Source: Prevotellaceae bacterium
GTDB lineage: Bacteria; Bacteroidota; Bacteroidia; Bacteroidales; Paludibacteraceae
NCBI GenBank assembly: GCA_031271465.1
Contig: JAISVR010000008.1
Span: forward strand, 1 to 64,000
Length of the DNA stretch: 64,000 nucleotides
Direction: 5' to 3'
The position numbers were made by a program, and so were the translations under genes. Of the stretch, positions 1 to 64,000 are shown in pieces. A model generated the notes under the pieces. It was not told the DNA's origin and made no database searches. It saw nothing but the letters and a program-made list of their open reading frames with translations. Numbering within the stretch: the stretch's first letter is position 1; each line of letters begins with the position of its first letter.

Positions 1-369
1 TATGCCCGCATGAGCAACAGCGACCTGTGTTACACCGTCGACAACGGAGCAGTCTACATCAAAGCCATGGACGAATGCTATCCAATCACGATGCCCGTGT
101 TCTTCTCGCCCGACGGCGACGGCATCAATGATTATTTCCGCATCGAAGGACTGGAACACTACCTTGGATACGAAATAACCATTTACGACCGTTACGGCAA
201 AGAAGTCTTCCGCGGTGGAGCCGGCAAGATAGACTATCCGAGCAGTTTAGGCTGGGACGGCAAATACCTTGGCAATGACCTTCCAAGCGGCGACTACTGG
301 TATCAGATGACCTTCACGGAAATACCAACGAAGGTGGGATATTTTGCCTTGAAAAGAAAAAAGGAATAA
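1..369 (+). CDS. T9SS cargo protein, C-terminal part (gliding-motility-associated C-terminal / type B sorting domain)
   Basis: The reading frame is open from the left edge, so this is the 3' end of a longer gene; the first ATG at 10 is unlikely to be the real start. The visible 120 or so residues match the CHU_C-type domain found at the end of large surface proteins of Bacteroidota. Seen are the FFSPDGDGINDYFRI segment, then ITIYDRYGKEVF, a GWDGKY turn, LPSGDYWYQMTF, and a basic KRKKE tail. In this family the domain directs export through the type IX secretion system and surface attachment. The sprA gene at 44592 shows that the cell has that system. What the rest of the protein does cannot be told from here. 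Confidence 0.88.
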   Translation, partial: YARMSNSDLCYTVDNGAVYIKAMDECYPITMPVFFSPDGDGINDYFRIEGLEHYLGYEITIYDRYGKEVFRGGAGKIDYPSSLGWDGKYLGNDLPSGDYWYQMTFTEIPTKVGYFALKRKKE

Positions 370-386
370 GGAATATTCTTCACAAT

Positions 387-427
387 AAAAGAAACGCAGA
401 TTTTACTTGGATCTGCGTTTCTTTTTT
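387..427. terminator. Rho-independent terminator after the T9SS cargo gene
   Basis: A perfect 10-bp stem (GAAACGCAGA at 391-400 with TCTGCGTTTC at 412-421) is extended by A:T pairs and followed by a T run at 422-427. It lies 18 bp after the stop codon at 367-369. The left end of a mobile inverted repeat starts at 428, immediately after the T run. Confidence 0.85.
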
Positions 428-875
428 CGGAATTATCCCTTGGAGGTTTGAAAAGCAAACACTTTTGTCATTGCTAAACACCACCCGCCGGTTGCGGGCT
501 TGACTCGCAATTGCCCAACAACGAAATTGATTGCCCGATGTGCGATATTGCGTCAAGTGCGGTATGACGAATCCGTTTTTACAGGACTGAAACTCCCCGT
601 TGGTTGTTGATTGCTATTGCGAGGAACAAAGCAATCTGTTCCTGAGCAGAGATTGCTTCGTCGTGCCTTCTCGCAATGACGCGTTGGTTTTGCTTTTCTC
701 GTCATTAGCTCCCGTTGGTCACTGACCGCTGGTTGCGAGGTACGAAGCAATCTCGTACTATTTTTCTCTGGATTGCTTCGTCGTTCCTCCTCGCAATGAC
801 GGGCTGCACTTCGTTTCGGGAATTGTAAATTACTGACCGAAGGGAAGTAATAATGACGGACAAAGCTAAAAAAGT
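428..875. repeat. Cluster of MITE-like inverted-repeat modules
   Basis: This gene-free stretch opens with CGGAATTATCCC, the terminal sequence of the element best seen at 10786-10927. It contains the hairpin module with arms like GCGAGGAACGAAGCAATC and GATTGCTTCGTCGTTCC at about 618-675 and 735-805. A block at about 698-752 is repeated almost exactly at about 2277-2332. A module ending in GACCGAAGGGAAGTAATAATG at about 818-856 is shared with about 52215-52256. Short open frames here are by-products of the repeat and are not genes. Confidence 0.8.
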
Positions 876-924
876 ATTATTTTATTCTATATAATATCTA
901 TTAAGTAGTAATCTTAAATTAATT

Positions 925-1662
925 ATGGGATACATCAAAGCAAAAGCTTATCTGAATCAGTTGACAAAAGAAGCAATAAATGAGTATTATCTGCGTCCGC
1001 AGCTACTTGCTACGCTTTATCCATCCGACATTATCAGGCGTATGGAAAGCAAACAAATTGCTACGCTTAATGTAAACGGCGAAGCTTTTGTAAATCTTTT
1101 TCTTGCCGAATGTATCGCTGCGATAAACGAGGGTTATAATGTGGTAACCAACCTTTTTCAAGCTTCTATCGGTATCGGAGGTGTTGTATCGAGTCATCAG
1201 TTGGGACATGCTATTCCTCCCGAAGAGTTGTCGGTACGAGTACATTTGACACAAGGCGCTGTCGCCCGTAGCTCCGCTGCTCAACTGACGGTTGTTGTAG
1301 CCGAACAGCCGGCTGCCACCGGTCCGATTATACAAAGCGTGATAAATCCTGTATGCAAGGAAGCTGATTTGCTCAATGCAGGGCAAATGGTGTTGATACA
1401 GGGCATGCGTTTGGCTGTAAAAGGCGACAAAACAGACGAAATCGGTGTGTATTTTACCAAGACAGGCAGTATGGAGAGCATCCGAATTGCTGCGAATGAA
1501 TTATCGCCCAATAGTCCAACAAAGTTACAGTTCGTTTTGCCCCGAGAAATTACAGCAGGTGAATGGAAGGTGAAAGTGGCTACGCAGGCAAAATCCAAGT
1601 CTGTTTCATACACTAAGAAAGTTCGCGTGACAGAATATGCAAATACGGTTTCTGTTGTGTAG
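925..1662 (+). CDS. HU-like DNA-binding domain protein with DUF4469 C-terminal domain
   Basis: The 245-residue product has an N-terminal region (about 1-125) resembling the HU/IHF-like fold found in Bacteroidales proteins. Its C-terminal half (about 135-245) resembles the DUF4469 / Bvu_2165_C-type beta domain. There is no signal peptide, so it should be cytoplasmic. In the family the N-terminal domain suggests DNA binding, but a cellular role is not established. It stands alone, between two clusters of mobile inverted repeats (428-875 and 2133-2423), and degenerate duplicated sequence begins right after its stop. This suggests the gene sits in a repeat-rich, perhaps transferred, island. Family assignment is from overall pattern, not a clear motif. 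Confidence 0.7.
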   Translation: MGYIKAKAYLNQLTKEAINEYYLRPQLLATLYPSDIIRRMESKQIATLNVNGEAFVNLFLAECIAAINEGYNVVTNLFQASIGIGGVVSSHQLGHAIPPEELSVRVHLTQGAVARSSAAQLTVVVAEQPAATGPIIQSVINPVCKEADLLNAGQMVLIQGMRLAVKGDKTDEIGVYFTKTGSMESIRIAANELSPNSPTKLQFVLPREITAGEWKVKVATQAKSKSVSYTKKVRVTEYANTVSVV

Positions 1663-2089
1663 AAAAAACTTATCCGCAAAAATATCCAGGAACAACTATT
1701 ATGCTGCTCTGCAGCTTATAGATGTTGAAGGCTATGATGTAGCTACAAAGATTAATGCTGCGTTGCAGCTCTCAGACACAGAGTGTCGTAAATCTTTGTA
1801 GAAATCTCTTGATTATGCCGACTTGTAAGTCGGTAGTGTAGCGTCTTATAAGTCGGCATAAATTTGACTTGTAAGTCGGTGGTATTAGGGCTTGTAAGTC
1901 GGTACAGATAAGAATCGTAAGTAGAGTAGATTGTTAAAGAAAACTTATCTGCAAAAATACCCAAAGACAACTATTGTGTTGCTCTGCCGCTTAATTAGAT
2001 GTTGAAGGCTATTGTAGCTACAGAGATTAGAGCTGTGTTGTAACGCTATTAATAAAGACACAGAGGGTTGTAAATCATTGTAGAAATTA
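1663..2089 (+). repeat. Duplicated degenerate segment flanking a 23-bp array
   Basis: Two related segments of about 145-150 bp lie in direct order at about 1663-1806 and 1936-2089. Both share the landmarks AACTTATCNGCAAAAATA, CAACTATT, ATGTTGAAGGCTAT, GTAGCTACA and TTGTAGAAAT. The first copy keeps an open frame of about 46 codons (including NNYYAALQL and DVATKINAAL) that starts one base out of frame with the end of the upstream gene. The second copy has several stops. They look like remnants of a coding segment, possibly a lost C-terminal extension of the upstream gene or a partial relative of it. The 23-bp tandem array lies between them. Confidence 0.6.
1822..1935. repeat. 23-bp tandem array, core CTTGTAAGTCGGT
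   Basis: The core CTTGTAAGTCGG (or CTTATAAGTCGG) begins at 1822, 1845, 1868 and 1891, exactly 23 bp apart. A decayed fifth unit (TCGTAAGTAG) follows near 1915. The 11 bp between cores are different in each unit. The array lies between the two degenerate direct repeats at 1663-1806 and 1936-2089. No cas genes are present and the period is too short for a CRISPR array. Confidence 0.8.
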
Positions 2090-2132
2090 AAACAACATTA
2101 CATAGTTAGGTATATAATACCGTAATATTGTT

Positions 2133-2423
2133 CGGAATTATCCCGCTTAGGCTTGTTTCGTCATTATTACTTCCCTGCGGTCATGACCGTTGGTTGCGAG
2201 AAACGAAGCAATATTGTATTATTTTTTCTCTGGATTGCTTCGTCGTTCCTCCTCGCAATGACGGGTTGCACTTTGTTTCTCGTCATTAGCTCCCGTTGGT
2301 CACTGACCGCTGGTTGCGAGGTACGAAGCAATCTTAGAAGCGGCATCGTATTACAAGATTGCTTCATCGTAGTTCCTTACTGACGGATAGTGTTTACTTT
2401 AAAGCCTTACATGAATAATTCCG
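2133..2423. repeat. MITE-like element, long form
   Basis: It starts with CGGAATTATCCCGCTTAGG and ends with CATGAATAATTCCG, which match the two termini of the 142-bp element at 10786-10927. Inside are two hairpin modules with GATTGCTTCGTCGTTCCTCC arms. It is about 291 bp, roughly twice the simple form, so it looks like two elements joined or an internal duplication. No clean target-site duplication is visible at its ends. Confidence 0.75.
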
Positions 2424-2426
2424 TTT

Positions 2427-2837
2427 TTAAAATATAACTTTTCGACTATTGTCTGCCTCTATTTCGATATACACAGATAGACAGTCGTGGGGGAGGAGGT
2501 TTTCTATGCGTTCTGCCCATTCGATAAAGCAGTAGGCTCCACTGTAGAAATAATCTTCGTAGCCGAAGTCGAAAGCTTCTTCGGGCGAGTTGATGCGATA
2601 AAAGTCGAAATGGTAAATCTGCTCGCCTTTACTGCTTGCGTATTCGTTTACAATAGAAAAGGTAGGACTGCTCACAGGGTCTGTTACACCCATTTCTTCG
2701 CAGATAGCTTTAATAAAAGAGGTTTTACCTGCTCCCATAGCTCCATAGAAGGCAAAAACACGCCTGTCGCTCATGAGTTGGATAAACTCGCGGGCGACAG
2801 TATTTATTTCTTCTAACGATGAGATATTCAGTTGCAT
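2427..2837 (-). CDS. tsaE: tRNA threonylcarbamoyladenosine biosynthesis ATPase TsaE
   Basis: The 136-residue product is the P-loop ATPase partner in making t6A at position 37 of ANN-decoding tRNAs, working with the TsaB-TsaD pair. The Walker A loop GAMGAGKTS is at residues 32-40. Further family segments are [10 protein letters not shown] and the acidic [13 protein letters not shown]. The length is typical. The start codon overlaps the 3' end of pyrF by 10 bp, indicating translational coupling at the end of the lpxD-lpxC-lpxA-glnS-pyrF-tsaE run. The tsaB and tsaD genes are not in the window. Confidence 0.93.
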
Positions 2838-3661
2838 AATGCTTTCAGGTATCCAGCCATTTCAGCTTGCACTTTTTGTGCTTCGGAGTGGGCTGTTTGG
2901 GCAAAATTCTCTGTGCTGTCGGCATAGAGGATTTGGCGGGAAGAGTTTACAAGCAGTCCGCATTGGGCGTTCATACCGTAGCGAACCACTTCGGCAAGAC
3001 TGCCGCCTTGTGCGCCAACGCCCGGTACGAGCAGGAAATGGTCGGGTACAATGTTGCGAATATCGCTTAGCATTTCTGCCTTTGTTGCACCTACTACAAA
3101 CATCATATTGTCGGCATTGCCCCAATTCAATGAAGTTTTGAGCACTTTTTCAAAGAGTCGCTCGCCCGTTTCTTCATCTTTCATAAATTGAAAATCGAAA
3201 GCCCCTTTGTTTGATGTAAGCGCGAGCAAGGTTACCCATTTTCCTTCGTAGCCGAGGAAAGGCGACACGCTGTCTTCGCCCATGTAGGGCGCCACAGTTA
3301 CGCTGTCGAAATCCATGTTGCCGAAAAATGTGCGGGCATACATCGCCGAAGTATTGCCAATATCTCCGCGTTTAGCATCGGCAATAATAAACTGGTCGGG
3401 ATGGTTTGTGCGGATATATTCTACCGTACGCTCCAAAATTTCCCATCCTTCCACACCGAGGCTTTCGTAAAAAGCCAAATTTGGTTTATAGGCTACACAA
3501 AGGTCAGCCGTAGCATCGATTATTGCCTTATTGAAGTCGAAGATGGGATCGTTGCTTATATCAAAGAGATACTCAGGGATTTTTTCCACATCGGTATCCA
3601 AGCCTACGCAAAGAAAAGATTGTTTGCGTTTTATGTTTTCAAATAATTGTTCGCGAGTCAT
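2828..3661 (-). CDS. pyrF: Orotidine 5'-phosphate decarboxylase, type 2
   Basis: This enzyme converts orotidine monophosphate to UMP, the last step of de novo pyrimidine synthesis, in the cytoplasm. The catalytic segment [11 protein letters not shown] begins at residue 95 and contains the Asp-Lys-x-x-Asp signature. Other landmarks are FLCVGLDTD near the N-terminus and [10 protein letters not shown] (phosphate loop) in the C-terminal third. The 277 residues fit the longer type 2 family. It lies 50 bp downstream of glnS on the same strand, and its end overlaps tsaE. Confidence 0.95.
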
Positions 3662-3711
3662 AATTTAATAAGCGAGTAGAGAACTGAAATCTTAGCTGTT
3701 GATATTCGATT

Positions 3712-5394
3712 TTACTTCTTAAGCTGTTTTGCCCAACTGTCTTTCAACCCGACACTGCGGTTAAATACCAGCTTTTCGGGTGTGGAATCCGGGTCGACAT
3801 TGAAGTAGCCTATGCGTTGGAATTGAAAGCTTTCCAACGCCTTGGCATCTTTTACAAAAGCTTCTACACGGGCTTTTGTATTCACTCGTAAGGAATTTGG
3901 ATTAATCAGTTCGGTGAAATCCCTGTCTTTTGTTTCTTCGTTGAGGTTTTCGACAGTGAAAAGGCGGTCGTACAGTCGAACTTCGGCAGGTATCGAATGT
4001 GCTTCGCTCACCCAGTGAATGGTACCTTTAACCTTGCGGGCACTGTCGGGCATACCGCTTTTGGTCATGGGGTCGTATTCGGCATAAACTTCGATAATAT
4101 TGCCGTCGTTGTCTTTCTTGCAGCCTGTACCTTTTATTATGTAGGCGTTTTTCAGGCGCACTTCGCCGCCAACAGTAAGTCGGAAATATTTCTTTGGAGC
4201 CTCTTCCATAAAGTCCTCGCGCTCAATAAGTAATTCGCGGCTGAAAGCTATTTCGTGCGAACCGTCTTTAGGGCGTTCGGGATTATTTTGCGCTTCCATC
4301 ATTTCCGTTTGTCCTTCGGGATAGTTGGTTATAATAAGTTTCACGGGATCGAGCACGGCACTTACACGGGTAGCTTTTTCGTTGAGTTCTTCACGCAAAG
4401 AATGTTCAAGCAGCGATATATCAATCAGACCATCAAATTTGGTGTAACCTATTTTATCAATGAAATTGCGAATAGATTCGGCGGTATATCCCCGACGACG
4501 CAACCCGCGAATGGTGGGCATGCGAGGGTCGTCCCAACCGGTTACGATTCCTTCTTCTATGAGTTGCAGCATTTTGCGTTTGCTCATCACGGTGTAGGAA
4601 ATATTCAGGCGGTTAAATTCCGTTTGGTACGGACGGTAATCACCGTCGGCAAATTGGTCGATAAACCAGTCGTAAAGCGGACGATGTACCTCAAACTCGA
4701 GTGTACAGAGCGAATGTGTTACGCCTTCGAAGTAGTCGCTTTGTCCGTGTGCATAATCGTACATCGGATAGATTTTCCATTGCTTGCCGGTGCGATGATG
4801 AGGATGTTCGGTAATAATGCGATACATTATCGGGTCGCGGAAGTGCATATTGGGCGATGCCATATTGATTTTAGCTCGCAGCACCATAGCTCCGTCGGGC
4901 AGTTCTCCGCTGTTCATTTTTTCAAACAACGCAAGGTTTTCTTCAACAGGGCGGTCGCGGTAAGGACTGTTGATACCTGCCTGTGTGGGTGTACCTTTCT
5001 GGCGGGCAATTTCTTCGGCACTCTGTTCGTCGATGTAAGCTTTACCGTCTTTTATCAGTTTGATAGCCAAGTTCCACAACCGTTCAAAATAATCGGAGGT
5101 ATAATATACATTTTCCCATTGAAAGCCAAGCCATTGTATGTCATCTTGAATAGCTTCGACATATTCCATCTCTTCTTTTACGGGATTGGTATCGTCGAAA
5201 CGCAAATTGCATTTGCCGCCATAATTGCGGGCAATACCAAAATCGAGGCAAATAGCTTTAGCATGTCCGATGTGCAGGTAGCCGTTTGGTTCGGGTGGGA
5301 AACGGGTTTGTACTCTACCGTTGTTTCTACCCTCTCGCAGGTCGTTTTCTACCATTTGCTCAATAAAATTGAGATTTTTTTTTGCACCCTTCAT
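3712..5394 (-). CDS. glnS: Glutaminyl-tRNA synthetase
   Basis: This class I synthetase attaches glutamine to tRNA-Gln. The N-terminal catalytic domain shows PEPNGYLHIGHAKAI with HIGH at residues 41-44. The second signature appears as VMSKRK near residue 270. The C-terminal half holds the beta-barrel anticodon-binding region. The 560-residue length is normal. It follows lpxA by 26 bp on the same strand, so it is probably in the same transcript. A dedicated GlnRS implies that Gln-tRNA is made directly and not by an amidotransferase, although a GatCAB could still exist elsewhere. Confidence 0.97.
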   Translation of the reverse strand: MKGAKKNLNFIEQMVENDLREGRNNGRVQTRFPPEPNGYLHIGHAKAICLDFGIARNYGGKCNLRFDDTNPVKEEMEYVEAIQDDIQWLGFQWENVYYTSDYFERLWNLAIKLIKDGKAYIDEQSAEEIARQKGTPTQAGINSPYRDRPVEENLALFEKMNSGELPDGAMVLRAKINMASPNMHFRDPIMYRIITEHPHHRTGKQWKIYPMYDYAHGQSDYFEGVTHSLCTLEFEVHRPLYDWFIDQFADGDYRPYQTEFNRLNISYTVMSKRKMLQLIEEGIVTGWDDPRMPTIRGLRRRGYTAESIRNFIDKIGYTKFDGLIDISLLEHSLREELNEKATRVSAVLDPVKLIITNYPEGQTEMMEAQNNPERPKDGSHEIAFSRELLIEREDFMEEAPKKYFRLTVGGEVRLKNAYIIKGTGCKKDNDGNIIEVYAEYDPMTKSGMPDSARKVKGTIHWVSEAHSIPAEVRLYDRLFTVENLNEETKDRDFTELINPNSLRVNTKARVEAFVKDAKALESFQFQRIGYFNVDPDSTPEKLVFNRSVGLKDSWAKQLKK

Positions 5395-5420
5395 AGCTTG
5401 CTATTGTCGTTTGTGTTGTA

Positions 5421-6209
5421 TTAAATTTCTTGAGTTCCTCGTATTACACCGCGGTTTGAATCCTTAATAAAGGTTTCGATTTGCGTGCGTTCCGAGCTTT
5501 CTTCGAGGTCTGTTTCCATTTGTGCAAGAGCTTGCGTTACATTTAGTCCCGATTGATAAATGAGGCGATAAATGTGCTGAATGTTGTCAATTTGTTCCAC
5601 GGTATAACCTCGGCGACGCAGACCAATGGAGTTTATGCCAACGAAAACCAGCGGATCGCGACCGGCGGTAATATAGGGAGGAATATCTTTCGATACTTTC
5701 GACCCGCCTTGTACCATGGCATGTGCACCGATGCGTGAAAATTGGTGTACCAACACGCCTCCGCTCACTACGGCAAAATCTTCGACAATAACTTCGCCGG
5801 CAAATTGTGTAGCGTTCGATACGATGATATTGTTGCCCAGCACACAGTCGTGTCCCACATGGCAATATGCCATAATAAGGCAGTTGCTGCCTACCACGGT
5901 TTTGCCTTTCGAGGCTGTGCCGCGGTTAATGGTAACACCTTCGCGTATGCTGGTATTGTCGCCAATTTCGGCAGTGGTAATTTCACCAACAAACTTCAAG
6001 TCTTGCGGTACTGCACTAATAACTGCTCCGGGGAATATGCGACAGTTTTTGCCGATTCGTGCACCGTCCATAATTACTGCTGTGCTCATAATTGTAGTTC
6101 CATCGCCGATAACCACATCTTTTTCGATAACTGCAAAAGCTTGGATAGTTACATCTTTACCGATCTTTGCATCGGGGTGAACTGATGCCAGAGTGCTGAT
6201 ATTACTCAT
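5421..6209 (-). CDS. lpxA: UDP-N-acetylglucosamine O-acyltransferase
   Basis: LpxA transfers a 3-hydroxyacyl chain from acyl carrier protein to UDP-GlcNAc, the first step of lipid A synthesis. The N-terminal two thirds are hexapeptide repeats of the left-handed beta helix, such as AKIGKDV and VVIGDGT. The catalytic region CHVGHDC is at residues 116-122, and His120 corresponds to the catalytic base. The C-terminal helical part is normal and the total of 262 residues is typical. It lies 20 bp downstream of lpxC-fabZ. Confidence 0.96.
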   Translation of the reverse strand: MSNISTLASVHPDAKIGKDVTIQAFAVIEKDVVIGDGTTIMSTAVIMDGARIGKNCRIFPGAVISAVPQDLKFVGEITTAEIGDNTSIREGVTINRGTASKGKTVVGSNCLIMAYCHVGHDCVLGNNIIVSNATQFAGEVIVEDFAVVSGGVLVHQFSRIGAHAMVQGGSKVSKDIPPYITAGRDPLVFVGINSIGLRRRGYTVEQIDNIQHIYRLIYQSGLNVTQALAQMETDLEESSERTQIETFIKDSNRGVIRGTQEI

Positions 6210-6229
6210 ATTTGTTTTTGTTTAATCGT

Positions 6230-7618
6230 TTACTTGTTTTTTATTATTTGAGCCATAAAGTCGGCTTCGGTTACTATTTTATCACCTACAAAAGCCATTG
6301 CTTTCATGTGGACAATTCCACGGCGGATAGGCTCTGCCAGTTCGAGTTGAAAAATAAGCGTATCGCCCGGTATTACTTTATTTCGAAATTTCACTTCATT
6401 GAACTTTACAAAGTAGGTCGAATATCTTTCCGGATCGTCTATTCCGCTTAGCGCAAGAATGCCGCCTGTTTGTGCCATTGCTTCTACAATAAGCACTCCC
6501 GGCATTACAGGTTCGTCGGGAAAATGTCCTACAAAAAAATCCTCGTTGAATGTTACATTTTTTATTCCGACTACTTTAGTTGGTGTCAGTTCAATAATTT
6601 TATCAACCAGTAAAAACGGACTGCGATGTGGTAAAATTCCTTTTATAGCATTGATATCGAGTAGGGGAAGAGTATTCGGGTCGTAGGCAGGAGCAAGTTT
6701 CTCTTGCCGTTTGATGATTTTGCGAATCTGTTTGCTGAAATTGGTGTTTATCTTATGTCCGGGTCGGGTAGCAATAACCTTGCCTATAATGGGCATGCCC
6801 ACAAGAGCAAGGTCGCCGATTACATCAAGCAATTTGTGTCGAGCAGGCTCATTGTTGAATTTTAATTCGCCGCTCAAATAGCCCAATTCATTGGCGTTGG
6901 CTGTGATTGATTGGTGCTTGGTAAGTCCGGCAATGCGCTCAAATTCTTCTTGTGGTATTTTATGGTCGTAAATTACAATGGCATTGTCTAAATCGCCTCC
7001 TTTGATAAGGTTGAGTTTTACAAGCGGTTCTATTTCACGCACGAATACAAAAGTACGGCAAGCGGCAATTTCGCAATCGAAATCACATAAATCATAAAGT
7101 GAGGCATATTGGTTCGATAAAATAGGCGAATTGAAATCGATGTGAACATCAAGGCTAAACTTCGAATCGGGTAGCAGCACGATAGACGAACCGCTTTCTT
7201 CGTCGTAATATTCAATTTTCTCTTTTACAATAAAATAGTCTTTTTCAACCTGTTGTTCTTCAATGCCGGCTTTTTTAATGGCTTCAACAAAGAAATGTGC
7301 ACTGCCGTCGAGAATAGGGAATTCGGGAGCATCAACCTCAAGCAGGCAATTGTCTATGCCTAAGGCATAAAGACTTGCCAAGGCATGCTCGATAGTACTT
7401 ATGCTAACATCATTTTTTGAGAGTACAGTGCCGCGCGTGGTGCCATCTACATTTTCGGCAACAGCGGCAATAACAGGCTGTTCTTCCAAATCGATGCGTT
7501 TTATTTTTATGCCGTGATTTTCGGGGGCAGGTTTAAAAGTCAATGAAATGTCGAGCCCCGTATGAAGTCCGATTCCTTTAAGAGTAACCTCTTGTTTCAG
7601 TGTAAGTTGATTTGCCAT
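6230..7618 (-). CDS. lpxC-fabZ: Bifunctional UDP-3-O-acyl-GlcNAc deacetylase / 3-hydroxyacyl-ACP dehydratase
   Basis: One 462-residue polypeptide carries two enzymes, a fusion common in Bacteroidota. Residues 1-305 are LpxC, the zinc deacetylase that commits UDP-acyl-GlcNAc to lipid A. Zinc ligands are visible as His79 (IEHALASL) and His261/Asp265 (HKLLDVIGD). Residues from about 318 are FabZ, the hot-dog fold dehydratase of fatty acid elongation. Its catalytic residues are His365 in GHFPDEPVMPG and Glu379 in VEAMAQ. The fusion ties the two enzymes that compete for 3-hydroxyacyl-ACP to a 1:1 ratio. Gaps of 14 and 20 bp to lpxD and lpxA indicate an operon. Confidence 0.97.
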   Translation of the reverse strand: MANQLTLKQEVTLKGIGLHTGLDISLTFKPAPENHGIKIKRIDLEEQPVIAAVAENVDGTTRGTVLSKNDVSISTIEHALASLYALGIDNCLLEVDAPEFPILDGSAHFFVEAIKKAGIEEQQVEKDYFIVKEKIEYYDEESGSSIVLLPDSKFSLDVHIDFNSPILSNQYASLYDLCDFDCEIAACRTFVFVREIEPLVKLNLIKGGDLDNAIVIYDHKIPQEEFERIAGLTKHQSITANANELGYLSGELKFNNEPARHKLLDVIGDLALVGMPIIGKVIATRPGHKINTNFSKQIRKIIKRQEKLAPAYDPNTLPLLDINAIKGILPHRSPFLLVDKIIELTPTKVVGIKNVTFNEDFFVGHFPDEPVMPGVLIVEAMAQTGGILALSGIDDPERYSTYFVKFNEVKFRNKVIPGDTLIFQLELAEPIRRGIVHMKAMAFVGDKIVTEADFMAQIIKNK

Positions 7619-7632
7619 TTGTAATTGATAAT

Positions 7633-8685
7633 TTAAGAATTAGCAATTAATTTTTCTTTCAATTCAGCCATTTCTTTTTTCAGTGCAATGATTTCGTTTT
7701 GCAAATCGGGCAAATTGCGTGTTACAGCGTAAATCCTTCGTGTTTTTGCTACCGGGTTGGCAGGCGAACCGAGCCAGGTTTGATTTGCTTCTTTAATAGA
7801 GGTATTTATACCGCTTTGTGCACCGAAAATACTGCCGTCGGCTACAGATATATGTCCTACCAAGCCCACCTGCCCTGCCAAAATGCACTGCTTGCCAATT
7901 TTAGTCGAGCCGGCTACACCGCATTGGGCAGCTATGGCGGTATTTTCGCCTACTTCCACATTGTGAGCCAAATGCACCAGATTGTCTAATTTTACTCCGC
8001 GACGCACGAGACTCGAACCCATCGTAGCACAATCGAGCGTAGTATTAGCACCTATTTCCACATCGTCTTCAATTACTACATTGCCTATTTGCGGAATTTT
8101 TTTGTAAGAGCCGTCAGCTTGCGGCGCAAAGCCGAAACCATCCGAACCAATTACACAGCCGGCATGCAGTATACAGCGATTGCCTACCACACAGCCGTCG
8201 TAAACCGTTGCGCCGGCAAATAATACACTGTTTTCGCCGATTGTTGCATTATCTCCCACATAAGCATGGGGATAAATCTGTGCATTGTTGTTTACAATAG
8301 CATTGTCGCCCACAAAAGCGAGGGGAGCAATATATACATCTTTACCGATTTGTGCCGTAGCTGCCACGCAGGCAAGAGGACTGATGCCTTTTTTGCGCGG
8401 TTTGCTTTGTTCTACCAAATCGAGCAACATTGCCAGCGATTGATAGGCATCGGCTACTTTTATGAGTGTTGCATTTATTTTCTCTTCAGGCTCGAAGTCG
8501 TTGTTAACCAATACAATACTCGCTTGAGTATTATAAAGATAAGGAGCGTATTTTGGATTTGACAGGAAAGTTAGAGTACCCGGCTTACCGTCTTCAATTT
8601 TCGACAAGTCGGAAACTTTAACATCGGGGTTCCCTATTACTGTACCTTTTAGAAAATCAGCTATTTGCTGTGCTGTAAATACCAT
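7633..8685 (-). CDS. lpxD: UDP-3-O-acylglucosamine N-acyltransferase
   Basis: LpxD adds the second acyl chain, N-linked, in lipid A synthesis. The N-terminal uridine-binding domain (about 1-100) precedes a long beta helix with repeats such as AQIGKDVY and ATIGENSV. Active-site segments [13 protein letters not shown] and [11 protein letters not shown] are present. A short coiled-coil-like tail with [16 protein letters not shown] ends the 350-residue protein, as in other LpxD trimers. It is the first gene of the lipid A run, with a -7 promoter box just upstream. Confidence 0.96.
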
Positions 8686-8704
8686 GTGTTTTTTTATTAG
8701 GGCG

Positions 8705-8712
8705 CAAAGTTA
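8705..8712 (-). promoter_or_regulatory. Putative -7 box upstream of lpxD
   Basis: Read on the minus strand the sequence is TAACTTTG, matching the Bacteroidota -7 consensus TAnnTTTG. It is 19 bp upstream of the lpxD ATG. A good -33 TTTG at standard spacing was not found. Confidence 0.5.
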
Positions 8713-8773
8713 CATATTTATTAAGCAAACTTCGATATTTTTACTTAACTATTTGTACCTCTTATTGTTTTTA

Positions 8774-10003
8774 TTAACAAAGTTTGTGGTAACATAGAAA
8801 ATATTTCGTACTTCGTGCAGAAAACATTTGTGTGTTGAGCATATCCGAAGCTTCGGAAATATTCCGTACAGTTCCGTTATTGTACAGTATATGAATGTTT
8901 TCGGCACTTGGATTGTAAGTGTCGTTGTGAATAATTCCTTCGTAAAAAAAATAATGCGCTTCGGCTGCCGAAATATTGAAATGCTGCCGGTATTTCTTTT
9001 GCAGCCCTTCAATTTTTTTGCGCTCGAAATTATGTTCGTCAATTTCGATTTTAAACAGTCGCCGATTGATAAAAGCTTTACTCAGCGTTGCAAGAACCGT
9101 GTCGGTGTGTGATGCCCATACCTTGACGGCAGAAATTATATCCGAGTCGTCTAAAGCAATAAAATGCTCCAACGCCTGTTCGCGATTAGCAGCAATATCG
9201 GCTCCCGACAGGTTGTTTCGTAAGAAAAAAAGCAGTGCAGGCGAAGCAAAAAGCTGCTCTCCAAGTAAACTCAATTCCTTGGCGCGGGTAATAATGTTTA
9301 TCAACATTCGTTCGGCTGCCAAAGCTGTTTTGTGCAGATACACTTGCCAATACATCAATCGGCGGGCTATAAGGAAATTTTCTACCGAATAAATCCCTTT
9401 AGCCTCTACCGCCAGGCAGTTGTTACTCACCGTAAGCATTTTAATAATTCGTTCGGCTCCAATAGTGCCTTCGGAAACGCCGGAGAAAAAACAATCGCGA
9501 ATAAGATAATCGAGCCTGTCCATATCCAGCTGGCTCGACACAAGCTGATGCAAAAACTTTTTGGGATGCCGGTCGGTGAAAATAGCAATGGCGGTATCTA
9601 ATTTTCCTCCTGTTTCGCGGTTTATATTTTCGATTAACATCAATGAAGTCTTTTCGTGTTCGAAGTTGCTAATCAATGCGTGCTCGAGCGTATGAGAAAA
9701 AGGACCATGTCCGATATCGTGCAGTAAAATGGCAGCTAATGCACCTTCGGCTTCATCTTTGCTGATATCGAAACCTTTGCTGCGCAATTGCGTAATAGCT
9801 TCGTTCATCAAATGCATGGCTCCGAGCGAATGCAAAAAACGAGAATGTTGTGCTCCCGGATATACTACCGACGACAAGCCTAACTGTTTAATTCGTGTAA
9901 GCCGTTGTATGTAAGGATGTTCTATTAAGTCGAAAATGAAATCGGAAGGAATATTGATAAAACCCAATACCGGGTCGTTGATGATTTTGCGTTTGTTGGA
10001 CAT
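8774..10003 (-). CDS. HD-domain phosphohydrolase (dGTPase-like, COG1078 type)
   Basis: The 409-residue product carries the metal-binding HD set: His53 in GAQHSRFLHSLG, the His95-Asp96 pair in LLHDIGHGPFSHTLEH, and a downstream Asp in DMDRLDYLIRD. These belong to the group related to dNTP triphosphohydrolases, so the expected reaction is phosphate-ester hydrolysis, probably on nucleotides; the true substrate is unknown. The ATG at 10003 was chosen because family alignment begins at INDPVLGFI, and the open frame upstream would run into the 3' end of the lipoprotein gene, whose stop is 11 bp away. It is the last gene of the TonB-DUF4249-HD run. Confidence 0.85.
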   Translation of the reverse strand: MSNKRKIINDPVLGFINIPSDFIFDLIEHPYIQRLTRIKQLGLSSVVYPGAQHSRFLHSLGAMHLMNEAITQLRSKGFDISKDEAEGALAAILLHDIGHGPFSHTLEHALISNFEHEKTSLMLIENINRETGGKLDTAIAIFTDRHPKKFLHQLVSSQLDMDRLDYLIRDCFFSGVSEGTIGAERIIKMLTVSNNCLAVEAKGIYSVENFLIARRLMYWQVYLHKTALAAERMLINIITRAKELSLLGEQLFASPALLFFLRNNLSGADIAANREQALEHFIALDDSDIISAVKVWASHTDTVLATLSKAFINRRLFKIEIDEHNFERKKIEGLQKKYRQHFNISAAEAHYFFYEGIIHNDTYNPSAENIHILYNNGTVRNISEASDMLNTQMFSARSTKYFLCYHKLC

Positions 10004-10014
10004 AGTTCTTTCAA

Positions 10015-10959
10015 TTATTGTATAATTATCCGCTTCGATTCTACTGTGTGTGCACTGAAATAACCCAGGCAACCGCCCGCTATGTTACTCTGCGGATTGG
10101 CAGGACTGGCTGCGTTGGAATCCATCATTTGCCTGAGAGAGTAAAAATAAGTATAGCTGCTTTTGTCGATGCAAAAGAAATAGAAGTCAACCGTATCGCC
10201 CACTATGGTTTCGCGACGAAGCATAATGTTGATAGGTCGTTCGATACCGTTATAGTCTTCATCGCTGCTCACTGAAATGCCTCTGCCGAAATCACCGTTA
10301 AGACTTGTTTTTGTTCGATAAAAATTTTCCCTTTCGGCAGGGTCGGTGTAGGTGCCTTTGAGCATGAAAAATGTTTCGCCAATAAGATGCTCGGTACTTT
10401 GATAAAGCGTGTCGAGCGGCACCGGATCGGGCATTTGACTTGTGGCAGTATAGGTTTTCCCGTCGTGTTGAACAGAGAGATAATACAAGTGTCCCGGTGT
10501 ACCCTTGATGTCGGTAGTGGTATACACGCCCGGTTCCGTCATGTTGAGCGATACGGGAGGCAGTTCGCCATCCGAAAGTTGCACCGTAGCATTGCTTATG
10601 CCTATAAATTTTCCGGTAGAAGTAAAAGGAGTAGTTTGCGATATGCGTACCACACAAGCAGAATCGGGTACATCAGTTATCACAGCTTCAATTACCAAGC
10701 GTGTTTCAGCCTCTTTCAAATCGGGGTCAATTACCTTTTCACACGAGAAAAGGGTAATTGCAACGAGGAAAAGTGGAAATATAAACGGAATTATCCCTTT
10801 GAGGCTTGCTTCGTTATTGCGAGGAACGAAGTAATCTTGGAGTAGCATCTTGTTGGAGATTGCTTCGTCGTTCCTTCTCGCAATGACGGATAGTATTTGC
10901 TTTGCAAGCCTCAAAGGGATAATTCCGAATATAAATATATGAGCATTTGATTTTCTCAT
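10015..10959 (-). CDS. DUF4249 lipoprotein with a mobile element inserted in the signal peptide
   Basis: The mature part matches DUF4249, a Bacteroidota family usually paired with a TonB receptor as here. Family marks are the Cys of the lipobox (LFSC) followed by EKVIDPD, and the C-terminal NIAGGCLGYFSAHTVESKR. A 142-bp inverted-repeat element plus an 8-bp duplicated target lies inside the signal-peptide region. Together they add exactly 50 codons. Removing them joins MRKSNAHIFIF to PLFLVAITLFSC, which is a normal lipoprotein signal peptide. The present 314-residue frame is open. An ATG inside the element at 10848 could give a shorter form with a 37-residue leader. Whether the protein is still exported is unknown. 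Confidence 0.85.
   Translation of the reverse strand: MRKSNAHIFIFGIIPLRLAKQILSVIARRNDEAISNKMLLQDYFVPRNNEASLKGIIPFIFPLFLVAITLFSCEKVIDPDLKEAETRLVIEAVITDVPDSACVVRISQTTPFTSTGKFIGISNATVQLSDGELPPVSLNMTEPGVYTTTDIKGTPGHLYYLSVQHDGKTYTATSQMPDPVPLDTLYQSTEHLIGETFFMLKGTYTDPAERENFYRTKTSLNGDFGRGISVSSDEDYNGIERPINIMLRRETIVGDTVDFYFFCIDKSSYTYFYSLRQMMDSNAASPANPQSNIAGGCLGYFSAHTVESKRIIIQ
10778..10935. mobile_element. MITE-like element with 8-bp target-site duplication
   Basis: The element itself is 10786-10927 (142 bp). Its two ends are a perfect 24-bp inverted repeat (10786-10809 and 10904-10927) beginning CGGAATTATCCC. It is bounded by the direct repeat AATATAAA at 10778-10785 and 10928-10935. The interior is a second imperfect hairpin with GCGAGGAACGAAG and GATTGCTTCGTCGTTCC arms. 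It has no gene of its own, so it must be moved by a transposase elsewhere. It is the cleanest copy of the family seen at 428, 2133, 32475 and 54157. Confidence 0.92.
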
Positions 10960-11073
10960 GCAATATCATTGTGGTTGCAATAAACCCGTTGTATTTCGGT
11001 TTTGGGTATTTAAATTCATGCTCGCAAAGGTAAAATATTTTATTGAAAGGGTTGATGCTTACGACAGATTTCG

Positions 11074-13371
11074 TTACTTGATTTTAAAATTCCAAGCCAC
11101 CGACGGCACCCACCTGAAAAGTGATGTTTGCACCGCTTGCGTACGGTTTGGGTCGTCCGGATTTTCTTCGAAGTTGATAGCATAGGCGTTCTCGTGCCCG
11201 TAGGCGTTATACAGTCCTATGGAGAGTTCGCTTTCGTAGTGCTTCCGTTGCTTGAGTTTGATGTTTACGCTCAGGTCGAGGCGATGATAGGCAGGCATGC
11301 GGTAGCCGTTGCGTTCGGTGTAGAGCCAAATACTCTTATCGTCGATGGAATATTTCCCGCTGGGGAATGTTACGGCATTACCTGTGCTGTATACCCAGGC
11401 AGCAGAAAGGTTTACCTTTCGGTTCAGGTCGTAGCTTGCCGCAATGGCAATGTCGTGTGTTTTGTCTTGTCGGGCAACATACCAGCGTCCGTTGTTGATG
11501 CCTTCAATTTTTTTCTCCGAGCGCGACAAAGTGTAGCTTATCCAGCCGGTGAGTTTACCTGTTTTTTTCTTTATGAAAAATTCTGCTCCATATGCTCGTC
11601 CCACGCCCGAAAGTAATTGCGAAGCCACCAGGTCGTTAAATACAATATCGGCACCGTCTCGGTAGTCAACCAAATTTGCCATCGTTTTATAGTATAATTC
11701 TACGCTGGTTTCGTACGCGTTTTTTTTCAGGTTGCGAAAATATCCGAGGCTGTATTGGTTAGCAGTAGAAGGACGCACATTATTGTCCGACGCAAACCAT
11801 TTGTCCATCGGACTGCTGCTGGTGGAGGTAGAAAGCAGGTGCAGGTACTGCGCGTTGCGCGTATAAGAAGCTTTGAGCGAATTGGCATCGTTTATCACAA
11901 ATACCGAATTCAAGCGCGGTTCAAGGGTAAAATAGTTTTTTACAATATCCGAGCGGTTGTAGTATGTAGTTTCGAGCAATTCGCCTTCAGCATTGAAGCG
12001 ATAGAAATCGTCTCCGCCGAGTACCGAAAAACCGCTGAGGCGTGCTCCCGCATTAATACTTAGCCGCTTTGATAGTTTCCATTCGTCGCTGATGAAAAGA
12101 GCGCTTTCTACCGAGCGCTGGTTTTGAAGTTTTCGGGTGATGATGCCCGAACCGGACACTTCGCCCGGGAGTATTTCGTGGTAAATAACATCCAAGCCAA
12201 AGCGCAACGCGTGTTTTTCGCCGGCATAATATTGAAATTCCTGTTTGAAATTGTAATCGGTAAGCACCGATTTTATCTCAAATTCCATGTCGCTGAAATT
12301 TACCAGTACTTCGTATTTGTAGTTGCTCACAATAAGCGATGTATTGGAAAATAGTTTACTCGAAAAAATATGGTTCCATCGCAGCGTTCCCGTGGCGTTT
12401 CCCCAATCAATTCCGGCAATATCTTTCAGTCCCAGTTTGTCGCGCCCGAAATAACCCGACACGAAGAGTGCATCGCGATTCGAAAACCGGTAGTTGGCTT
12501 TCAGGTTAAGGTCGTAGAAATAAAGTTTCGTGCCCCGATATTTGTCTGAAGCCATAAGGAATACATCGGCGTATGTGCGTCTTCCCGATACGAGGAAAGA
12601 ACTTTTCCCTCGCTTGATGGGAGCTTCGATGCTTAACTTGGACGAAATCAACCCAAGGCTACCGTTTAGTTCCATCTGTTCGTTGTTGCCTTCTTTCATG
12701 CGTATATCCATAGCAGACGATAGTCGCCCGCCGTATTGCGCCGGTTGTGTGCCTTTGTAGAGCGACAGGTCTTTGATGGCATCGGAATTGAAGGTGGAGA
12801 AAAAACCCATGAGGTGTGAGGCGTTGTATACGGTGGCTTCGTCGAGTAGAATAAGGTTTTGGTCGCCCGCGCCGCCTCGCACGAAGATAGACCCACTGCC
12901 GTCGCCGCTCGATTTTACTCCCGGTAGCAGTTGCACCGATTTGATTATGTCTTTCTCGCCAAACAGTACCGGTAACCGGTTTATTTCCTTGATGTCCATC
13001 CGTTGCACGCCGCTTTGAGAGTTCACCACATTGTCGTTGTTTTTAACGCTCGATACCACAAGCTCTTGCAATTGTTCCGCATGCGTTCGCAGGGCAATGT
13101 CGCGATGCAGGTTGGCGTCGAGGGTTATATGCAGTGTATCGCTCCGGTATCCGAAACTGTCGAAAATAATCTGGTGTTTGCCTTGCGGCAGCGAGATGGA
13201 GTAGAAGCCGTATTCGTTGCTTGTGGCTGTGGTGGTTTTGCCAACAACTTTTATCGTAGCTCCAATAAGCGTTTCGCCGTTTTCGGCATCGCGCACTGTG
13301 CCGCTCAACGAGAAAGCTGTTGCCGACAGAGGTAAAATGAACAGAGCTAATAGAATGAGAATTTTTTTCAT
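11074..13371 (-). CDS. TonB-dependent outer-membrane receptor with carboxypeptidase-regulatory-like N-terminal domain
   Basis: A signal peptide (MKKILILLALFILPLSATAF) leads into a CarboxypepD_reg-like beta domain (GTVRDAENGETLIGATI). A plug domain follows, with LLPGVKSSGDGSGSIFVRGG, and then a long 22-strand-type barrel ending in an aromatic-terminated strand. The 765 residues are typical. It should take up a substrate across the outer membrane with TonB energy; nothing here names the substrate. It is followed by its DUF4249 partner. The ATG at 13371 was chosen because the signal peptide begins there and a -7 promoter box lies just upstream. Confidence 0.92.
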   Translation of the reverse strand: MKKILILLALFILPLSATAFSLSGTVRDAENGETLIGATIKVVGKTTTATSNEYGFYSISLPQGKHQIIFDSFGYRSDTLHITLDANLHRDIALRTHAEQLQELVVSSVKNNDNVVNSQSGVQRMDIKEINRLPVLFGEKDIIKSVQLLPGVKSSGDGSGSIFVRGGAGDQNLILLDEATVYNASHLMGFFSTFNSDAIKDLSLYKGTQPAQYGGRLSSAMDIRMKEGNNEQMELNGSLGLISSKLSIEAPIKRGKSSFLVSGRRTYADVFLMASDKYRGTKLYFYDLNLKANYRFSNRDALFVSGYFGRDKLGLKDIAGIDWGNATGTLRWNHIFSSKLFSNTSLIVSNYKYEVLVNFSDMEFEIKSVLTDYNFKQEFQYYAGEKHALRFGLDVIYHEILPGEVSGSGIITRKLQNQRSVESALFISDEWKLSKRLSINAGARLSGFSVLGGDDFYRFNAEGELLETTYYNRSDIVKNYFTLEPRLNSVFVINDANSLKASYTRNAQYLHLLSTSTSSSPMDKWFASDNNVRPSTANQYSLGYFRNLKKNAYETSVELYYKTMANLVDYRDGADIVFNDLVASQLLSGVGRAYGAEFFIKKKTGKLTGWISYTLSRSEKKIEGINNGRWYVARQDKTHDIAIAASYDLNRKVNLSAAWVYSTGNAVTFPSGKYSIDDKSIWLYTERNGYRMPAYHRLDLSVNIKLKQRKHYESELSIGLYNAYGHENAYAINFEENPDDPNRTQAVQTSLFRWVPSVAWNFKIK

Positions 13372-13388
13372 TGAAAATAAAATCTCGG

Positions 13389-13396
13389 CAAAAGTA
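13389..13396 (-). promoter_or_regulatory. Putative -7 box for the TonB receptor operon
   Basis: On the minus strand the sequence is TACTTTTG (TAnnTTTG), 17 bp upstream of the ATG at 13371. No clear -33 box was found. Confidence 0.5.
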
Positions 13397-13432
13397 GTCA
13401 ATAAAAATCGGAATTATCTTAGACTGATAAAA

Positions 13433-13463
13433 AAAGACCGCTCGAAAATATCGAGCGGTCTTT
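13433..13463 (-). terminator. Terminator after the pectate lyase gene
   Basis: A 13-bp perfect stem (AAAGACCGCTCGA at 13433-13445 with its complement at 13451-13463) has a 5-base loop. On the minus strand it is followed by a T run. It lies 27 bp after the stop codon of the gene ending at 13491 and separates it from the TonB receptor operon. Confidence 0.88.
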
Positions 13464-13490
13464 CCTTTCAAATAAAATAAAAAACTATGG

Positions 13491-16400
13491 TTATCGTTTC
13501 CAAATAAACTTCTTCACTACCGCCTTGTTGATTTTAACAAGGTAAACACCTGTGGAAATTGCAGGTAAATCGATGTTGTCGGAGTTCTCGTTAGCAGCAA
13601 TCGTTGCGCCGGCAATGCTGTACACTTCGAGAGCATTTACTGTGCTGCCTGTTACCATGAGAGTTTGTTCCCGTTGGTAAACACTAAACTTGGCTGTAGC
13701 TTCGTCAATACCGGTTGTTCTTGTAACCGTAACGATTACATCAGCCGGTTCATGATTCGCGCTGCCCAAATAGTGAACTTGATGAGTTTGGTCTCCTTCC
13801 GAACCTACCGAATTAGTAGGCGATACCCATGTCCAATCTTCCGGCAACAGATGCTCTATATCTGCCAAAGTACTTCCTTCTGTTGCAATTAATCCTGTTG
13901 GAGGAGCCGGTGCAGGAGCTTTGTTTACAATAACCGTAATTTGTCCTTCAACAACAGCAAAACCGTCTGTCGGGTCGTCGTAAACGGCGGTAAATGTCTG
14001 TCCGCTGTTAGCAACGGTCAGTGGCGTTGTGCCGTCTTTCCACGAGTAATTCGGATTCAGTTCAATATCCGCCAATTTCAGAGTCGGCGTATAGCCGGCT
14101 GCTACCTGGTTGTGTGCAGGGAAGGAGCCGTTGGCTTCGCTTACATTCACGATAACCGTACCATCAACAGGCTCATAGTTGCTATTTTTGGTATAAGTTA
14201 CGGTAAACGATTGGTTGTTGCCCACATTCAAGTTTTGGTCTGCCGATTTCCATGTATATCCTTCAGGAAGCTGCAGGCTGTGCAATTTCAAAACTGCGGA
14301 ATATATTGCTTGAATTGGGCTGATGTTTACAAATGCCGTGGTGGCTTTGGCAACATCTACAGTCAAATTACCATAAGCTGTTTCGTAGTTTCCGCTTGGG
14401 TCGGTGTAGGTCGCAGCAAATGCCTGTCCGTTACCGGCATTCAATGCTGTATTTCCATTAACCCATGCATAACCGGCGGGCAGAGATACATCGCTAAGTT
14501 TCAAGCCTTCGGTATAGCTTATCTGTGGAGTTGCCGCCAATCCGGGGAATATGCCTGCTGCTTTGGAAACAGCGATTTTTACCAACATATTATTTGCGGC
14601 ATTGTACAGTTCGTCACCCGCAAAGTTTACATAGAAATTATTCGTTCCTGCATTTCCTACCGAAGTAGTAGTTGCTACTGTCCAAGTCCAGCCTGTGGGT
14701 AACTCTACATTTGCCAGCGTTTCGCCGTAAGTTGCCGTTAAGCCTGTTGGGGCTGTCGGGTCTTGTTTTACGGGAGCATTGGCAAGGGTTGTGGTGCTTG
14801 CGCTTGGGCTGTATGCTGTTTCTTCCGTTCCGCGAATAGCTTTCACCTGATAAGTGTATTCCGTTTCGGGTGTTAAATTCGGTATGGTAATGCTGTTGGT
14901 TTCGGTTTCGTAAGTTTCATCACAAACGGGCGTGATGATTGTTCCGCCACCTGTGCCACCGCCTTCACCGGCTTTTGTTACTGTCAAAGAATGAATGGTA
15001 ATACCACATTTGCCATCCAAACGGAAGCACAAGAAATCTGTGCCTGTTGCACCTGTCAATTCTATACTTTCCGTAGAGTTAGCAGCTGTATTAGTAAGGT
15101 TTAAAATCCTACCATTACTACTATTATTATCGTCAAAGTTCAATTTCAACTGTTGAGAACCAGCAGTTTGAAGTGTATAAACAATATTTAATGTAGCTCC
15201 CCGAAGGTCTTTTGTACCTGTTTTAATACGAGTTGAAGTTGCTCCGGCAGTTTTAGTGATAGATCCGTCAATATTAACCGTTACACCGCCAGCTACGGTT
15301 TCTGTAAAGTCGGCAAGAGTCATTAAGGTAGTTATTCCGTTACCACCGCCGGTATCTTCCACCTCCTCATCATGGCAAAGTTTTACAATATATTTTTCTG
15401 CACCTGCTACAGCGTCCCATGACAAATTGATAGTTGTTTGTCCGGGTGTTGCCTGAATATTTGCCGGCACGGTCAGCGCGGGCAGTACGGTTACCGTACC
15501 ACCTTTTGCTGCTGCATTGCTGCCACCGTTCAAGCCGTTAACTTGAATATTGTACGAGTAAGTTCCCGCAACAGTTGCAGTGCCGTAGATGTTGATATAA
15601 TCAGGACCCAATTCCACTTTAATTTCCTGTGGTGCAGTTGATGCGTTTGCTGTGCCTGTCCAGGTAACAACAGGTGTTGCGCCCGTGTAGTCGTAAGCAA
15701 TATCTACCACATTGCCTGCGGTTACAGAAGCATTGGCACTTTCAGAAGAAAGTGTAAGTACTGCATTTACCGGTGCAAGCGTTACGGTGATTGTACCCTT
15801 CAATGATGTTGCGTTTGTTCCGCCGTTGATACCCGCTGCCGAAACAGTGTAGCCGAAGCTGCCTGTAGCGCTTGGTGTACCGGTAATGGCGATTTGCGTA
15901 GCACTGATGTTTACATAAATACCGTCAGGTGCAGTTGTAGCATTGCTCGTACCTGTCCATTGAATTGCAGGAGTACCGGTATAGTTGTACACAATAGCGG
16001 TCAAGTCTTCGCCAATTTTGAGCGATTGATTAGCATTACCGCTTGCAAGAGTAAGTGTTGCATCAACTTTTCCTGCGACCATAGTAGCCTCTGTATATTC
16101 ACTCGATTCGTAAGACGAACCATCACCTACTGCCTGCACATAAATCGTTGCTCCTTCAGCATTTTCTACGCTGTACGAAGTGCCTTTCGTATTGGCGATG
16201 GCGCAAGTCGAACTTGATGTAAATTGCAACACATAAACCTGAATACCCGAACCTGTCGAATAGAGGTAATAATTTCCAGCAGCAGGAATGGCAACAGTTC
16301 CGTTGTTAGCTGTAATACTTCCAATAACAGACGAACCGTTGCTGATATTGATAGTTCTGCCGTTATCGGCAGCATTATTATAAACTGTCAGCGTGCCTAC

Positions 16401-18074
16401 ACCGTCACATGCTATTTTCAAAGCGTTGGAAGTGGTAGAACCACCACCACCGAAATCAAGGTATTTTGTAATCGCTACACCACCATAAGTTCCTGCCCTT
16501 GCGGCAATTTTCGCTTTCGTACTGCCGATAACATCAACACCGACAGCCAAATTCTTGTCGCCTGTAATGGTTTCTACGGTGGCATCATTGAAAGTTATAT
16601 TTTTGCTTGAACCGCCGCCGCCTGCTGTACACACTTTAACATTATAGCTGCTTGCATTTGCCACTGCACCCCAGCTTACATTGGCTGTTGTGCCACTCAT
16701 CGTATAGCTTGCTACCGGATCTGTAAGGAGCGGCAGTGGTACATTAATAGCAATGGTAGCCGTCATTTCTGCCGAAGATGCTCCACCTCCGATAGCTTTA
16801 ATCTTAATGGTAAGAGTTGTGCTTGCAGTATAGCCTGCCGGCGTACCTGTAAATTTACCATTATTATAAGTGAGCCAAGAAGGTTTGGTTGGACTACCAT
16901 TATAAGTTACTTCAAAACCTGTTGCCGTACCGCCATATACATAGCTAAGTTCCTGCATAGCCGTACCTTGTGTTACGGTTTGCGAAGCTGTTGCCGGAGC
17001 ACTTGCTAATGAGATGGTTGGTTCGGTTGCATTGCAGGATGAGGATACTGTGACTGTTTGTCCATTCACTGCTACTTGAAGTGTTGCTCCCGCACCGCAA
17101 ATACCTGAAACAGCCGCTTTTACTTGGGCTAATGGCAATGCTGTATAAGAATATGTTGGTTTTGCTACGCCATTGTTTACTACAGTGTTTCCTTTGTCGC
17201 AACCAACTATGGTTAGTTTTGGAGCACCACCATAATTTGTTTTCTGTACCGTTTTTACACCTTCAAATACGCAATTTTCAGCATAGCAATCTGTTCCTTT
17301 GTCGCCTGCACTCAAACCGATTGCCAAGTCGCCAGCACTTACATAATTATTCAATAAATGAAGTGTTGCATTACGCGCACGCGGCATCCTTTCTATCACA
17401 CCCTGCCCCCACCAGCAATTCATAAAAGTAATATTGTATCTTCCATCTGCTGGATAAACATCTTCGTCCCCGCCGACCAGGTTGGAAAAACTGTGATTGT
17501 CTGTTCCGCCGGGACCGCCCGATTTGTTTGGTTTGGTATAAACAAATTTACACCACGAAATGGTTACATTATCTGCACCGTTGGAGTTGTCGAAGTTGCC
17601 GTCCACGCCGCTGTCAAATTCACAGTGGTCAACCCAAACCTTTGTTCCTCTGTTAAACAAATTGTCTTTTCCGTCAGTGTCATACGCACCCGGACCTTGA
17701 AATTTCAAATTTCGGACAATGATATTTGTAGAGCCTTCGCTGATTTCCCAAATACCGCTACCGTCTTTGGTTTGGTTGTTCGAGGCAAGTGTAGCACCCG
17801 GCAAACCAATGATGGTTTTGTTAGAGATTTTTCCGGTCATTTGCTTATTAACAGTAATTGTGCCGTCTACCAGAATGATTCCTGCACCGTTGGCTGTTAT
17901 TGCCGCTTTAAACTCGGCTTCGGTTCTTACTGTTGTTACTTTACCACCTGCACCGCCTGTGGTGCCAGCTCCGTAGCCAATGGGAGCTTGCATAGCGTAG
18001 TCCTGTGCCGAAATGCTTGTCGAGAAGAATATCGACAAAAGGAATCCCGCTAAAAGAGTAGAAATCTTTTTCAT
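13491..18074 (-). CDS. Secreted multidomain pectate lyase (PL1 type) with T9SS type A sorting domain
   Basis: The 1527-residue protein starts with a signal peptide ending SISAQ. Residues of about 25-330 form a pectate lyase family 1 parallel beta helix, with the signatures KVWVDHCEF and VIERMPRARNATLHLLNNY (the RxPxxR-like arginine). Putative Ig-like and fibronectin III-like modules follow. About 1085-1450 holds five related modules of roughly 75 residues, each with a LPxGYTW-like segment. The last 75 residues (from GIDEATAKF) are a type A T9SS sorting signal ending in VVKKFIWKR. It should cleave pectin-like polygalacturonate by beta elimination at the cell surface. No other pectin genes are nearby. 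Confidence 0.9.
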   Translation of the reverse strand: MKKISTLLAGFLLSIFFSTSISAQDYAMQAPIGYGAGTTGGAGGKVTTVRTEAEFKAAITANGAGIILVDGTITVNKQMTGKISNKTIIGLPGATLASNNQTKDGSGIWEISEGSTNIIVRNLKFQGPGAYDTDGKDNLFNRGTKVWVDHCEFDSGVDGNFDNSNGADNVTISWCKFVYTKPNKSGGPGGTDNHSFSNLVGGDEDVYPADGRYNITFMNCWWGQGVIERMPRARNATLHLLNNYVSAGDLAIGLSAGDKGTDCYAENCVFEGVKTVQKTNYGGAPKLTIVGCDKGNTVVNNGVAKPTYSYTALPLAQVKAAVSGICGAGATLQVAVNGQTVTVSSSCNATEPTISLASAPATASQTVTQGTAMQELSYVYGGTATGFEVTYNGSPTKPSWLTYNNGKFTGTPAGYTASTTLTIKIKAIGGGASSAEMTATIAINVPLPLLTDPVASYTMSGTTANVSWGAVANASSYNVKVCTAGGGGSSKNITFNDATVETITGDKNLAVGVDVIGSTKAKIAARAGTYGGVAITKYLDFGGGGSTTSNALKIACDGVGTLTVYNNAADNGRTINISNGSSVIGSITANNGTVAIPAAGNYYLYSTGSGIQVYVLQFTSSSTCAIANTKGTSYSVENAEGATIYVQAVGDGSSYESSEYTEATMVAGKVDATLTLASGNANQSLKIGEDLTAIVYNYTGTPAIQWTGTSNATTAPDGIYVNISATQIAITGTPSATGSFGYTVSAAGINGGTNATSLKGTITVTLAPVNAVLTLSSESANASVTAGNVVDIAYDYTGATPVVTWTGTANASTAPQEIKVELGPDYINIYGTATVAGTYSYNIQVNGLNGGSNAAAKGGTVTVLPALTVPANIQATPGQTTINLSWDAVAGAEKYIVKLCHDEEVEDTGGGNGITTLMTLADFTETVAGGVTVNIDGSITKTAGATSTRIKTGTKDLRGATLNIVYTLQTAGSQQLKLNFDDNNSSNGRILNLTNTAANSTESIELTGATGTDFLCFRLDGKCGITIHSLTVTKAGEGGGTGGGTIITPVCDETYETETNSITIPNLTPETEYTYQVKAIRGTEETAYSPSASTTTLANAPVKQDPTAPTGLTATYGETLANVELPTGWTWTVATTTSVGNAGTNNFYVNFAGDELYNAANNMLVKIAVSKAAGIFPGLAATPQISYTEGLKLSDVSLPAGYAWVNGNTALNAGNGQAFAATYTDPSGNYETAYGNLTVDVAKATTAFVNISPIQAIYSAVLKLHSLQLPEGYTWKSADQNLNVGNNQSFTVTYTKNSNYEPVDGTVIVNVSEANGSFPAHNQVAAGYTPTLKLADIELNPNYSWKDGTTPLTVANSGQTFTAVYDDPTDGFAVVEGQITVIVNKAPAPAPPTGLIATEGSTLADIEHLLPEDWTWVSPTNSVGSEGDQTHQVHYLGSANHEPADVIVTVTRTTGIDEATAKFSVYQREQTLMVTGSTVNALEVYSIAGATIAANENSDNIDLPAISTGVYLVKINKAVVKKFIWKR

Positions 18075-18131
18075 AAGTATTTAAAAATTAAATTTAATAT
18101 ATTCGTAATTGATAATTAACAAAAAACGCAC

Positions 18132-18139
18132 CAAAGTTA
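18132..18139 (-). promoter_or_regulatory. Putative -7 box for the pectate lyase gene
   Basis: On the minus strand the sequence is TAACTTTG (TAnnTTTG), 57 bp upstream of the ATG, which implies a 5' leader of about 50 nt. No good -33 box is visible. Confidence 0.45.
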
Positions 18140-18283
18140 CGACATTTTTTTATGGCATTGTGTTGTTAAGTGTTAATTGTAAAGACCTCAAAATATGTTT
18201 TACAGCATATAGGAGTGTAGGCAGAAGTTGAAAAATAGCTCGCAATTATATAGTAGCAAAGGGATGCAGAGCGTGGCAATTAG

Positions 18284-18595
18284 TTATTTTTTTATAGGTC
18301 GAAAACTGAAAGTCAGGTCGAGCACGGCGGAGATAAAAATAGGAATAATCCAAGCTTTGTGCTCGATATACATTAAATAAATACTGCCCAGCAAGAGCAG
18401 AGCGGAAAATGCTTGAATGCGATTTTGCCTGCGTGCGCGCACATCGGCAGAGTGGGAGAGGGTGGTAATACGAACAGCTGTCATGCCAATAGCTCCGATA
18501 GCATAACAATACAGGGCGTAGGGTTGTTCCATAATATATGCTACTACGCCTGCAATAGCAGCAGCTCCGAAAAATAAATAAAGATAGTTTTTCAT
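18284..18595 (-). CDS. Small conserved membrane protein of unknown function
   Basis: The 103-residue product has about three or four hydrophobic segments: near 5-20, 26-45, 63-80 and 84-97. A basic loop (DVRARRQNR) lies in the middle and the C-terminus RPIKK is basic. I recognise no catalytic motif or named family. It starts 51 bp downstream of the DivIC/FtsB-like gene and may share its transcript, but nothing ties the functions together. Confidence 0.7.
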   Translation of the reverse strand: MKNYLYLFFGAAAIAGVVAYIMEQPYALYCYAIGAIGMTAVRITTLSHSADVRARRQNRIQAFSALLLLGSIYLMYIEHKAWIIPIFISAVLDLTFSFRPIKK

Positions 18596-18646
18596 GATTG
18601 TCGTAGATTTAAGGTTTGTATTTGTCCGATCAACATGTTGGGATAC

Positions 18647-18949
18647 TTATTCCTCGTTGATGATGAAAATATCTTCCTTCTCTTTATGCATCAGGTATTT
18701 TTCACGGGCAAATCGTTCGAGATTGTGTTTGTTTTGGTCGAGTTGGCGCAGGTCTTCCTTTGCTTCTTCGATGTGTTTTTCGTAGTTTTTCTCGGTTTTT
18801 TTGAGTTCTGCAATGGCTTGTTTGGATTTGCAGTAATTAAAAAAACTGTATTCGCCCAGCGACATACATGCAACAAAAACAATAGACAGTATAATGTATT
18901 TATTCAAGAAAGATGTAAGATGTTTCAGAATTTGTTTGAATTTATTCAT
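18647..18949 (-). CDS. Septum formation initiator family protein (FtsB/DivIC-like)
   Basis: The 100-residue product has the family's layout: a short basic N-terminus, one membrane segment (about residues 18-35), then a coiled coil (about 42-80, LKKTEKNYEKHIEEAKEDLRQ region). It ends with LERFAREKYLMHKEKEDIF, which matches the conserved end of DivIC/FtsB proteins. In that family it forms a complex with FtsL and FtsQ in cell division. It diverges from dnaX across 96 bp. Confidence 0.85.
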   Translation of the reverse strand: MNKFKQILKHLTSFLNKYIILSIVFVACMSLGEYSFFNYCKSKQAIAELKKTEKNYEKHIEEAKEDLRQLDQNKHNLERFAREKYLMHKEKEDIFIINEE

Positions 18950-18993
18950 GTTGAAAAATTTTACAACAAGAGAGTTAAGTTTTAATTCCTGGA

Positions 18994-19027
18994 TTGTGCA
19001 AAATTAGTAAAAAAATCCATACATTTG
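18994..19027 (+). promoter_or_regulatory. Putative dnaX promoter
   Basis: TACATTTG at 19020-19027 matches TAnnTTTG and lies 18 bp before the ATG at 19046. A weak -33 TTG is at 18994, but at a long spacing of 23 bp. The box overlaps a possible TTG start at 19025, which argues for the ATG at 19046. Confidence 0.5.
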
Positions 19028-19045
19028 CCCTTCAAATTTTTGATA

Positions 19046-20734
19046 ATGGAAGATTTTATTGTTTCGGCTCGAAAATACCGCCCTTCAACTTTCCTTTCTG
19101 TGGTAGGACAGCAGGCATTGGTAACAACGCTCAAAAATGCCATAACAAGCAATCATCTTGCACATGCCTACCTGTTTTGCGGTCCGCGTGGAGTGGGTAA
19201 AACCACTTGTGCGCGTATTTTTGCAAAAACGATTAACTGTCAAAACCGAACGGCAGAAGGCGAAGCTTGTAATGTCTGCGAATCGTGTGTGGCATTCAAC
19301 GAGCAGCGGTCGTACAATATTCACGAACTCGATGCGGCATCGAACAACTCGGTGGAAGATATCCGCCTGTTGATAGAAAAAGTGCGCATACCACCTCAAA
19401 TCGGCAAATACAGCGTGTTTATCATCGACGAGGTGCACATGCTTTCGCAAGCCGCTTTCAATGCTTTCCTTAAAACCCTTGAAGAACCGCCTGCACACGC
19501 GCTGTTTATACTTGCCACTACCGAAAAGCACAAAATAATTCCTACCATACTATCGCGGTGTCAGATTTACGATTTCAACCGCATTGGTGTGGCTGATACC
19601 GTGGCGCACTTGCAATTTGTAGCTTCCCAAGAAGGAATAACTGCCGAACCCGAAGCGTTGGGCGTGATAGCGCAAAAATCCGACGGCGGAATGCGCGATG
19701 CTCTGTCGATTTTCGACCAGGTGGTGAGCTTTTGCGGAAGCACGGTAAGCTATGCCGATGTAATTGCAAACCTTAATGTGCTGGACTACGATTATTATTT
19801 CCGAGTGATCGATGCAGCACAGGCGGGCAATGCACCCGAGGCAATGATGATTTTTAACGAAATTTTGACTAAGGGTTTCGACGGTGGACATTTCGTGTCG
19901 GGAATAGCTGCCCATTTGCGCGATGTGCTTGTATGCCGCGACCCGCAAACTTTGCCGTTGCTTGAAGTGGGGGCTTCTATTGGCGAGAAATATCAGCGGC
20001 AAGCGGCTGTCTGTTCGGAGGATTTCCTTTATCCGGCATTGAAAATCACCAATCAAACCGACCTTGATTATCGTATCAGTAAAAACAAACGATTGCTGGT
20101 AGAGATTATGTTAATCCGATTGTGTCAACTTTCGGATAAAAAAAAAAATGAACTAACGGCAGACGAAGATATTCTTTCTGTCTTGCAACCGGTGTTTGAT
20201 GCAGTGGAAGAAAAAGCCGTTGCCGTTCAGCCGGCGATTTCTCCGCAACCGGCAGTTCGACAAACTCCGCCATCTGCTTCGCGTCCGGCGATGCCCCGCA
20301 TTTCCATCAACAATATTGCTAAGCCCGAAGAAGCCGTAGCTTCAGCTGTTGCCGGAACGGGCAAGCGTAACGAAGTTTTTGATGAGGCTACATTGCAAAG
20401 GCATTGGCGAACATTTGCCGTACAATTGCCCAAGGAAGAAATTCACTTGCTCAACACCATGCAAAAGAGTTTGCCGAAGCTTAGCGCTGCAACTGTTTTT
20501 GAAGTTACGGTGCACAATCCTTATCAGGAAAAGATACTTAACGAAATACGCTCCCGATTGATGCCGTTTTTGGCGGAGTGCCTGCGCAACGATTTTGTAG
20601 AAATGAACATCGTGGTAGATGAGGTGCAGGAAGAAGAGCGAGTGATGCTGCCTAAAGATATTTTCAATGGTTTGGCAGAAAGCAATCCGGTGTTTAAACG
20701 CTTTGTGAGCGAGTTCGGATTGGAAATTGCGTAG
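19046..20734 (+). CDS. dnaX: DNA polymerase III subunit gamma/tau
   Basis: DnaX is the ATPase core of the clamp loader that places the sliding clamp on DNA. The Walker A loop GPRGVGKTT is at 46-54. A four-cysteine zinc site is at Cys65, 75, 78 and 81. The Walker B/DExx segment is DEVHMLSQAAFNAFLKTLEEPP, and sensor 1 is in ATTEKHKIIPTILSRC. A Pro/Ala-rich linker at about 385-430 leads to a C-terminal tau-like domain. The protein is 562 residues from the ATG at 19046. Its partner delta-prime is encoded at 29856. Confidence 0.96.
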   Translation: MEDFIVSARKYRPSTFLSVVGQQALVTTLKNAITSNHLAHAYLFCGPRGVGKTTCARIFAKTINCQNRTAEGEACNVCESCVAFNEQRSYNIHELDAASNNSVEDIRLLIEKVRIPPQIGKYSVFIIDEVHMLSQAAFNAFLKTLEEPPAHALFILATTEKHKIIPTILSRCQIYDFNRIGVADTVAHLQFVASQEGITAEPEALGVIAQKSDGGMRDALSIFDQVVSFCGSTVSYADVIANLNVLDYDYYFRVIDAAQAGNAPEAMMIFNEILTKGFDGGHFVSGIAAHLRDVLVCRDPQTLPLLEVGASIGEKYQRQAAVCSEDFLYPALKITNQTDLDYRISKNKRLLVEIMLIRLCQLSDKKKNELTADEDILSVLQPVFDAVEEKAVAVQPAISPQPAVRQTPPSASRPAMPRISINNIAKPEEAVASAVAGTGKRNEVFDEATLQRHWRTFAVQLPKEEIHLLNTMQKSLPKLSAATVFEVTVHNPYQEKILNEIRSRLMPFLAECLRNDFVEMNIVVDEVQEEERVMLPKDIFNGLAESNPVFKRFVSEFGLEIA

Positions 20735-20764
20735 CTTCCAAGTTTTTTTTAGAAACAAATAAAT

Positions 20765-22906
20765 ATGATTTTAACAAACAAATATAGAATAACAGATGCG
20801 CTCCAAAAGTCTTTCTTGGGATTTAAGGGGCTATTTTTACTAACCGCCTTATTTTTTACAATAACTATGACAGCACAGGAAAAGAAAAATCCCTTTTTGA
20901 GCGAATACAACACGCCTTTCGGCACAATTCCCTTTAACCAAATAAAAACAGACGATTACCTGCCCGCCATGCGTGAAGGCATGCGCCTGCACGCCGCCGA
21001 AATTGAAACAATTACCAATAATCCCGAAGCACCAACTTTTGAAAACACGATTGTGGCGTTGGAACGGTCGGGCAAGGTGTTGAGCCGCGTGCAATACTGT
21101 TTTTATAACCTGCACAGTGCCGAAACTTCAGACGAAATGGATAAGATTGCCGAAACCATTGCACCAGAAGAAACGGCGCACAGCAACAGCATTACTCAAA
21201 ATGAAAAGCTGTTTGAAAAGGTAAAACTTATTTATAATACACAACATAAATCTTTGCCTGTAGAAAAATTTATGTTGCTTGATAAAACCTACCAATCGTT
21301 TTTGCGCAGCGGGGCAACGCTTCTTGCCGCCGACAAGGAAAAATACCGGAAATACACCGAAGAATTAAGCCTGTTGCAACTGCAATTCAGCCAAAATGCG
21401 CTGAAAGCTACCAATGCGTATCAATTGAACATTACCGATAAATCACAGCTTGCAGGCATTCCCGAAGATATATTAACCGCAGCACAAGAAAAAGCAAAAG
21501 CAAAAGGCAAAGAAGGTTGGATATTCGACCTTACTGCTCCAAGCTATGTGCCATTTATGAAATATGCCGACAACCGCATGTTGCGCGAACAATTGTATAT
21601 GGCATACAATACCAAAGCGTTGGGTGGCGAATTTGACAACCGAGAAACGATAATAAAAATCGTAAACCTGCGCCTGCAAATAGCACAACTGTTGGGCTTT
21701 AAAGACTATGCCGCTTATGCTCTTGACCGCCGCATGGCAAAAAACGAAACGAATGTATATAAACTCCTCGACGAGCTGCTGGCTGCCTACAGCCCCAAAG
21801 CCAAAGAAGAAGTTGCTTCCGTGCAAACTTTTGCCCAAACCACCGGTTTTACCGAAACCATTATGCCTTGGGACTGGAGCTATTATTCTGAAAAACTGAA
21901 AGAAGAAAAATATAGTGTAAACGACGAATTATTAAAACCTTATTTCGAGCTTGAAAATGTAAAAAAAGGCGTATTCGGCTTGGCAACCCGCTTGTATGGC
22001 TTGCAGTTTAAAAAGAACACCAACATACAGGTTTACCACCCCGATGTGGAAACCTTTGAGGTGTACGATGCGACAGGCAAATTTATGGCAATCCTGTACA
22101 CCGACTTTTTCCCGCGCGAGGGCAAGCGCAGCGGCGCGTGGATGACCGAGTTTAAACCGCAATGGCGAGAAAATGGCACAGACGAACGCCCGCAAATTTC
22201 ACTGGTAATGAATTTCAGTCGACCAACGGCTACAACACCTGCACTACTTACTTTCGACGAGTTTACCACTTTCCTGCACGAGTTCGGGCATGCACTGCAC
22301 GGAATGCTTGCCGATAGTGAATACGAAAGTATTTCGGGCACGAATGTCTATCGCGACTTTGTGGAATTACCCTCGCAAATACTGGAAAACTGGGCAACCG
22401 AAAAAGAATATTTAGACGGTTTTGCCGTGCATTATCAAACGGGCGAAAAAATTCCTGCCGAATTGATTGAAAAAATCAAGGCTTCGGAAAACTTTAATGT
22501 GGCTTACGCCTGCTTGCGGCAATTAAGTTTTGGTTATTTGGACATGGCTTGGCATACACAAATCCACCCATTTAGCGGCGATGTGCAGGCGTTTGAAAAA
22601 CAGGCTTGGAGCAAAGCCATTGTACTGCCGCAAGTGGCGGAAACCTGCATGAGCGTGCAATTCAGTCATGTCTTTGCAGGAGGGTATGCCGCCGGTTATT
22701 ACAGCTACAAATGGGCAGAAGTGCTGGATGCAGATGCCTTTTCGGTATTTAAGAAAAACGGTATTTTCGATGCAAAAACAGCCGCTTCGTTCCGTGAAAA
22801 CATTTTATCCAAAGGTGGCAGCGAAGACCCCGCCGTGCTTTATCGCCGCTTCCGCGGGCAAGACCCGACTATTGATGCGTTGCTTATCCGCAATGGAGTG
22901 AAATAA
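20765..22906 (+). CDS. M3 family zinc metallopeptidase (peptidyl-dipeptidase Dcp-like), exported
   Basis: The 713-residue protein has the M3 active site HEFGH at residues 505-509 (FLHEFGHALHGML) and the third ligand in the downstream DFVELPSQILENW segment. This group removes dipeptides from peptide C-termini. A hydrophobic stretch at about 21-37 followed by TAQEKKNPF suggests export, unlike cytoplasmic Dcp of enteric bacteria. It starts 30 bp after dnaX and may be read through from it. Family is clear; Dcp versus oligopeptidase A is less so. Confidence 0.9.
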   Translation: MILTNKYRITDALQKSFLGFKGLFLLTALFFTITMTAQEKKNPFLSEYNTPFGTIPFNQIKTDDYLPAMREGMRLHAAEIETITNNPEAPTFENTIVALERSGKVLSRVQYCFYNLHSAETSDEMDKIAETIAPEETAHSNSITQNEKLFEKVKLIYNTQHKSLPVEKFMLLDKTYQSFLRSGATLLAADKEKYRKYTEELSLLQLQFSQNALKATNAYQLNITDKSQLAGIPEDILTAAQEKAKAKGKEGWIFDLTAPSYVPFMKYADNRMLREQLYMAYNTKALGGEFDNRETIIKIVNLRLQIAQLLGFKDYAAYALDRRMAKNETNVYKLLDELLAAYSPKAKEEVASVQTFAQTTGFTETIMPWDWSYYSEKLKEEKYSVNDELLKPYFELENVKKGVFGLATRLYGLQFKKNTNIQVYHPDVETFEVYDATGKFMAILYTDFFPREGKRSGAWMTEFKPQWRENGTDERPQISLVMNFSRPTATTPALLTFDEFTTFLHEFGHALHGMLADSEYESISGTNVYRDFVELPSQILENWATEKEYLDGFAVHYQTGEKIPAELIEKIKASENFNVAYACLRQLSFGYLDMAWHTQIHPFSGDVQAFEKQAWSKAIVLPQVAETCMSVQFSHVFAGGYAAGYYSYKWAEVLDADAFSVFKKNGIFDAKTAASFRENILSKGGSEDPAVLYRRFRGQDPTIDALLIRNGVK

Positions 22907-22919
22907 TAGACTAAAACTT

Positions 22920-22963
22920 ACTGCCGGGAACTAATGACGAACAAGCCTCAAATGGATATTTCG
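22920..22963. repeat. Truncated right end of the MITE-like family
   Basis: The sequence CAAGCCTCAAATGGATATTT at 22942-22961, followed by CG, matches the right terminus of the 142-bp element (CAAGCCTCAAAGGGATAATTC, then CG) with a few changes. The left part of the element is missing. It ends 1 bp before the stop codon of the minus-strand gene at 22965. Confidence 0.55.
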
Positions 22964-22964
22964 A

Positions 22965-24035
22965 TTAAATAAACAAATTTACGCTTGCTTTTTCCGCACG
23001 CTCCATATAACTTGCCGCACCGCCGGCAATTACATTATCGAGCAGTTCTTCTTTTTGAATTCCCATTACATCCATCGACATTTGACAGCTGATAAATTCT
23101 ACGCCCTGTTCAATGGCTTGTGCACGCAATGTTTCTAAAGATTCAATGCCTTTTCTTTTCATGATATAACGCATCATTTTAGAGCCGATACCCAACATAT
23201 TCAGTTTGGAAAGCTTCAATTTCAGCGAATTGGAAACAAGCATGATAGAAAACATTTTCCCGAATATATCTTTTTTTACGCGGGGTTTCTTTACTTTTTT
23301 GATGACATTCAATCCCCAGAAAGTGAAGAAAATAGTTACCCTTTTGCCGGTTGCCGCTGCTGCGTTTGCCAGCACAAAAGTAGCCAGAGCCCTGTCCAAA
23401 TCATCACTAAATAAAATAAATGTTTTAGAATTATCCTCGCCCGAAATTTTTGTATGCTTCGTTTCCGCTTTTCCCTTTTCTACAACGACAATATATTTTC
23501 CTTTGTTCGCTTTGCTCGAAACAATGATGTTTCCCGTACTATGGCTCCAAGCTTTTGAGTCAATGATAAATGCGGCGTCGGTAGCTGTTACTTCCACTTG
23601 TTCGCCGGTTTTCATTTTGTCGATGGCATGTTTAAGCTTCATTACCGGCTCGGGGCATTCCAATCCGCTGGCATCTATTTTTATCATCGTAGCATTTTTA
23701 AGACGCGAACGGCGAGCAGGTTGGGTTTTATGTTCGTAAGCCAACGAATAGGCGCTATACCCACCCGTAAGGTTTTTTGCATTTTTATAGCCTTTTTTTG
23801 TCAACATCTCCAATGCTTCAGCTGCGCGATGTCCCGAAGCGCAATAAAGATAAACCGGCTTATCTTTCGGGATTTCTTTCATTCTTGAAGGAATTTCTTC
23901 CAAGGGAATATTCTTTGCTCCTTTAATAGCTCCCATTTTAAATTCTTCAGGTGTGCGGACATCAATAATTGCTACCGCTTTCCTGTCGGCATCGTGCATT
24001 TCTTGCAACGAAAGCTCATTTTTTAATTTTTTCAT
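22965..24035 (-). CDS. Rhodanese - TusA - DsrE/F-like fusion, sulfur relay protein
   Basis: Three sulfur-handling domains lie in one 356-residue chain. Residues 1-105 are rhodanese with the active loop YCASGHRA (Cys65). Residues 115-190 are TusA/SirA with the CPxP motif at Cys127 (GLECPEPVMKLK). Residues of about 203-356 are DsrE/DsrF-like with a Cys at 317 in SCQMSMDVMG. The same three domains are known at the C-terminus of some CoA-disulfide reductase-type flavoproteins; here the flavin part is absent. The order suggests persulfide passing from one cysteine to the next. It starts 20 bp after katA, so the two are probably co-transcribed. Confidence 0.88.
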   Translation of the reverse strand: MKKLKNELSLQEMHDADRKAVAIIDVRTPEEFKMGAIKGAKNIPLEEIPSRMKEIPKDKPVYLYCASGHRAAEALEMLTKKGYKNAKNLTGGYSAYSLAYEHKTQPARRSRLKNATMIKIDASGLECPEPVMKLKHAIDKMKTGEQVEVTATDAAFIIDSKAWSHSTGNIIVSSKANKGKYIVVVEKGKAETKHTKISGEDNSKTFILFSDDLDRALATFVLANAAAATGKRVTIFFTFWGLNVIKKVKKPRVKKDIFGKMFSIMLVSNSLKLKLSKLNMLGIGSKMMRYIMKRKGIESLETLRAQAIEQGVEFISCQMSMDVMGIQKEELLDNVIAGGAASYMERAEKASVNLFI

Positions 24036-24055
24036 CTCTTTTTATTTTTGAAAAA

Positions 24056-25558
24056 TTATACAATCTGTGCTTTTTCGTACGAAATACCCAGTGCATCAGC
24101 CACACCGCGTCCGTATGCAGGGTCGGCTTTGTAGCAGTTGCCAATATGCCGTATTTTGATTATTTCATCGCAATCCCCCATATTACGCGCCGTGTTTTCA
24201 AACAAGCGTTGCTGTTCGTCGGCAGGCATCAGCCGGAAAAGTTTTCCGGGTTGCTCATAGTAATTATTATCATCTTCGCGGAAATTCCAGCGTTTCACAT
24301 CGCCCCCTTTTTGTTCCGGTTCATTGTATTCGGGTTGCTCTTGCCAAACCTGATAGCTATTCGGCTCGTAATGCAAAGCAGAACCGTGATTACCATCGGT
24401 ACGCATCTGTCCGTCGCGGTGGAAAGAATTATAAGTATCCATGGCGCCTTTCGGCTGATTCACAGGAATTTGATGATGATTTACACCCAAACGGTAGCGT
24501 TGTGCATCGCCATAGGAAAACAAACGCCCCTGCAACATCCTGTCGGGCGAAAAGCCGATACCCGGCACAACATTCGCCGGATTAAAAGCCGCTTGTTCCA
24601 CATCCTGAAAATAGTTATCCGGATTGCGGTTTAATTCAAATTCGCCCACCGGAATAAGCGGAAATTCGCCTTTATACCACACCTTCGTAAGGTCAAAAGG
24701 ATTGTAAGGCATTTTTTCGGCTTGCTCTTCGGTCATGATTTGTATAAACAGTTTCCATTTCGGGAAATTGCCGTTTCCGATAGCCTCAAAAAGGTCGCGC
24801 TGATTGCTTTCGCGGTCTTTTCCCACTACCATTTCAGCTTCGGCATCGGTAAGGTTTTCAATTCCCTGTTGAGTAACGAAGTGGAATTTTACCCAGTGAC
24901 GCACGCCTGCGGCGTTGATAAAACTGTATGTATGGCTTCCGAAACCGTGCATGTGGCGAAAACTGCGCGGGATACCACGGTCACTCATGGTGATGGTTAC
25001 CTGATGCAGCGCTTCGGGCAAGTTCGTCCAAAAATCCCAGTTGTTGTTCGGACTGCGAAGATTGGTATGCGGGTCGCGTTTTACGGCGTGATTCAAATCG
25101 GGGAATTTCAGCGGGTCGCGAAAAAAGAAAACAGGCGTATTGTTACCCACCAAATCCCAATTCCCATCTTCGGTATAGAATTTCATGGCAAAGCCGCGAA
25201 TATCTCTCTCAGCATCGGCTGCCCCGCGCTCGCCGGCAACGGTGGAGAAACGGACAAACATCTCCGTTTTCTTTCCGATTTCGGAGAAAATCTTTGCTTT
25301 TGAGTATGCCGTAATATCGTGCGTTACGGTAAAAGTTCCAAACGCACCCGAACCTTTGGCGTGCATACGCCGCTCGGGAATTACCTCGCGGTCGAAATGC
25401 GCCAATTTTTCTATAAACCAAACATCTTGGAGTACCATCGGACCACGCTCTCCTGCAGTCATCGCATCCTGATTATTACCTACGGGCGCTCCGGCAACCG
25501 TTGTCAGTTTCTTTTGATTTTCTCTGTCGGTCTGTTTTTTAATTTCTTCCGCATTCAT
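24056..25558 (-). CDS. katA: Heme catalase
   Basis: KatA breaks hydrogen peroxide into water and oxygen. The catalytic His66 is in [14 protein letters not shown], and the distal Asn lies in [12 protein letters not shown]. The proximal heme Tyr is in [14 protein letters not shown] near residue 350. The 500 residues fit the small-subunit monofunctional catalases. The ATG at 25558 was preferred over one 33 bp upstream because [10 protein letters not shown] fits the family start. The rhodanese fusion follows in the same direction. No OxyR-like gene is nearby. Confidence 0.96.
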
Positions 25559-25734
25559 AAATCTATTTTTTTTAAAGTTAAATATATTCATATCATTTTA
25601 AATCTTTGTCTAATCCCATAATCTCTTATTTGAAACAAGTTTAACTATGTTTCCAGAAAAAATACAAAGCCAAAAATACTAATAAAAACTAAAAAATATA
25701 CAAATTATGATGTGTATTTATTAAAAAATAAATA

Positions 25735-25754
25735 GAATTATCCCTTTGAAGCTT
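25735..25754. repeat. Fragment of the MITE left end
   Basis: AATTATCCCTTTGAAGCTT matches the left terminus of the 142-bp element (AATTATCCCTTTGAGGCTT) with one change. Nothing of the rest of the element follows. Confidence 0.4.
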
Positions 25755-25795
25755 ACCCGACATCTCGGAAAAGGTATGAGCAAAACGAAGGAATT

Positions 25796-25830
25796 AAAAA
25801 AAAAGACGGGGCGCGCCCCGTCTCTACTAC
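25796..25830. repeat. GC-rich palindrome, copy 1
   Basis: The 20-bp perfect palindrome AGACGGGGCGCGCCCCGTCT is at 25804-25823, with an A run before it and CTAC after it. It lies just after the stop of the orphan gene on the minus strand, where the A run reads as a T run, so it can act as its terminator. A second copy in opposite orientation is at 26431-26462. Confidence 0.75.
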
Positions 25831-25873
25831 CGTTACCCCTCCATAACGAGTTATAATGAGGGTTTCCCATTCT

Positions 25874-26197
25874 TCAATCATCATCTGCATGAGCAGCATT
25901 TACCAGGTTGAGATAAAAATCCATTGACCTGACAAGGGCATCAAAGTTTTCCCTGATGCGCTTGTCTATTCCTTCGTTGTAACTGATGTAGCATTTAGCT
26001 GCTTCATATAGACCCATAAAGTGATAGAGAGGACTTTCTTCACTTATGCGACTAAAATTCATTGCAAGTTTTACCACAATATCAGGAAACTGACTAATGG
26101 CTTCTGTTGCTTTCGGATAACCGCATTTCGCTCCGGCAGGCGTTGTTTGAGCATGACTATCCCCGCTCAAACCGTTTTCATTCTTATTGATGTTCAT
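25874..26197 (-). CDS. Orphan hypothetical protein
   Basis: The ATG at 26197 gives 107 residues (MNINKNENGLSG...); the open frame continues 20 codons upstream with no better start. The protein is soluble-looking and mostly helical, with segments PDIVVKLAMNFSRI and NFDALVRSMDFYLNL and an acidic end AHADDD. I recognise no family. It stands alone and is bracketed by two copies of a GC-rich palindrome in inverted orientation. It may be a real small gene or a decayed one. Confidence 0.5.
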   Translation of the reverse strand: MNINKNENGLSGDSHAQTTPAGAKCGYPKATEAISQFPDIVVKLAMNFSRISEESPLYHFMGLYEAAKCYISYNEGIDKRIRENFDALVRSMDFYLNLVNAAHADDD

Positions 26198-26994
26198 TTT
26201 TATAAGAATTTTGATAAAAGCAATGCCCACCGTAGATGTGAACATCACTACATACACTGGGCATTATAGTTGTTGATTGTTTCCTTTCAACCACCATAGT
26301 AGGCATTGCCATTATCTTGTTTAAAAAACTTTGTTGATTTTTTGCCCAAGAATATTTATGTAGTAATGTTCGGGGGCAAAAGTACAATTATTTTTGAAAT
26401 ATTTTTATTCATTCAAAAGGAAAATATTTTTTGTAGAGACGGGGCATGCCCCGTCTTTTTTATTATTAACCTCTCCGCATCGCTCGTCTCCTTAAAATAA
26501 GGAGATAGTGTTGTTCAAGTATTTTTTTTGTACAAAGAAGATAGTTTGTAGTAAACTCTCTCCCCTTGTTTCAAGGGGATTACCCCAACAGGGGGAGGGT
26601 TAATAAGAGAGAGTACCCCGAGGTGAGGGGTTATTGCAAGGATACAAGCGAAATGGAAGGATTAAAAAAAGCGCAAGTTAAAAAACTTACGCTTCTGCAA
26701 AACTTTTTGACTATTATCTTCGTTTGAGGGAGGTATAAAAAACAAAAAAAGTCGAAAGGCTGTGAGAAAACTCCTGTAAACAGGATTTGAGATTTCAGCT
26801 TTCTCTGTAATCTGCCGTGTTTTAAAAAAAACAACCCGAAGGTGCAGCCCGCCATCGAAAAGTTGATCTGTATCTCGGTAGTTTTTAAAATGTTGAGTTT
26901 TCCACTTCTCGCCTTACGACTTCAATTGCAAAGATAACAATCAATTCCGAATTACTGTTACAAATTACATTTTTTTGAAGAATATATTCCTTTT
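26198..26994. other. Intergenic stretch with palindromes, no gene seen
   Basis: About 800 bp without a supportable gene. It holds the second GC-rich palindrome (26431-26462) and a decayed purine/pyrimidine-rich repeat at about 26553-26612 with CTCTCCCCTTG and GGGGGAGGGTTAAT, resembling the pair at 52481-52622. An AT-flanked hairpin is at about 26667-26694 (AAGCGCAAGTT with AACTTACGCTT), which could end transcripts. Short open frames have no family features. Confidence 0.5.
26431..26462. repeat. GC-rich palindrome, copy 2
   Basis: AGACGGGGCATGCCCCGTCT at 26437-26456 is a perfect palindrome preceded by TGTAG and followed by a T run. It is copy 1 in the opposite orientation, differing only at the two central bases. 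It has the form of a terminator for rightward transcripts. Confidence 0.75.
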
Positions 26995-28518
26995 TTAAGC
27001 ATGCTCGTTGCGCAGCAAATCGTTCACCGTTTTCACGGGATTGAAGGTAATTGCGGGCACTTCTACAAAAACAGTATTCCAGTTGCTCATCGCTCCGTTC
27101 CACAATCCGGGCAGTTCAAGAGCTTTCAGTTCCTTGCCGTTTTTTGATTTCAACGAAATAAAGCCTGTTGATTTGTCTACATAGTTGGGCAAGTCAAATT
27201 TCCTGCCCTTGTAATCTTTCACAGCACAAACCAAATCCACGGGATTGAAATGTGTGGCAGTATTCATAATCGTTGCCGAGCGAGGGTCGTTCATATCTAT
27301 CTGCGAACTTTCGAGAATTTGAGGCGAAACACTGCCATCTTCATTCACTATCAGGTACGGACCTCCACCCGGCTCGCCTTCGTTTTTCACCATACCGCAC
27401 ACGCGAATTGGACGGTTAAGTTTGCCGTGCAGATAATCAATCAATTTGTCTTTGTGATAATCGGCTGTAGCAGCGTTTTTGTTCATCAAATCGTTACGAC
27501 AAAAAGCATCTATTTCGATAAGGTCTTCCCACGAAATACCGAATTCGCTGCCTCCGTCGAGCAAACGCAGGTATTCAAACGCCTTTTCCTGCAACGAAAC
27601 GAGTACGCCTGCCAACAGTTTTTTGTAAGTTACGGTAGTATCTTTCAAGCGGTCGGGCACCACATTGTCGATATTTTTAATAAAAACGATGTCGGTATCG
27701 AGGTCGTTCAAGTTTTCAACCAGCGCGCCGTGTCCACCCGGACGAAATACCGCCTTACCATTTTCTACAAACGGCTCGTTATTGGCATCGGCTGCAATGG
27801 TATCGGTCGATTTTTTTTGCTCCGAAAAAGATATTGAGTAATTCACGCCATAGCTTGTTGCATACTTGTCAAGCACCCTGTCCACTTGTTTTTCAAACAG
27901 CTCGCGGTGTTCGTCAGACACGGTGAAATGCAGGTTCACCTCCTTTGCCGCGTTTTGCGTATAAAGTGCGCCTTCTACCAAATGTTCTTCGAGCGGCGTG
28001 CGGTTGCTGTCGTCGTAACGATGAAATTTGAGTAACCCTTTGGGCAAATTGCCGTAATTCAACCCCTCGCGTTCGAGCAAATTACGCACAACGGCTTTGT
28101 AGTTTCCTCCCGCCACAAGTTGGTCGACTGTTGCGCCGGAATTTTTCAGGCAAGCGGCGTTCAAATCGTCATAAAACGCAAAGACTGTAATATTAGCAAA
28201 GAATTTCCGCTCAAAATCGCTTTTAGGTTCGCTGTAATCGGCAGCTAAGAACTCGAACAAATCTTTAAACATCCGGCTGGCAGCTCCCGACGCGGGCACA
28301 AATTTTATTATTTCCTTGTTGCTTGCAAGATAATTTTTCCATACGCCTTCGTAGTGGACAATTTCCGCTTCGCCAAGCCGCAGAATACCGTCGCCGATTT
28401 CGGCTGCTTTCTCTATTTTCAAAAAAGGGAAACCGTTGCGGAAATTCGCAAGCTGTTCTTTCACTGTCGCCACATCGTGATTGCCTATAAGTCGGAGTAA
28501 TTCTTCTGTCGTTTTCAT
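26995..28518 (-). CDS. DUF4301 family protein
   Basis: The product is 507 residues from the ATG at 28518; the first ATG at 28542 would add 8. It matches the DUF4301 family by its start (TEELLRLIGNHDVATVKEQL) and by conserved segments FVPASGAASRMFKDL, PGGHGALVENLNDLD and NGAMSNWNTVFVEVP. Glycine-rich segments recall nucleotide-sugar transferases, but I can claim no activity. It is divergent from gapA, and a -7 box lies 22 bp upstream of the start. Confidence 0.85.
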   Translation of the reverse strand: MKTTEELLRLIGNHDVATVKEQLANFRNGFPFLKIEKAAEIGDGILRLGEAEIVHYEGVWKNYLASNKEIIKFVPASGAASRMFKDLFEFLAADYSEPKSDFERKFFANITVFAFYDDLNAACLKNSGATVDQLVAGGNYKAVVRNLLEREGLNYGNLPKGLLKFHRYDDSNRTPLEEHLVEGALYTQNAAKEVNLHFTVSDEHRELFEKQVDRVLDKYATSYGVNYSISFSEQKKSTDTIAADANNEPFVENGKAVFRPGGHGALVENLNDLDTDIVFIKNIDNVVPDRLKDTTVTYKKLLAGVLVSLQEKAFEYLRLLDGGSEFGISWEDLIEIDAFCRNDLMNKNAATADYHKDKLIDYLHGKLNRPIRVCGMVKNEGEPGGGPYLIVNEDGSVSPQILESSQIDMNDPRSATIMNTATHFNPVDLVCAVKDYKGRKFDLPNYVDKSTGFISLKSKNGKELKALELPGLWNGAMSNWNTVFVEVPAITFNPVKTVNDLLRNEHA

Positions 28519-28539
28519 ATAGTGATATTTCATTTTTTG

Positions 28540-28547
28540 CAAAAGTA
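28540..28547 (-). promoter_or_regulatory. Putative -7 box for the DUF4301 gene
   Basis: TACTTTTG on the minus strand (TAnnTTTG) lies 22 bp before the ATG at 28518. It overlaps the alternative start at 28542, which supports the shorter protein. Confidence 0.5.
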
Positions 28548-28640
28548 ATTATTTCCCGAAGAATAACAGATAATCAAATCTCTTTCTATTCGAAGAAAAT
28601 AAAGTCGTGAAAAAAAAATCGCAAAAAAACTTCTTTTATA

Positions 28641-28670
28641 TGTTGTACAACAATAAAATTTGTACTTTTG
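28641..28670 (+). promoter_or_regulatory. gapA promoter
   Basis: The -7 box TACTTTTG is at 28663-28670. A -33-like TTG is at 28643-28645, 17 bp before it. The gapA ATG is 46 bp downstream of the -7 box. Confidence 0.6.
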
Positions 28671-28704
28671 TAACCGTGTTTGATACAAAATATTAATTTT
28701 TTAA

Positions 28705-29718
<1,014 letters not shown>

Positions 29719-29751
29719 TATTTTCATTTTAAATTTTTATTATTATTTCGG

Positions 29752-29787
29752 AAAAATCCGGTTTCTGTTTTGAAACCGGATTTTTTT
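29752..29787. terminator. Terminator between gapA and holB
   Basis: A 14-bp perfect stem (29752-29765 with 29772-29785) has a 6-base loop and a T run on the right. Its A run on the left makes it usable from both directions, which suits the convergent genes gapA and holB. Confidence 0.9.
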
Positions 29788-29855
29788 CTGGAGTTATATT
29801 CCTAATGAGGCTTATACAGCAATGATGAGTGCGCTACAAAAGGCAGGTCTGAAAA

Positions 29856-31013
29856 TCATTTTTTTAATAGCATGATAATTTTCAACGCTAAGTCGTAGAA
29901 TACGATTTTTGCCTGTACATTTTGTTCTATGTGGCGTTCGGCAAGCGCGAGTTCGTTCATCATGCCGATAACATTTCCTTCGTTTATAAAAGGCGAAAAC
30001 TTGCTTGAAAAATCCTGTTCCGGCGGAGCCTGGTAGTTGAGCTCGGCAGTGCGAAAGTTGTAGATGAAATTCTCCCGCACCATACGCTGGGCGTATGCGA
30101 GGAATGCTTTTTGGTTTTCGCGTCCTATTTTTGCCATTGTTTCGGCAAATTTCCGCAGGTTGATAAGTGCATCGCCTTTTTTATCCAAGTCGTTGAAATT
30201 GCGAATGCCCCAAGCCGTGCGCATAAGCAATACGAAGCTGTCGAAATGTTGTTTGTTTGCTTCGTTCTGCTCGGCTATTTGCATGGCGTGCAAATAGCTT
30301 CCGTTTGCCAGACGGGCAATGTACGAAGCATCGGCGAGCGGCATTTCGTAATGTTCTACCAGTTGATTGGCAATGTAATTTAATTCTATCGGCGGCACAT
30401 TGATGCGTTGTGTGCGCGAAAGAATGGTGATAATTATTTCGTCGGGTGCATCGGAAACAAGCAGGAAAACGGTTTTTTCGGGCGGTTCTTCCAGTATTTT
30501 CAGCAGTTTGTTGGCGCAGCTGTTGTGCATCTTTTCGGGCTGCCAAATAATCATTACTTTGTATTCCGATTCGTAGGTTTTCAGGTTCAGTTTGCGGATA
30601 ATTTCCTCGCTTTCGTTCGAGTAAATCATACCTTGTTTGCCTGATCCGCCGATTTTGTCGAACCATGAATTAACACTGAAATAAGGGTTTTGGAGCACAT
30701 AGTTGCGGAAGTCTGTCAGGAAATCGTCGCATACTACGGTGGTTTTTCCTGCAGGTTTTATTACGGGGAACACGAAATGCAGGTCGGGGTGTGCCAGCTT
30801 GGCAAATTTTACGCACGACGGACACACGCCGCAGGAATCGTTTTCTCCGCGGTTTTCGCAGCAAATATACTGTGCGTAGGCAATTGCCAGCGGTAGTTTG
30901 CCGATGCCTTCTGCTCCGCAAATGAGTTGTGCGTGCGGTATACGCCGCTCTTGCACCGACTGTACAAAGCGGCGTTTTACTTCATTTTGACCAATTGTTT
31001 CGGAGAAAAACAT
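29856..31013 (-). CDS. holB: DNA polymerase III subunit delta-prime
   Basis: This is the 385-residue clamp-loader subunit related to DnaX. The N-terminal AAA+ domain shows GAEGIGKLPLA at residues 33-43, where the Ser/Thr normally after the P-loop lysine is Leu. That fits delta-prime proteins that do not hydrolyse ATP. A zinc site is visible as CCENRGENDSCGVCPSC. The sensor segment ILSRTQRINVPP follows EEPPEKTVFLLVS. It follows ugd by 44 bp on the same strand and is convergent with gapA. Confidence 0.92.
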   Translation of the reverse strand: MFFSETIGQNEVKRRFVQSVQERRIPHAQLICGAEGIGKLPLAIAYAQYICCENRGENDSCGVCPSCVKFAKLAHPDLHFVFPVIKPAGKTTVVCDDFLTDFRNYVLQNPYFSVNSWFDKIGGSGKQGMIYSNESEEIIRKLNLKTYESEYKVMIIWQPEKMHNSCANKLLKILEEPPEKTVFLLVSDAPDEIIITILSRTQRINVPPIELNYIANQLVEHYEMPLADASYIARLANGSYLHAMQIAEQNEANKQHFDSFVLLMRTAWGIRNFNDLDKKGDALINLRKFAETMAKIGRENQKAFLAYAQRMVRENFIYNFRTAELNYQAPPEQDFSSKFSPFINEGNVIGMMNELALAERHIEQNVQAKIVFYDLALKIIMLLKK

Positions 31014-31057
31014 AGTTTTTTAGATTATCTGATGTCCTGATTATCTGAACATCTCCG

Positions 31058-32386
31058 TTATTTCCCTATGCAAAAATACTCCACTCCTGCGTTTTCGAGG
31101 TCGGCAGCTTCGTAGATATTACGCCCGTCGAACACAACTGCTGTGTGCATTGCTTTTTTAATGATTTCCCACGAAGGTAAGCGAAATTCTTTCCATTCCG
31201 TTACCACAAACAGCGCATCGGCGTTGAGTGTGGCATCGTAGAGGTCGTTTGCAAAGGTGATATGTGGCAGAAGCGCGGAGTTTGCCAGCCTGTGCCCGGT
31301 TTCGGGCATTGCTACGGGGTCGAACACACGCACTGTGCAGCCTGCTTTTACCAGCAAATCAATCAGTACTAATGCTGGAGCTTCGCGAATGTCGTCGGTT
31401 TCGGGTTTGAAAGCTAAGCCCCAAACTGCTACCGTTTTACCCGATATTTTTCCGGCAAAATAGTTGTTGAATTTCTCGAAAAGCAAGCCTTTTTGTCGTT
31501 CGTTTACACGCTCTACGGCATGGAGTACCTGCATGTTGTAACCATTGTCGGCAGCTGTTTTTATCAATGCTTTTACATCTTTCGGGAAGCATGATCCGCC
31601 GTAACCGCAGCCCGGATACAGAAATTTTGTGCCGATGCGCGAATCGCTGCCAATGCCTTTGCGCACCATATTTACATTGGCTCCGACAATTTCGCAGAGG
31701 TTTGCCACATCGTTCATAAAACTGATTCGGGTGGCAAGCATTGCGTTGGCGGCGTATTTAGTCATTTCTGCCGAAGGAATGTCCATGAAGATAACGCGGA
31801 AATTGTTGAGTAGAAACGGACGGTATAGCTTGGTTAAAATTTCTTTGGCTCGCTCGCTTTCTACTCCTACTACTACGCGGTCGGGACTCATAAAATCCTT
31901 GATGGCTGCTCCTTCTTTCAAAAATTCGGGGTTCGATGCTACATCGAAATCCATGGTTACGCCTCGTTTGTCCAATTCTTCCTGCACGGTTTGTTTTACC
32001 AGCGCGGCAGTGCCTACGGGTACGGTGCTTTTGGTAACAATGAGTGTGTGTTTCGTCATGTTTTGTCCGATGCTGCGCGCTACGGCAAGTACATATTGCA
32101 GGTCGGCGCTTCCGTCTTCTTCGGGTGGCGTGCCTACTGCGCTAAACACTACGGATACATCGTTGAGGCAGTCGCGCAAATCTGTTGTAAAGTGTAGCCT
32201 GCCTGCTTTTTGGTTGCGTATCACCATTTCTTCCAGTCCGGGCTCGTAGATGGGAATGATGCCGTTTTTGAGCGATTGGATTTTCGCGCTGTCGATGTCT
32301 ACACAGGTTACATCTACACCCATTTCGGCAAAACAAGTGCCTGTTACCAAGCCGACATAACCGGTGCCTACTACTGCTATTTTCAT
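31058..32386 (-). CDS. ugd: UDP-glucose 6-dehydrogenase
   Basis: The enzyme oxidises UDP-glucose twice to UDP-glucuronate, a precursor of surface polysaccharides. The NAD-binding start VVGTGYVGLVTGTCFAEMG is clear. The catalytic cysteine is in YGGSCFPKDVKALI near residue 260, and the C-terminal domain has VWGLAFKPETDDIREAP. The 442 residues are typical. There are no polysaccharide genes next to it. A -7 box lies 36 bp upstream. Confidence 0.96.
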   Translation of the reverse strand: MKIAVVGTGYVGLVTGTCFAEMGVDVTCVDIDSAKIQSLKNGIIPIYEPGLEEMVIRNQKAGRLHFTTDLRDCLNDVSVVFSAVGTPPEEDGSADLQYVLAVARSIGQNMTKHTLIVTKSTVPVGTAALVKQTVQEELDKRGVTMDFDVASNPEFLKEGAAIKDFMSPDRVVVGVESERAKEILTKLYRPFLLNNFRVIFMDIPSAEMTKYAANAMLATRISFMNDVANLCEIVGANVNMVRKGIGSDSRIGTKFLYPGCGYGGSCFPKDVKALIKTAADNGYNMQVLHAVERVNERQKGLLFEKFNNYFAGKISGKTVAVWGLAFKPETDDIREAPALVLIDLLVKAGCTVRVFDPVAMPETGHRLANSALLPHITFANDLYDATLNADALFVVTEWKEFRLPSWEIIKKAMHTAVVFDGRNIYEAADLENAGVEYFCIGK

Positions 32387-32422
32387 ATTATTTTTATAAA
32401 TGAATCAAAAGAAAAAACTTTG

Positions 32423-32430
32423 CAAAAGTA
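32423..32430 (-). promoter_or_regulatory. Putative -7 box for ugd
   Basis: TACTTTTG on the minus strand (TAnnTTTG) lies 36 bp before the ATG. A TTG on the same strand at 32451-32453, 20 bp further upstream, could be the -33 box. Confidence 0.5.
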
Positions 32431-32474
32431 AGATAAAATCGGCATCAAACCAATATACGGTTTACCATTGTTTT

Positions 32475-32882
32475 CGGAATTATCTTTTTTGGGCGTATTC
32501 GTCATTGTGAGGAACGAAGCAATCTTGGAAGAGCATTTTATTGGAGATTGCTTCGTCGTTCCTCCTCGCAATGACGGTGCTTCGTTCCTCGCAATGACGG
32601 TGCTTCGTTCTTCGCAATGACGGTGATTGTTTGCTTTACAAGCCTAAAAGATATTATTTCGTTGATTTTTTAGTGTTATGTATACGATTGTTTTCGGTAT
32701 TATCTCTTTGTGGTTGGCTTCGTCATTGCGAGGAACGAAGCAATCTTGAAAGAACACTTTATTGGAGATTGCTTCGTCGTTCCTCCTCGCAATGACGGTG
32801 ATTCGTTCTCGCAATGACGGTGCTTCGTTCCTCGCAATGACGGATAGTGTTTGCTTGGCATGCCTAAAAAGGGATAATTCTG
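32475..32882 (+). mobile_element. Composite of two MITE-like elements (copy A)
   Basis: Two elements lie head to tail: 32475-32661 (CGGAATTATC... to ...TATTATTTCG) and 32695-32882 (CGGTATTATC... to ...GGGATAATTCTG). Between them is a 33-bp spacer, 32662-32694. Both contain GATTGCTTCGTCGTTCCTCC hairpin modules and extra short CGCAATGACGG repeats. The spacer and both flanking ends are found again in inverse orientation at 54157-54719. It lies upstream of ugd in a 1.2-kb gene-free region. Confidence 0.85.
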
Positions 32883-32935
32883 CTATTTTATTCTACTTTT
32901 TTTCTTTTGACTGTTAATTAGTAATTCATTGTGAT

Positions 32936-33546
32936 TCTTTTTGAGTCATCTCGGAATCTTTGGGAGTCATCTCGTGACCTTTGGGAGTCATCTCGGAGTC
33001 TTTGGAAGTCATCTCGTGAGCTTTGGGAGTCATCTCGTGACCATTGGAAGTCATCTGCGAGTCTTTGGAAGTCATCTCGTAGTCTTTGGGAGTCATCTCG
33101 TGACCTTTGGAAGTCATCTCGGAGTCTTTGGGAGTCATCTCGTGAGTTTTGGGAGTCATCTCGTGACCTTTGGAAGTCATCTCGTAGTCTTTGGGAGTCA
33201 TCTCGTGAGCTTTGGGAGTCATCTCGTGAGCTTTGGGAGTCATCTCGTGAGCTTTGGAAGTCATCTCGTGAGTTTTGGGAGTCATCTTGGAGTCTTTGGA
33301 AGTCATCTCGTGAGCTTTGGAAGTCATCTCGGAGTCTTTGGAAGTCATCTCGGAGTCTTTGGAAGTCATCTCGGAGTCTTTGGAAGTCATCTCGGAGTCT
33401 TTGGAAGTCATCTCGGAGTCTTTGGAAGTCATCTTGGAGTCTTTGGAAGTCATCTCGTGACCTTTGGAAGTCATCTTCGAGTCTTTGGAAGTCATCTTGT
33501 GAGCTTTGGAAGTCATCTCGTAACTTTTTGGAGTTGTGTTCGGGTC
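32936..33546. repeat. 21-bp tandem array, about 28 units
   Basis: The unit is the core TTTGGRAGTCATCTCG plus five variable bases (GAGTC, TGACC, TGAGC, TGAGT or TAGTC), repeated without any change in length. Because 21 is a multiple of three and the unit has no stop codon, several frames stay open throughout. On the minus strand this gives 196 codons from 33516 to 32926, exactly 28 heptads of the type MTSKDSE or MTPKAHE, with a stop right after. No clear ribosome site precedes it and there is no recognisable fold, so I call it a repeat and leave coding open. Confidence 0.9.
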
Positions 33547-33601
33547 TATTTAATAAACTGTGTCAATAACCGGAAATTTAAGGGATAGTTTTGTTTGTTT
33601 T

Positions 33602-35140
33602 TTACCCTGCCCAGCCTTCCCGGTCGAGGTTGCGGTAGTTGATGGCTTCGGCAATGTGCTGCGAGCAAATATTCGGGCTGTTTTCCATATCGGCAATGGT
33701 GCGCGCTACTTTGAGGATGCGGTCGTAGGCGCGTGCCGATAGGTTGAGTCGCTGCATGGCGTTTTTGAGCAGAGATGCTCCGGCTTCGTCGGGCATGGCA
33801 TGTTGTCGCAGTTGCTTGCTGCTCATTTGGGCATTGCAGTATATGCCTTCGGTGTTGGCAAATCGTTCTGCCTGTACCTGCCGTGCACGGATAACCCGTT
33901 CGCGGATAGCGGAGCTTGGCTCGGCTTCGTGTTGCTCGGCGAGTTTTTCGAAAGGTACGGGTACGATTTCGATGTGAATGTCGATGCGGTCGAGGAGCGG
34001 ACCTGAGATGCGGCTGAGGTATTTTTGCACTTGTCCTGCACCGCAAACGCATTGTTTTTCGGGGTGGTTGTAGTATCCGCAGGGACAAGGGTTCATTGAT
34101 GCTACGAGCATGAAGCTTGCCGGGTAATCGACGGCAAAGCGCGAACGGGAGATACTGATTTTTCGGTCTTCGAGCGGCTGGCGCATTACTTCGAGTACGG
34201 TGCGTTTAAATTCGGGCAGCTCGTCGAGGAAGAGTACGCCGTTGTGTGCCAATGATATTTCGCCGGGTTGTGGGAATGAGCCGCCTCCTACGAGCGCGAC
34301 ATCGGAAATGGTGTGGTGCGGACTGCGAAATGGTCGCTGCGCCATGAGTGATGTGTTGCCGCCTATTTTTCCTGCTACGGAGTGTATTTTGGTGGTTTCT
34401 AATGCTTCGTGCAGGGAGAGTGGCGGGAGTATGGACGGGATTCGTTTTGCCATCATCGACTTGCCTGCTCCGGGAGGACCTACCATAATGATGTTGTGCC
34501 CGCCTGCTGCGGCTACTTCGAGGGCGCGCTTTACATTTTCCTGTCCTTTTACTTCGCTGAAATCGGCATCTATGTGGTTGAGGTTTTCGAAAAACTCGTC
34601 GCGTGTTTTTACCTTGGTAGCTTCGAGTGTTGCATCGCCGTTGAAGAAGTTTACTACTTCGCGGATATTTTCTACGCCGTAGATTTCGAGGTTGTTTACT
34701 ACTGCGGCTTCGCGTGCATTTTGTTTGGGCAGGATAAATCCTTTGAAGCCTTCTTCGCGCGCTTTGATGGCAATGGGTAATACGCCTTTGATGGGTTGCA
34801 GGCTGCCGTCGAGCGATAGTTCGCCCATCAGTATGTAGCGGTCGATGTGTTCGGGGTTCAGCCCTTCGTCGGCTGCCAATATGCCGATAGCCAGCGGGAG
34901 GTCGTATGCCGAGCCTTCTTTGCGAATGTCTGCCGGAGCCATGTTTACTACCACTTGTCGCCGGGGCGTTTTATAGCCGTTGTATGCGAGGGCAGACATT
35001 ACGCGCTCGTGGCTTTCTTTTACGGCGTTGTCGGGCAATCCTACGAGTAAAAACTTGAAGCCTGCCGAAACATTTACTTCGACAGTAATAATGGTGGCGT
35101 CAATGCCTTGCACGGCGGCTCCGTAAGTTTTTACGAGCAT
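33602..35140 (-). CDS. comM: YifB/ComM-type Mg-chelatase-like AAA+ ATPase
   Basis: The 512-residue product has the family's three parts. The N-terminal subtilisin-like or ribosomal S5-like domain shows FLLVGLPDNAVKESHERV. The AAA+ core shows VGPPGAGKSMMAKRIPSILPPL and later DELPEFKRTVLEVMRQPLED. The C-terminal part shows the cysteine-containing NPCPCGYYNHPEKQCVCG and GPLLDRIDIHIE. ComM is known as a hexameric helicase that helps branch migration in natural transformation. It starts 6 bp after glyS. The 21-bp array lies beyond its stop. Confidence 0.93.
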   Translation of the reverse strand: MLVKTYGAAVQGIDATIITVEVNVSAGFKFLLVGLPDNAVKESHERVMSALAYNGYKTPRRQVVVNMAPADIRKEGSAYDLPLAIGILAADEGLNPEHIDRYILMGELSLDGSLQPIKGVLPIAIKAREEGFKGFILPKQNAREAAVVNNLEIYGVENIREVVNFFNGDATLEATKVKTRDEFFENLNHIDADFSEVKGQENVKRALEVAAAGGHNIIMVGPPGAGKSMMAKRIPSILPPLSLHEALETTKIHSVAGKIGGNTSLMAQRPFRSPHHTISDVALVGGGSFPQPGEISLAHNGVLFLDELPEFKRTVLEVMRQPLEDRKISISRSRFAVDYPASFMLVASMNPCPCGYYNHPEKQCVCGAGQVQKYLSRISGPLLDRIDIHIEIVPVPFEKLAEQHEAEPSSAIRERVIRARQVQAERFANTEGIYCNAQMSSKQLRQHAMPDEAGASLLKNAMQRLNLSARAYDRILKVARTIADMENSPNICSQHIAEAINYRNLDREGWAG

Positions 35141-35146
35141 GGTTTT

Positions 35147-36697
35147 TTATTTTTCTGCTATCTTTTTAAATAATTCTTTCATCGATACGGCTTTGCCGAT
35201 AATGTTTTCCAAATCACTGATTTTCACCCGTTCTTGCTGCATTGTATCGCGGTGACGGATGGTTACGCAGTTATCATTCAACGAATCGTGGTCAACTGTT
35301 ACGCAGAATGGCGTACCGATAGCATCTTGACGACGATAGCGTTTTCCGATGGAGTCTTTTTCGTCGTAAGCGCATTTGAAATCGAATTTTAAATCGTCGA
35401 TAATTTGGCGAGCTAATTCGGGCAAGCCGTCTTTTTTTACTAATGGCATTACACAAAGTTTCACGGGTGCAAGTGCCGATGGGAATTTTAATACGACACG
35501 GGTTTCGCCGTTTTCCAACGCTTCTTCTTGATACGCTGAAGCCATTACCGAAAGGAACATTCTGTCCACACCGATAGAAGTTTCTACTACATACGGAGTA
35601 TAAGATTCGTTTATTTCGGGGTCGAAGTATTTAATGTTTTTGCCTGAATATTTTTCGTGGCTCGACAAGTCGAAATCGGTACGGGAGTGTATTCCTTCTA
35701 CTTCTTTGAATCCGAATGGCATTTCAAATTCAATATCGGTAGCTGCATTGGCATAATGCGCTAATTTGTCGTGGTCGTGGAAACGGTATTTGTTGTCGCC
35801 GAAGCCAAGCGCTTTGTGCCATTTCATCCGGGTTTCTTTCCATTTATTGAAGTATTCCAATTCTGTTCCGGGTTTTACGAAGAATTGCATTTCCATTTGC
35901 TCGAACTCGCGCATACGGAAAATAAATTGGCGCGCTACAATCTCGTTGCGGAAGGCTTTCCCTATTTGCGCAATTCCAAACGGGATACGCATTCTGCCTG
36001 TTTTTTGTACATTCAAGTAGTTTACAAAAATACCTTGTGCCGTTTCGGGGCGTAGATATACTGTGAGTGCGCCATCGGCTGTTGAGCCCATTTCGGTGCT
36101 GAACATCAGGTTGAATTGGCGCACATCTGTCCAGTTTTTTGTTCCGCTTATTGGGCAAACTACTTCATAATCGACAATGATTTGTTTTAATTCTGCCAAA
36201 TCGCTATCATTTAAGGCTTTTACGAAACGGGTATGAATTTCATTTTTCTTTGCGGAGTTTTCCAACACGCGAGGGTTGGTTTGTTTAAATAGTTCGGCAT
36301 CGAAGCTGTCGCCAAACCTTTTAGCTGCTTTTTCTACTTCTTTGTTGATTTTTTCGTCGTATTTTGCCATCAAATCTTCGATAAGCACATCGGCACGATA
36401 GCGTTTTTTCGAGTCTTTGTTATCAATCAATGGGTCGTTGAACGCATCGACATGTCCCGACGCTTTCCAAGTGGTTGGGTGCATAAAAATAGCGGCATCA
36501 ATTCCCACTACATTTTCGTGCAGTAATACCATACTGTCCCACCAGTATTTTTTGATGTTATTTTTAAGTTCTACCCCGTTTTGACCGTAATCGTACACGG
36601 CGCCAAGTCCGTCGTAAATTTCGCTCGACGGAAATACAAATCCGTATTCTTTACTGTGTGCAATCAGTTTTTTAAAAACATCTTCTTGTGAAGCCAT
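35147..36697 (-). CDS. glyS: Glycyl-tRNA synthetase (alpha2 type)
   Basis: This single-chain class II synthetase of 516 residues attaches glycine to tRNA-Gly. The start (MASQEDVFKKLIAHSKEYGFVFPSSEIYDGL region) and the GAVYDYGQNG segment are typical. Motif 2 is seen in AQIGKAFRNEIVARQFIFRMREFEQME and motif 3 in ETSIGVDRMFLSVM. The C-terminal anticodon-binding domain begins near LAPVKLCVMPLV. The tetrameric two-gene type is absent here. comM follows after 6 bp. Confidence 0.96.
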   Translation of the reverse strand: MASQEDVFKKLIAHSKEYGFVFPSSEIYDGLGAVYDYGQNGVELKNNIKKYWWDSMVLLHENVVGIDAAIFMHPTTWKASGHVDAFNDPLIDNKDSKKRYRADVLIEDLMAKYDEKINKEVEKAAKRFGDSFDAELFKQTNPRVLENSAKKNEIHTRFVKALNDSDLAELKQIIVDYEVVCPISGTKNWTDVRQFNLMFSTEMGSTADGALTVYLRPETAQGIFVNYLNVQKTGRMRIPFGIAQIGKAFRNEIVARQFIFRMREFEQMEMQFFVKPGTELEYFNKWKETRMKWHKALGFGDNKYRFHDHDKLAHYANAATDIEFEMPFGFKEVEGIHSRTDFDLSSHEKYSGKNIKYFDPEINESYTPYVVETSIGVDRMFLSVMASAYQEEALENGETRVVLKFPSALAPVKLCVMPLVKKDGLPELARQIIDDLKFDFKCAYDEKDSIGKRYRRQDAIGTPFCVTVDHDSLNDNCVTIRHRDTMQQERVKISDLENIIGKAVSMKELFKKIAEK

Positions 36698-36754
36698 GAT
36701 TATTGGATTTCAGATTTAAAATTTCAGATTCAAGATTTATTTTTTTTGAGTGGG

Positions 36755-36762
36755 CAAAGATA
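36755..36762 (-). promoter_or_regulatory. Putative -7 box for glyS-comM
   Basis: TATCTTTG on the minus strand (TAnnTTTG) lies 57 bp upstream of the glyS ATG. No clear -33 box was found. Confidence 0.45.
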
Positions 36763-36849
36763 GTGATTTAACTGAAAACTGAAAACTGAAAGTTGAAAAT
36801 GGGGAATGGGAAAGTGAGTGGTGTTGTGAGGGTTGAGATGGGGATAATT

Positions 36850-37100
36850 ATTGGCGCGGGTGCCTTATTTGTTAATTAAGTGTTGAGATATATTAAGTCG
36901 CTGGCTTTAATTGTTAATGCGAAGGATATATTTGTTAATGATGTATTAAGATTTATTAATGAGCATGTGAGATGTATTAATGAGTATGCGAGATATGTTA
37001 ATGAGTAGTTAAGATATATTAATGCGTGTGCGAGATATGTTAATGCGCATGGGATATTTATCGGTGATGATGGTATATTTATCGATTGTGGTGCTTTATT
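36850..37100. repeat. 21-bp tandem array, core GATATATTAATG
   Basis: The TTAA step of the core begins at 36872, 36893, 36914, 36935, 36956, 36977, 36998, 37019 and 37040, exactly 21 bp apart each time. More decayed units (ATATTTATCG at 37054 and 37075) follow after a 2-bp slip. The seven or so bases between cores vary. It fills the 580-bp gap between glyS and the GNAT gene, in which I see no gene. The remaining bases to 37278 are AT-rich without clear features. Confidence 0.85.
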
Positions 37101-37278
37101 TGTTGATGGAGTAGGGGTAATTATAAAAACGGATAGGGGATTTATTTTTGTTTTTTCGAGTTTTGTTTTTTGGGATTATTCTTGGAGTTTGTTCGTTGAT
37201 TGTTTTTTCTTTTTGGTGAGTGGTTTACAATTTTCTTTGGTTGTGTTGTTTTTCATGCTTGCTTCCTGATGCTTGGGT

Positions 37279-37920
37279 TTAGTCGTCTATTAATCCTAAT
37301 TGGGTATTTTCAATTGTTATCCACGATAATTTTTCGTTGTTGAGTATAAGTGCGAGGGCTTTTTCGGGGGGATTGCTGTGGTGATAGCGTAGTTCGCGGT
37401 AAAGGAAATCGAACTGTGTGCGTGAGAGTTTGATGTGGTTTTTGTTGTGGTAAAATTCGGCGTAATAACGATAGGCTTCTTCGGCATCGGGGGCGGACAG
37501 GAGCAGGGGGAGCAGTTTTTCGAGCTTGCTTACAAATGCGCGCCAAAAACCGAATTTTTCGTATACTGCCACCAGATATTCTTCCTGTGGAGAAAGAAAA
37601 ACAACTGCTATGCCTTGCTTTTTTAGTTCGGCAAGAGCAAATTCCACCAAGCGGCGCATGAATCCGCGCTTGCGTTGTTCGGGTGCTGTGCAAATGGCGT
37701 AGAGGTAGACGGCAGAATACGATTTTTCGTCCACTATAATTTGATAGGGAATAAGTTGCAGTGTAGCGACAATTGTGTTGTTTTCTTCGGCTACTAAACA
37801 GTGGTCGGCACGGTATCGGTTGTTGAAAAATCGTTGCCAAAACTTGTCGTTGTGGGCAAAGGTTTGCTGGGTGAGGGTTTGCACGGCAGGTTTGTCGTGC
37901 TCGGTGGCAAATCGAATCAT
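37279..37920 (-). CDS. GNAT family N-acetyltransferase
   Basis: The 213-residue product (ATG at 37920; the frame upstream offers only a TTG) has the GNAT fold. Residues of about 70-110 show the acetyl-CoA site (AVYLYAICTAPEQRKRGFMRRLVEFALAELKKQG region, with the basic QRKRG loop). The strand VVFLSPQEEYLVAVYEKFGF follows. The substrate is unknown. It is divergent from the Dabb gene with 216 bp between, and no partner gene points to a pathway. Confidence 0.85.
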   Translation of the reverse strand: MIRFATEHDKPAVQTLTQQTFAHNDKFWQRFFNNRYRADHCLVAEENNTIVATLQLIPYQIIVDEKSYSAVYLYAICTAPEQRKRGFMRRLVEFALAELKKQGIAVVFLSPQEEYLVAVYEKFGFWRAFVSKLEKLLPLLLSAPDAEEAYRYYAEFYHNKNHIKLSRTQFDFLYRELRYHHSNPPEKALALILNNEKLSWITIENTQLGLIDD

Positions 37921-38043
37921 TGGTATCAAAATAATTTAAAAGAAAACAAAACTACTGTTTTTTCGGATAAAAACGGTATTTTTGCAGGCTCATTTTTTTT
38001 GAGTAAAAAAACAATCGTTGATTATGCGATTGTGGGTTAAGCC

Positions 38044-38104
38044 TGCAATGACGAAGCAATTCATCTTTTGTGCTGGGATTGCTTCGTTTCTCGCAATGAT
38101 GAAA
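38044..38104. repeat. Fragment of the hairpin module
   Basis: AATGACGAAGCAATTCATC at 38047 and GATTGCTTCGTTTCTCGCAATGA at about 38077-38099 form the two arms of the ATTGCGAGGAACGAAGCAATC hairpin seen in the mobile elements. The outer termini are absent. It lies in the leader of the Dabb gene. Confidence 0.5.
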
Positions 38105-38136
38105 CTGTTTGCGATGAAATATTTAACCTCAAAAAT

Positions 38137-38442
38137 ATGGTAAAACACATTGTTATTTGGAAATTGAAGGAGTTTGCTTTGGGCAACGATAAAGCTGCTA
38201 ATGCGCTGCTGGTGAAAGAGAAATTGGAAAGTTTGAACGGAAAGATTCCCGGATTGCTTCGCCTGGAAGTGGGCATTGATTTCCTGCAGGCTGAAAGCAG
38301 TGGCGATATTGTGCTTTACAGCGAATTGGAGAACAGGGAGGCGTTGAGTGTTTATCAGGAGCATCCGCTGCACAAGGAGGCGGGCTTGTTTGTGCGCGAA
38401 GTGGTTTGCGGACGCAGTTCGGCGGACTTTGAAATAGGTTAA
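38137..38442 (+). CDS. Dabb family protein (stress-responsive A/B barrel)
   Basis: The 101-residue protein begins MVKHIVIWKLKEFALGNDK, the typical start of Dabb dimeric alpha/beta barrel proteins, and continues with KIPGLLRLEVGIDF and HPLHKEAGLFVREVV. The family includes stress proteins and some enzymes, so no reaction can be assigned. The ATG at 38137 was chosen because upstream codons are encoded by a repeat fragment. It is 43 bp before lysS. Confidence 0.88.
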   Translation: MVKHIVIWKLKEFALGNDKAANALLVKEKLESLNGKIPGLLRLEVGIDFLQAESSGDIVLYSELENREALSVYQEHPLHKEAGLFVREVVCGRSSADFEIG

Positions 38443-38485
38443 GAACTAAGAATTCATCTTTATAATTTTATAAATTTAAGAATAT

Positions 38486-40012
38486 ATGTCTGAACAATTA
38501 TCAGAACAGGAAATCTTGCGTCGCCAAAGCCTTGAGGCTTTGCGTGCGGCGGGTATTGAGCCTTATCCGGCAGCGGAATATCCGGTTACAGGCTTGTCGG
38601 CAGAAATAAAAGCCAATTTTTCCGACGATGCTCCGCGCCGCGAAGTTAGCATTGCAGGGCGAATTATGATGCGTCGCATTATGGGTAAGGCATCGTTTAT
38701 GGAACTGCAAGACAGCGAAGGGCGCATACAGGTGTATGTGAGCCGCGACGATATTGCCACCCCCGAGCAGCCGGAAATGTACAACACGGTGTTTAAAAAA
38801 TTGTTGGACATCGGCGATTTTGTAGGGATAAAAGGTTATGTGTTTCGTACACAAATGGGCGAAATCTCTGTTCATGCGCAGGAACTTACCGTGCTTAGCA
38901 AATCGCTTCGTCCGCTGCCGATTGTGAAATACAAAACCGATGAAGAGGGGAACAAGATTGCCTACGATGCTTTTGAGGATCCCGAGCAACGCTACCGTCA
39001 ACGCTATGTTGATTTGGTGGTAAACGAAGGTGTGAAGGATGTTTTTGTTAAGCGCACCAAGATATTTAATACTATGCGCAACTTTTTCAACGAGCACGGA
39101 TATATTGAAGTAGATACTCCTGTGTTGCAGTCTATTCCGGGTGGTGCTGCGGCTCGTCCGTTTATTACGCACCACAATGCGCTTGATATTGATTTGTATT
39201 TGCGTATTGCCAACGAGCTTTATCTTAAACGCCTTATTGTGGGTGGTTTTGAGGGTGTGTATGAGTTTTCGCGTAATTTCCGTAACGAGGGAATGGACAG
39301 GACGCATAATCCGGAGTTTACGGCAATGGAAATTTATGTGTCGTACAAGGATTATAACTGGATGATGAATTTCACCGAGGAAATGCTCGAACGGGTTGTT
39401 CTCGAAGTAAATGGTACGACTGAGGTTCCGGTGGGTGATAAGATTATCAGTTTTAAGCGACCGTTTAAACGCATTACGATGCTCGATTCTATTAAGGAGT
39501 TTACGGGTTTCGACTTGGCAGGGAAATCGGAAGAGGAAATCCGAGGGATTGCTCAAAAGCTTCATATTGAGGTGGATAATACCATGGGTAAAGGTAAATT
39601 GATTGATGAAATTTTCAGTGAGAAATGCGAGGGTAATTATATTCAGCCCACTTTTATTACGGATTATCCGATAGAGATGTCGCCTCTTTGCAAACGCCAC
39701 CGTTTGAACCCCGAACTTACCGAACGCTTTGAGCTGATGGTAAACGGTAAGGAACTTGCCAATGCTTACTCTGAGTTGAACGACCCGATTGACCAGCGTG
39801 CCCGCTTTGAAGAGCAGTTGCGGCTTCTGGAAAAAGGCGACGATGAGGCTATGTATATCGATCAGGATTTTCTTCGTGCGCTCGAATATGGAATGCCGCC
39901 CACTTCGGGTATGGGTATCGGTATGGACCGATTGGCAATGCTGCTGACTAACCGGCAGGCAATACAGGAAGTGTTGCTTTTCCCGCAAATGCGTCCCGAG
40001 AATTTGGCATAA
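38486..40012 (+). CDS. lysS: Lysyl-tRNA synthetase, class II
   Basis: The 508-residue enzyme attaches lysine to tRNA-Lys. The N-terminal OB-fold anticodon domain shows [23 protein letters not shown]-type sequence. Motif 1 is near [20 protein letters not shown], motif 2 is [20 protein letters not shown], and motif 3 is [15 protein letters not shown]. It leads a run with gpsA and pgi, an order that recurs in Bacteroidales genomes as far as I recall. Confidence 0.97.
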
Positions 40013-40111
40013 CAGATAATTTATGTACATTTGCGCGCCTGTTTGTTCTGTGCAACAGGACAATTAGCAGATTGAAACAGTCATTTAGTACAACAAAACA
40101 GACAAAGGAAT

Positions 40112-41107
40112 ATGAGTTTCCCCGGGAAAATTGCCATTATGGGCGGAGGTAGCTGGGCTACAGCTATAGCCAAAATGGTGCTCGTCAATGCCGACGAGAT
40201 AATATGGTATATGCGTCGCCCCGAACAGATAGCCGCCTTTAAGGAGAACGGACGAAATCCTTCGTATCTTACGGATGTAAATTTTGATACTTCTCGTATT
40301 TTTTTTACATCGAAGATAAACGAGGCGGTGGAAAAAGCTGACACGCTTATTTTTGCCACTCCATCGCCGTTTTTGAAAAGCCACCTCAAAAAATTGAGAG
40401 TGCCGCTGTATAATAAGTTTATCATCTCGGCTATTAAGGGTATTGTGCCCGACCAGAATATGATTCTCTCCGATTTCTTTCGCGAGGAATACGGAGTGCC
40501 CGAAGAAAATATTGCCGTGCTTGCCGGTCCGTGCCATGCCGAAGAGGTTGCGCTGGAACGCCTGGCGTACCTTACTTTTGCTTGTAAGGACCGCGAAAAA
40601 TACAAGCCGCTCGAAAAGATGTTTGCTTCACATTTTGTGCAGGTAAATGCTACCGACGATGTTAACGGAGTGGAATATGCTTCGGTGATGAAAAATATTG
40701 TTGCTATTGCTGTGGGTATTTGCCACGGGTTGAAATACGGCGACAATTTTCAGGCAGTGCTTGTAGCCAACTCTATTCAGGAAATAAACCGTTTTTGCAA
40801 TGCCGTGTATCCGCAGCCGCGCAATACCAGCGAATCGGCTTATTTGGGTGATTTATTGGTAACTTGCTATTCGAAATTCAGTCGCAACCGCTTGTTTGGT
40901 ACCATGGTAGGTAAAGGATATTCCGTAAAAGCGGCTCAAATGGAAATGGAAATGATTGCTGAAGGATATTATGCTACCAAATGTATTCACGAAATAAACG
41001 ACCGTTATCATGTAAACCTGCCGATAGTCGAAGCCGTGTACGACATACTTTACAACCGTGTATCGCCCGTTATCGCCATTCGCGAACTGACGGAAAAATT
41101 GAGGTAA
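40112..41107 (+). CDS. gpsA: Glycerol-3-phosphate dehydrogenase [NAD(P)+]
   Basis: GpsA reduces dihydroxyacetone phosphate to glycerol 3-phosphate for phospholipid synthesis. The dinucleotide site IMGGGSWATAIAKMV begins at residue 9. Further family marks are TLIFATPSPFLKSHL, the lysine segment ISAIKGI and the C-terminal GDLLVTCYSKFSRNRLFG. The 331 residues are normal. It lies 99 bp after lysS. Confidence 0.96.
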   Translation: MSFPGKIAIMGGGSWATAIAKMVLVNADEIIWYMRRPEQIAAFKENGRNPSYLTDVNFDTSRIFFTSKINEAVEKADTLIFATPSPFLKSHLKKLRVPLYNKFIISAIKGIVPDQNMILSDFFREEYGVPEENIAVLAGPCHAEEVALERLAYLTFACKDREKYKPLEKMFASHFVQVNATDDVNGVEYASVMKNIVAIAVGICHGLKYGDNFQAVLVANSIQEINRFCNAVYPQPRNTSESAYLGDLLVTCYSKFSRNRLFGTMVGKGYSVKAAQMEMEMIAEGYYATKCIHEINDRYHVNLPIVEAVYDILYNRVSPVIAIRELTEKLR

Positions 41108-41166
41108 TTATAAGATAGTCGCTAATAGTGATTAGTCTTCTTTTTCATTACTAAATTACAGTTTTT

Positions 41167-41799
41167 ATGAATGTTTTTTTGTATGTATTAGATACTCTTG
41201 CAGATTGGGAAATTTCTTTTCTGACTGCCGAAATCAACAGCGGAAGATATGTAAGAAGAGATATTGAAAAACCTAACATAATAAAAGTCGGCAACGATTT
41301 AGCTAAGATAACGACTATGGGTGGAATCGAAATTACTCCCGATGTTGATGTGGATAATATGAATTTGCAGGACGGGGATTTGGTTATATTGCCTGGCGCG
41401 CATACTTGGCAAAACGGGAAAAATCAGAAAATTATAGACAAAGTAAAAGAAAGCATCAATAAAAATATTGTAGTCGCCGCAATTTGCGGAGCAACATTTG
41501 CTTTGGCTGATAACGGAATATTGGACAATAAAAAGCATACAAGCAACGACAAGGATTTTCTAAAAATGATTTGTGCGAAATACAAAGGAGAAAATCTTTA
41601 TGAAGATAAACTCGTTGTTGTTGATGGAAATTTAATAACTGCCACCGGAATAGCACCGTTGGAATTTACATTTGAAGTGATTAAGAAAACAAATATCATG
41701 GAAAATGAAACCGTAACTGCCTGGTATAATTTATACAAAACACAAGAGCCGAAATACTTTTTTGAATTGATGAAATCGATAGGACAACACTTCGAATAA
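41167..41799 (+). CDS. DJ-1/PfpI family protein (class I glutamine amidotransferase-like)
   Basis: The 210-residue product has the DJ-1/PfpI fold. The nucleophile elbow AAICGATFAL places the reactive Cys at 107, preceded by LVILPGAHTW. Such proteins include deglycases, chaperones and proteases, so the activity is open. Its codons look more A/T-rich than those of gpsA and pgi on either side, which suggests a later insertion into the lysS-gpsA-pgi run. It starts 59 bp after gpsA. Confidence 0.85.
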   Translation: MNVFLYVLDTLADWEISFLTAEINSGRYVRRDIEKPNIIKVGNDLAKITTMGGIEITPDVDVDNMNLQDGDLVILPGAHTWQNGKNQKIIDKVKESINKNIVVAAICGATFALADNGILDNKKHTSNDKDFLKMICAKYKGENLYEDKLVVVDGNLITATGIAPLEFTFEVIKKTNIMENETVTAWYNLYKTQEPKYFFELMKSIGQHFE

Positions 41800-41861
41800 G
41801 CACAACCTGTTTATTTGCCCATCACTTTTCAGTTTTATAAACTATATAAATTCTTAGCATT

Positions 41862-43190
41862 ATGCAAAATATCTCTATTTCTATTGACAAAACATTGGAT
41901 TTTATATCGAAAGAGAGCGTTTTTTCGTACGAACAAAGGATAAAAGAACTTTCGCATTCGCTCGAAACGGGTACCGGTGCAGGCAACGATTTTTTGGGTT
42001 GGCTACATCTTCCGGGCAGTATTAGTGAAGCCGAATTTGCCGACATTGAAGCTACGGCTAAAACGCTTCGCGAGAAATGCGAAGTAGTAGTGGTGGCAGG
42101 TATCGGCGGAAGTTATCTCGGTGCGCGGGCGGTAATCGAATCGTTGGCAAACAGTTTTGAAGCCACTACGCCGCGCATTGTGTATGCAGGGAATAATATC
42201 GGCGAAGATTATCTTGCCGAACTTACCGAATATCTCGCCGATAAGCAATTTGGCATTATCAATATCTCCAAATCGGGCACTACGACCGAAACGGCTCTTG
42301 CTTTCCGCCTGCTTAAAACGCAACTCGAAATGCAGGTGGGCAAAGCCGAAGCTGCCTTGCGAATTGTGGCTATTACCGATGCCGAAAAAGGTGCGTTGCG
42401 CACATTGGCTACACAGGAAGGTTATAAAACTTTTGTGATTCCCGACAATGTTGGCGGACGATTTTCGGTGCTTACACCGGTAGGATTGTTGCCTGTTGCG
42501 GTGGCGGGTTTTGATATTCGTCAATTAGTGGCGGGAGCTGTAGCGATGGAAAAGCGGTGCGGCGAGGGAACTCCGTTTAAGGAAAATCCGGCAGCTGTGT
42601 ATGCTGCTACCCGTAACGAACTTTACCGCCGCGGCAAAAAAATAGAAATTCTTGCCAACTATAATCCCAAATTGCATTTTGTATCCGAATGGTGGAAACA
42701 ACTTTACGGTGAAAGCGAGGGTAAGGAAGGTAAGGGAATTTTCCCTGCTGCGGTCGATTTTACTACCGACCTCCACAGCATGGGGCAATGGATACAGGAC
42801 GGTGAACGCACGATTTTTGAAACGGTGATTTCGATAGCCGAAGCAAACAAGAAAATGCTTATCCCGATGGACAGTGAAAACCTTGACGGATTGAATTTTC
42901 TTGCCGGAAAACGCGTGGATGAGGTAAACAAAATGGCGGAACTTGGCACGCGGCTTGCACATATCGACGGTGGAGTGCCTAACCTGCAAATAGAGTTGCC
43001 GAAGCTCAACGAATATTACATCGGGCAGTTGCTTTATTTCTTTGAAATAGGTTGTGGAATAAGCGGTTATCTGTTGGGAGTAAATCCTTTTGACCAGCCC
43101 GGGGTTGAAGCCTACAAGAAAAACATGTTTGCCCTGCTCGGCAAACCGGGCTATGAAGCCGAATCGCGTGAAATAAGGAAAAGACTGTGA
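41862..43190 (+). CDS. pgi: Glucose-6-phosphate isomerase
   Basis: Pgi interconverts glucose 6-phosphate and fructose 6-phosphate. The 442-residue length is the short bacterial type. Signatures are [17 protein letters not shown], the phosphate-binding [30 protein letters not shown] and [16 protein letters not shown]. The C-terminal catalytic Lys is in [14 protein letters not shown]. The reading frame is intact. Confidence 0.97.
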
Positions 43191-43280
43191 AATTAAATTG
43201 ACGAAAGGGGAAAGTTATCATTAAACCTTTTCGCCACTAATTTGTCCAAGCAGCTTATAAATTTTACAAATTCTACAGTT

Positions 43281-43679
43281 ATGAAAAAAATTCTTGTATC
43301 TCTCGCGGCGTTGCTTGTATTTGGAGTCGTGCAAGCTCAAATCGAGACAAAAATTATCGGCAAATGGAAAGTTTCTGCCGTGGAATCGAGCAAAGACAGC
43401 AAACTGAATAACAAGGAAGAAAAACAGTTAAAATCGCTTCAAAAAGCTTCGCTGGAATTTCGTGCCGACGGACATGCTAAATTCAAACAAGTGCTTTCGG
43501 GCTTCCATATCCCCGACGGATATTGGCGTTACGAAAAAAATAAAGATGTAATCATTATCAGCGAATGGGACAATCGCAAGGTAGACCTTATGCGCTTGTG
43601 GTACGACGAAGAGGATGATGGTTCGCTGAAATTCTACATCGACGAAACTCCTTTTGTTATCTCTGTGATAAGAGAATAA
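43281..43679 (+). CDS. Small secreted lipocalin-like protein
   Basis: From the ATG at 43281 the 132-residue protein has a clean signal peptide (MKKILVSLAALLVFGVVQAQ). The mature part, with IIGKWKVSAVESSKD, ASLEFRADGHAKFKQ and YWRYEKNKDVIIISEWD, is arranged like the lipocalin-like domains common in Bacteroidota. There is no lipobox Cys. The function is unknown. It lies between pgi and ruvA with its own likely terminator after it. Confidence 0.75.
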   Translation: MKKILVSLAALLVFGVVQAQIETKIIGKWKVSAVESSKDSKLNNKEEKQLKSLQKASLEFRADGHAKFKQVLSGFHIPDGYWRYEKNKDVIIISEWDNRKVDLMRLWYDEEDDGSLKFYIDETPFVISVIRE

Positions 43680-43710
43680 TTCATTAGTAATGGCGTCCCA
43701 ACAACTAAGA

Positions 43711-43742
43711 ACCCAATACCGGATTTTCGGTGTTGGTTTTTT
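43711..43742 (+). terminator. Probable terminator after the secreted protein gene
   Basis: ACCCAATACCG at 43711-43721 pairs imperfectly with CGGTGTTGGT at 43728-43737, and a T run follows. It lies 32 bp after the stop codon. Confidence 0.5.
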
Positions 43743-43816
43743 ATTTACAACGAATCGATTGTTTGAATAAATCCCAAAAACAATTATTTAATCATAAAAA
43801 AACAAGTTTATTGTAA

Positions 43817-43848
43817 TTTGTTCGTTTTACAATAAAATATTACCTTTG
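43817..43848 (+). promoter_or_regulatory. ruvA-sprA promoter
   Basis: TTTG at 43817-43820 and TACCTTTG at 43841-43848, separated by 20 bp, fit the Bacteroidota consensus TTTG / TAnnTTTG very well. The ATG of ruvA is 24 bp downstream. An upstream TTG codon at 43846 lies inside the box and so cannot be the start. Confidence 0.75.
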
Positions 43849-43872
43849 ACGGCTCGAAATAACCTCATTTTT

Positions 43873-44463
43873 ATGATAGAATATATCAAAGGCGAAATTA
43901 TTGAACTGAGTCCCGCTCATGTAGTTGTAGAAACAGGCGGAATCGGCTATTTTATTAATATTACATTGCCTGTATATTCACAACTAACGGGAAAAAGCAA
44001 CAGTAAACTCTATATCTACGAAGCTATTCGCGAAGATGCTCATTTGTTGTATGGTTTTATTACCACTACGGAACGGGAATTATTTTTACATCTTTTATCG
44101 GTATCGGGCGTAGGTGCAAGCACAGCACGGATGATAATGTCGTCGCTCTCGGTAGCCGAAATTCGCGATATCATTCTTTCCGGCAACGCCGCAGCACTGA
44201 AATCGGTAAAAGGTATCGGCTTGAAAACCGCCGAGCGCATCATTGTCGATTTAAAATCTAAAATGTTAAAGATTGAAACCGAAGAAGGAGGAGGGGCGCA
44301 ACTTTTTGCAGCCGGAAACACGGTGAAAAACGAAGCTGTTTCGGCTCTCGAAATGCTTGGTTTCAATCGGCAGGCATCACAAAAAGCGGTAGATAAGATA
44401 TTACAAAATGAGCCTTCGAGCAAGGTAGAGCAGGTGATAAAACTGGCTCTGAAAATGATTTAA
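43873..44463 (+). CDS. ruvA: Holliday junction branch migration protein RuvA
   Basis: RuvA binds four-way junctions and recruits the RuvB motor in recombination repair. The 196-residue product has the N-terminal OB fold (MIEYIKGEIIELSPAHVVVE region) and two helix-hairpin-helix segments (LLSVSGVGASTARMI and LKSVKGIGLKTAERIIVDL). A C-terminal helical domain (AVSALEMLGFNRQASQKAV) contacts RuvB. The ruvA-sprA order is common in Bacteroidota. Confidence 0.96.
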   Translation: MIEYIKGEIIELSPAHVVVETGGIGYFINITLPVYSQLTGKSNSKLYIYEAIREDAHLLYGFITTTERELFLHLLSVSGVGASTARMIMSSLSVAEIRDIILSGNAAALKSVKGIGLKTAERIIVDLKSKMLKIETEEGGGAQLFAAGNTVKNEAVSALEMLGFNRQASQKAVDKILQNEPSSKVEQVIKLALKMI

Positions 44464-44517
44464 AAAAACAGAAAGGAATAAACGATATTGAATAAACGAA
44501 TACACGAAAAAAATTGC

Positions 44518-44571
44518 CTGTCATACCGGTTGTAGTGTTGTTTTTCGACTATGCTCGACATGACGAAATTT
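44518..44571. repeat. Short interspersed repeat upstream of sprA
   Basis: The segment runs from CCTGTCATACCGGTTG to CGACATGACGAAATTT and has the GTCAT ends of short bacterial interspersed repeats. It differs from the MITE-like family. It lies only 20 bp before the sprA start codon, which is a TTG. Confidence 0.35.
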
Positions 44572-44591
44572 GGAAACTTAAAATTTGAAAT

Positions 44592-47500
44592 TTGAAATTC
44601 GTTCAAAAAATATTCGTTTCGTTTGCGTTGGTGGTGCTGTTTGGCACAGCTTACGCGTTGGCATTTGTCAATCCGCAAATAGATGAAGCACCTTTTTCGG
44701 CACAAAACAATGCGCCGGAAAATACAAATACTTTCCCCGTAAAAAATCCACAACCCAATCGCTACGAAGACCTGAACAAACGCTATCCGATGGATGTGCC
44801 TAATCCTGATAATGTAACGGAAAGCGTAGATTACGACCCTTCTACAGGAGTGTATTTTTTCAAAACCAAAGTGGGCGACCAGGAAGTGGTTACGCCTATG
44901 TCGATGACTGAAGAGCAGTATCTCGACTACAGCATGAAAGAATCCATGCGCAACTATTGGCGTGAGAAAACTAAGGCTGAAAACGACGAAAATCGTAAGA
45001 AATCCTTTTCGCTCACCGATATGCAAATCAATATCGGCGGTGCCGACAAAGTATTCGGACCGGGCGGTGTGCAAATAAAAATGCAAGGCTCGGCGGAATT
45101 GATGTTCGGTTTCAAAACCAACAAGGTGCAAAATCCTACGCTGTCGGAACGCTTGCGTAACCCGCCGCCGATTTTCGATTTCAGCGAAAAAATACAACTT
45201 AATGTAAACGGTAAAGTAGGCGACCGCGTAAATTTCGGCATGAATTACAACACGGAAGCTTCGTTCGATTACGACCAATCGAAAATCAAGCTTGCTTATG
45301 AAGGCAAGGAAGACGATATTATAAAAAGAATTGAAGCGGGTAATGTGAGTATGCCGCTCAACAGTTCGTTGATAAAGGGAAGCGCTTCGCTCTTTGGTAT
45401 TAAAACCGAGTTGCAGTTCGGCAAGCTGAGTGTGGCTGCTATTTTGAGCCAACAGGAATCCGAATCGAAATCTATCAGTTTGAAAAATGGTGCGCAAACC
45501 ACCGATTTCCGTGTTGATGCCAGTGATTACGACGAAAACCGGCACTTTTTTCTTGCTACTTATTTTCGCGAGAACTACGAAAAATCAATGAGTCGCCTGC
45601 CTTATATCAACTCTTCGGTGCACATCAATCGTATTGAGGTGTGGATTACGAACAAGCGGGCAAATTACGACCAGTCGCGCAATATTCTCGGTTTTGTCGA
45701 TTTGGGCGAAACTGACGGATTGAATAATACCTTTTGGACTGTACAAAGTACACAGAAATATCCTTTTAACCGGGCAAATAACCTGTATGACGCAGTAGCT
45801 GCCCTGTTTCCCAACAATCTTCGTCCTATCGACAAATTAAACCAGACGATGGAAAATAACTTTGTTGGAAATGGTATTGACGGCGGAGAAGATTATGAAA
45901 CTCTCGAAAGTGCCCGAAAGCTCGACCCTTCGGAATATGTTCTCAATCCACAGCTGGGTTATATTTCGCTGCGCACACAGCTTAATGCCGACGATATTCT
46001 GGCGGTGGCTTATGAATACACGGTGAACGGAAAGACCTATCAAGTGGGTGAGTTTTCGACTGATGGTATTGAGTCTCCCAACGCCCTGCTGGTAAAAATG
46101 CTGAAAGGAAGTTCGCATTCGCCTGCATTGAAAAACAACTGGGATTTGATGATGAAGAATGTGTACGCGTTGGGTGGTGCACAGGTTCAACAGGAAGACT
46201 TCAAGCTCGAAGTGATGTATCAGAGCGATTCGTCGGGAGTGTATATCAACTATATGCCCGAAGGAAAAGTAAAAGACCAGTCGCTGCTCAAAGTGTTTAA
46301 GCTCGACAGGTTGAACCAGCTTCAACAATTGCGTCCCGACGGGGTGTTTGATTATGTGGACGGCTTTACTATTATTCCTTCTTCGGGACGGGTGATATTC
46401 CCCGTGCTTGAGCCTTTTGGTTCCGATCTTGCCGAAGCTCTCGGTGTATCGAACGGCGACCCGCTCTACGATAAATATGTATTTCAGGAGCTTTATACTG
46501 AAAGTAAAACGCAGGCAAAACAAATTACCGAAAAGAACAAGTTCGAACTGCGTGGCGAATACAAGGCAAGTTCCTCGTCCGAAATACGCCTCAACGCGCT
46601 GAATGTACCCAAAGGTTCGGTGTTTGTGCGGGCGGGCGGTATGCTGCTCACCGAAAATATCGACTATACGGTAGATTATACCATGGGTACTATTACCATT
46701 ATCAACGAAGCCATTTTAGAGTCGGGCGGCAATATTGATGTATCGATGGAAAGCCAAACCATGTTTAGCATGCAACGGAAATCGCTGACGGGTGTGCATT
46801 TGGAATACGAGTTCAATAAAAACCTGAGCGTTGGTTCTACGCTGATGCATTATTCCGAAAAGCCGCTTACTACGAAAGTGAATCTGGGCGACGAACCGAT
46901 GTCGAATACCATTTGGGGAGCAAATCTTTCGTATAAAAAAGAATCGCAGCTTATTACCAACTTGCTCGACAAGCTGCCCCTGCTCAATGTGAAAGCTCCT
47001 TCTCTTTTCACTTTCAATGGGGAGTTTGCCCAGCTTATACCCGGACATCCGAGCGTGGTAGGCAAACAGGGTATGGCGTATATCGATGATTTTGAATCGG
47101 CTAAATCGTCTATCAGCGTGTTGTCGCCTTACGCATGGTTTCTTGCAAGTACACCCGAGGGCACATTCCCCGAAGCGAAACTTATAGATGATGTGGCTTA
47201 CGGAAAAAATCGTGCGCTCTTTGCGTGGTATACTATTGACCCGCTGTTTACGCAAAATTCTACGATGACGCCATCGCATATCCGCAACGATAAAGAACAA
47301 TTGTCGGACAACCGTGTGCGCGAGATACGCGAGCAGGAAATCTTCCCCAACCGCGAAACCGTTGCAGGGCAGGTAAATACCATTTCGGTGTTGAACCTGT
47401 CGTATTATCCAAGCGAACGCGGACCTTACAACCTTGATGCTGAAAATATTAATCCGGACGGCTCGCTTCAAAACCCCGAAAAACGCTGGGGTGGTATGAT

Positions 47501-50500
47501 GCGCAAAATGGATGTAACCGATTTCGAAGCTGCTAACATTGAGTTTCTTGAATTTTGGATGATGGATCCTTTTGGCTTCGATTATTCGCCGACAACGGGG
47601 GGTGATTTGTATTTTAATTTCGGCGATATTTCGGAAGATATTTTGAAGGACGGAAAGAAAGCTTTTGAAAATGGTTTGCCGATAAACGGCGATACTACCA
47701 AAACCGCCCGTACCGTATGGGGGCGCACGGCTAAAACGCAATCGACTGTATATGCTTTTGATAACGATGCTTCTGCCCGTCAATATCAAGATGTGGGTTT
47801 GGACGGACTGCGCACGGAAGACGAATTTGAGTTTGATACTTACAAGAAGTTTTTAGCCGACTACAAAGCAAAAATTACAAATCCTGCTGCTTCGGCGGAA
47901 TTGCAAAACGACCCGTTTTCTGCATTAAACGACCCTGCGGGTGATAACTACCATTACTATCGCGGCTCGGATTTGGACGACCGTCAGGCTACAATTCTCG
48001 AACGCTACAAATATTATAATGGTATGGAAGGCAATTCGCCCGTGAGCGGTAATTCTACCGAATATTCGTCGGCTGCGAGCAATATTCCCAACATTGAAGA
48101 TGTGAATCAGGACAATACCCTGAGCCAGTACGAAAAATACTTGCAGGTGCGGGTGCCTATCAAACCGGACTCCATGTCGATTGGGATAAATAAATACATT
48201 ACCGACCGTATGCCGGCTACCGTAACTTTGAAAAACGGTAAAACGGAAACCGTATACTGGTGTCAGTTTAAAGTGCCGCTCAACGATTTGGAATCGCCAA
48301 CGGGTCGCCAGCCCGATTTTCGTTCCATTCGTTTTATGCGTATGTTTATGACCGGTTTTTCGGAAGAAACGCACCTGCGTTTTGCTACCCTCGAACTTGT
48401 GCGCGGCGATTGGCGTGTGTACGATAAAGCGATTTATGGCAACGAGAATGTAACTCCTACGGATACTTCGGGATTCGATATTTCGGTCATAAATATCGAG
48501 GAGAATGCCTCAAAAACTCCCGTGAACTATGTATTGCCTCCGGGTATTTCGCGCGAGCAAGACCCAAGTCAAACGCAGGTAATACAGGAAAACGAACAGG
48601 CGATTATGCTGAAAGTTCAAAATCTGCGTCCCAACGAGGCGCGAGCCATTTACAAAAATACTTCGTTCGACCTGCGCCAGTTTAAACGCCTGCAATTGTT
48701 TGTGCATGCCGAAGCGCTTGAGAATAATCCGTCGGGAGTACGCAACGACGAGTTGACGGCGTTTGTTCGCATTGGTTCCGACTTGACGGAGAATTACTAC
48801 GAATACGAGGTATCGCTTCAGCTTACTCCTCCGGGTAACTACGGCAACAATAATGCCGACCGCGAAACCGTGTGGCCTGTTTCCAATATGCTCGATTTCC
48901 CTATCAGTGTGCTTACTGATGTGAAAACCAGCCGCAATAAGCAACGACGCCCCATGTCGCAGCGATACTCCGAACGCATCGACGACAATCGGGTAACGAT
49001 AAAAGGAAATCCTACGCTTTCGGATGTGCAGCATATTATGATTGGGGTGCGCAACCAGTCGTCGCAAACTCGCTCGGGCGAAGTGTGGGTGAATGAGTTG
49101 CGCATGGTTGGTTTCAACGAAGAAGGCGGGCATGCGGGTATGGCTAATGCAATGCTTACCTTGTCCGATTTCGGAAGTGTGAGCGTGGGCGGTCGTTACG
49201 AAAGCAGCGGTTTTGGGGCAATTGACGATAATCTTGCCGACCGCAGGATGGACGATTTTACGCAAATTAATGTGGCTACTTCGCTCGAACTTGGCAAGCT
49301 TTTCCCCGAAAAAGCCAAGGTGCGTTTACCGATGTTCTATTCGTATTCGCGCGATGTGTCGAAACCTAAATACGATCCGTATAACGAAGATTTGCGCTTA
49401 GAGCAAACGCTCGATGCTGCTGCTTCGGAAGCTGAGCGCGATTCGATTGAAGACTACGCCAACACGGTGTATACTACCAAAAGTATCAACTTTACCAATG
49501 TGCGCGTAGATATCCGCAGCAAGCGCCCCATGCCGTACGACCCGGCTAACTTTGCTTTTACTTATGCCTACACGGAGAGCAACCAGCACGACCCCGATAC
49601 AAAACGCTTCCTTACGAAGGATTACAAGGGTGCGATAGATTATCTGTATCCGGTTAACCCTAAACCGTGGGAGCCGCTTAAAAAGATCAGGGCGTTAAAC
49701 AAGCCTTCGTTGAAATTGATTAGCGATTTCAATATTTATTACTTGCCGATGAGTGTGGCGTACAGTACGAACCTTACGCGCCAGTATTCCGAAAAACAGT
49801 TGCGCAATTTCAACAACCCCGAAATTAGTTACAACGACCCCAACAATCCGCTGCTATCCAACAGCAAGATGTTTATGTGGTCGAGGCGTTTCGACTTGAA
49901 GTACGATTTAACGCGGGCATTGAAATTTTCATACAGCAGCTCGAATAATTCGCAGATAGAGGAAACGCGGTATTCTGCCGTAAACCGTGAACTTTTCCCT
50001 ACCGAATATCAAAACTGGAAAGACACGGTTTGGAACAGTTTGCTCAACGGCGGTGTGCCGCTGGCTTTCCAGCAAATGGTTACGATGAATTATTCCGTTC
50101 CGTTCAATAAAATTCCGATGTTGAGTTGGATTACTGCCGGTGTAAACTACAACGGAAATTATACATGGGACAGGGGCGCACTTACTCAAGAGGACGAAGA
50201 AGCAGGCAGGCAGGAATCGAGCATGGGGAATAACATCACCAGTCTCGGCACATGGCAGGTAGACGGCAGGTTTATGTTTGAACAGCTTTACAACAAGTCG
50301 TCGTTTTTGAAACGGGTGAATCAACGCTTTTCGTCGCGTAATAACGCAACTCCAAACCGGAACAATGCCAATAATGCTCAGGCTGACGAGAAAAAGAATG
50401 CTAATTTCCAACAAACAGTTAAGCTGGAAAAAGGTAAGAAAGTGAGAATAAGCCACCGTTTGAATTCCGACCGGGTGAGGTTGACTGCAAGCGACGATAC

Positions 50501-52064
50501 CGGCAAGCCTTATAAACTGCGTTATAGAGTTATCGACCGAAATTCTATCGAAATAATTCCGAGAGAAAACATAGCGCAGACAAAAATTTCGGTCGACGCT
50601 TTGCCTGCGGGCGAGATTCCGTTGGGGCAAAATATTCTCGAATATTCGGCGCGCGCACTGATGAGTATCCGAAACTTTTCGTTTAATTACAACCAAAGCA
50701 ACGGCATGACTATTTCGGGCTACAAACCCGCTACCGGATTGCTCGGACAAGATGCAAGTGCACCCGGATTGCTGTTTACGCTTGGTTATCAGGAACCGCA
50801 TTTTATGCAAAAGGCTTACGAGAGCGACTGGCTGGTGAGCGATTCGACTATCAACGCTGCCGGACAAACTTATACTTCTGATTTGACCGTGAAAATGGCG
50901 TTGGAGCCTATTGCAGGGCTGAAAATAGACCTTGGGGTGCAACGCAATTATGCTCATCAGCGCACGATTGAATATATGTTCGATATGAAGACTAATACTT
51001 CGGGTACATTCAGCATGACTACCATTGCGTTGCGTTCGCTGTTTAAATCTTCGGGCAATGCGAAAAACAATTACCATTCGCCTGTATTCGAAGAGTTTAA
51101 GGCAAATCGCTACAAAGTGCTGGCAATGCTCGAAGCGCGCTACTCCAACATGCACTATCCTACGGGTGGTTTTATCGGCGACCTTGATGCCGACCCTGCC
51201 CGCGTTAAACTCGGCGGACAGGCGTATGCGACAGACCCTAACCGGAAAGCTTTCTCGCTCAATTCGGCAGAGGTGCTTATACCCGCGTTTTACTCTACCT
51301 ATACGGGTACTTCACTGGGAAGCGGCAGTTTCGACCTTATTCCGTCGCTGCTCAAGATGTTGCCGAACTGGCGCATCAGCTACGACGGCTTGAATCGTAT
51401 CGCGTTTATAAAAGAGCATTTCAAAAGCGTGAATCTTACGCATGCTTATACCTGCAAGTATAATGTGGGCGGGTTTATATCGAACGCCACATGGATAGGT
51501 GCCGACGGCGATTACGGCTTTGCGCCCGATGTAACGGACGGTTTGCCGCGTCCGGCAATGATATACGATGTACCGGTGGTATCTATCACCGAGAATTTTT
51601 CGCCGCTTATTCGCGTGGATATGACTCTTAAAAACAGTATCACATTCAGCACCGAATACCGCAAGGGGCGTACCATGGGTATGAATATCACCAGCGCGCA
51701 ACTCGTGGAATCGTCGAACGGCGAATATGTGATTGGAGCCGGTTACCGCTTGCCCGATTTCAACCGCATTATTAAGATAAGGGGCAGGGATTTGAGTGTG
51801 AAGAACGACTTGAACCTGCGCGCCGATTTTTCGATACGCGACACGAAAGCCTTGATTCGCAAACTCGACGAGGACGGCGAAACGCAAGCCACTTCGGGCG
51901 ATAAAACCTACAGTTTCCAGTTCTCGGCAGAATATATATTCAGCTCGAAAATGAACTTCAAGCTATTTTACGAGCGGCAATCGTCGAGCCCGCTTATTTC
52001 TTCATCGTACCCTACCACCAACCAAAACTTCGGTTTTAGCGTAAAACTGTTGCTCACAAGGTAA
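44592..52064 (+). CDS. sprA: Cell-surface protein SprA, T9SS outer-membrane translocon
   Basis: The 2490-residue protein matches SprA, the giant beta barrel of about 36 strands that forms the T9SS export pore. Family marks include QINIGGADKVFGPGGVQIKM and GSAELMFGFKTNKVQNP near the N-terminus, and VGKQGMAYIDDFESAKSSIS in the middle. The C-terminus FGFSVKLLLTR is a barrel-closing strand. An in-frame TGA lies 4 bp upstream and the next ATG is at residue 67, inside the mature part. The signal peptide (KFVQKIFVSFALVVLF) therefore requires the TTG at 44592 as start. It follows ruvA by 128 bp. The cargo ends at 1-369 and 13491 are its likely clients. Confidence 0.96.
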   Translation: MKFVQKIFVSFALVVLFGTAYALAFVNPQIDEAPFSAQNNAPENTNTFPVKNPQPNRYEDLNKRYPMDVPNPDNVTESVDYDPSTGVYFFKTKVGDQEVVTPMSMTEEQYLDYSMKESMRNYWREKTKAENDENRKKSFSLTDMQINIGGADKVFGPGGVQIKMQGSAELMFGFKTNKVQNPTLSERLRNPPPIFDFSEKIQLNVNGKVGDRVNFGMNYNTEASFDYDQSKIKLAYEGKEDDIIKRIEAGNVSMPLNSSLIKGSASLFGIKTELQFGKLSVAAILSQQESESKSISLKNGAQTTDFRVDASDYDENRHFFLATYFRENYEKSMSRLPYINSSVHINRIEVWITNKRANYDQSRNILGFVDLGETDGLNNTFWTVQSTQKYPFNRANNLYDAVAALFPNNLRPIDKLNQTMENNFVGNGIDGGEDYETLESARKLDPSEYVLNPQLGYISLRTQLNADDILAVAYEYTVNGKTYQVGEFSTDGIESPNALLVKMLKGSSHSPALKNNWDLMMKNVYALGGAQVQQEDFKLEVMYQSDSSGVYINYMPEGKVKDQSLLKVFKLDRLNQLQQLRPDGVFDYVDGFTIIPSSGRVIFPVLEPFGSDLAEALGVSNGDPLYDKYVFQELYTESKTQAKQITEKNKFELRGEYKASSSSEIRLNALNVPKGSVFVRAGGMLLTENIDYTVDYTMGTITIINEAILESGGNIDVSMESQTMFSMQRKSLTGVHLEYEFNKNLSVGSTLMHYSEKPLTTKVNLGDEPMSNTIWGANLSYKKESQLITNLLDKLPLLNVKAPSLFTFNGEFAQLIPGHPSVVGKQGMAYIDDFESAKSSISVLSPYAWFLASTPEGTFPEAKLIDDVAYGKNRALFAWYTIDPLFTQNSTMTPSHIRNDKEQLSDNRVREIREQEIFPNRETVAGQVNTISVLNLSYYPSERGPYNLDAENINPDGSLQNPEKRWGGMMRKMDVTDFEAANIEFLEFWMMDPFGFDYSPTTGGDLYFNFGDISEDILKDGKKAFENGLPINGDTTKTARTVWGRTAKTQSTVYAFDNDASARQYQDVGLDGLRTEDEFEFDTYKKFLADYKAKITNPAASAELQNDPFSALNDPAGDNYHYYRGSDLDDRQATILERYKYYNGMEGNSPVSGNSTEYSSAASNIPNIEDVNQDNTLSQYEKYLQVRVPIKPDSMSIGINKYITDRMPATVTLKNGKTETVYWCQFKVPLNDLESPTGRQPDFRSIRFMRMFMTGFSEETHLRFATLELVRGDWRVYDKAIYGNENVTPTDTSGFDISVINIEENASKTPVNYVLPPGISREQDPSQTQVIQENEQAIMLKVQNLRPNEARAIYKNTSFDLRQFKRLQLFVHAEALENNPSGVRNDELTAFVRIGSDLTENYYEYEVSLQLTPPGNYGNNNADRETVWPVSNMLDFPISVLTDVKTSRNKQRRPMSQRYSERIDDNRVTIKGNPTLSDVQHIMIGVRNQSSQTRSGEVWVNELRMVGFNEEGGHAGMANAMLTLSDFGSVSVGGRYESSGFGAIDDNLADRRMDDFTQINVATSLELGKLFPEKAKVRLPMFYSYSRDVSKPKYDPYNEDLRLEQTLDAAASEAERDSIEDYANTVYTTKSINFTNVRVDIRSKRPMPYDPANFAFTYAYTESNQHDPDTKRFLTKDYKGAIDYLYPVNPKPWEPLKKIRALNKPSLKLISDFNIYYLPMSVAYSTNLTRQYSEKQLRNFNNPEISYNDPNNPLLSNSKMFMWSRRFDLKYDLTRALKFSYSSSNNSQIEETRYSAVNRELFPTEYQNWKDTVWNSLLNGGVPLAFQQMVTMNYSVPFNKIPMLSWITAGVNYNGNYTWDRGALTQEDEEAGRQESSMGNNITSLGTWQVDGRFMFEQLYNKSSFLKRVNQRFSSRNNATPNRNNANNAQADEKKNANFQQTVKLEKGKKVRISHRLNSDRVRLTASDDTGKPYKLRYRVIDRNSIEIIPRENIAQTKISVDALPAGEIPLGQNILEYSARALMSIRNFSFNYNQSNGMTISGYKPATGLLGQDASAPGLLFTLGYQEPHFMQKAYESDWLVSDSTINAAGQTYTSDLTVKMALEPIAGLKIDLGVQRNYAHQRTIEYMFDMKTNTSGTFSMTTIALRSLFKSSGNAKNNYHSPVFEEFKANRYKVLAMLEARYSNMHYPTGGFIGDLDADPARVKLGGQAYATDPNRKAFSLNSAEVLIPAFYSTYTGTSLGSGSFDLIPSLLKMLPNWRISYDGLNRIAFIKEHFKSVNLTHAYTCKYNVGGFISNATWIGADGDYGFAPDVTDGLPRPAMIYDVPVVSITENFSPLIRVDMTLKNSITFSTEYRKGRTMGMNITSAQLVESSNGEYVIGAGYRLPDFNRIIKIRGRDLSVKNDLNLRADFSIRDTKALIRKLDEDGETQATSGDKTYSFQFSAEYIFSSKMNFKLFYERQSSSPLISSSYPTTNQNFGFSVKLLLTR

Positions 52065-52099
52065 AACATGTATGTGCAGGCAGGATTTGTTGAGTAACT

Positions 52100-52284
52100 C
52101 TTAATCTCCTTGAGGCGTGTAAAGAGAGGCTCGTCATACCGCGCTTGACGCTGTATCGCACATAAGCAATTTTATTATGCTATTGCGCGTCAAGTTCGCA
52201 ATTAGCAATCACGACCAACGGGAATTGTAAATCACTGACCGAAGGGAAGTAATAATGACAAACATGCCTCAAGGGATAGTTCCG
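52100..52284. repeat. Degenerate MITE-like module
   Basis: The right end CATGCCTCAAGGGATAGTTC (then CG) at 52263-52284 matches the family terminus. The interior contains GTCATACCGCGCTTGACGC at about 52134, which recurs inverted at about 537-575. It also contains GACCGAAGGGAAGTAATAATG, shared with about 836-856. A clean left end is not seen. It directly abuts the 22-bp array. Confidence 0.6.
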
Positions 52285-52286
52285 AA

Positions 52287-52437
52287 AAATTTCCCTCAAA
52301 AGGAACGAAAATTTTCCTCAAGTGGCGCATGAATTTTCCTCAAGTGGTACGGAAATTTTCCTCAAGTGAAAAAAAAATTTTCCTCAAGTGGAAAATATTT
52401 TTTCCTCAAGTGGAAAATTCATCGCCCTCAGTTTGGC
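52287..52437. repeat. 22-bp tandem array, core TTTTCCTCAAGTGG
   Basis: The CCTCA of the core starts at 52294, 52316, 52338, 52360, 52382, 52404 and 52426, exactly 22 bp apart. The core is AATTTTCCTCAAGTGG, with about six to eight variable bases between (CGCATG, TACGG, AAAA and others). With a 22-bp period no reading frame is kept, so it is not coding. It lies between the convergent ends of sprA and the OmpA-like gene. Confidence 0.9.
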
Positions 52438-52480
52438 TCTTTTTTGATAAGATTTTCCCCATAGGAGTGCTCCTTACATA

Positions 52481-52622
52481 TTAACCCCTCCCCCCCTTCG
52501 GGAGTACTCCCCTTTGAAAAAGGGGAGAGGTTAATACAAACAGCCCTGTTGTACAAAAACAATGCTTGCGCTACAGCACTCCCCTTTTCAAAAGGAGAGC
52601 GCCCGAAGGGCGAGGAGTTAGA
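52481..52622. repeat. Imperfect inverted repeat rich in CCCC/GGGG
   Basis: The arm at 52481-52530 (TTAACCCCTCCCC, CTTCGGGAGTACTCC, CTTTGAAAAAGGGG) is inversely repeated at about 52577-52622 (CTCCCCTTTTCAAAAGG, CGCCCGAAGGGCG, AGGAGTTA). A decayed relative is at about 26553-26612. A short minus-strand frame across it is repeat-derived. This looks like a second interspersed repeat family. Confidence 0.6.
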
Positions 52623-52697
52623 TTTATGAAGATACAAGCAAAGCACAAAGCTTAATAAAGAATACCCCCAAGGGTGAGAGATAATACCCATAAAATA

Positions 52698-52729
52698 AAG
52701 CAGGAACGAAAAAACCTTCGTCCCTGCTT
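52698..52729 (-). terminator. Terminator after the OmpA-like gene
   Basis: The 13-bp arms AAGCAGGAACGAA (52698-52710) and TTCGTCCCTGCTT (52717-52729) pair with one mismatch. On the minus strand a T-rich stretch follows. It lies 23 bp after the stop at 52752. Confidence 0.7.
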
Positions 52730-52751
52730 CCCTTATCAATCAAAGAATCAA

Positions 52752-54026
52752 TTAATCTTTGTTCAGCACAAACTCCACACGGCGGTTGGCAGCGCGCCCA
52801 AGTTGAGTTGAGTTATCAGCCACCGGCACATCGGGACCTTTTCCAAAGGCTTGCAATCGATTGGCTTCAATACCTTTCTCTATCAGGTAGTTTTTCACGC
52901 TCTCGGCGCGATTGGTGGAAAGCCGTACATTCAAGTCGTGCGCGCCCTGGCTGTCGGTATGCCCTACAACATTGATTTTAATGGTAGGAAAATCTTTCAT
53001 CAAGCCAACAATTTCGTTAAGAACAGGATAAGACTCTGCCTTGAGCGTAGCCGAACCGGTTTCAAAGTTGATACCGTACATAGTAAGCTTTCCGTTCAGT
53101 TCCAGTTCGCGGCGCAAACGATCCGATTCGAGCGCAGCCGAATCGACCTGATAACATTGCGTAGGCACATCAACACCTGCTTTGCGCTTAAAAGTCCAAA
53201 TGCCGTATTTTTTCAAATTGTCGCCAAAACTCCAAATACCGTTCAGGCGCGACCCATCTTCGTTTACCACCAGCACAGCCTGCCCCGATTCCGTTTTGCC
53301 GTCCTTGCGCGTTTCGTCCCATTTAAAGCTTACAATGCGGCGATCGAAACCGGCATTGGAAATTTTCCCGTTGCGGAAAGAATAACAACCCTTTATCGAC
53401 GCGCCGTTTTGACGAATAGACACCGTACCCCAAGTCGAAGTCCAGTCGCCCGTGAGATTAATAGCTTTCACCTCTTCGCTTGCATAACTTCCGAGAGCCT
53501 CAATCTCCATCAGTTCAGTGTTCGTTTTGTTACCGTAGTTACTTAAAATACTCACGCGCACCCAGCGGGCTTTTACCGGTTCGATGTCGAAATACTTGGT
53601 ATCGGCATATTCCTCGAGCACCGGTTCGAGTACCGTAGTATAACCTGCGTCGGCACTTTCGCTCGACACTTCCACTATCAGGTTTTTAGCGCAAATACCT
53701 TTATACTCTTGTTCGCACTCGTTGTTGAACCCGAATTTTTCAATCACACACTCTTCCGAAAGTTCAAAGACAAATACAAGCGGGAACTTCGCCTCTTCGG
53801 AGCTGTTCCAACCCTTGTACGAAGTGCCGTCGATAATAGCTTCCTTAGTCCAGTTACCAATCTGATTTGAAGTTTCTTCTACCGAAAATTGCGACTCGGG
53901 CGCGCTCACAATGTAGGCTCCGTTGGGAATAGAAAGTACATTAAATAACTGTTTTTCCTGTGCGTTTACCGCAACCGTCGAAAAGAAGAAAATACCGCTT
54001 AACAGGGTGCTCAATCGTGTTTTCAT
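52752..54026 (-). CDS. OmpA family protein with N-terminal discoidin-like domain
   Basis: The 424-residue product (ATG at 54026) starts with a signal peptide (STLLSGIFFFSTVAVNAQ). Residues of about 30-175 resemble a discoidin (F5/8 C-type) module, ending in VKARWVRVSILSNYGNKTNTELMEIEAL. A middle beta domain (about 185-300) has TGDWTSTWGTVSIRQNG. The C-terminal OmpA domain binds peptidoglycan: INVVGHTDSQGAHDLNVRLS and the final RAANRRVEFVLNKD. The start was set by the signal peptide and by a good promoter 36 bp upstream. It likely tethers the outer membrane to the cell wall. Confidence 0.88.
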   Translation of the reverse strand: MKTRLSTLLSGIFFFSTVAVNAQEKQLFNVLSIPNGAYIVSAPESQFSVEETSNQIGNWTKEAIIDGTSYKGWNSSEEAKFPLVFVFELSEECVIEKFGFNNECEQEYKGICAKNLIVEVSSESADAGYTTVLEPVLEEYADTKYFDIEPVKARWVRVSILSNYGNKTNTELMEIEALGSYASEEVKAINLTGDWTSTWGTVSIRQNGASIKGCYSFRNGKISNAGFDRRIVSFKWDETRKDGKTESGQAVLVVNEDGSRLNGIWSFGDNLKKYGIWTFKRKAGVDVPTQCYQVDSAALESDRLRRELELNGKLTMYGINFETGSATLKAESYPVLNEIVGLMKDFPTIKINVVGHTDSQGAHDLNVRLSTNRAESVKNYLIEKGIEANRLQAFGKGPDVPVADNSTQLGRAANRRVEFVLNKD

Positions 54027-54061
54027 GTTGTAGATATTAAAAATTAAAAATTTGAACGCGC

Positions 54062-54093
54062 CAAAAATAAACAAAGGCGTGGAAAAAATCAAA
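54062..54093 (-). promoter_or_regulatory. Promoter of the OmpA-like gene
   Basis: On the minus strand TTTG (54090-54093) and TATTTTTG (54062-54069) are separated by 20 bp, matching the -33/-7 consensus. The start codon at 54026 is 36 bp downstream. Confidence 0.65.
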
Positions 54094-54156
54094 TAATTTA
54101 AAGAGTAATAAGTACGAACTAAAAAAATTAAGAAAACTTATCTTTTAAAAAAAACG

Positions 54157-54719
54157 CAGATATTATCCCTTTTCAGGCATGCCAAGCAAACACTATCCGC
54201 CATTGCGAAGAGGAATCACCGTCATTGCGAGGAGGAACGACGAAGCAATCTCCAATAAAATGCTTTTCCAAGATTGCTTCGTTCCTCGCAATGACGAAGT
54301 CAACCTCAAAGAATAATTCCGAAAACAATCGTATACATAACACTAAAAAATCAACGAAATAATATCTTTTAGGCTTGTAAAACAAACAATCACCGTCATT
54401 GCGAAGAACAAATCACCGTCATTGCGAGGAGCGAATCACCGTCATTGCGAGGAACGAAGCAATCTTGGAATCTCGCATCAGATTGCTTCGTCGTTCCTCC
54501 TCGCAATGACGGCGTGCGTCGCGATTGCTTCGTCGTTCCTCCTCACAATGACGGTGTGTGTCGCGATTGCTTCGTCGTTCTTCTTCGCAATGACGGCATG
54601 ATGTTCGGTTTCCCGTCATTGCGAGGAACGAAGCAATCTCAACAACAACAATCGTATTCGAAGATTACTTCATCGATCCTCCTTGCAATGACGAAGCCAA
54701 CCGCAAAGAGATAGTTCCG
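54157..54719 (-). mobile_element. Composite of two MITE-like elements (copy B, inverted)
   Basis: Two elements, about 54157-54321 and 54355-54719, flank the spacer 54322-54354. That spacer is the exact reverse complement of the 33-bp spacer at 32662-32694. The end GCATGCCTGAAAAGGGATAA (minus strand) also matches copy A. The second element is longer because it holds additional CGCAATGACGG hairpin repeats, so this copy has expanded or copy A has shrunk. Its right end is 4 bp from the stop codon of the M23 peptidase gene at 54724. Peptide-like frames across it are repeat-derived. Confidence 0.87.
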
Positions 54720-54723
54720 AAAA

Positions 54724-55692
54724 TCAATCGAAAACCTGTGCCGAATTGTTCGTAATTTGCAGCATCTTATCATAATCCTCAGGCGAGAGGTCGCGGAAAT
54801 AGAAATTCGACGGATTCACGGGCGCACCTTTATAATGCACCTCGTAGTGCAGGTGCGGACCGGTCGATTTACCCGTATTACCCACCAAACCGATAGTTTC
54901 GCCGCGCTTCACCTTTTGTCCCGTATGAACCTGAATCTCGCTCATGTGCGCATAAAGCGTTTCATATTGAAAGCCGTGGTTTATTATCACACAATTGCCG
55001 TAACCCTGTTTCCACGCAGCGTAGGTTACCGTACCGTTGCCGGTAGCAAAAATCTTTGTACCCGTAGGAGCCGTAAAATCCATGCCCGCATGAAATCTCG
55101 GCACACGATAAATAGGGTCAATACGCATACCGTAGCCCGAAGCCATATGTTTGAGATTTTTGTTAAGTATCGGTTGAATAGCAGGGATACACTCCAACAT
55201 TTGCTCCTTGTTTTTGGCAAGCCTCACAATCTCATCAAACGATTTTGACTGAATGTAAATTTGCCGGTTAATCTCGTCCGCTCTTCGGGTAGTATTCAAT
55301 ACAATATCCGAGCTGGTAAAATCTTTGATATAATCGTAGCGATTAGCGGCATCGTACGAACCCTCGCGAACAGCCAGCGGTATCGGTTCCGCCTGAAAAA
55401 TAACGCGGTAAAGATTATCGTCGCGCTGTTGGAGGTCGGACAACACCCCCTGAGCCTGTTCAAACTGCCTGTCGAGCAGTTTATATTGAGCCAGAATACG
55501 GCTGTTTTCCTTGCGCAGGTTTCGTTGGTGCGGCGACTCCATGCTCAGCGCAAAAACCACAAACAGCAAAATACCCAGCAACGAACTCGCCAACAAGTGC
55601 AGCGAAATTTGTTTCAGTCGCCCCCAGAACGAATATTTTACCTTTTCGTAGCTGAGCGTTTCGGGGTTGAAATGATATTTTGTTTTGGACAT
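54724..55692 (-). CDS. M23 family metallopeptidase (membrane-anchored cell-wall endopeptidase)
   Basis: The 322-residue protein has a cytoplasmic N-terminus, one membrane segment (about 29-50), a coiled-coil region (about 55-95), and a C-terminal LytM/M23 domain. The zinc and catalytic residues are in HAGMDFTAPTGT, LYAHMSEIQVH and GPHLHYEVHYKG. Such enzymes cut peptide cross-bridges in peptidoglycan; all required histidines are present. It is divergent from alaS. Confidence 0.93.
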   Translation of the reverse strand: MSKTKYHFNPETLSYEKVKYSFWGRLKQISLHLLASSLLGILLFVVFALSMESPHQRNLRKENSRILAQYKLLDRQFEQAQGVLSDLQQRDDNLYRVIFQAEPIPLAVREGSYDAANRYDYIKDFTSSDIVLNTTRRADEINRQIYIQSKSFDEIVRLAKNKEQMLECIPAIQPILNKNLKHMASGYGMRIDPIYRVPRFHAGMDFTAPTGTKIFATGNGTVTYAAWKQGYGNCVIINHGFQYETLYAHMSEIQVHTGQKVKRGETIGLVGNTGKSTGPHLHYEVHYKGAPVNPSNFYFRDLSPEDYDKMLQITNNSAQVFD

Positions 55693-55797
55693 AAAAAAAC
55701 TTGTCGCTTTTTGGGAAAAAATCGGACGAAGATACAGAAAAATTCCGTTTCAGAGGCGTATATTTTTCTAAAAAGAAATGAAAATCAAAAATAATTG

Positions 55798-55805
55798 TAC
55801 CTTTG
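55798..55805 (+). promoter_or_regulatory. Putative -7 box for alaS
   Basis: TACCTTTG (TAnnTTTG) lies 29 bp upstream of the ATG. No convincing -33 box was found. Confidence 0.5.
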
Positions 55806-55834
55806 TGCCTCGAAAAAACTTCAGAAAATAACAG

Positions 55835-58435
55835 ATGACCGCAAATCAAATTCGCAAATCCTTCCTCGATTTTTTTGCCTCGAAAGAACATCATATAGTA
55901 CCGTCGGCTCCGATGGTGGTGAAAAACGACCCCACACTCATGTTTACCAACGCAGGCATGAACCAGTTTAAAGATATATTTCTGGGCAATGCACCTGCCA
56001 AATATCCCCGCGTGGCAGATAGCCAGAAATGCCTCCGCGTGAGTGGCAAGCACAACGACCTCGAAGAAGTGGGACACGACACCTATCATCACACGATGTT
56101 CGAAATGTTGGGCAACTGGTCGTTTGGCGACTATTTTAAAAAAGAAGCCCTCGCATGGGCGTGGGAATATTTGACCGAAGTATTGAAGTTGGACAAATCG
56201 CGCCTGTATGTTACAGTGTTCGAAGGCGACGCAAAAGAAAACCTGGGGAAAGACGAGGAAGCAGCCGAAATATGGGCAAAATACTTGCCCAAAGACCGCA
56301 TTATAAACGGCAACAAAAAAGATAATTTTTGGGAAATGGGCGATACGGGTCCTTGCGGACCTTGCTCCGAAATTCATATCGACTTGCGTCCGGACGATGA
56401 GCGGGCAAAAAAATCGGGCATCGAACTCGTTAATGCCGACCACCCGCAAGTGGTCGAAATATGGAACAATGTGTTTATGCAGTTCAACCGCAAGGCAGAC
56501 GGTTCGCTCGAGCCGCTTCCTGCCAAATGTGTGGACACCGGCATGGGTTTCGAGCGGCTTTGCATGGCTATTCAAGGCAAGCGGTCGAACTACGATACCG
56601 ATGTTTTCCAGCCTATCATTGCCGAAATAGCTAAAATAACGAACTGTAGTTACGGCAGCGACGAAAAGAGCGACATCGCCATGCGCGTGATTGCCGACCA
56701 TATCCGCACCATCGCGTTTTCAATTACCGACGGACAACTGCCGTCGAATGCCAAAGCAGGTTATGTTATTCGTCGTATCCTGCGCCGTGCCGTGCGTTAC
56801 GGATATACCTTTCTCAATCAACGCAATGCCTTTATGTTCAGGCTAATACCTGTGCTTATCGACAGCATGGGCGAGGCTTACCCCGAACTGAAAGCACAGC
56901 AATCGCTTGTAGAAAAAGTTATCAAAGAAGAAGAAGAATCATTCCTGCGTACGCTCGAAACAGGTATTCGGCTGTTGGAAAAAAATCTTCCGAAAGCAGG
57001 AGGAGAGTTAAGCGGAGAAATTGCCTTTACGCTTTACGATACCTACGGCTTCCCGCTCGATTTAACGGAACTTATTCTCCGTGAAAAAGGTATGACGGTG
57101 AATATCGATGAATTTAACGCCGAAATGCAAAAACAAAAAGAGCGCGCCCGCAATGCCGCTGCCGTAGAAACAGGCGACTGGGTAGTGCTCCGCGAAGGCG
57201 AATCGCAATTTGTAGGCTACGATACGCTTGAAAGCGATGTGGAAATTCTCCGCTATCGAAAAGTAAAACAAAAGAATGAAGAACTGATACAACTTGTATT
57301 GGATAAAACCCCTTTCTACGGAGAAATGGGAGGGCAAAGCGGCGATTGCGGCATATTGAAATCGGACAGCGAAACGATTCAAATCATTGATACAAAAAAA
57401 GAAAACGGCTTAAGTATACACATTTCTAAAAAACTCCCAGCCGATGTTACCGCATCGTTCCGGGCTGTTGTCGATAAGGAAAATCGTACGGCAATAGAAA
57501 ACAATCACACTGCAACACACCTCTTGCACGAAGCCTTGCGCGAAGTGCTCGGCAGCCATGTAGAGCAAAAAGGCTCGCTGGTAACGGCAGATTATCTGCG
57601 TTTCGATTTCTCACACTTCCAAAAAGTCAGTAACGAAGAATTGCGCGCCGTGGAGCAGCTTGCCAATCGGAAAGTGCGACAAAATATCACCCTCGAAGAA
57701 GCGCGCGAAATGCCGATTGCCGAAGCGCAGGCGATGGGAGCCATGGCGCTTTTCGGCGAAAAATACGGCGAGCGGGTGCGGGTGGTAAAATACGGCTCAT
57801 CGGTCGAACTCTGTGGTGGTACCCATGTGCAGGCTACGGGGCAAGTCGGGCTGATACGCATTGTAGCCGAATCGAGCGTGGCAGCAGGCGTGCGCCGCAT
57901 CGAAGCAGTAAGCGCAGCCAAAGCCGAAGAACTTATCAACGCGCAGCAAGACATGATGCGCGAGGCAAGAGAACTGTTTAACAACACGCCCAACTTGCTT
58001 GCCGCCATCAAAAAAACGATTGAAGAAGATGCCGAACTCAAACGACAAGTAGAGCAGTTTGCGCAGGAACGCATCGGAGCCATTGCCAACGCGCTGGCTG
58101 CCAAAGCCGAAAATCGTAACGGCGTAAAGGTGATAGCGCACCGTGCCGATATTTCGACAGACATTGTGCGCGGTATCGCTTCGCAATTGCGCGGCAGATT
58201 CGCCGACGAAAAATTCCTGTTAGTAATCGGTTCTACAATGGGCGACAAACCTTCGCTCACCGTAGCCATGAGTCAAAGCCTCGTAGATGCGGGTTACAAT
58301 GCCACTCAAATTGTGCGCGAAGCAGCCAGGGAAATTGACGGCAACGGTGGCGGACAGCCTTTTATGGCAACAGCCGGCGGAAAAAACGCCGAAGGATTGG
58401 AAAAAGCTATTAATAAAGCAGTAGAAATGCTGTAA
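55835..58435 (+). CDS. alaS: Alanyl-tRNA synthetase
   Basis: The 866-residue enzyme attaches alanine to tRNA-Ala and edits mischarged serine and glycine. The N-terminal class II core shows [15 protein letters not shown] and [15 protein letters not shown]. The editing domain has the zinc motif [11 protein letters not shown] with the later [10 protein letters not shown]. The C-terminal C-Ala domain ends with the glycine-rich [14 protein letters not shown]. The frame is intact and length is typical. Confidence 0.97.
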
Positions 58436-58474
58436 GCTTTTAATACATATTTGTTTAACTAAAAATAAAAAATT

Positions 58475-58990
58475 ATGAATCTACTTTCTTTACTCTTTAC
58501 AGTTGCATCATTGTTGTTGATAGCACAAACCATCTATTTCTTTTTGGTAGAAGATACAAATATCTATAAGAAATACACTTACGATTTACAACAGTTCAAT
58601 TTTATTTCCATCAAATCGGGAGTAGCATTTTTCTTCGGAGTGATGATAACCTTTTATGCCATCGATATGCACGAGTTGAGCGATATTACCATTTCGCGTA
58701 TTTTATTGTCGATTTTTGTAGGAGTTATCACCGCCTTTTCCGTATTGGTAATTTATCGTTTCATCATCATTCATTTGCAAATCAGAGCGAAAAAAACACA
58801 CACCTTTCACGACCTCGAAACAGAAGTGATATGGTATGATAATTTACAGGCAGAAGGCGAAGTGGCTATTTTGACTAAACGCGGTATATTACTGGTGCCA
58901 TTTCGTGCTAAAGGTCAGTTTCACAACGGCGATAAAGTGGTTGTAAGCGGAAATTACAACAAGGTAGATAGCATCGAACTGAAAAAATAA
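58475..58990 (+). CDS. Membrane protein with NfeD-like C-terminal domain
   Basis: The 171-residue protein has three hydrophobic segments (about 3-25, 43-63 and 73-97), then a soluble tail. The tail (LETEVIWYDNLQAEGEVAILTKRGILLVPFRAKGQFHNGDKVVV region) has the beta-rich pattern of the OB-like NfeD domain. NfeD proteins usually accompany a stomatin-like protein, but none is next to it. Function is unknown. It begins 40 bp after alaS and ends before a bidirectional terminator. Confidence 0.7.
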   Translation: MNLLSLLFTVASLLLIAQTIYFFLVEDTNIYKKYTYDLQQFNFISIKSGVAFFFGVMITFYAIDMHELSDITISRILLSIFVGVITAFSVLVIYRFIIIHLQIRAKKTHTFHDLETEVIWYDNLQAEGEVAILTKRGILLVPFRAKGQFHNGDKVVVSGNYNKVDSIELKK

Positions 58991-59010
58991 AAATAACTCA
59001 CATCAATAAT

Positions 59011-59043
59011 AAAAAACGCGGATTACAAAATCCGCGTTTTTTT
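59011..59043. terminator. Bidirectional terminator
   Basis: AAAAAACGCGGATT (59011-59024) pairs with AATCCGCGTTTTTT (59029-59042) around a 4-base loop, with a T run following. It lies between the convergent membrane-protein and TonB-receptor genes. Confidence 0.9.
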
Positions 59044-59051
59044 ATTATCAA

Positions 59052-61502
59052 TTAAAATTCTTCCATCATATCTTCGTCGAAACCGTCTTCGTTTCCGTTG
59101 CGGTTGCGCTTCTCCGGTTTCGGGCGATTACCGTCGTGTCCGAAATTGTAAGTAACGCTTAGGTTGAAAGTTGGACCGTAAGGATTATTTTTCGTATACT
59201 GAATAAAATCGATACCTTCGGTGGTATTCGACATTTTTCGTGAGTTGAAAATGTCGCGCACAGTAAAAGCAGAACTAAGTTTTTTATCGAAAAAAGTTTT
59301 GCGCAAACCTAAATCCACGCTGTATTGATGCCCGATTTTACCCTGATTCACAGCTCGCGGCGACATGTAGTTCCCTGTAAGTTGTCCCGAAAAAGTTTTG
59401 CTAAACATAGCATTAAGCATCAATTTTCCGTTCCACGACAAGTTCGACCTGCCTTCAATTTCAATTGACTGTCCGGTTGGAGCAACAAAATCGGTTCCAA
59501 TCAGGTTGAAATAAAAACCATTCACCGTTGTAGTAAGGCTCAGCGCATTAGTAAAAGTGGTTTTCGATACAATTTCCAATCCGGCAGACTGCGATTCGCT
59601 GGTATTCATATAAGTGCTGTTCATCACCTCGTTTTCGTCCAAAAAGCGTACCGACTGAATGATGTTCGTAGTGTGTTTGTAGTAGAGCGACGACGAAAGC
59701 ACTTGTTTTTTCCACGATTTAATGTGATTCAATTCGAACGAACTTGTAAATTCAGGTTCGAGGTCGGAGTTCCCGTAACTGATGTTGGTAGAATCAGACA
59801 CATCGCGGAAAGCATTAAGCTGTCGTCCGCGCGGGCGGTTAATGCGGCGCGTGTAGTTAAATTGCAGCTCATTGTCTTTCGGCAGTGTGTACGACACATA
59901 TACCGACGGAAAAGGTTGGAAATACTCTTTTCTCGGATTAGCTTTGCCGTTGGTAGAATTTTCGATAATGATATATTCGCCCCGCAATCCGCCTTGAATA
60001 CTCAAGTTCCCGAAGCGGCTCCCATAGGTAGTATAAACAGCGTAAAGCTGTTCCGAATAATCGAAATTATTGTCCATTTCGAAAATGTAGATGTTGTTTT
60101 CACTACCCGAAGCTTTAGTACTGCGATCTTGACGCCGGATATTTACCCCGGCTTCCCATTTGGTATCTTTGCCGATATGCTTAGTAAAGTCGCTTTTAAA
60201 TTCCAGCCGGTCATCGCTACTAAGATTCCTCTGCTGTTGGTTCATATTGCGCGCGTTACCTTCGAGCGCAGTTTGCAGATAATTCGATTCGTTATCGTTT
60301 TCGCTCTGCGTATATTGCAGGCTCGTTTGCAGGTCGTGGCGTTTATCAAATTGAATGCCGTGAGTAGCCACCACATTAAACATTTCCCGGTCGCCGTTCG
60401 ACGAATTTTTACGATGATAAGCCATTTGCTTATCCGTATCGATGCCGTTTTCCTGTCGGTAGTCCATGTTCGTTTTACTCTCATTACCGCCGGTAGTATA
60501 TGCACCCGAAACCCCAAGCACATTTTTGTCGTTCAATTGATAATTCAATCCGAAGCGACTCATCAAACCATACATACTGCGGTTCGATTCGCTGTTTTGA
60601 AACATACTGTACAAGGTATCCTGTTCGGTTGGCTCCAAGTAATAGCGGTCGGTTTTCGAATCACTGCCTCGCTTGTTGCTGCGGTAATTAATGTTGAAAT
60701 ATCCGTCCCATTTCCCCTTGTTAAAATTAAGGTTCAAGCCGAGTTGCCCGCCCGGATAATCAGCACCAACAGGATAGTTTAACCCACCGGTTACACTGCC
60801 GAAAAATCCTGCCTTACGGTCTTTCTTCATCACCAGGTTAATAATTCCCGCACTACCTTCTGGACTGTATTTTGCCGACGGATTAGTGATAATTTCCACC
60901 GATTCAACACCGCCCGCTGCCATTTGCTCGAGAATTTGCGCCTGATTGTCGTCAGTCAATCCGGCAGGTCTGCCGTTTATCCAAATGCTTACATTAGAGT
61001 TGTTGCGCAGCGACACATTCCCGTCGTTATCCACCGCAACCGAAGGGATATTTTGTAGTACATCGGTAACGCTACCGCCCGCCGAGGCAATGTTTTGGTC
61101 GACCGAAAACACCTTCTTGTCTAATTCAAAACGCATTTGCGGACCCTGTGCTACCACCTCAAACTCTTGCAGCAGCTGACTGTCTTCCGACAAACTGAAC
61201 TTACCTAAATCCACTTCAGCTATTTTCCCTGTAATGCTTATTTTTTTGCTTATTTCGCGATAGCCGAGGAAGGAAATTCGCAGGCTGTAGTTGCCGTTTT
61301 CTACTTTTTGGAAGAGAAAGCTACCATCGGTTGCGGTAGAAGTGCTATATGCCGGCACATCGTTTTTGTACAACACTACGCCGGCAAAATCGAGCGGCAT
61401 ACCGGTAGAGTTTTCAAACACAACGCCTTTGATGCTCACTTGCGCCGATAGAGATATGGTAAACAGCCAGCAAATGAGAATTGAAAAATGCCTTTTTATC
61501 AT
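59052..61502 (-). CDS. TonB-dependent receptor (outer-membrane beta-barrel family)
   Basis: The 816-residue product has a signal peptide (HFSILICWLFTISLSAQ) and a CarboxypepD_reg domain (SIKGVVFENSTGMPLDFAGV region). The plug has VLQNIPSVAVDNDGNVSLRN and INGRPAGL. The rest is a long barrel of the OMP_b-brl_3 kind with a final strand (TFNLSVTYNFGHD). An unusual charged tail (EKRNRNGNEDGFDEDMMEEF) follows the last strand. There is no SusD or DUF4249 partner. It begins 17 bp after pyk, so both are likely on one transcript. The substrate is unknown. Confidence 0.9.
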   Translation of the reverse strand: MIKRHFSILICWLFTISLSAQVSIKGVVFENSTGMPLDFAGVVLYKNDVPAYSTSTATDGSFLFQKVENGNYSLRISFLGYREISKKISITGKIAEVDLGKFSLSEDSQLLQEFEVVAQGPQMRFELDKKVFSVDQNIASAGGSVTDVLQNIPSVAVDNDGNVSLRNNSNVSIWINGRPAGLTDDNQAQILEQMAAGGVESVEIITNPSAKYSPEGSAGIINLVMKKDRKAGFFGSVTGGLNYPVGADYPGGQLGLNLNFNKGKWDGYFNINYRSNKRGSDSKTDRYYLEPTEQDTLYSMFQNSESNRSMYGLMSRFGLNYQLNDKNVLGVSGAYTTGGNESKTNMDYRQENGIDTDKQMAYHRKNSSNGDREMFNVVATHGIQFDKRHDLQTSLQYTQSENDNESNYLQTALEGNARNMNQQQRNLSSDDRLEFKSDFTKHIGKDTKWEAGVNIRRQDRSTKASGSENNIYIFEMDNNFDYSEQLYAVYTTYGSRFGNLSIQGGLRGEYIIIENSTNGKANPRKEYFQPFPSVYVSYTLPKDNELQFNYTRRINRPRGRQLNAFRDVSDSTNISYGNSDLEPEFTSSFELNHIKSWKKQVLSSSLYYKHTTNIIQSVRFLDENEVMNSTYMNTSESQSAGLEIVSKTTFTNALSLTTTVNGFYFNLIGTDFVAPTGQSIEIEGRSNLSWNGKLMLNAMFSKTFSGQLTGNYMSPRAVNQGKIGHQYSVDLGLRKTFFDKKLSSAFTVRDIFNSRKMSNTTEGIDFIQYTKNNPYGPTFNLSVTYNFGHDGNRPKPEKRNRNGNEDGFDEDMMEEF

Positions 61503-61519
61503 TTATTGAAAAATTAAAG

Positions 61520-62968
61520 CTAAAAACTGGGAAGCCTGTAACGCTTTTGGTCGTGCAGGATTTTTTTCACTTGGTTGATTTCCAAAAAAGTAGTTCCGTT
61601 TCCGGCTCCGAAACTTCCGCTGAGGTAGGAAATATAATCATCATCGCTGATTTTACCCTGTTTACGAAGGTCGCTCATAGCGTCGAGCAGATATTCGCGA
61701 GAGTCGGCTCGCTCTGCCTGATAGCTTGCAAATACTCCGTAAGAAAGAGCTAATTCTCTCATTGTACGCTCTTTGTAGCAAATAGCAAGAACCGGATTGC
61801 TGCTTCGGAACGCTGCCAAATAGCGAGCCGTTCGTCCGGTATAACTGTCGGTTATAATTGCTTTCGTGCCGATTTGCTGTGCCGCTTTCGTAGCTTGCTT
61901 GGCAAGAAACGCAGTAGTATCGGGTTCGGTATAGTCGAAACGCACCTTGATGTCATTTTCGGGAATTTTACTCAACTCGGCTTCCGCTGCTACTTTTGCC
62001 ATTGTTTGCACAGCTTCTACCGGATATTTTCCGTAGGCAGTTTCACCGCTGAGCATAATAGCATCGGTGCGGTAATAAATAGCATTGGCAATATCGGTAA
62101 CTTCGGCGCGGGTGGGGCGCGGGTTGTTTATCATGGAATGAAGCATTTGGGTAGCCACAATCACCGGCTTTTTGGCACTTATTGCCTTGCGAATAAGCTT
62201 GCGCTGTATGCCGGGGATTTTTTCCTGCGGCACTTCTATGCCAAGGTCGCCGCGGGCAATCATAATGCCATAGGCAACTTCGAGAATTTCATCGATGTTG
62301 TCTACCCCTTCTTGATTTTCAATTTTGGCAATGATTTTGATTTGGCTATCCTGCTTGTCGAGTATCTGTTGAATATCGAGTACATCTTGCTTGTTGCGTA
62401 CAAAAGAATGAGCAATGAAATCGACATCGAGCTGTATTGCCAGGTCAATGTTTTTCCGGTCTTTATCGGTAAGCGACGGCAGATTGATGCGTACACCCGG
62501 TACATTCACACTTTTTCGACTGCCGAGAGAACCGTCGTTGAGTACTTCGCACAACAGGTAATCGTCGTTCTTTTCTATCACTTTAAGGTCTATTTCGCCG
62601 TCGTCGAAGAGCAGGTCGCCACCTACAGACAAATCTTTAACAATATTAGGATAAGATACTGCCACACAGTCGGGTGTGCTAAGCTGATTAGGGTCTCCTA
62701 TAATTTTTACCTTGTCGCCTGTGTGCAACTCAATATTTTCGCCACTCTCGGTTTTGGTAGTTCGTATTTCGGGTCCTTTGGTGTCTACAAGAATAGCAAT
62801 TTTGTTGGATACCGCACGGGTATTACTCACCAAACGACGAAAGCCTTCTTCGTCGATATGCGCAGTGTTCATGCGCACAACATTCATTCCCGAACGATAT
62901 AAATCGCAGATAAAATCAACATCGCAACGCAAATCTGAAATGGTTGCAACTATTTTGGTATGCTTCAT
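61520..62968 (-). CDS. pyk: Pyruvate kinase
   Basis: The enzyme makes pyruvate and ATP from phosphoenolpyruvate. The 482 residues show the N-terminal HTKIVATISDLRCDVDFI, the active-site VDFIAHSFVRNKQDV and KIENQEGVDNIDEI, and the signature ARGDLGIEVP. The segment ATQMLHSMINNPRPTRAEV follows. The usual TLGP of the first loop is changed to TISD. All catalytic parts are present. Confidence 0.96.
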   Translation of the reverse strand: MKHTKIVATISDLRCDVDFICDLYRSGMNVVRMNTAHIDEEGFRRLVSNTRAVSNKIAILVDTKGPEIRTTKTESGENIELHTGDKVKIIGDPNQLSTPDCVAVSYPNIVKDLSVGGDLLFDDGEIDLKVIEKNDDYLLCEVLNDGSLGSRKSVNVPGVRINLPSLTDKDRKNIDLAIQLDVDFIAHSFVRNKQDVLDIQQILDKQDSQIKIIAKIENQEGVDNIDEILEVAYGIMIARGDLGIEVPQEKIPGIQRKLIRKAISAKKPVIVATQMLHSMINNPRPTRAEVTDIANAIYYRTDAIMLSGETAYGKYPVEAVQTMAKVAAEAELSKIPENDIKVRFDYTEPDTTAFLAKQATKAAQQIGTKAIITDSYTGRTARYLAAFRSSNPVLAICYKERTMRELALSYGVFASYQAERADSREYLLDAMSDLRKQGKISDDDYISYLSGSFGAGNGTTFLEINQVKKILHDQKRYRLPSF

Positions 62969-63029
62969 AATTGTTTGTGTAATCGAGTAAAGAGTAATGT
63001 GTAAGTTCTGGTTGAAGAATAAGTCTTTT

Positions 63030-63446
63030 TCACTTTGTCAATGCTTCAATAGCCAAGCGGTAAGAATCTAAACCGAAACCGCAAATCACGCCCTTGCATA
63101 CAGGAGAAAGGAAAGAATGATGCCGGAAAGCCTCGCGTGCAAATACATTGGAAATATGTACTTCTATCACCGGAGCGGTAATGCTTTTTATAGCATCGGC
63201 AATGGCTACGGAACTGTGGGTATAGGCTCCGGCGTTGAGTACAATACCATCGGCAGTGAAGCCCGCTTCGTGCAGTTTGTCGATAATGGCACCCTCGTGG
63301 TTCGATTGGAAATATTCGAGCCGGTGTTTTGAGAACCGATTTTGCAACTCATTAAGATAACTCTCGAAGCCTGTGTTCCCGTAGATTTCGGGTTCGCGCT
63401 GTCCGAGCAAATTCAAGTTCGGTCCGTTAATAATAAGAATGTTCAT
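63030..63446 (-). CDS. aroQ: 3-dehydroquinate dehydratase, type II
   Basis: AroQ removes water from 3-dehydroquinate in the shikimate pathway. The 138-residue length is typical of the dodecameric type II enzyme. The catalytic Tyr22 is in EPEIYG after INGPNLNLLG, Asn71 and Tyr75 are in NAGAYTHSS, and His97 is in EVHISN. The ATG at 63446 gives the family start MNILIINGPN; a -7 box at 63470-63477 excludes the upstream ATG at 63494. Confidence 0.96.
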   Translation of the reverse strand: MNILIINGPNLNLLGQREPEIYGNTGFESYLNELQNRFSKHRLEYFQSNHEGAIIDKLHEAGFTADGIVLNAGAYTHSSVAIADAIKSITAPVIEVHISNVFAREAFRHHSFLSPVCKGVICGFGLDSYRLAIEALTK

Positions 63447-63469
63447 AACATGCTCGAATAAAATTTGCA

Positions 63470-63477
63470 CAAAAGTA
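63470..63477 (-). promoter_or_regulatory. Putative -7 box for aroQ
   Basis: TACTTTTG on the minus strand (TAnnTTTG), 23 bp upstream of the ATG at 63446. Confidence 0.5.
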
Positions 63478-63545
63478 GTATTTTTTTCACTCATTTGGGG
63501 TAATAATTCAGAATTTTATCCTTTCTTGCATCCAAATAACAAGCT

Positions 63546-64000
63546 ATGAGAATATTTTTTATTATTGTATTGGTTTTTAGCCTTTTACCGGTATTTTCAC
63601 AGATCGAAAAAGAGGAGGAATTACCTGTAATCGACCTCCGGAAATATGTTAATGTTGGTTACCGCAAGGCTGTGGAGCGTAAAATTGATGTCATTGTGTT
63701 GCATTCGACACACTTTGTAGATGCCGATTCATTTTCTATTCAAGGCGTGTTGCAGCAGTTTCGGCAGTACAAGGTGGGTGCGCACTACATCATTGGGCGC
63801 GAAGGACAAATATATTATGCGGTGTCGGAAAAAGATGTGGCTTTTCATGCCGGCGTAAGCCGTTTGCCTGAAAGCAATCGTACGAATCTCAATGCATCGT
63901 CCATAGGAATCGAAATAATCAATACTCCCCATACGCCACCTTCCGAAGCGCAATATGAAGCTCTCGTTCGCCTTATAAAAGACATCAAACGCCGGCATGC
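63546..64000 (+). CDS. N-acetylmuramoyl-L-alanine amidase (amidase_2 family), partial
   Basis: The frame starts at the ATG 63546 and runs open to the right edge, so the 3' end is missing. The first 151 residues show a signal peptide (FFIIVLVFSLLPVFSQ) and then the zinc amidase fold. The first zinc His is in VIVLHST, followed by GAHYIIGREGQIY, then VAFHAG and SSIGIEIIN. This enzyme class cuts the bond between muramic acid and the stem peptide in the periplasm. It is divergent from aroQ. Confidence 0.88.
   Translation, partial: MRIFFIIVLVFSLLPVFSQIEKEEELPVIDLRKYVNVGYRKAVERKIDVIVLHSTHFVDADSFSIQGVLQQFRQYKVGAHYIIGREGQIYYAVSEKDVAFHAGVSRLPESNRTNLNASSIGIEIINTPHTPPSEAQYEALVRLIKDIKRRH

What the first reader, a model, noticed from the sequence alone, without database searches (positions are those of the whole stretch)
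10778..10935. Mobile inverted-repeat element inserted in frame inside a lipoprotein signal peptide
A 142-bp element with perfect 24-bp terminal inverted repeats is bordered by an 8-bp direct repeat (AATATAAA). Element plus one duplicated target is 150 bp, exactly 50 codons. Deleting it restores an ordinary lipoprotein signal peptide ending LFSC. The element has no stop codon in the host frame and supplies a new ATG at 10848. This is a direct view of recent transposition and of how such an element can rewrite, without breaking, the start of an exported protein.
Basis: seen in the sequence. Interest (0 to 1): 0.82.

Follow-up and report, generated by a model that had tools for sequence, protein, structure and literature searches.

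The report
In-frame MITE splitting a lipoprotein signal
A 142-base mobile DNA palindrome, one of dozens in this Bacteroidales genome, jumped into the first codons of a lipoprotein gene without breaking the reading frame; it is a clear example of something already known from Rickettsia and REP repeats.

Summary
A 142-bp element (10786-10927) with perfect 24-bp terminal inverted repeats (TIRs) is flanked by an 8-bp duplication (AATATAAA), in frame near codon 11 of a DUF4249 lipoprotein gene. It belongs to a family with about 56 TIR ends and at least 26 paired copies in this 2.3-Mb genome. Nine of 27 paired copies (one in another genome) carry perfect 8-bp duplications, against 0.45 expected. No copy was found in three congeners or other sampled genomes of the family. 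Nineteen DUF4249 homologues, fifteen with the same upstream TonB-receptor gene, lack the extension. Deleting element plus one duplicate gives 22 residues from Met to Cys, as in homologues (16-24). The element is composite: outer TIRs around a CGTC-type REP palindrome that occurs about 200 times in the genome. No transposase with these ends was found. A relative in Bacteroidales SIG150, with the same TIRs and an 8-bp duplication, is a 1146-bp cassette carrying a two-gene toxin/defence-like operon. Precedents are Rickettsia RPEs, QMITEs and intragenic CGTC REPs, so this is a new member of a known kind. Whether the long protein is made and exported is untested.

The parts
10778..10785 (.). target-site duplication, left copy (AATATAAA)
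   Evidence: sequence; 8-bp duplications at 8 other paired copies, including the SIG150 cassette
10786..10927 (.). MITE-like element, 142 bp
   Evidence: at least 26 paired copies in the same genome
10786..10809 (+). terminal inverted repeat, left, CGGAATTATCCCTTTGAGGCTTGC
   Evidence: 24/24 complementary to the right arm
10810..10836 (+). inner CGTC-REP-like palindrome, left half (TTCGTTATTGCGAGGAACGAAGTAATC)
   Evidence: the core CATTGCGAGGAACGAAGCAATC occurs 199 times at <=2 mismatches in the genome
10858..10889 (+). inner CGTC-REP-like palindrome, right half (GATTGCTTCGTCGTTCCTTCTCGCAATGACGG)
   Evidence: also matched in another Bacteroidales family and in cyanobacterial plasmids
10904..10927 (-). 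terminal inverted repeat, right
10928..10935 (.). target-site duplication, right copy (AATATAAA)
10015..10959 (-). DUF4249 lipoprotein gene, 314 aa as it stands, 264 aa without the insert; lipobox LFSC, Cys at residue 73 (23 without insert)
   Evidence: PF14054 E=1.8e-25 over nearly the whole profile
10846..10848 (-). in-frame ATG inside the element, near the apex of the RNA hairpin; possible alternative start
   Evidence: sequence; fold
11024..11032 (-). TACCTTTGC, resembles the Bacteroidetes -7 promoter element TAnnTTTG; would put the start codon and the element in the mRNA
   Evidence: sequence; inference from known consensus, not tested
11074..13401 (-). TonB-dependent receptor gene upstream, conserved neighbour of the DUF4249 gene
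   Evidence: Pfam; the same gene pair in 15 of 19 homologue loci

Best explanation
It is one copy of a non-autonomous TIR transposon (MITE) family of this Bacteroidales genome. Outer 24-bp TIRs are recognised by a transposase acting in trans (probably a DDE enzyme) and inserted with an 8-bp staggered cut into AT-rich DNA. The interior is a CGTC-type REP palindrome. This copy landed about codon 11 of a DUF4249 outer-membrane-type lipoprotein gene. Because 142 + 8 = 150 and the one open frame of the element happened to be the one hit, the ORF survived. The duplicated target (re-encoding FIF) and the TIR end (encoding GIIP) left the hydrophobic core IIPFIFPLFLVAITLF directly before the lipobox LFSC. 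The most likely product is therefore still an exported lipoprotein with an identical mature part, made either with a 72-residue leader from the old start or with a 35-residue leader from the ATG inside the element. Shown: the element family, the 8-bp duplication, the empty-site arithmetic, homologues without the extension, the strong RNA hairpin. Inferred: transposase type, translation start, export and lipidation.
For: Family in the genome. Perfect duplication of exactly 8 bp in 9 of 27 paired copies, none at 7, 9 or 10. Arms 24/24 and duplication 8/8 here, while the other full-length copies compared have arms 16-23/24. No copy in three congeners or the other sampled family genomes. In 18 of 19 homologues a Met lies 16-24 residues before the lipobox Cys and none carries this 50-aa insert; the TonB receptor lies upstream in 15. 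Empty form: 22 residues from Met to Cys. Best 12-residue hydropathy 2.71 with insert and 2.77 without. DUF4249 domain complete. Element RNA folds at -64.4 kcal/mol, z = -10.3.
Against: No transposase with these TIRs was found: IS1595, ISL3, IS66 and DDE_Tnp_1 models have no match in the genome. No close strain with an empty site was available. No proteomic or transcript data. A -64 kcal/mol hairpin 32 nt into the gene could reduce expression, so the gene may be on its way to loss. The nearest sister copy is 92% identical, so the donor is not among the sequenced copies or the insertion is not very young.
Confidence: 0.87

Rival explanations
1. The insertion effectively moved the gene start. Translation now begins only at the ATG inside the element (10848) or not efficiently at all; the upstream 37 codons are untranslated relic and the long fusion protein is an annotation effect.
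For: The internal ATG sits near the apex of the hairpin and would give a 35-residue leader, nearer to the 16-24 of homologues. A published survey notes that many REPs at the N-terminal ends of ORFs may not be translated because initiation lies downstream (PMC3733652).
Against: The old start with MRKS... is intact, lies outside the hairpin, and a Bacteroidetes-like -7 box lies about 65 bp upstream; no Shine-Dalgarno-like sequence precedes the internal ATG (sequence).
Confidence: 0.3
2. The gene is inactivated or becoming a pseudogene: the long leader or the hairpin abolishes export or expression and the frame is still open only because the insertion is young.
For: Long strongly folding insert; perfect arms and duplication suggest too little time for decay to show.
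Against: No stop or frameshift; complete DUF4249 domain; hydrophobic core and lipobox unchanged. Only one of six frames through the element is open and the insertion is in it, as expected if disruptive insertions were removed.
Confidence: 0.25
3. The 50 residues are an ancient family-specific extension or a chance palindrome.
For: None found.
Against: No homologue has it; dozens of copies elsewhere in the genome at unrelated sites.
Confidence: 0.01
4. It is a protein-coding selfish palindrome like Rickettsia RPEs, selected to keep an open frame so that it can live inside genes.
For: One frame is often open across copies, and 16 of 27 paired copies have (length + 8) divisible by three.
Against: Of 26 complete copies in the genome only this one lies clearly inside a conserved gene; shared ancestry explains similar lengths. 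About half of the copies have no frame open end to end.
Confidence: 0.06

Closest known systems
Rickettsia palindromic elements (RPE; Ogata et al. 2000, 2002, as reviewed in PMC10969869 and PMC3733652)
   Same: Palindromic element of about 100-150 bp inserted in frame in a protein gene; according to PMC3733652 RPEs end in the CGTC tag that the inner module here also carries.
   Different: RPEs are often inside genes; here one of 26 complete copies clearly is. Here outer TIRs and an exact 8-bp duplication are clear. The insert lies in a signal peptide that is removed from the mature protein, not in the folded protein.
CGTC-tagged REPs (PMC3733652)
   Same: Inner core CGTCATTGCGAGGAACGAAGCAATC; CGTC REPs are reported from Bacteroidetes. 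The same paper describes REP dimers nested within longer palindromes and REPs in frame inside genes.
   Different: Here the REP dimer is enclosed in TIRs that make an 8-bp duplication, so the whole composite moves like an IS.
QMITEs of Coxiella burnetii (PMC5896051)
   Same: MITE copies fused in frame to genes, supplying terminal codons.
   Different: Unrelated element; the case quoted there, enhC, is a C-terminal extension.
BrickBuilt MITEs of Porphyromonas gingivalis (PMC4596501)
   Same: Mosaic MITE family in Bacteroidales with a modular interior.
   Different: BrickBuilt is always intergenic, has 12-nt TIRs like IS5-family ISPg elements, and tandem 23-nt bricks.

Membership tests
MITE (non-autonomous TIR transposon) | terminal inverted repeats of 15-30 bp | tested here: met
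   24-bp TIR, 24/24
MITE (non-autonomous TIR transposon) | fixed-length target-site duplication | tested here: met
   exactly 8 bp, perfect in 9 of 27 paired copies
MITE (non-autonomous TIR transposon) | many dispersed copies, short, no transposase gene inside | tested here: met
   paired copies 66-365 bp
MITE (non-autonomous TIR transposon) | a matching autonomous transposase identified (helpful, not strictly required) | tested here: inconclusive
   four DDE models without match in this genome; other transposase families not tested
Rickettsia palindromic element | in-frame insertion in a gene with intact domain | tested here: met
   function of the product not tested
Rickettsia palindromic element | frequent residence inside genes with a conserved encoded peptide | tested here: not met
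   one clear case among 26 complete copies; about half have no frame open throughout
Rickettsia palindromic element | sequence homology to RPE families | not tested
   only the CGTC tag is known to be shared, according to PMC3733652
CGTC-tagged REP (inner module) | short palindrome with CGTC at one end, high copy number | tested here: met
   CGTCATTGCGAGG...; 199 copies of the core
DUF4249 lipoprotein | PF14054 domain behind a lipobox, next to a TonB receptor | tested here: met

The most novel reading that the evidence does not exclude
These TIRs define a trans-mobilised transposon family, without its own transposase, that ranges from 46-bp palindromes through REP-filled MITEs to a 1.1-kb cassette that ferries a toxin- or defence-like operon between Bacteroidales; in this genome it also rewrites a leader peptide.
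Probability: 0.35. Interest if true: 0.55.

Novelty: new member of a known kind. Interest (0 to 1): 0.36.

Why it matters
It is a clean, easily tested case of how a MITE can add 50 codons to a gene and yet leave the mature protein unchanged, because signal peptides are cleaved off and the target duplication rebuilds the hydrophobic core. Signal peptides would then be a tolerant landing place for in-frame palindromes. The composite structure also shows a REP palindrome carried inside a transposon that makes a defined target duplication, one possible way in which CGTC REPs, which have no known dedicated transposase, could spread.

Tried and rejected
Transposase of the IS1595, ISL3, IS66 or DDE_Tnp_1 type in the genome: no match. 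Same TIR in viral contigs: none. Element in phages: none; in plasmids only 30-39 bp of the inner REP matched, in cyanobacteria. A single TIR-like match in G516 has no partner. Known RNA family at the site: nothing above its threshold. Preference for terminator T-tracts: 3 of 27 copies (2 with strong hairpins) against 3.7% of control sites, suggestive only. Paper search for the REP core as a string: none. The idea that the element keeps an open frame by selection was rejected as weak.

Full report
Observation. The sequence at 10778-10935 reads AATATAAA, a 142-bp element, AATATAAA. The 24 terminal bases of each end are perfect reverse complements. The element lies in a minus-strand ORF of 314 aa (10959-10015). 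142 + 8 = 150, so the frame is kept. Of the six frames through the element only one has no stop, and it is the frame of the gene. Joining the flanks gives a 264-aa protein starting MRKSNAHIFIFPLFLVAITLFSCEK.

It is a mobile family. The genome (2.32 Mb, 46 contigs, 99.8% complete) has 82 matches to the element plus flanks. It has 39 sites within three mismatches of the 24-bp TIR against none for the reversed control, and 28 + 28 ends with a slightly relaxed pattern. I fetched stretches around these sites and found 26 elements with two facing TIRs in this genome. Including the SIG150 element below, 9 of 27 have perfectly duplicated 8-bp flanks and 12 have at least 7 of 8 identical. Shuffled pairings give 0.45 and 1.3, and none of 20,000 shuffles reached the observed values. 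No other length from 4 to 12 gives more than one perfect duplication. For two copies (L101, L128) I moved one boundary by one base because of an indel in or near the TIR. Targets are AT-rich. The copy in the window has the most perfect ends of those compared (24/24 arms, 8/8 duplication; other full-length copies 16-23/24), but its nearest sister is only 92% identical.

Host gene. The protein is a DUF4249 lipoprotein (PF14054, E=1.8e-25, profile positions 2-269 of 269) behind a TonB-dependent receptor. Homologues in the same genus, family and order have the same receptor gene upstream in 15 of 19 loci. In 18 of the 19 homologues a methionine lies 16-24 residues before the conserved cysteine; the remaining one (L043) has no Met in the stretch. 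None has the 50-residue insert. The restored form has 22 residues from Met to Cys. The insert separates the first residues (MRKSNAHIFIF) from the core. The duplicated target encodes FIF again and the TIR end encodes GIIP, so the core before the lipobox cysteine is IIPFIFPLFLVAITLF. Its hydropathy is nearly the same as in the empty form. This is why the gene could survive; that the protein is still exported is inferred.

Anatomy of the element. The inner part is a palindrome with the core CATTGCGAGGAACGAAGCAATC, present about 200 times in this genome, many copies outside these TIRs. Parts of it are also matched in another Bacteroidales family and in cyanobacterial plasmids. Some copies have TIRs with almost nothing between: the C28 copy is a 46-bp pure palindrome and the C16 copy about 60 bp. 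Thus a REP-like palindrome sits inside a TIR transposon. This corresponds to the CGTC REPs of PMC3733652, which reports them from Bacteroidetes. [quoted passage not shown] As RNA on the coding strand the element folds into one hairpin of -64.4 kcal/mol, z = -10.3, starting 32 nt after the start codon begins. The internal ATG (10848) lies near its apex.

Origin of the transposition activity. Four DDE transposase models (IS1595, ISL3, DDE_Tnp_1, IS66) have no match in the genome. The TIR is absent from three congeners and the other genomes of the family that were sampled, and nearly absent from the order. A scan of 85,000 species genomes found a single exact match, in Bacteroidales MAG SIG150. 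There the TIR occurs twice, facing, as the ends of a 1146-bp stretch with the duplication CAAATTTA, once in that genome. Between them is no transposase but two ORFs of 68 and 193 aa. The larger has relatives on 66 plasmid records, mostly of proteobacteria, again with a small ORF in front in the one record examined. It resembles weakly the PADLOC defence model PD-T4-9_A (E=2.7e-6). So these TIRs appear to move cargo too, presumably in trans.

Known or new. In-frame palindromic insertions in bacterial genes are established: RPEs (reviewed in PMC10969869), CGTC and GTAG REPs (PMC3733652), QMITEs (PMC5896051). N-terminal REP insertions are also described, with the caution that translation may start downstream. 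The present case adds an exact duplication, homologues without the insert, and a reason for tolerance in a signal peptide. It is a new family but not a new kind of thing.

Limits. No conspecific strain was available, so the empty site itself was not seen. Expression, start site and export are untested. The set of copies was collected by similarity to this copy and its TIR, so more degenerate copies are missed.

Noticed in passing
L131:907-2052 (SUYM01000013.1, Bacteroidales SIG150): 1146-bp cassette with the same TIRs and an 8-bp duplication (CAAATTTA) carrying a 68-aa and a 193-aa ORF (toxin-antitoxin or defence-like pair, weak PD-T4-9_A match, relatives on plasmids) but no transposase.
   Followed up: partly
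L007:1507-1645 (G000 C45:33171-33309): A copy abuts the 3' end of ribD and appears to supply its last codons and stop (...GKYSELSR*).
   Followed up: partly
window 428-451; L104:1530; L128:1519; L005:1500: Several copies begin directly after the T-run of an intrinsic terminator, suggesting a preference for T-tracts; enrichment not convincing in the set tested.
   Followed up: partly
window 2133-2423, 32475-32661, 54355-54719: Other members of the same family in the window; the last has a perfect duplication AAAATCAA and several nested REP units.
   Followed up: partly
G000 C28:9906-9952; C16:11048: Minimal copies of 46 to about 60 bp consisting of two nearly abutting TIRs.
   Followed up: no
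whole genome, core CATTGCGAGGAACGAAGCAATC: About 200 copies of the CGTC-REP core, many in groups outside the TIR elements.
   Followed up: no
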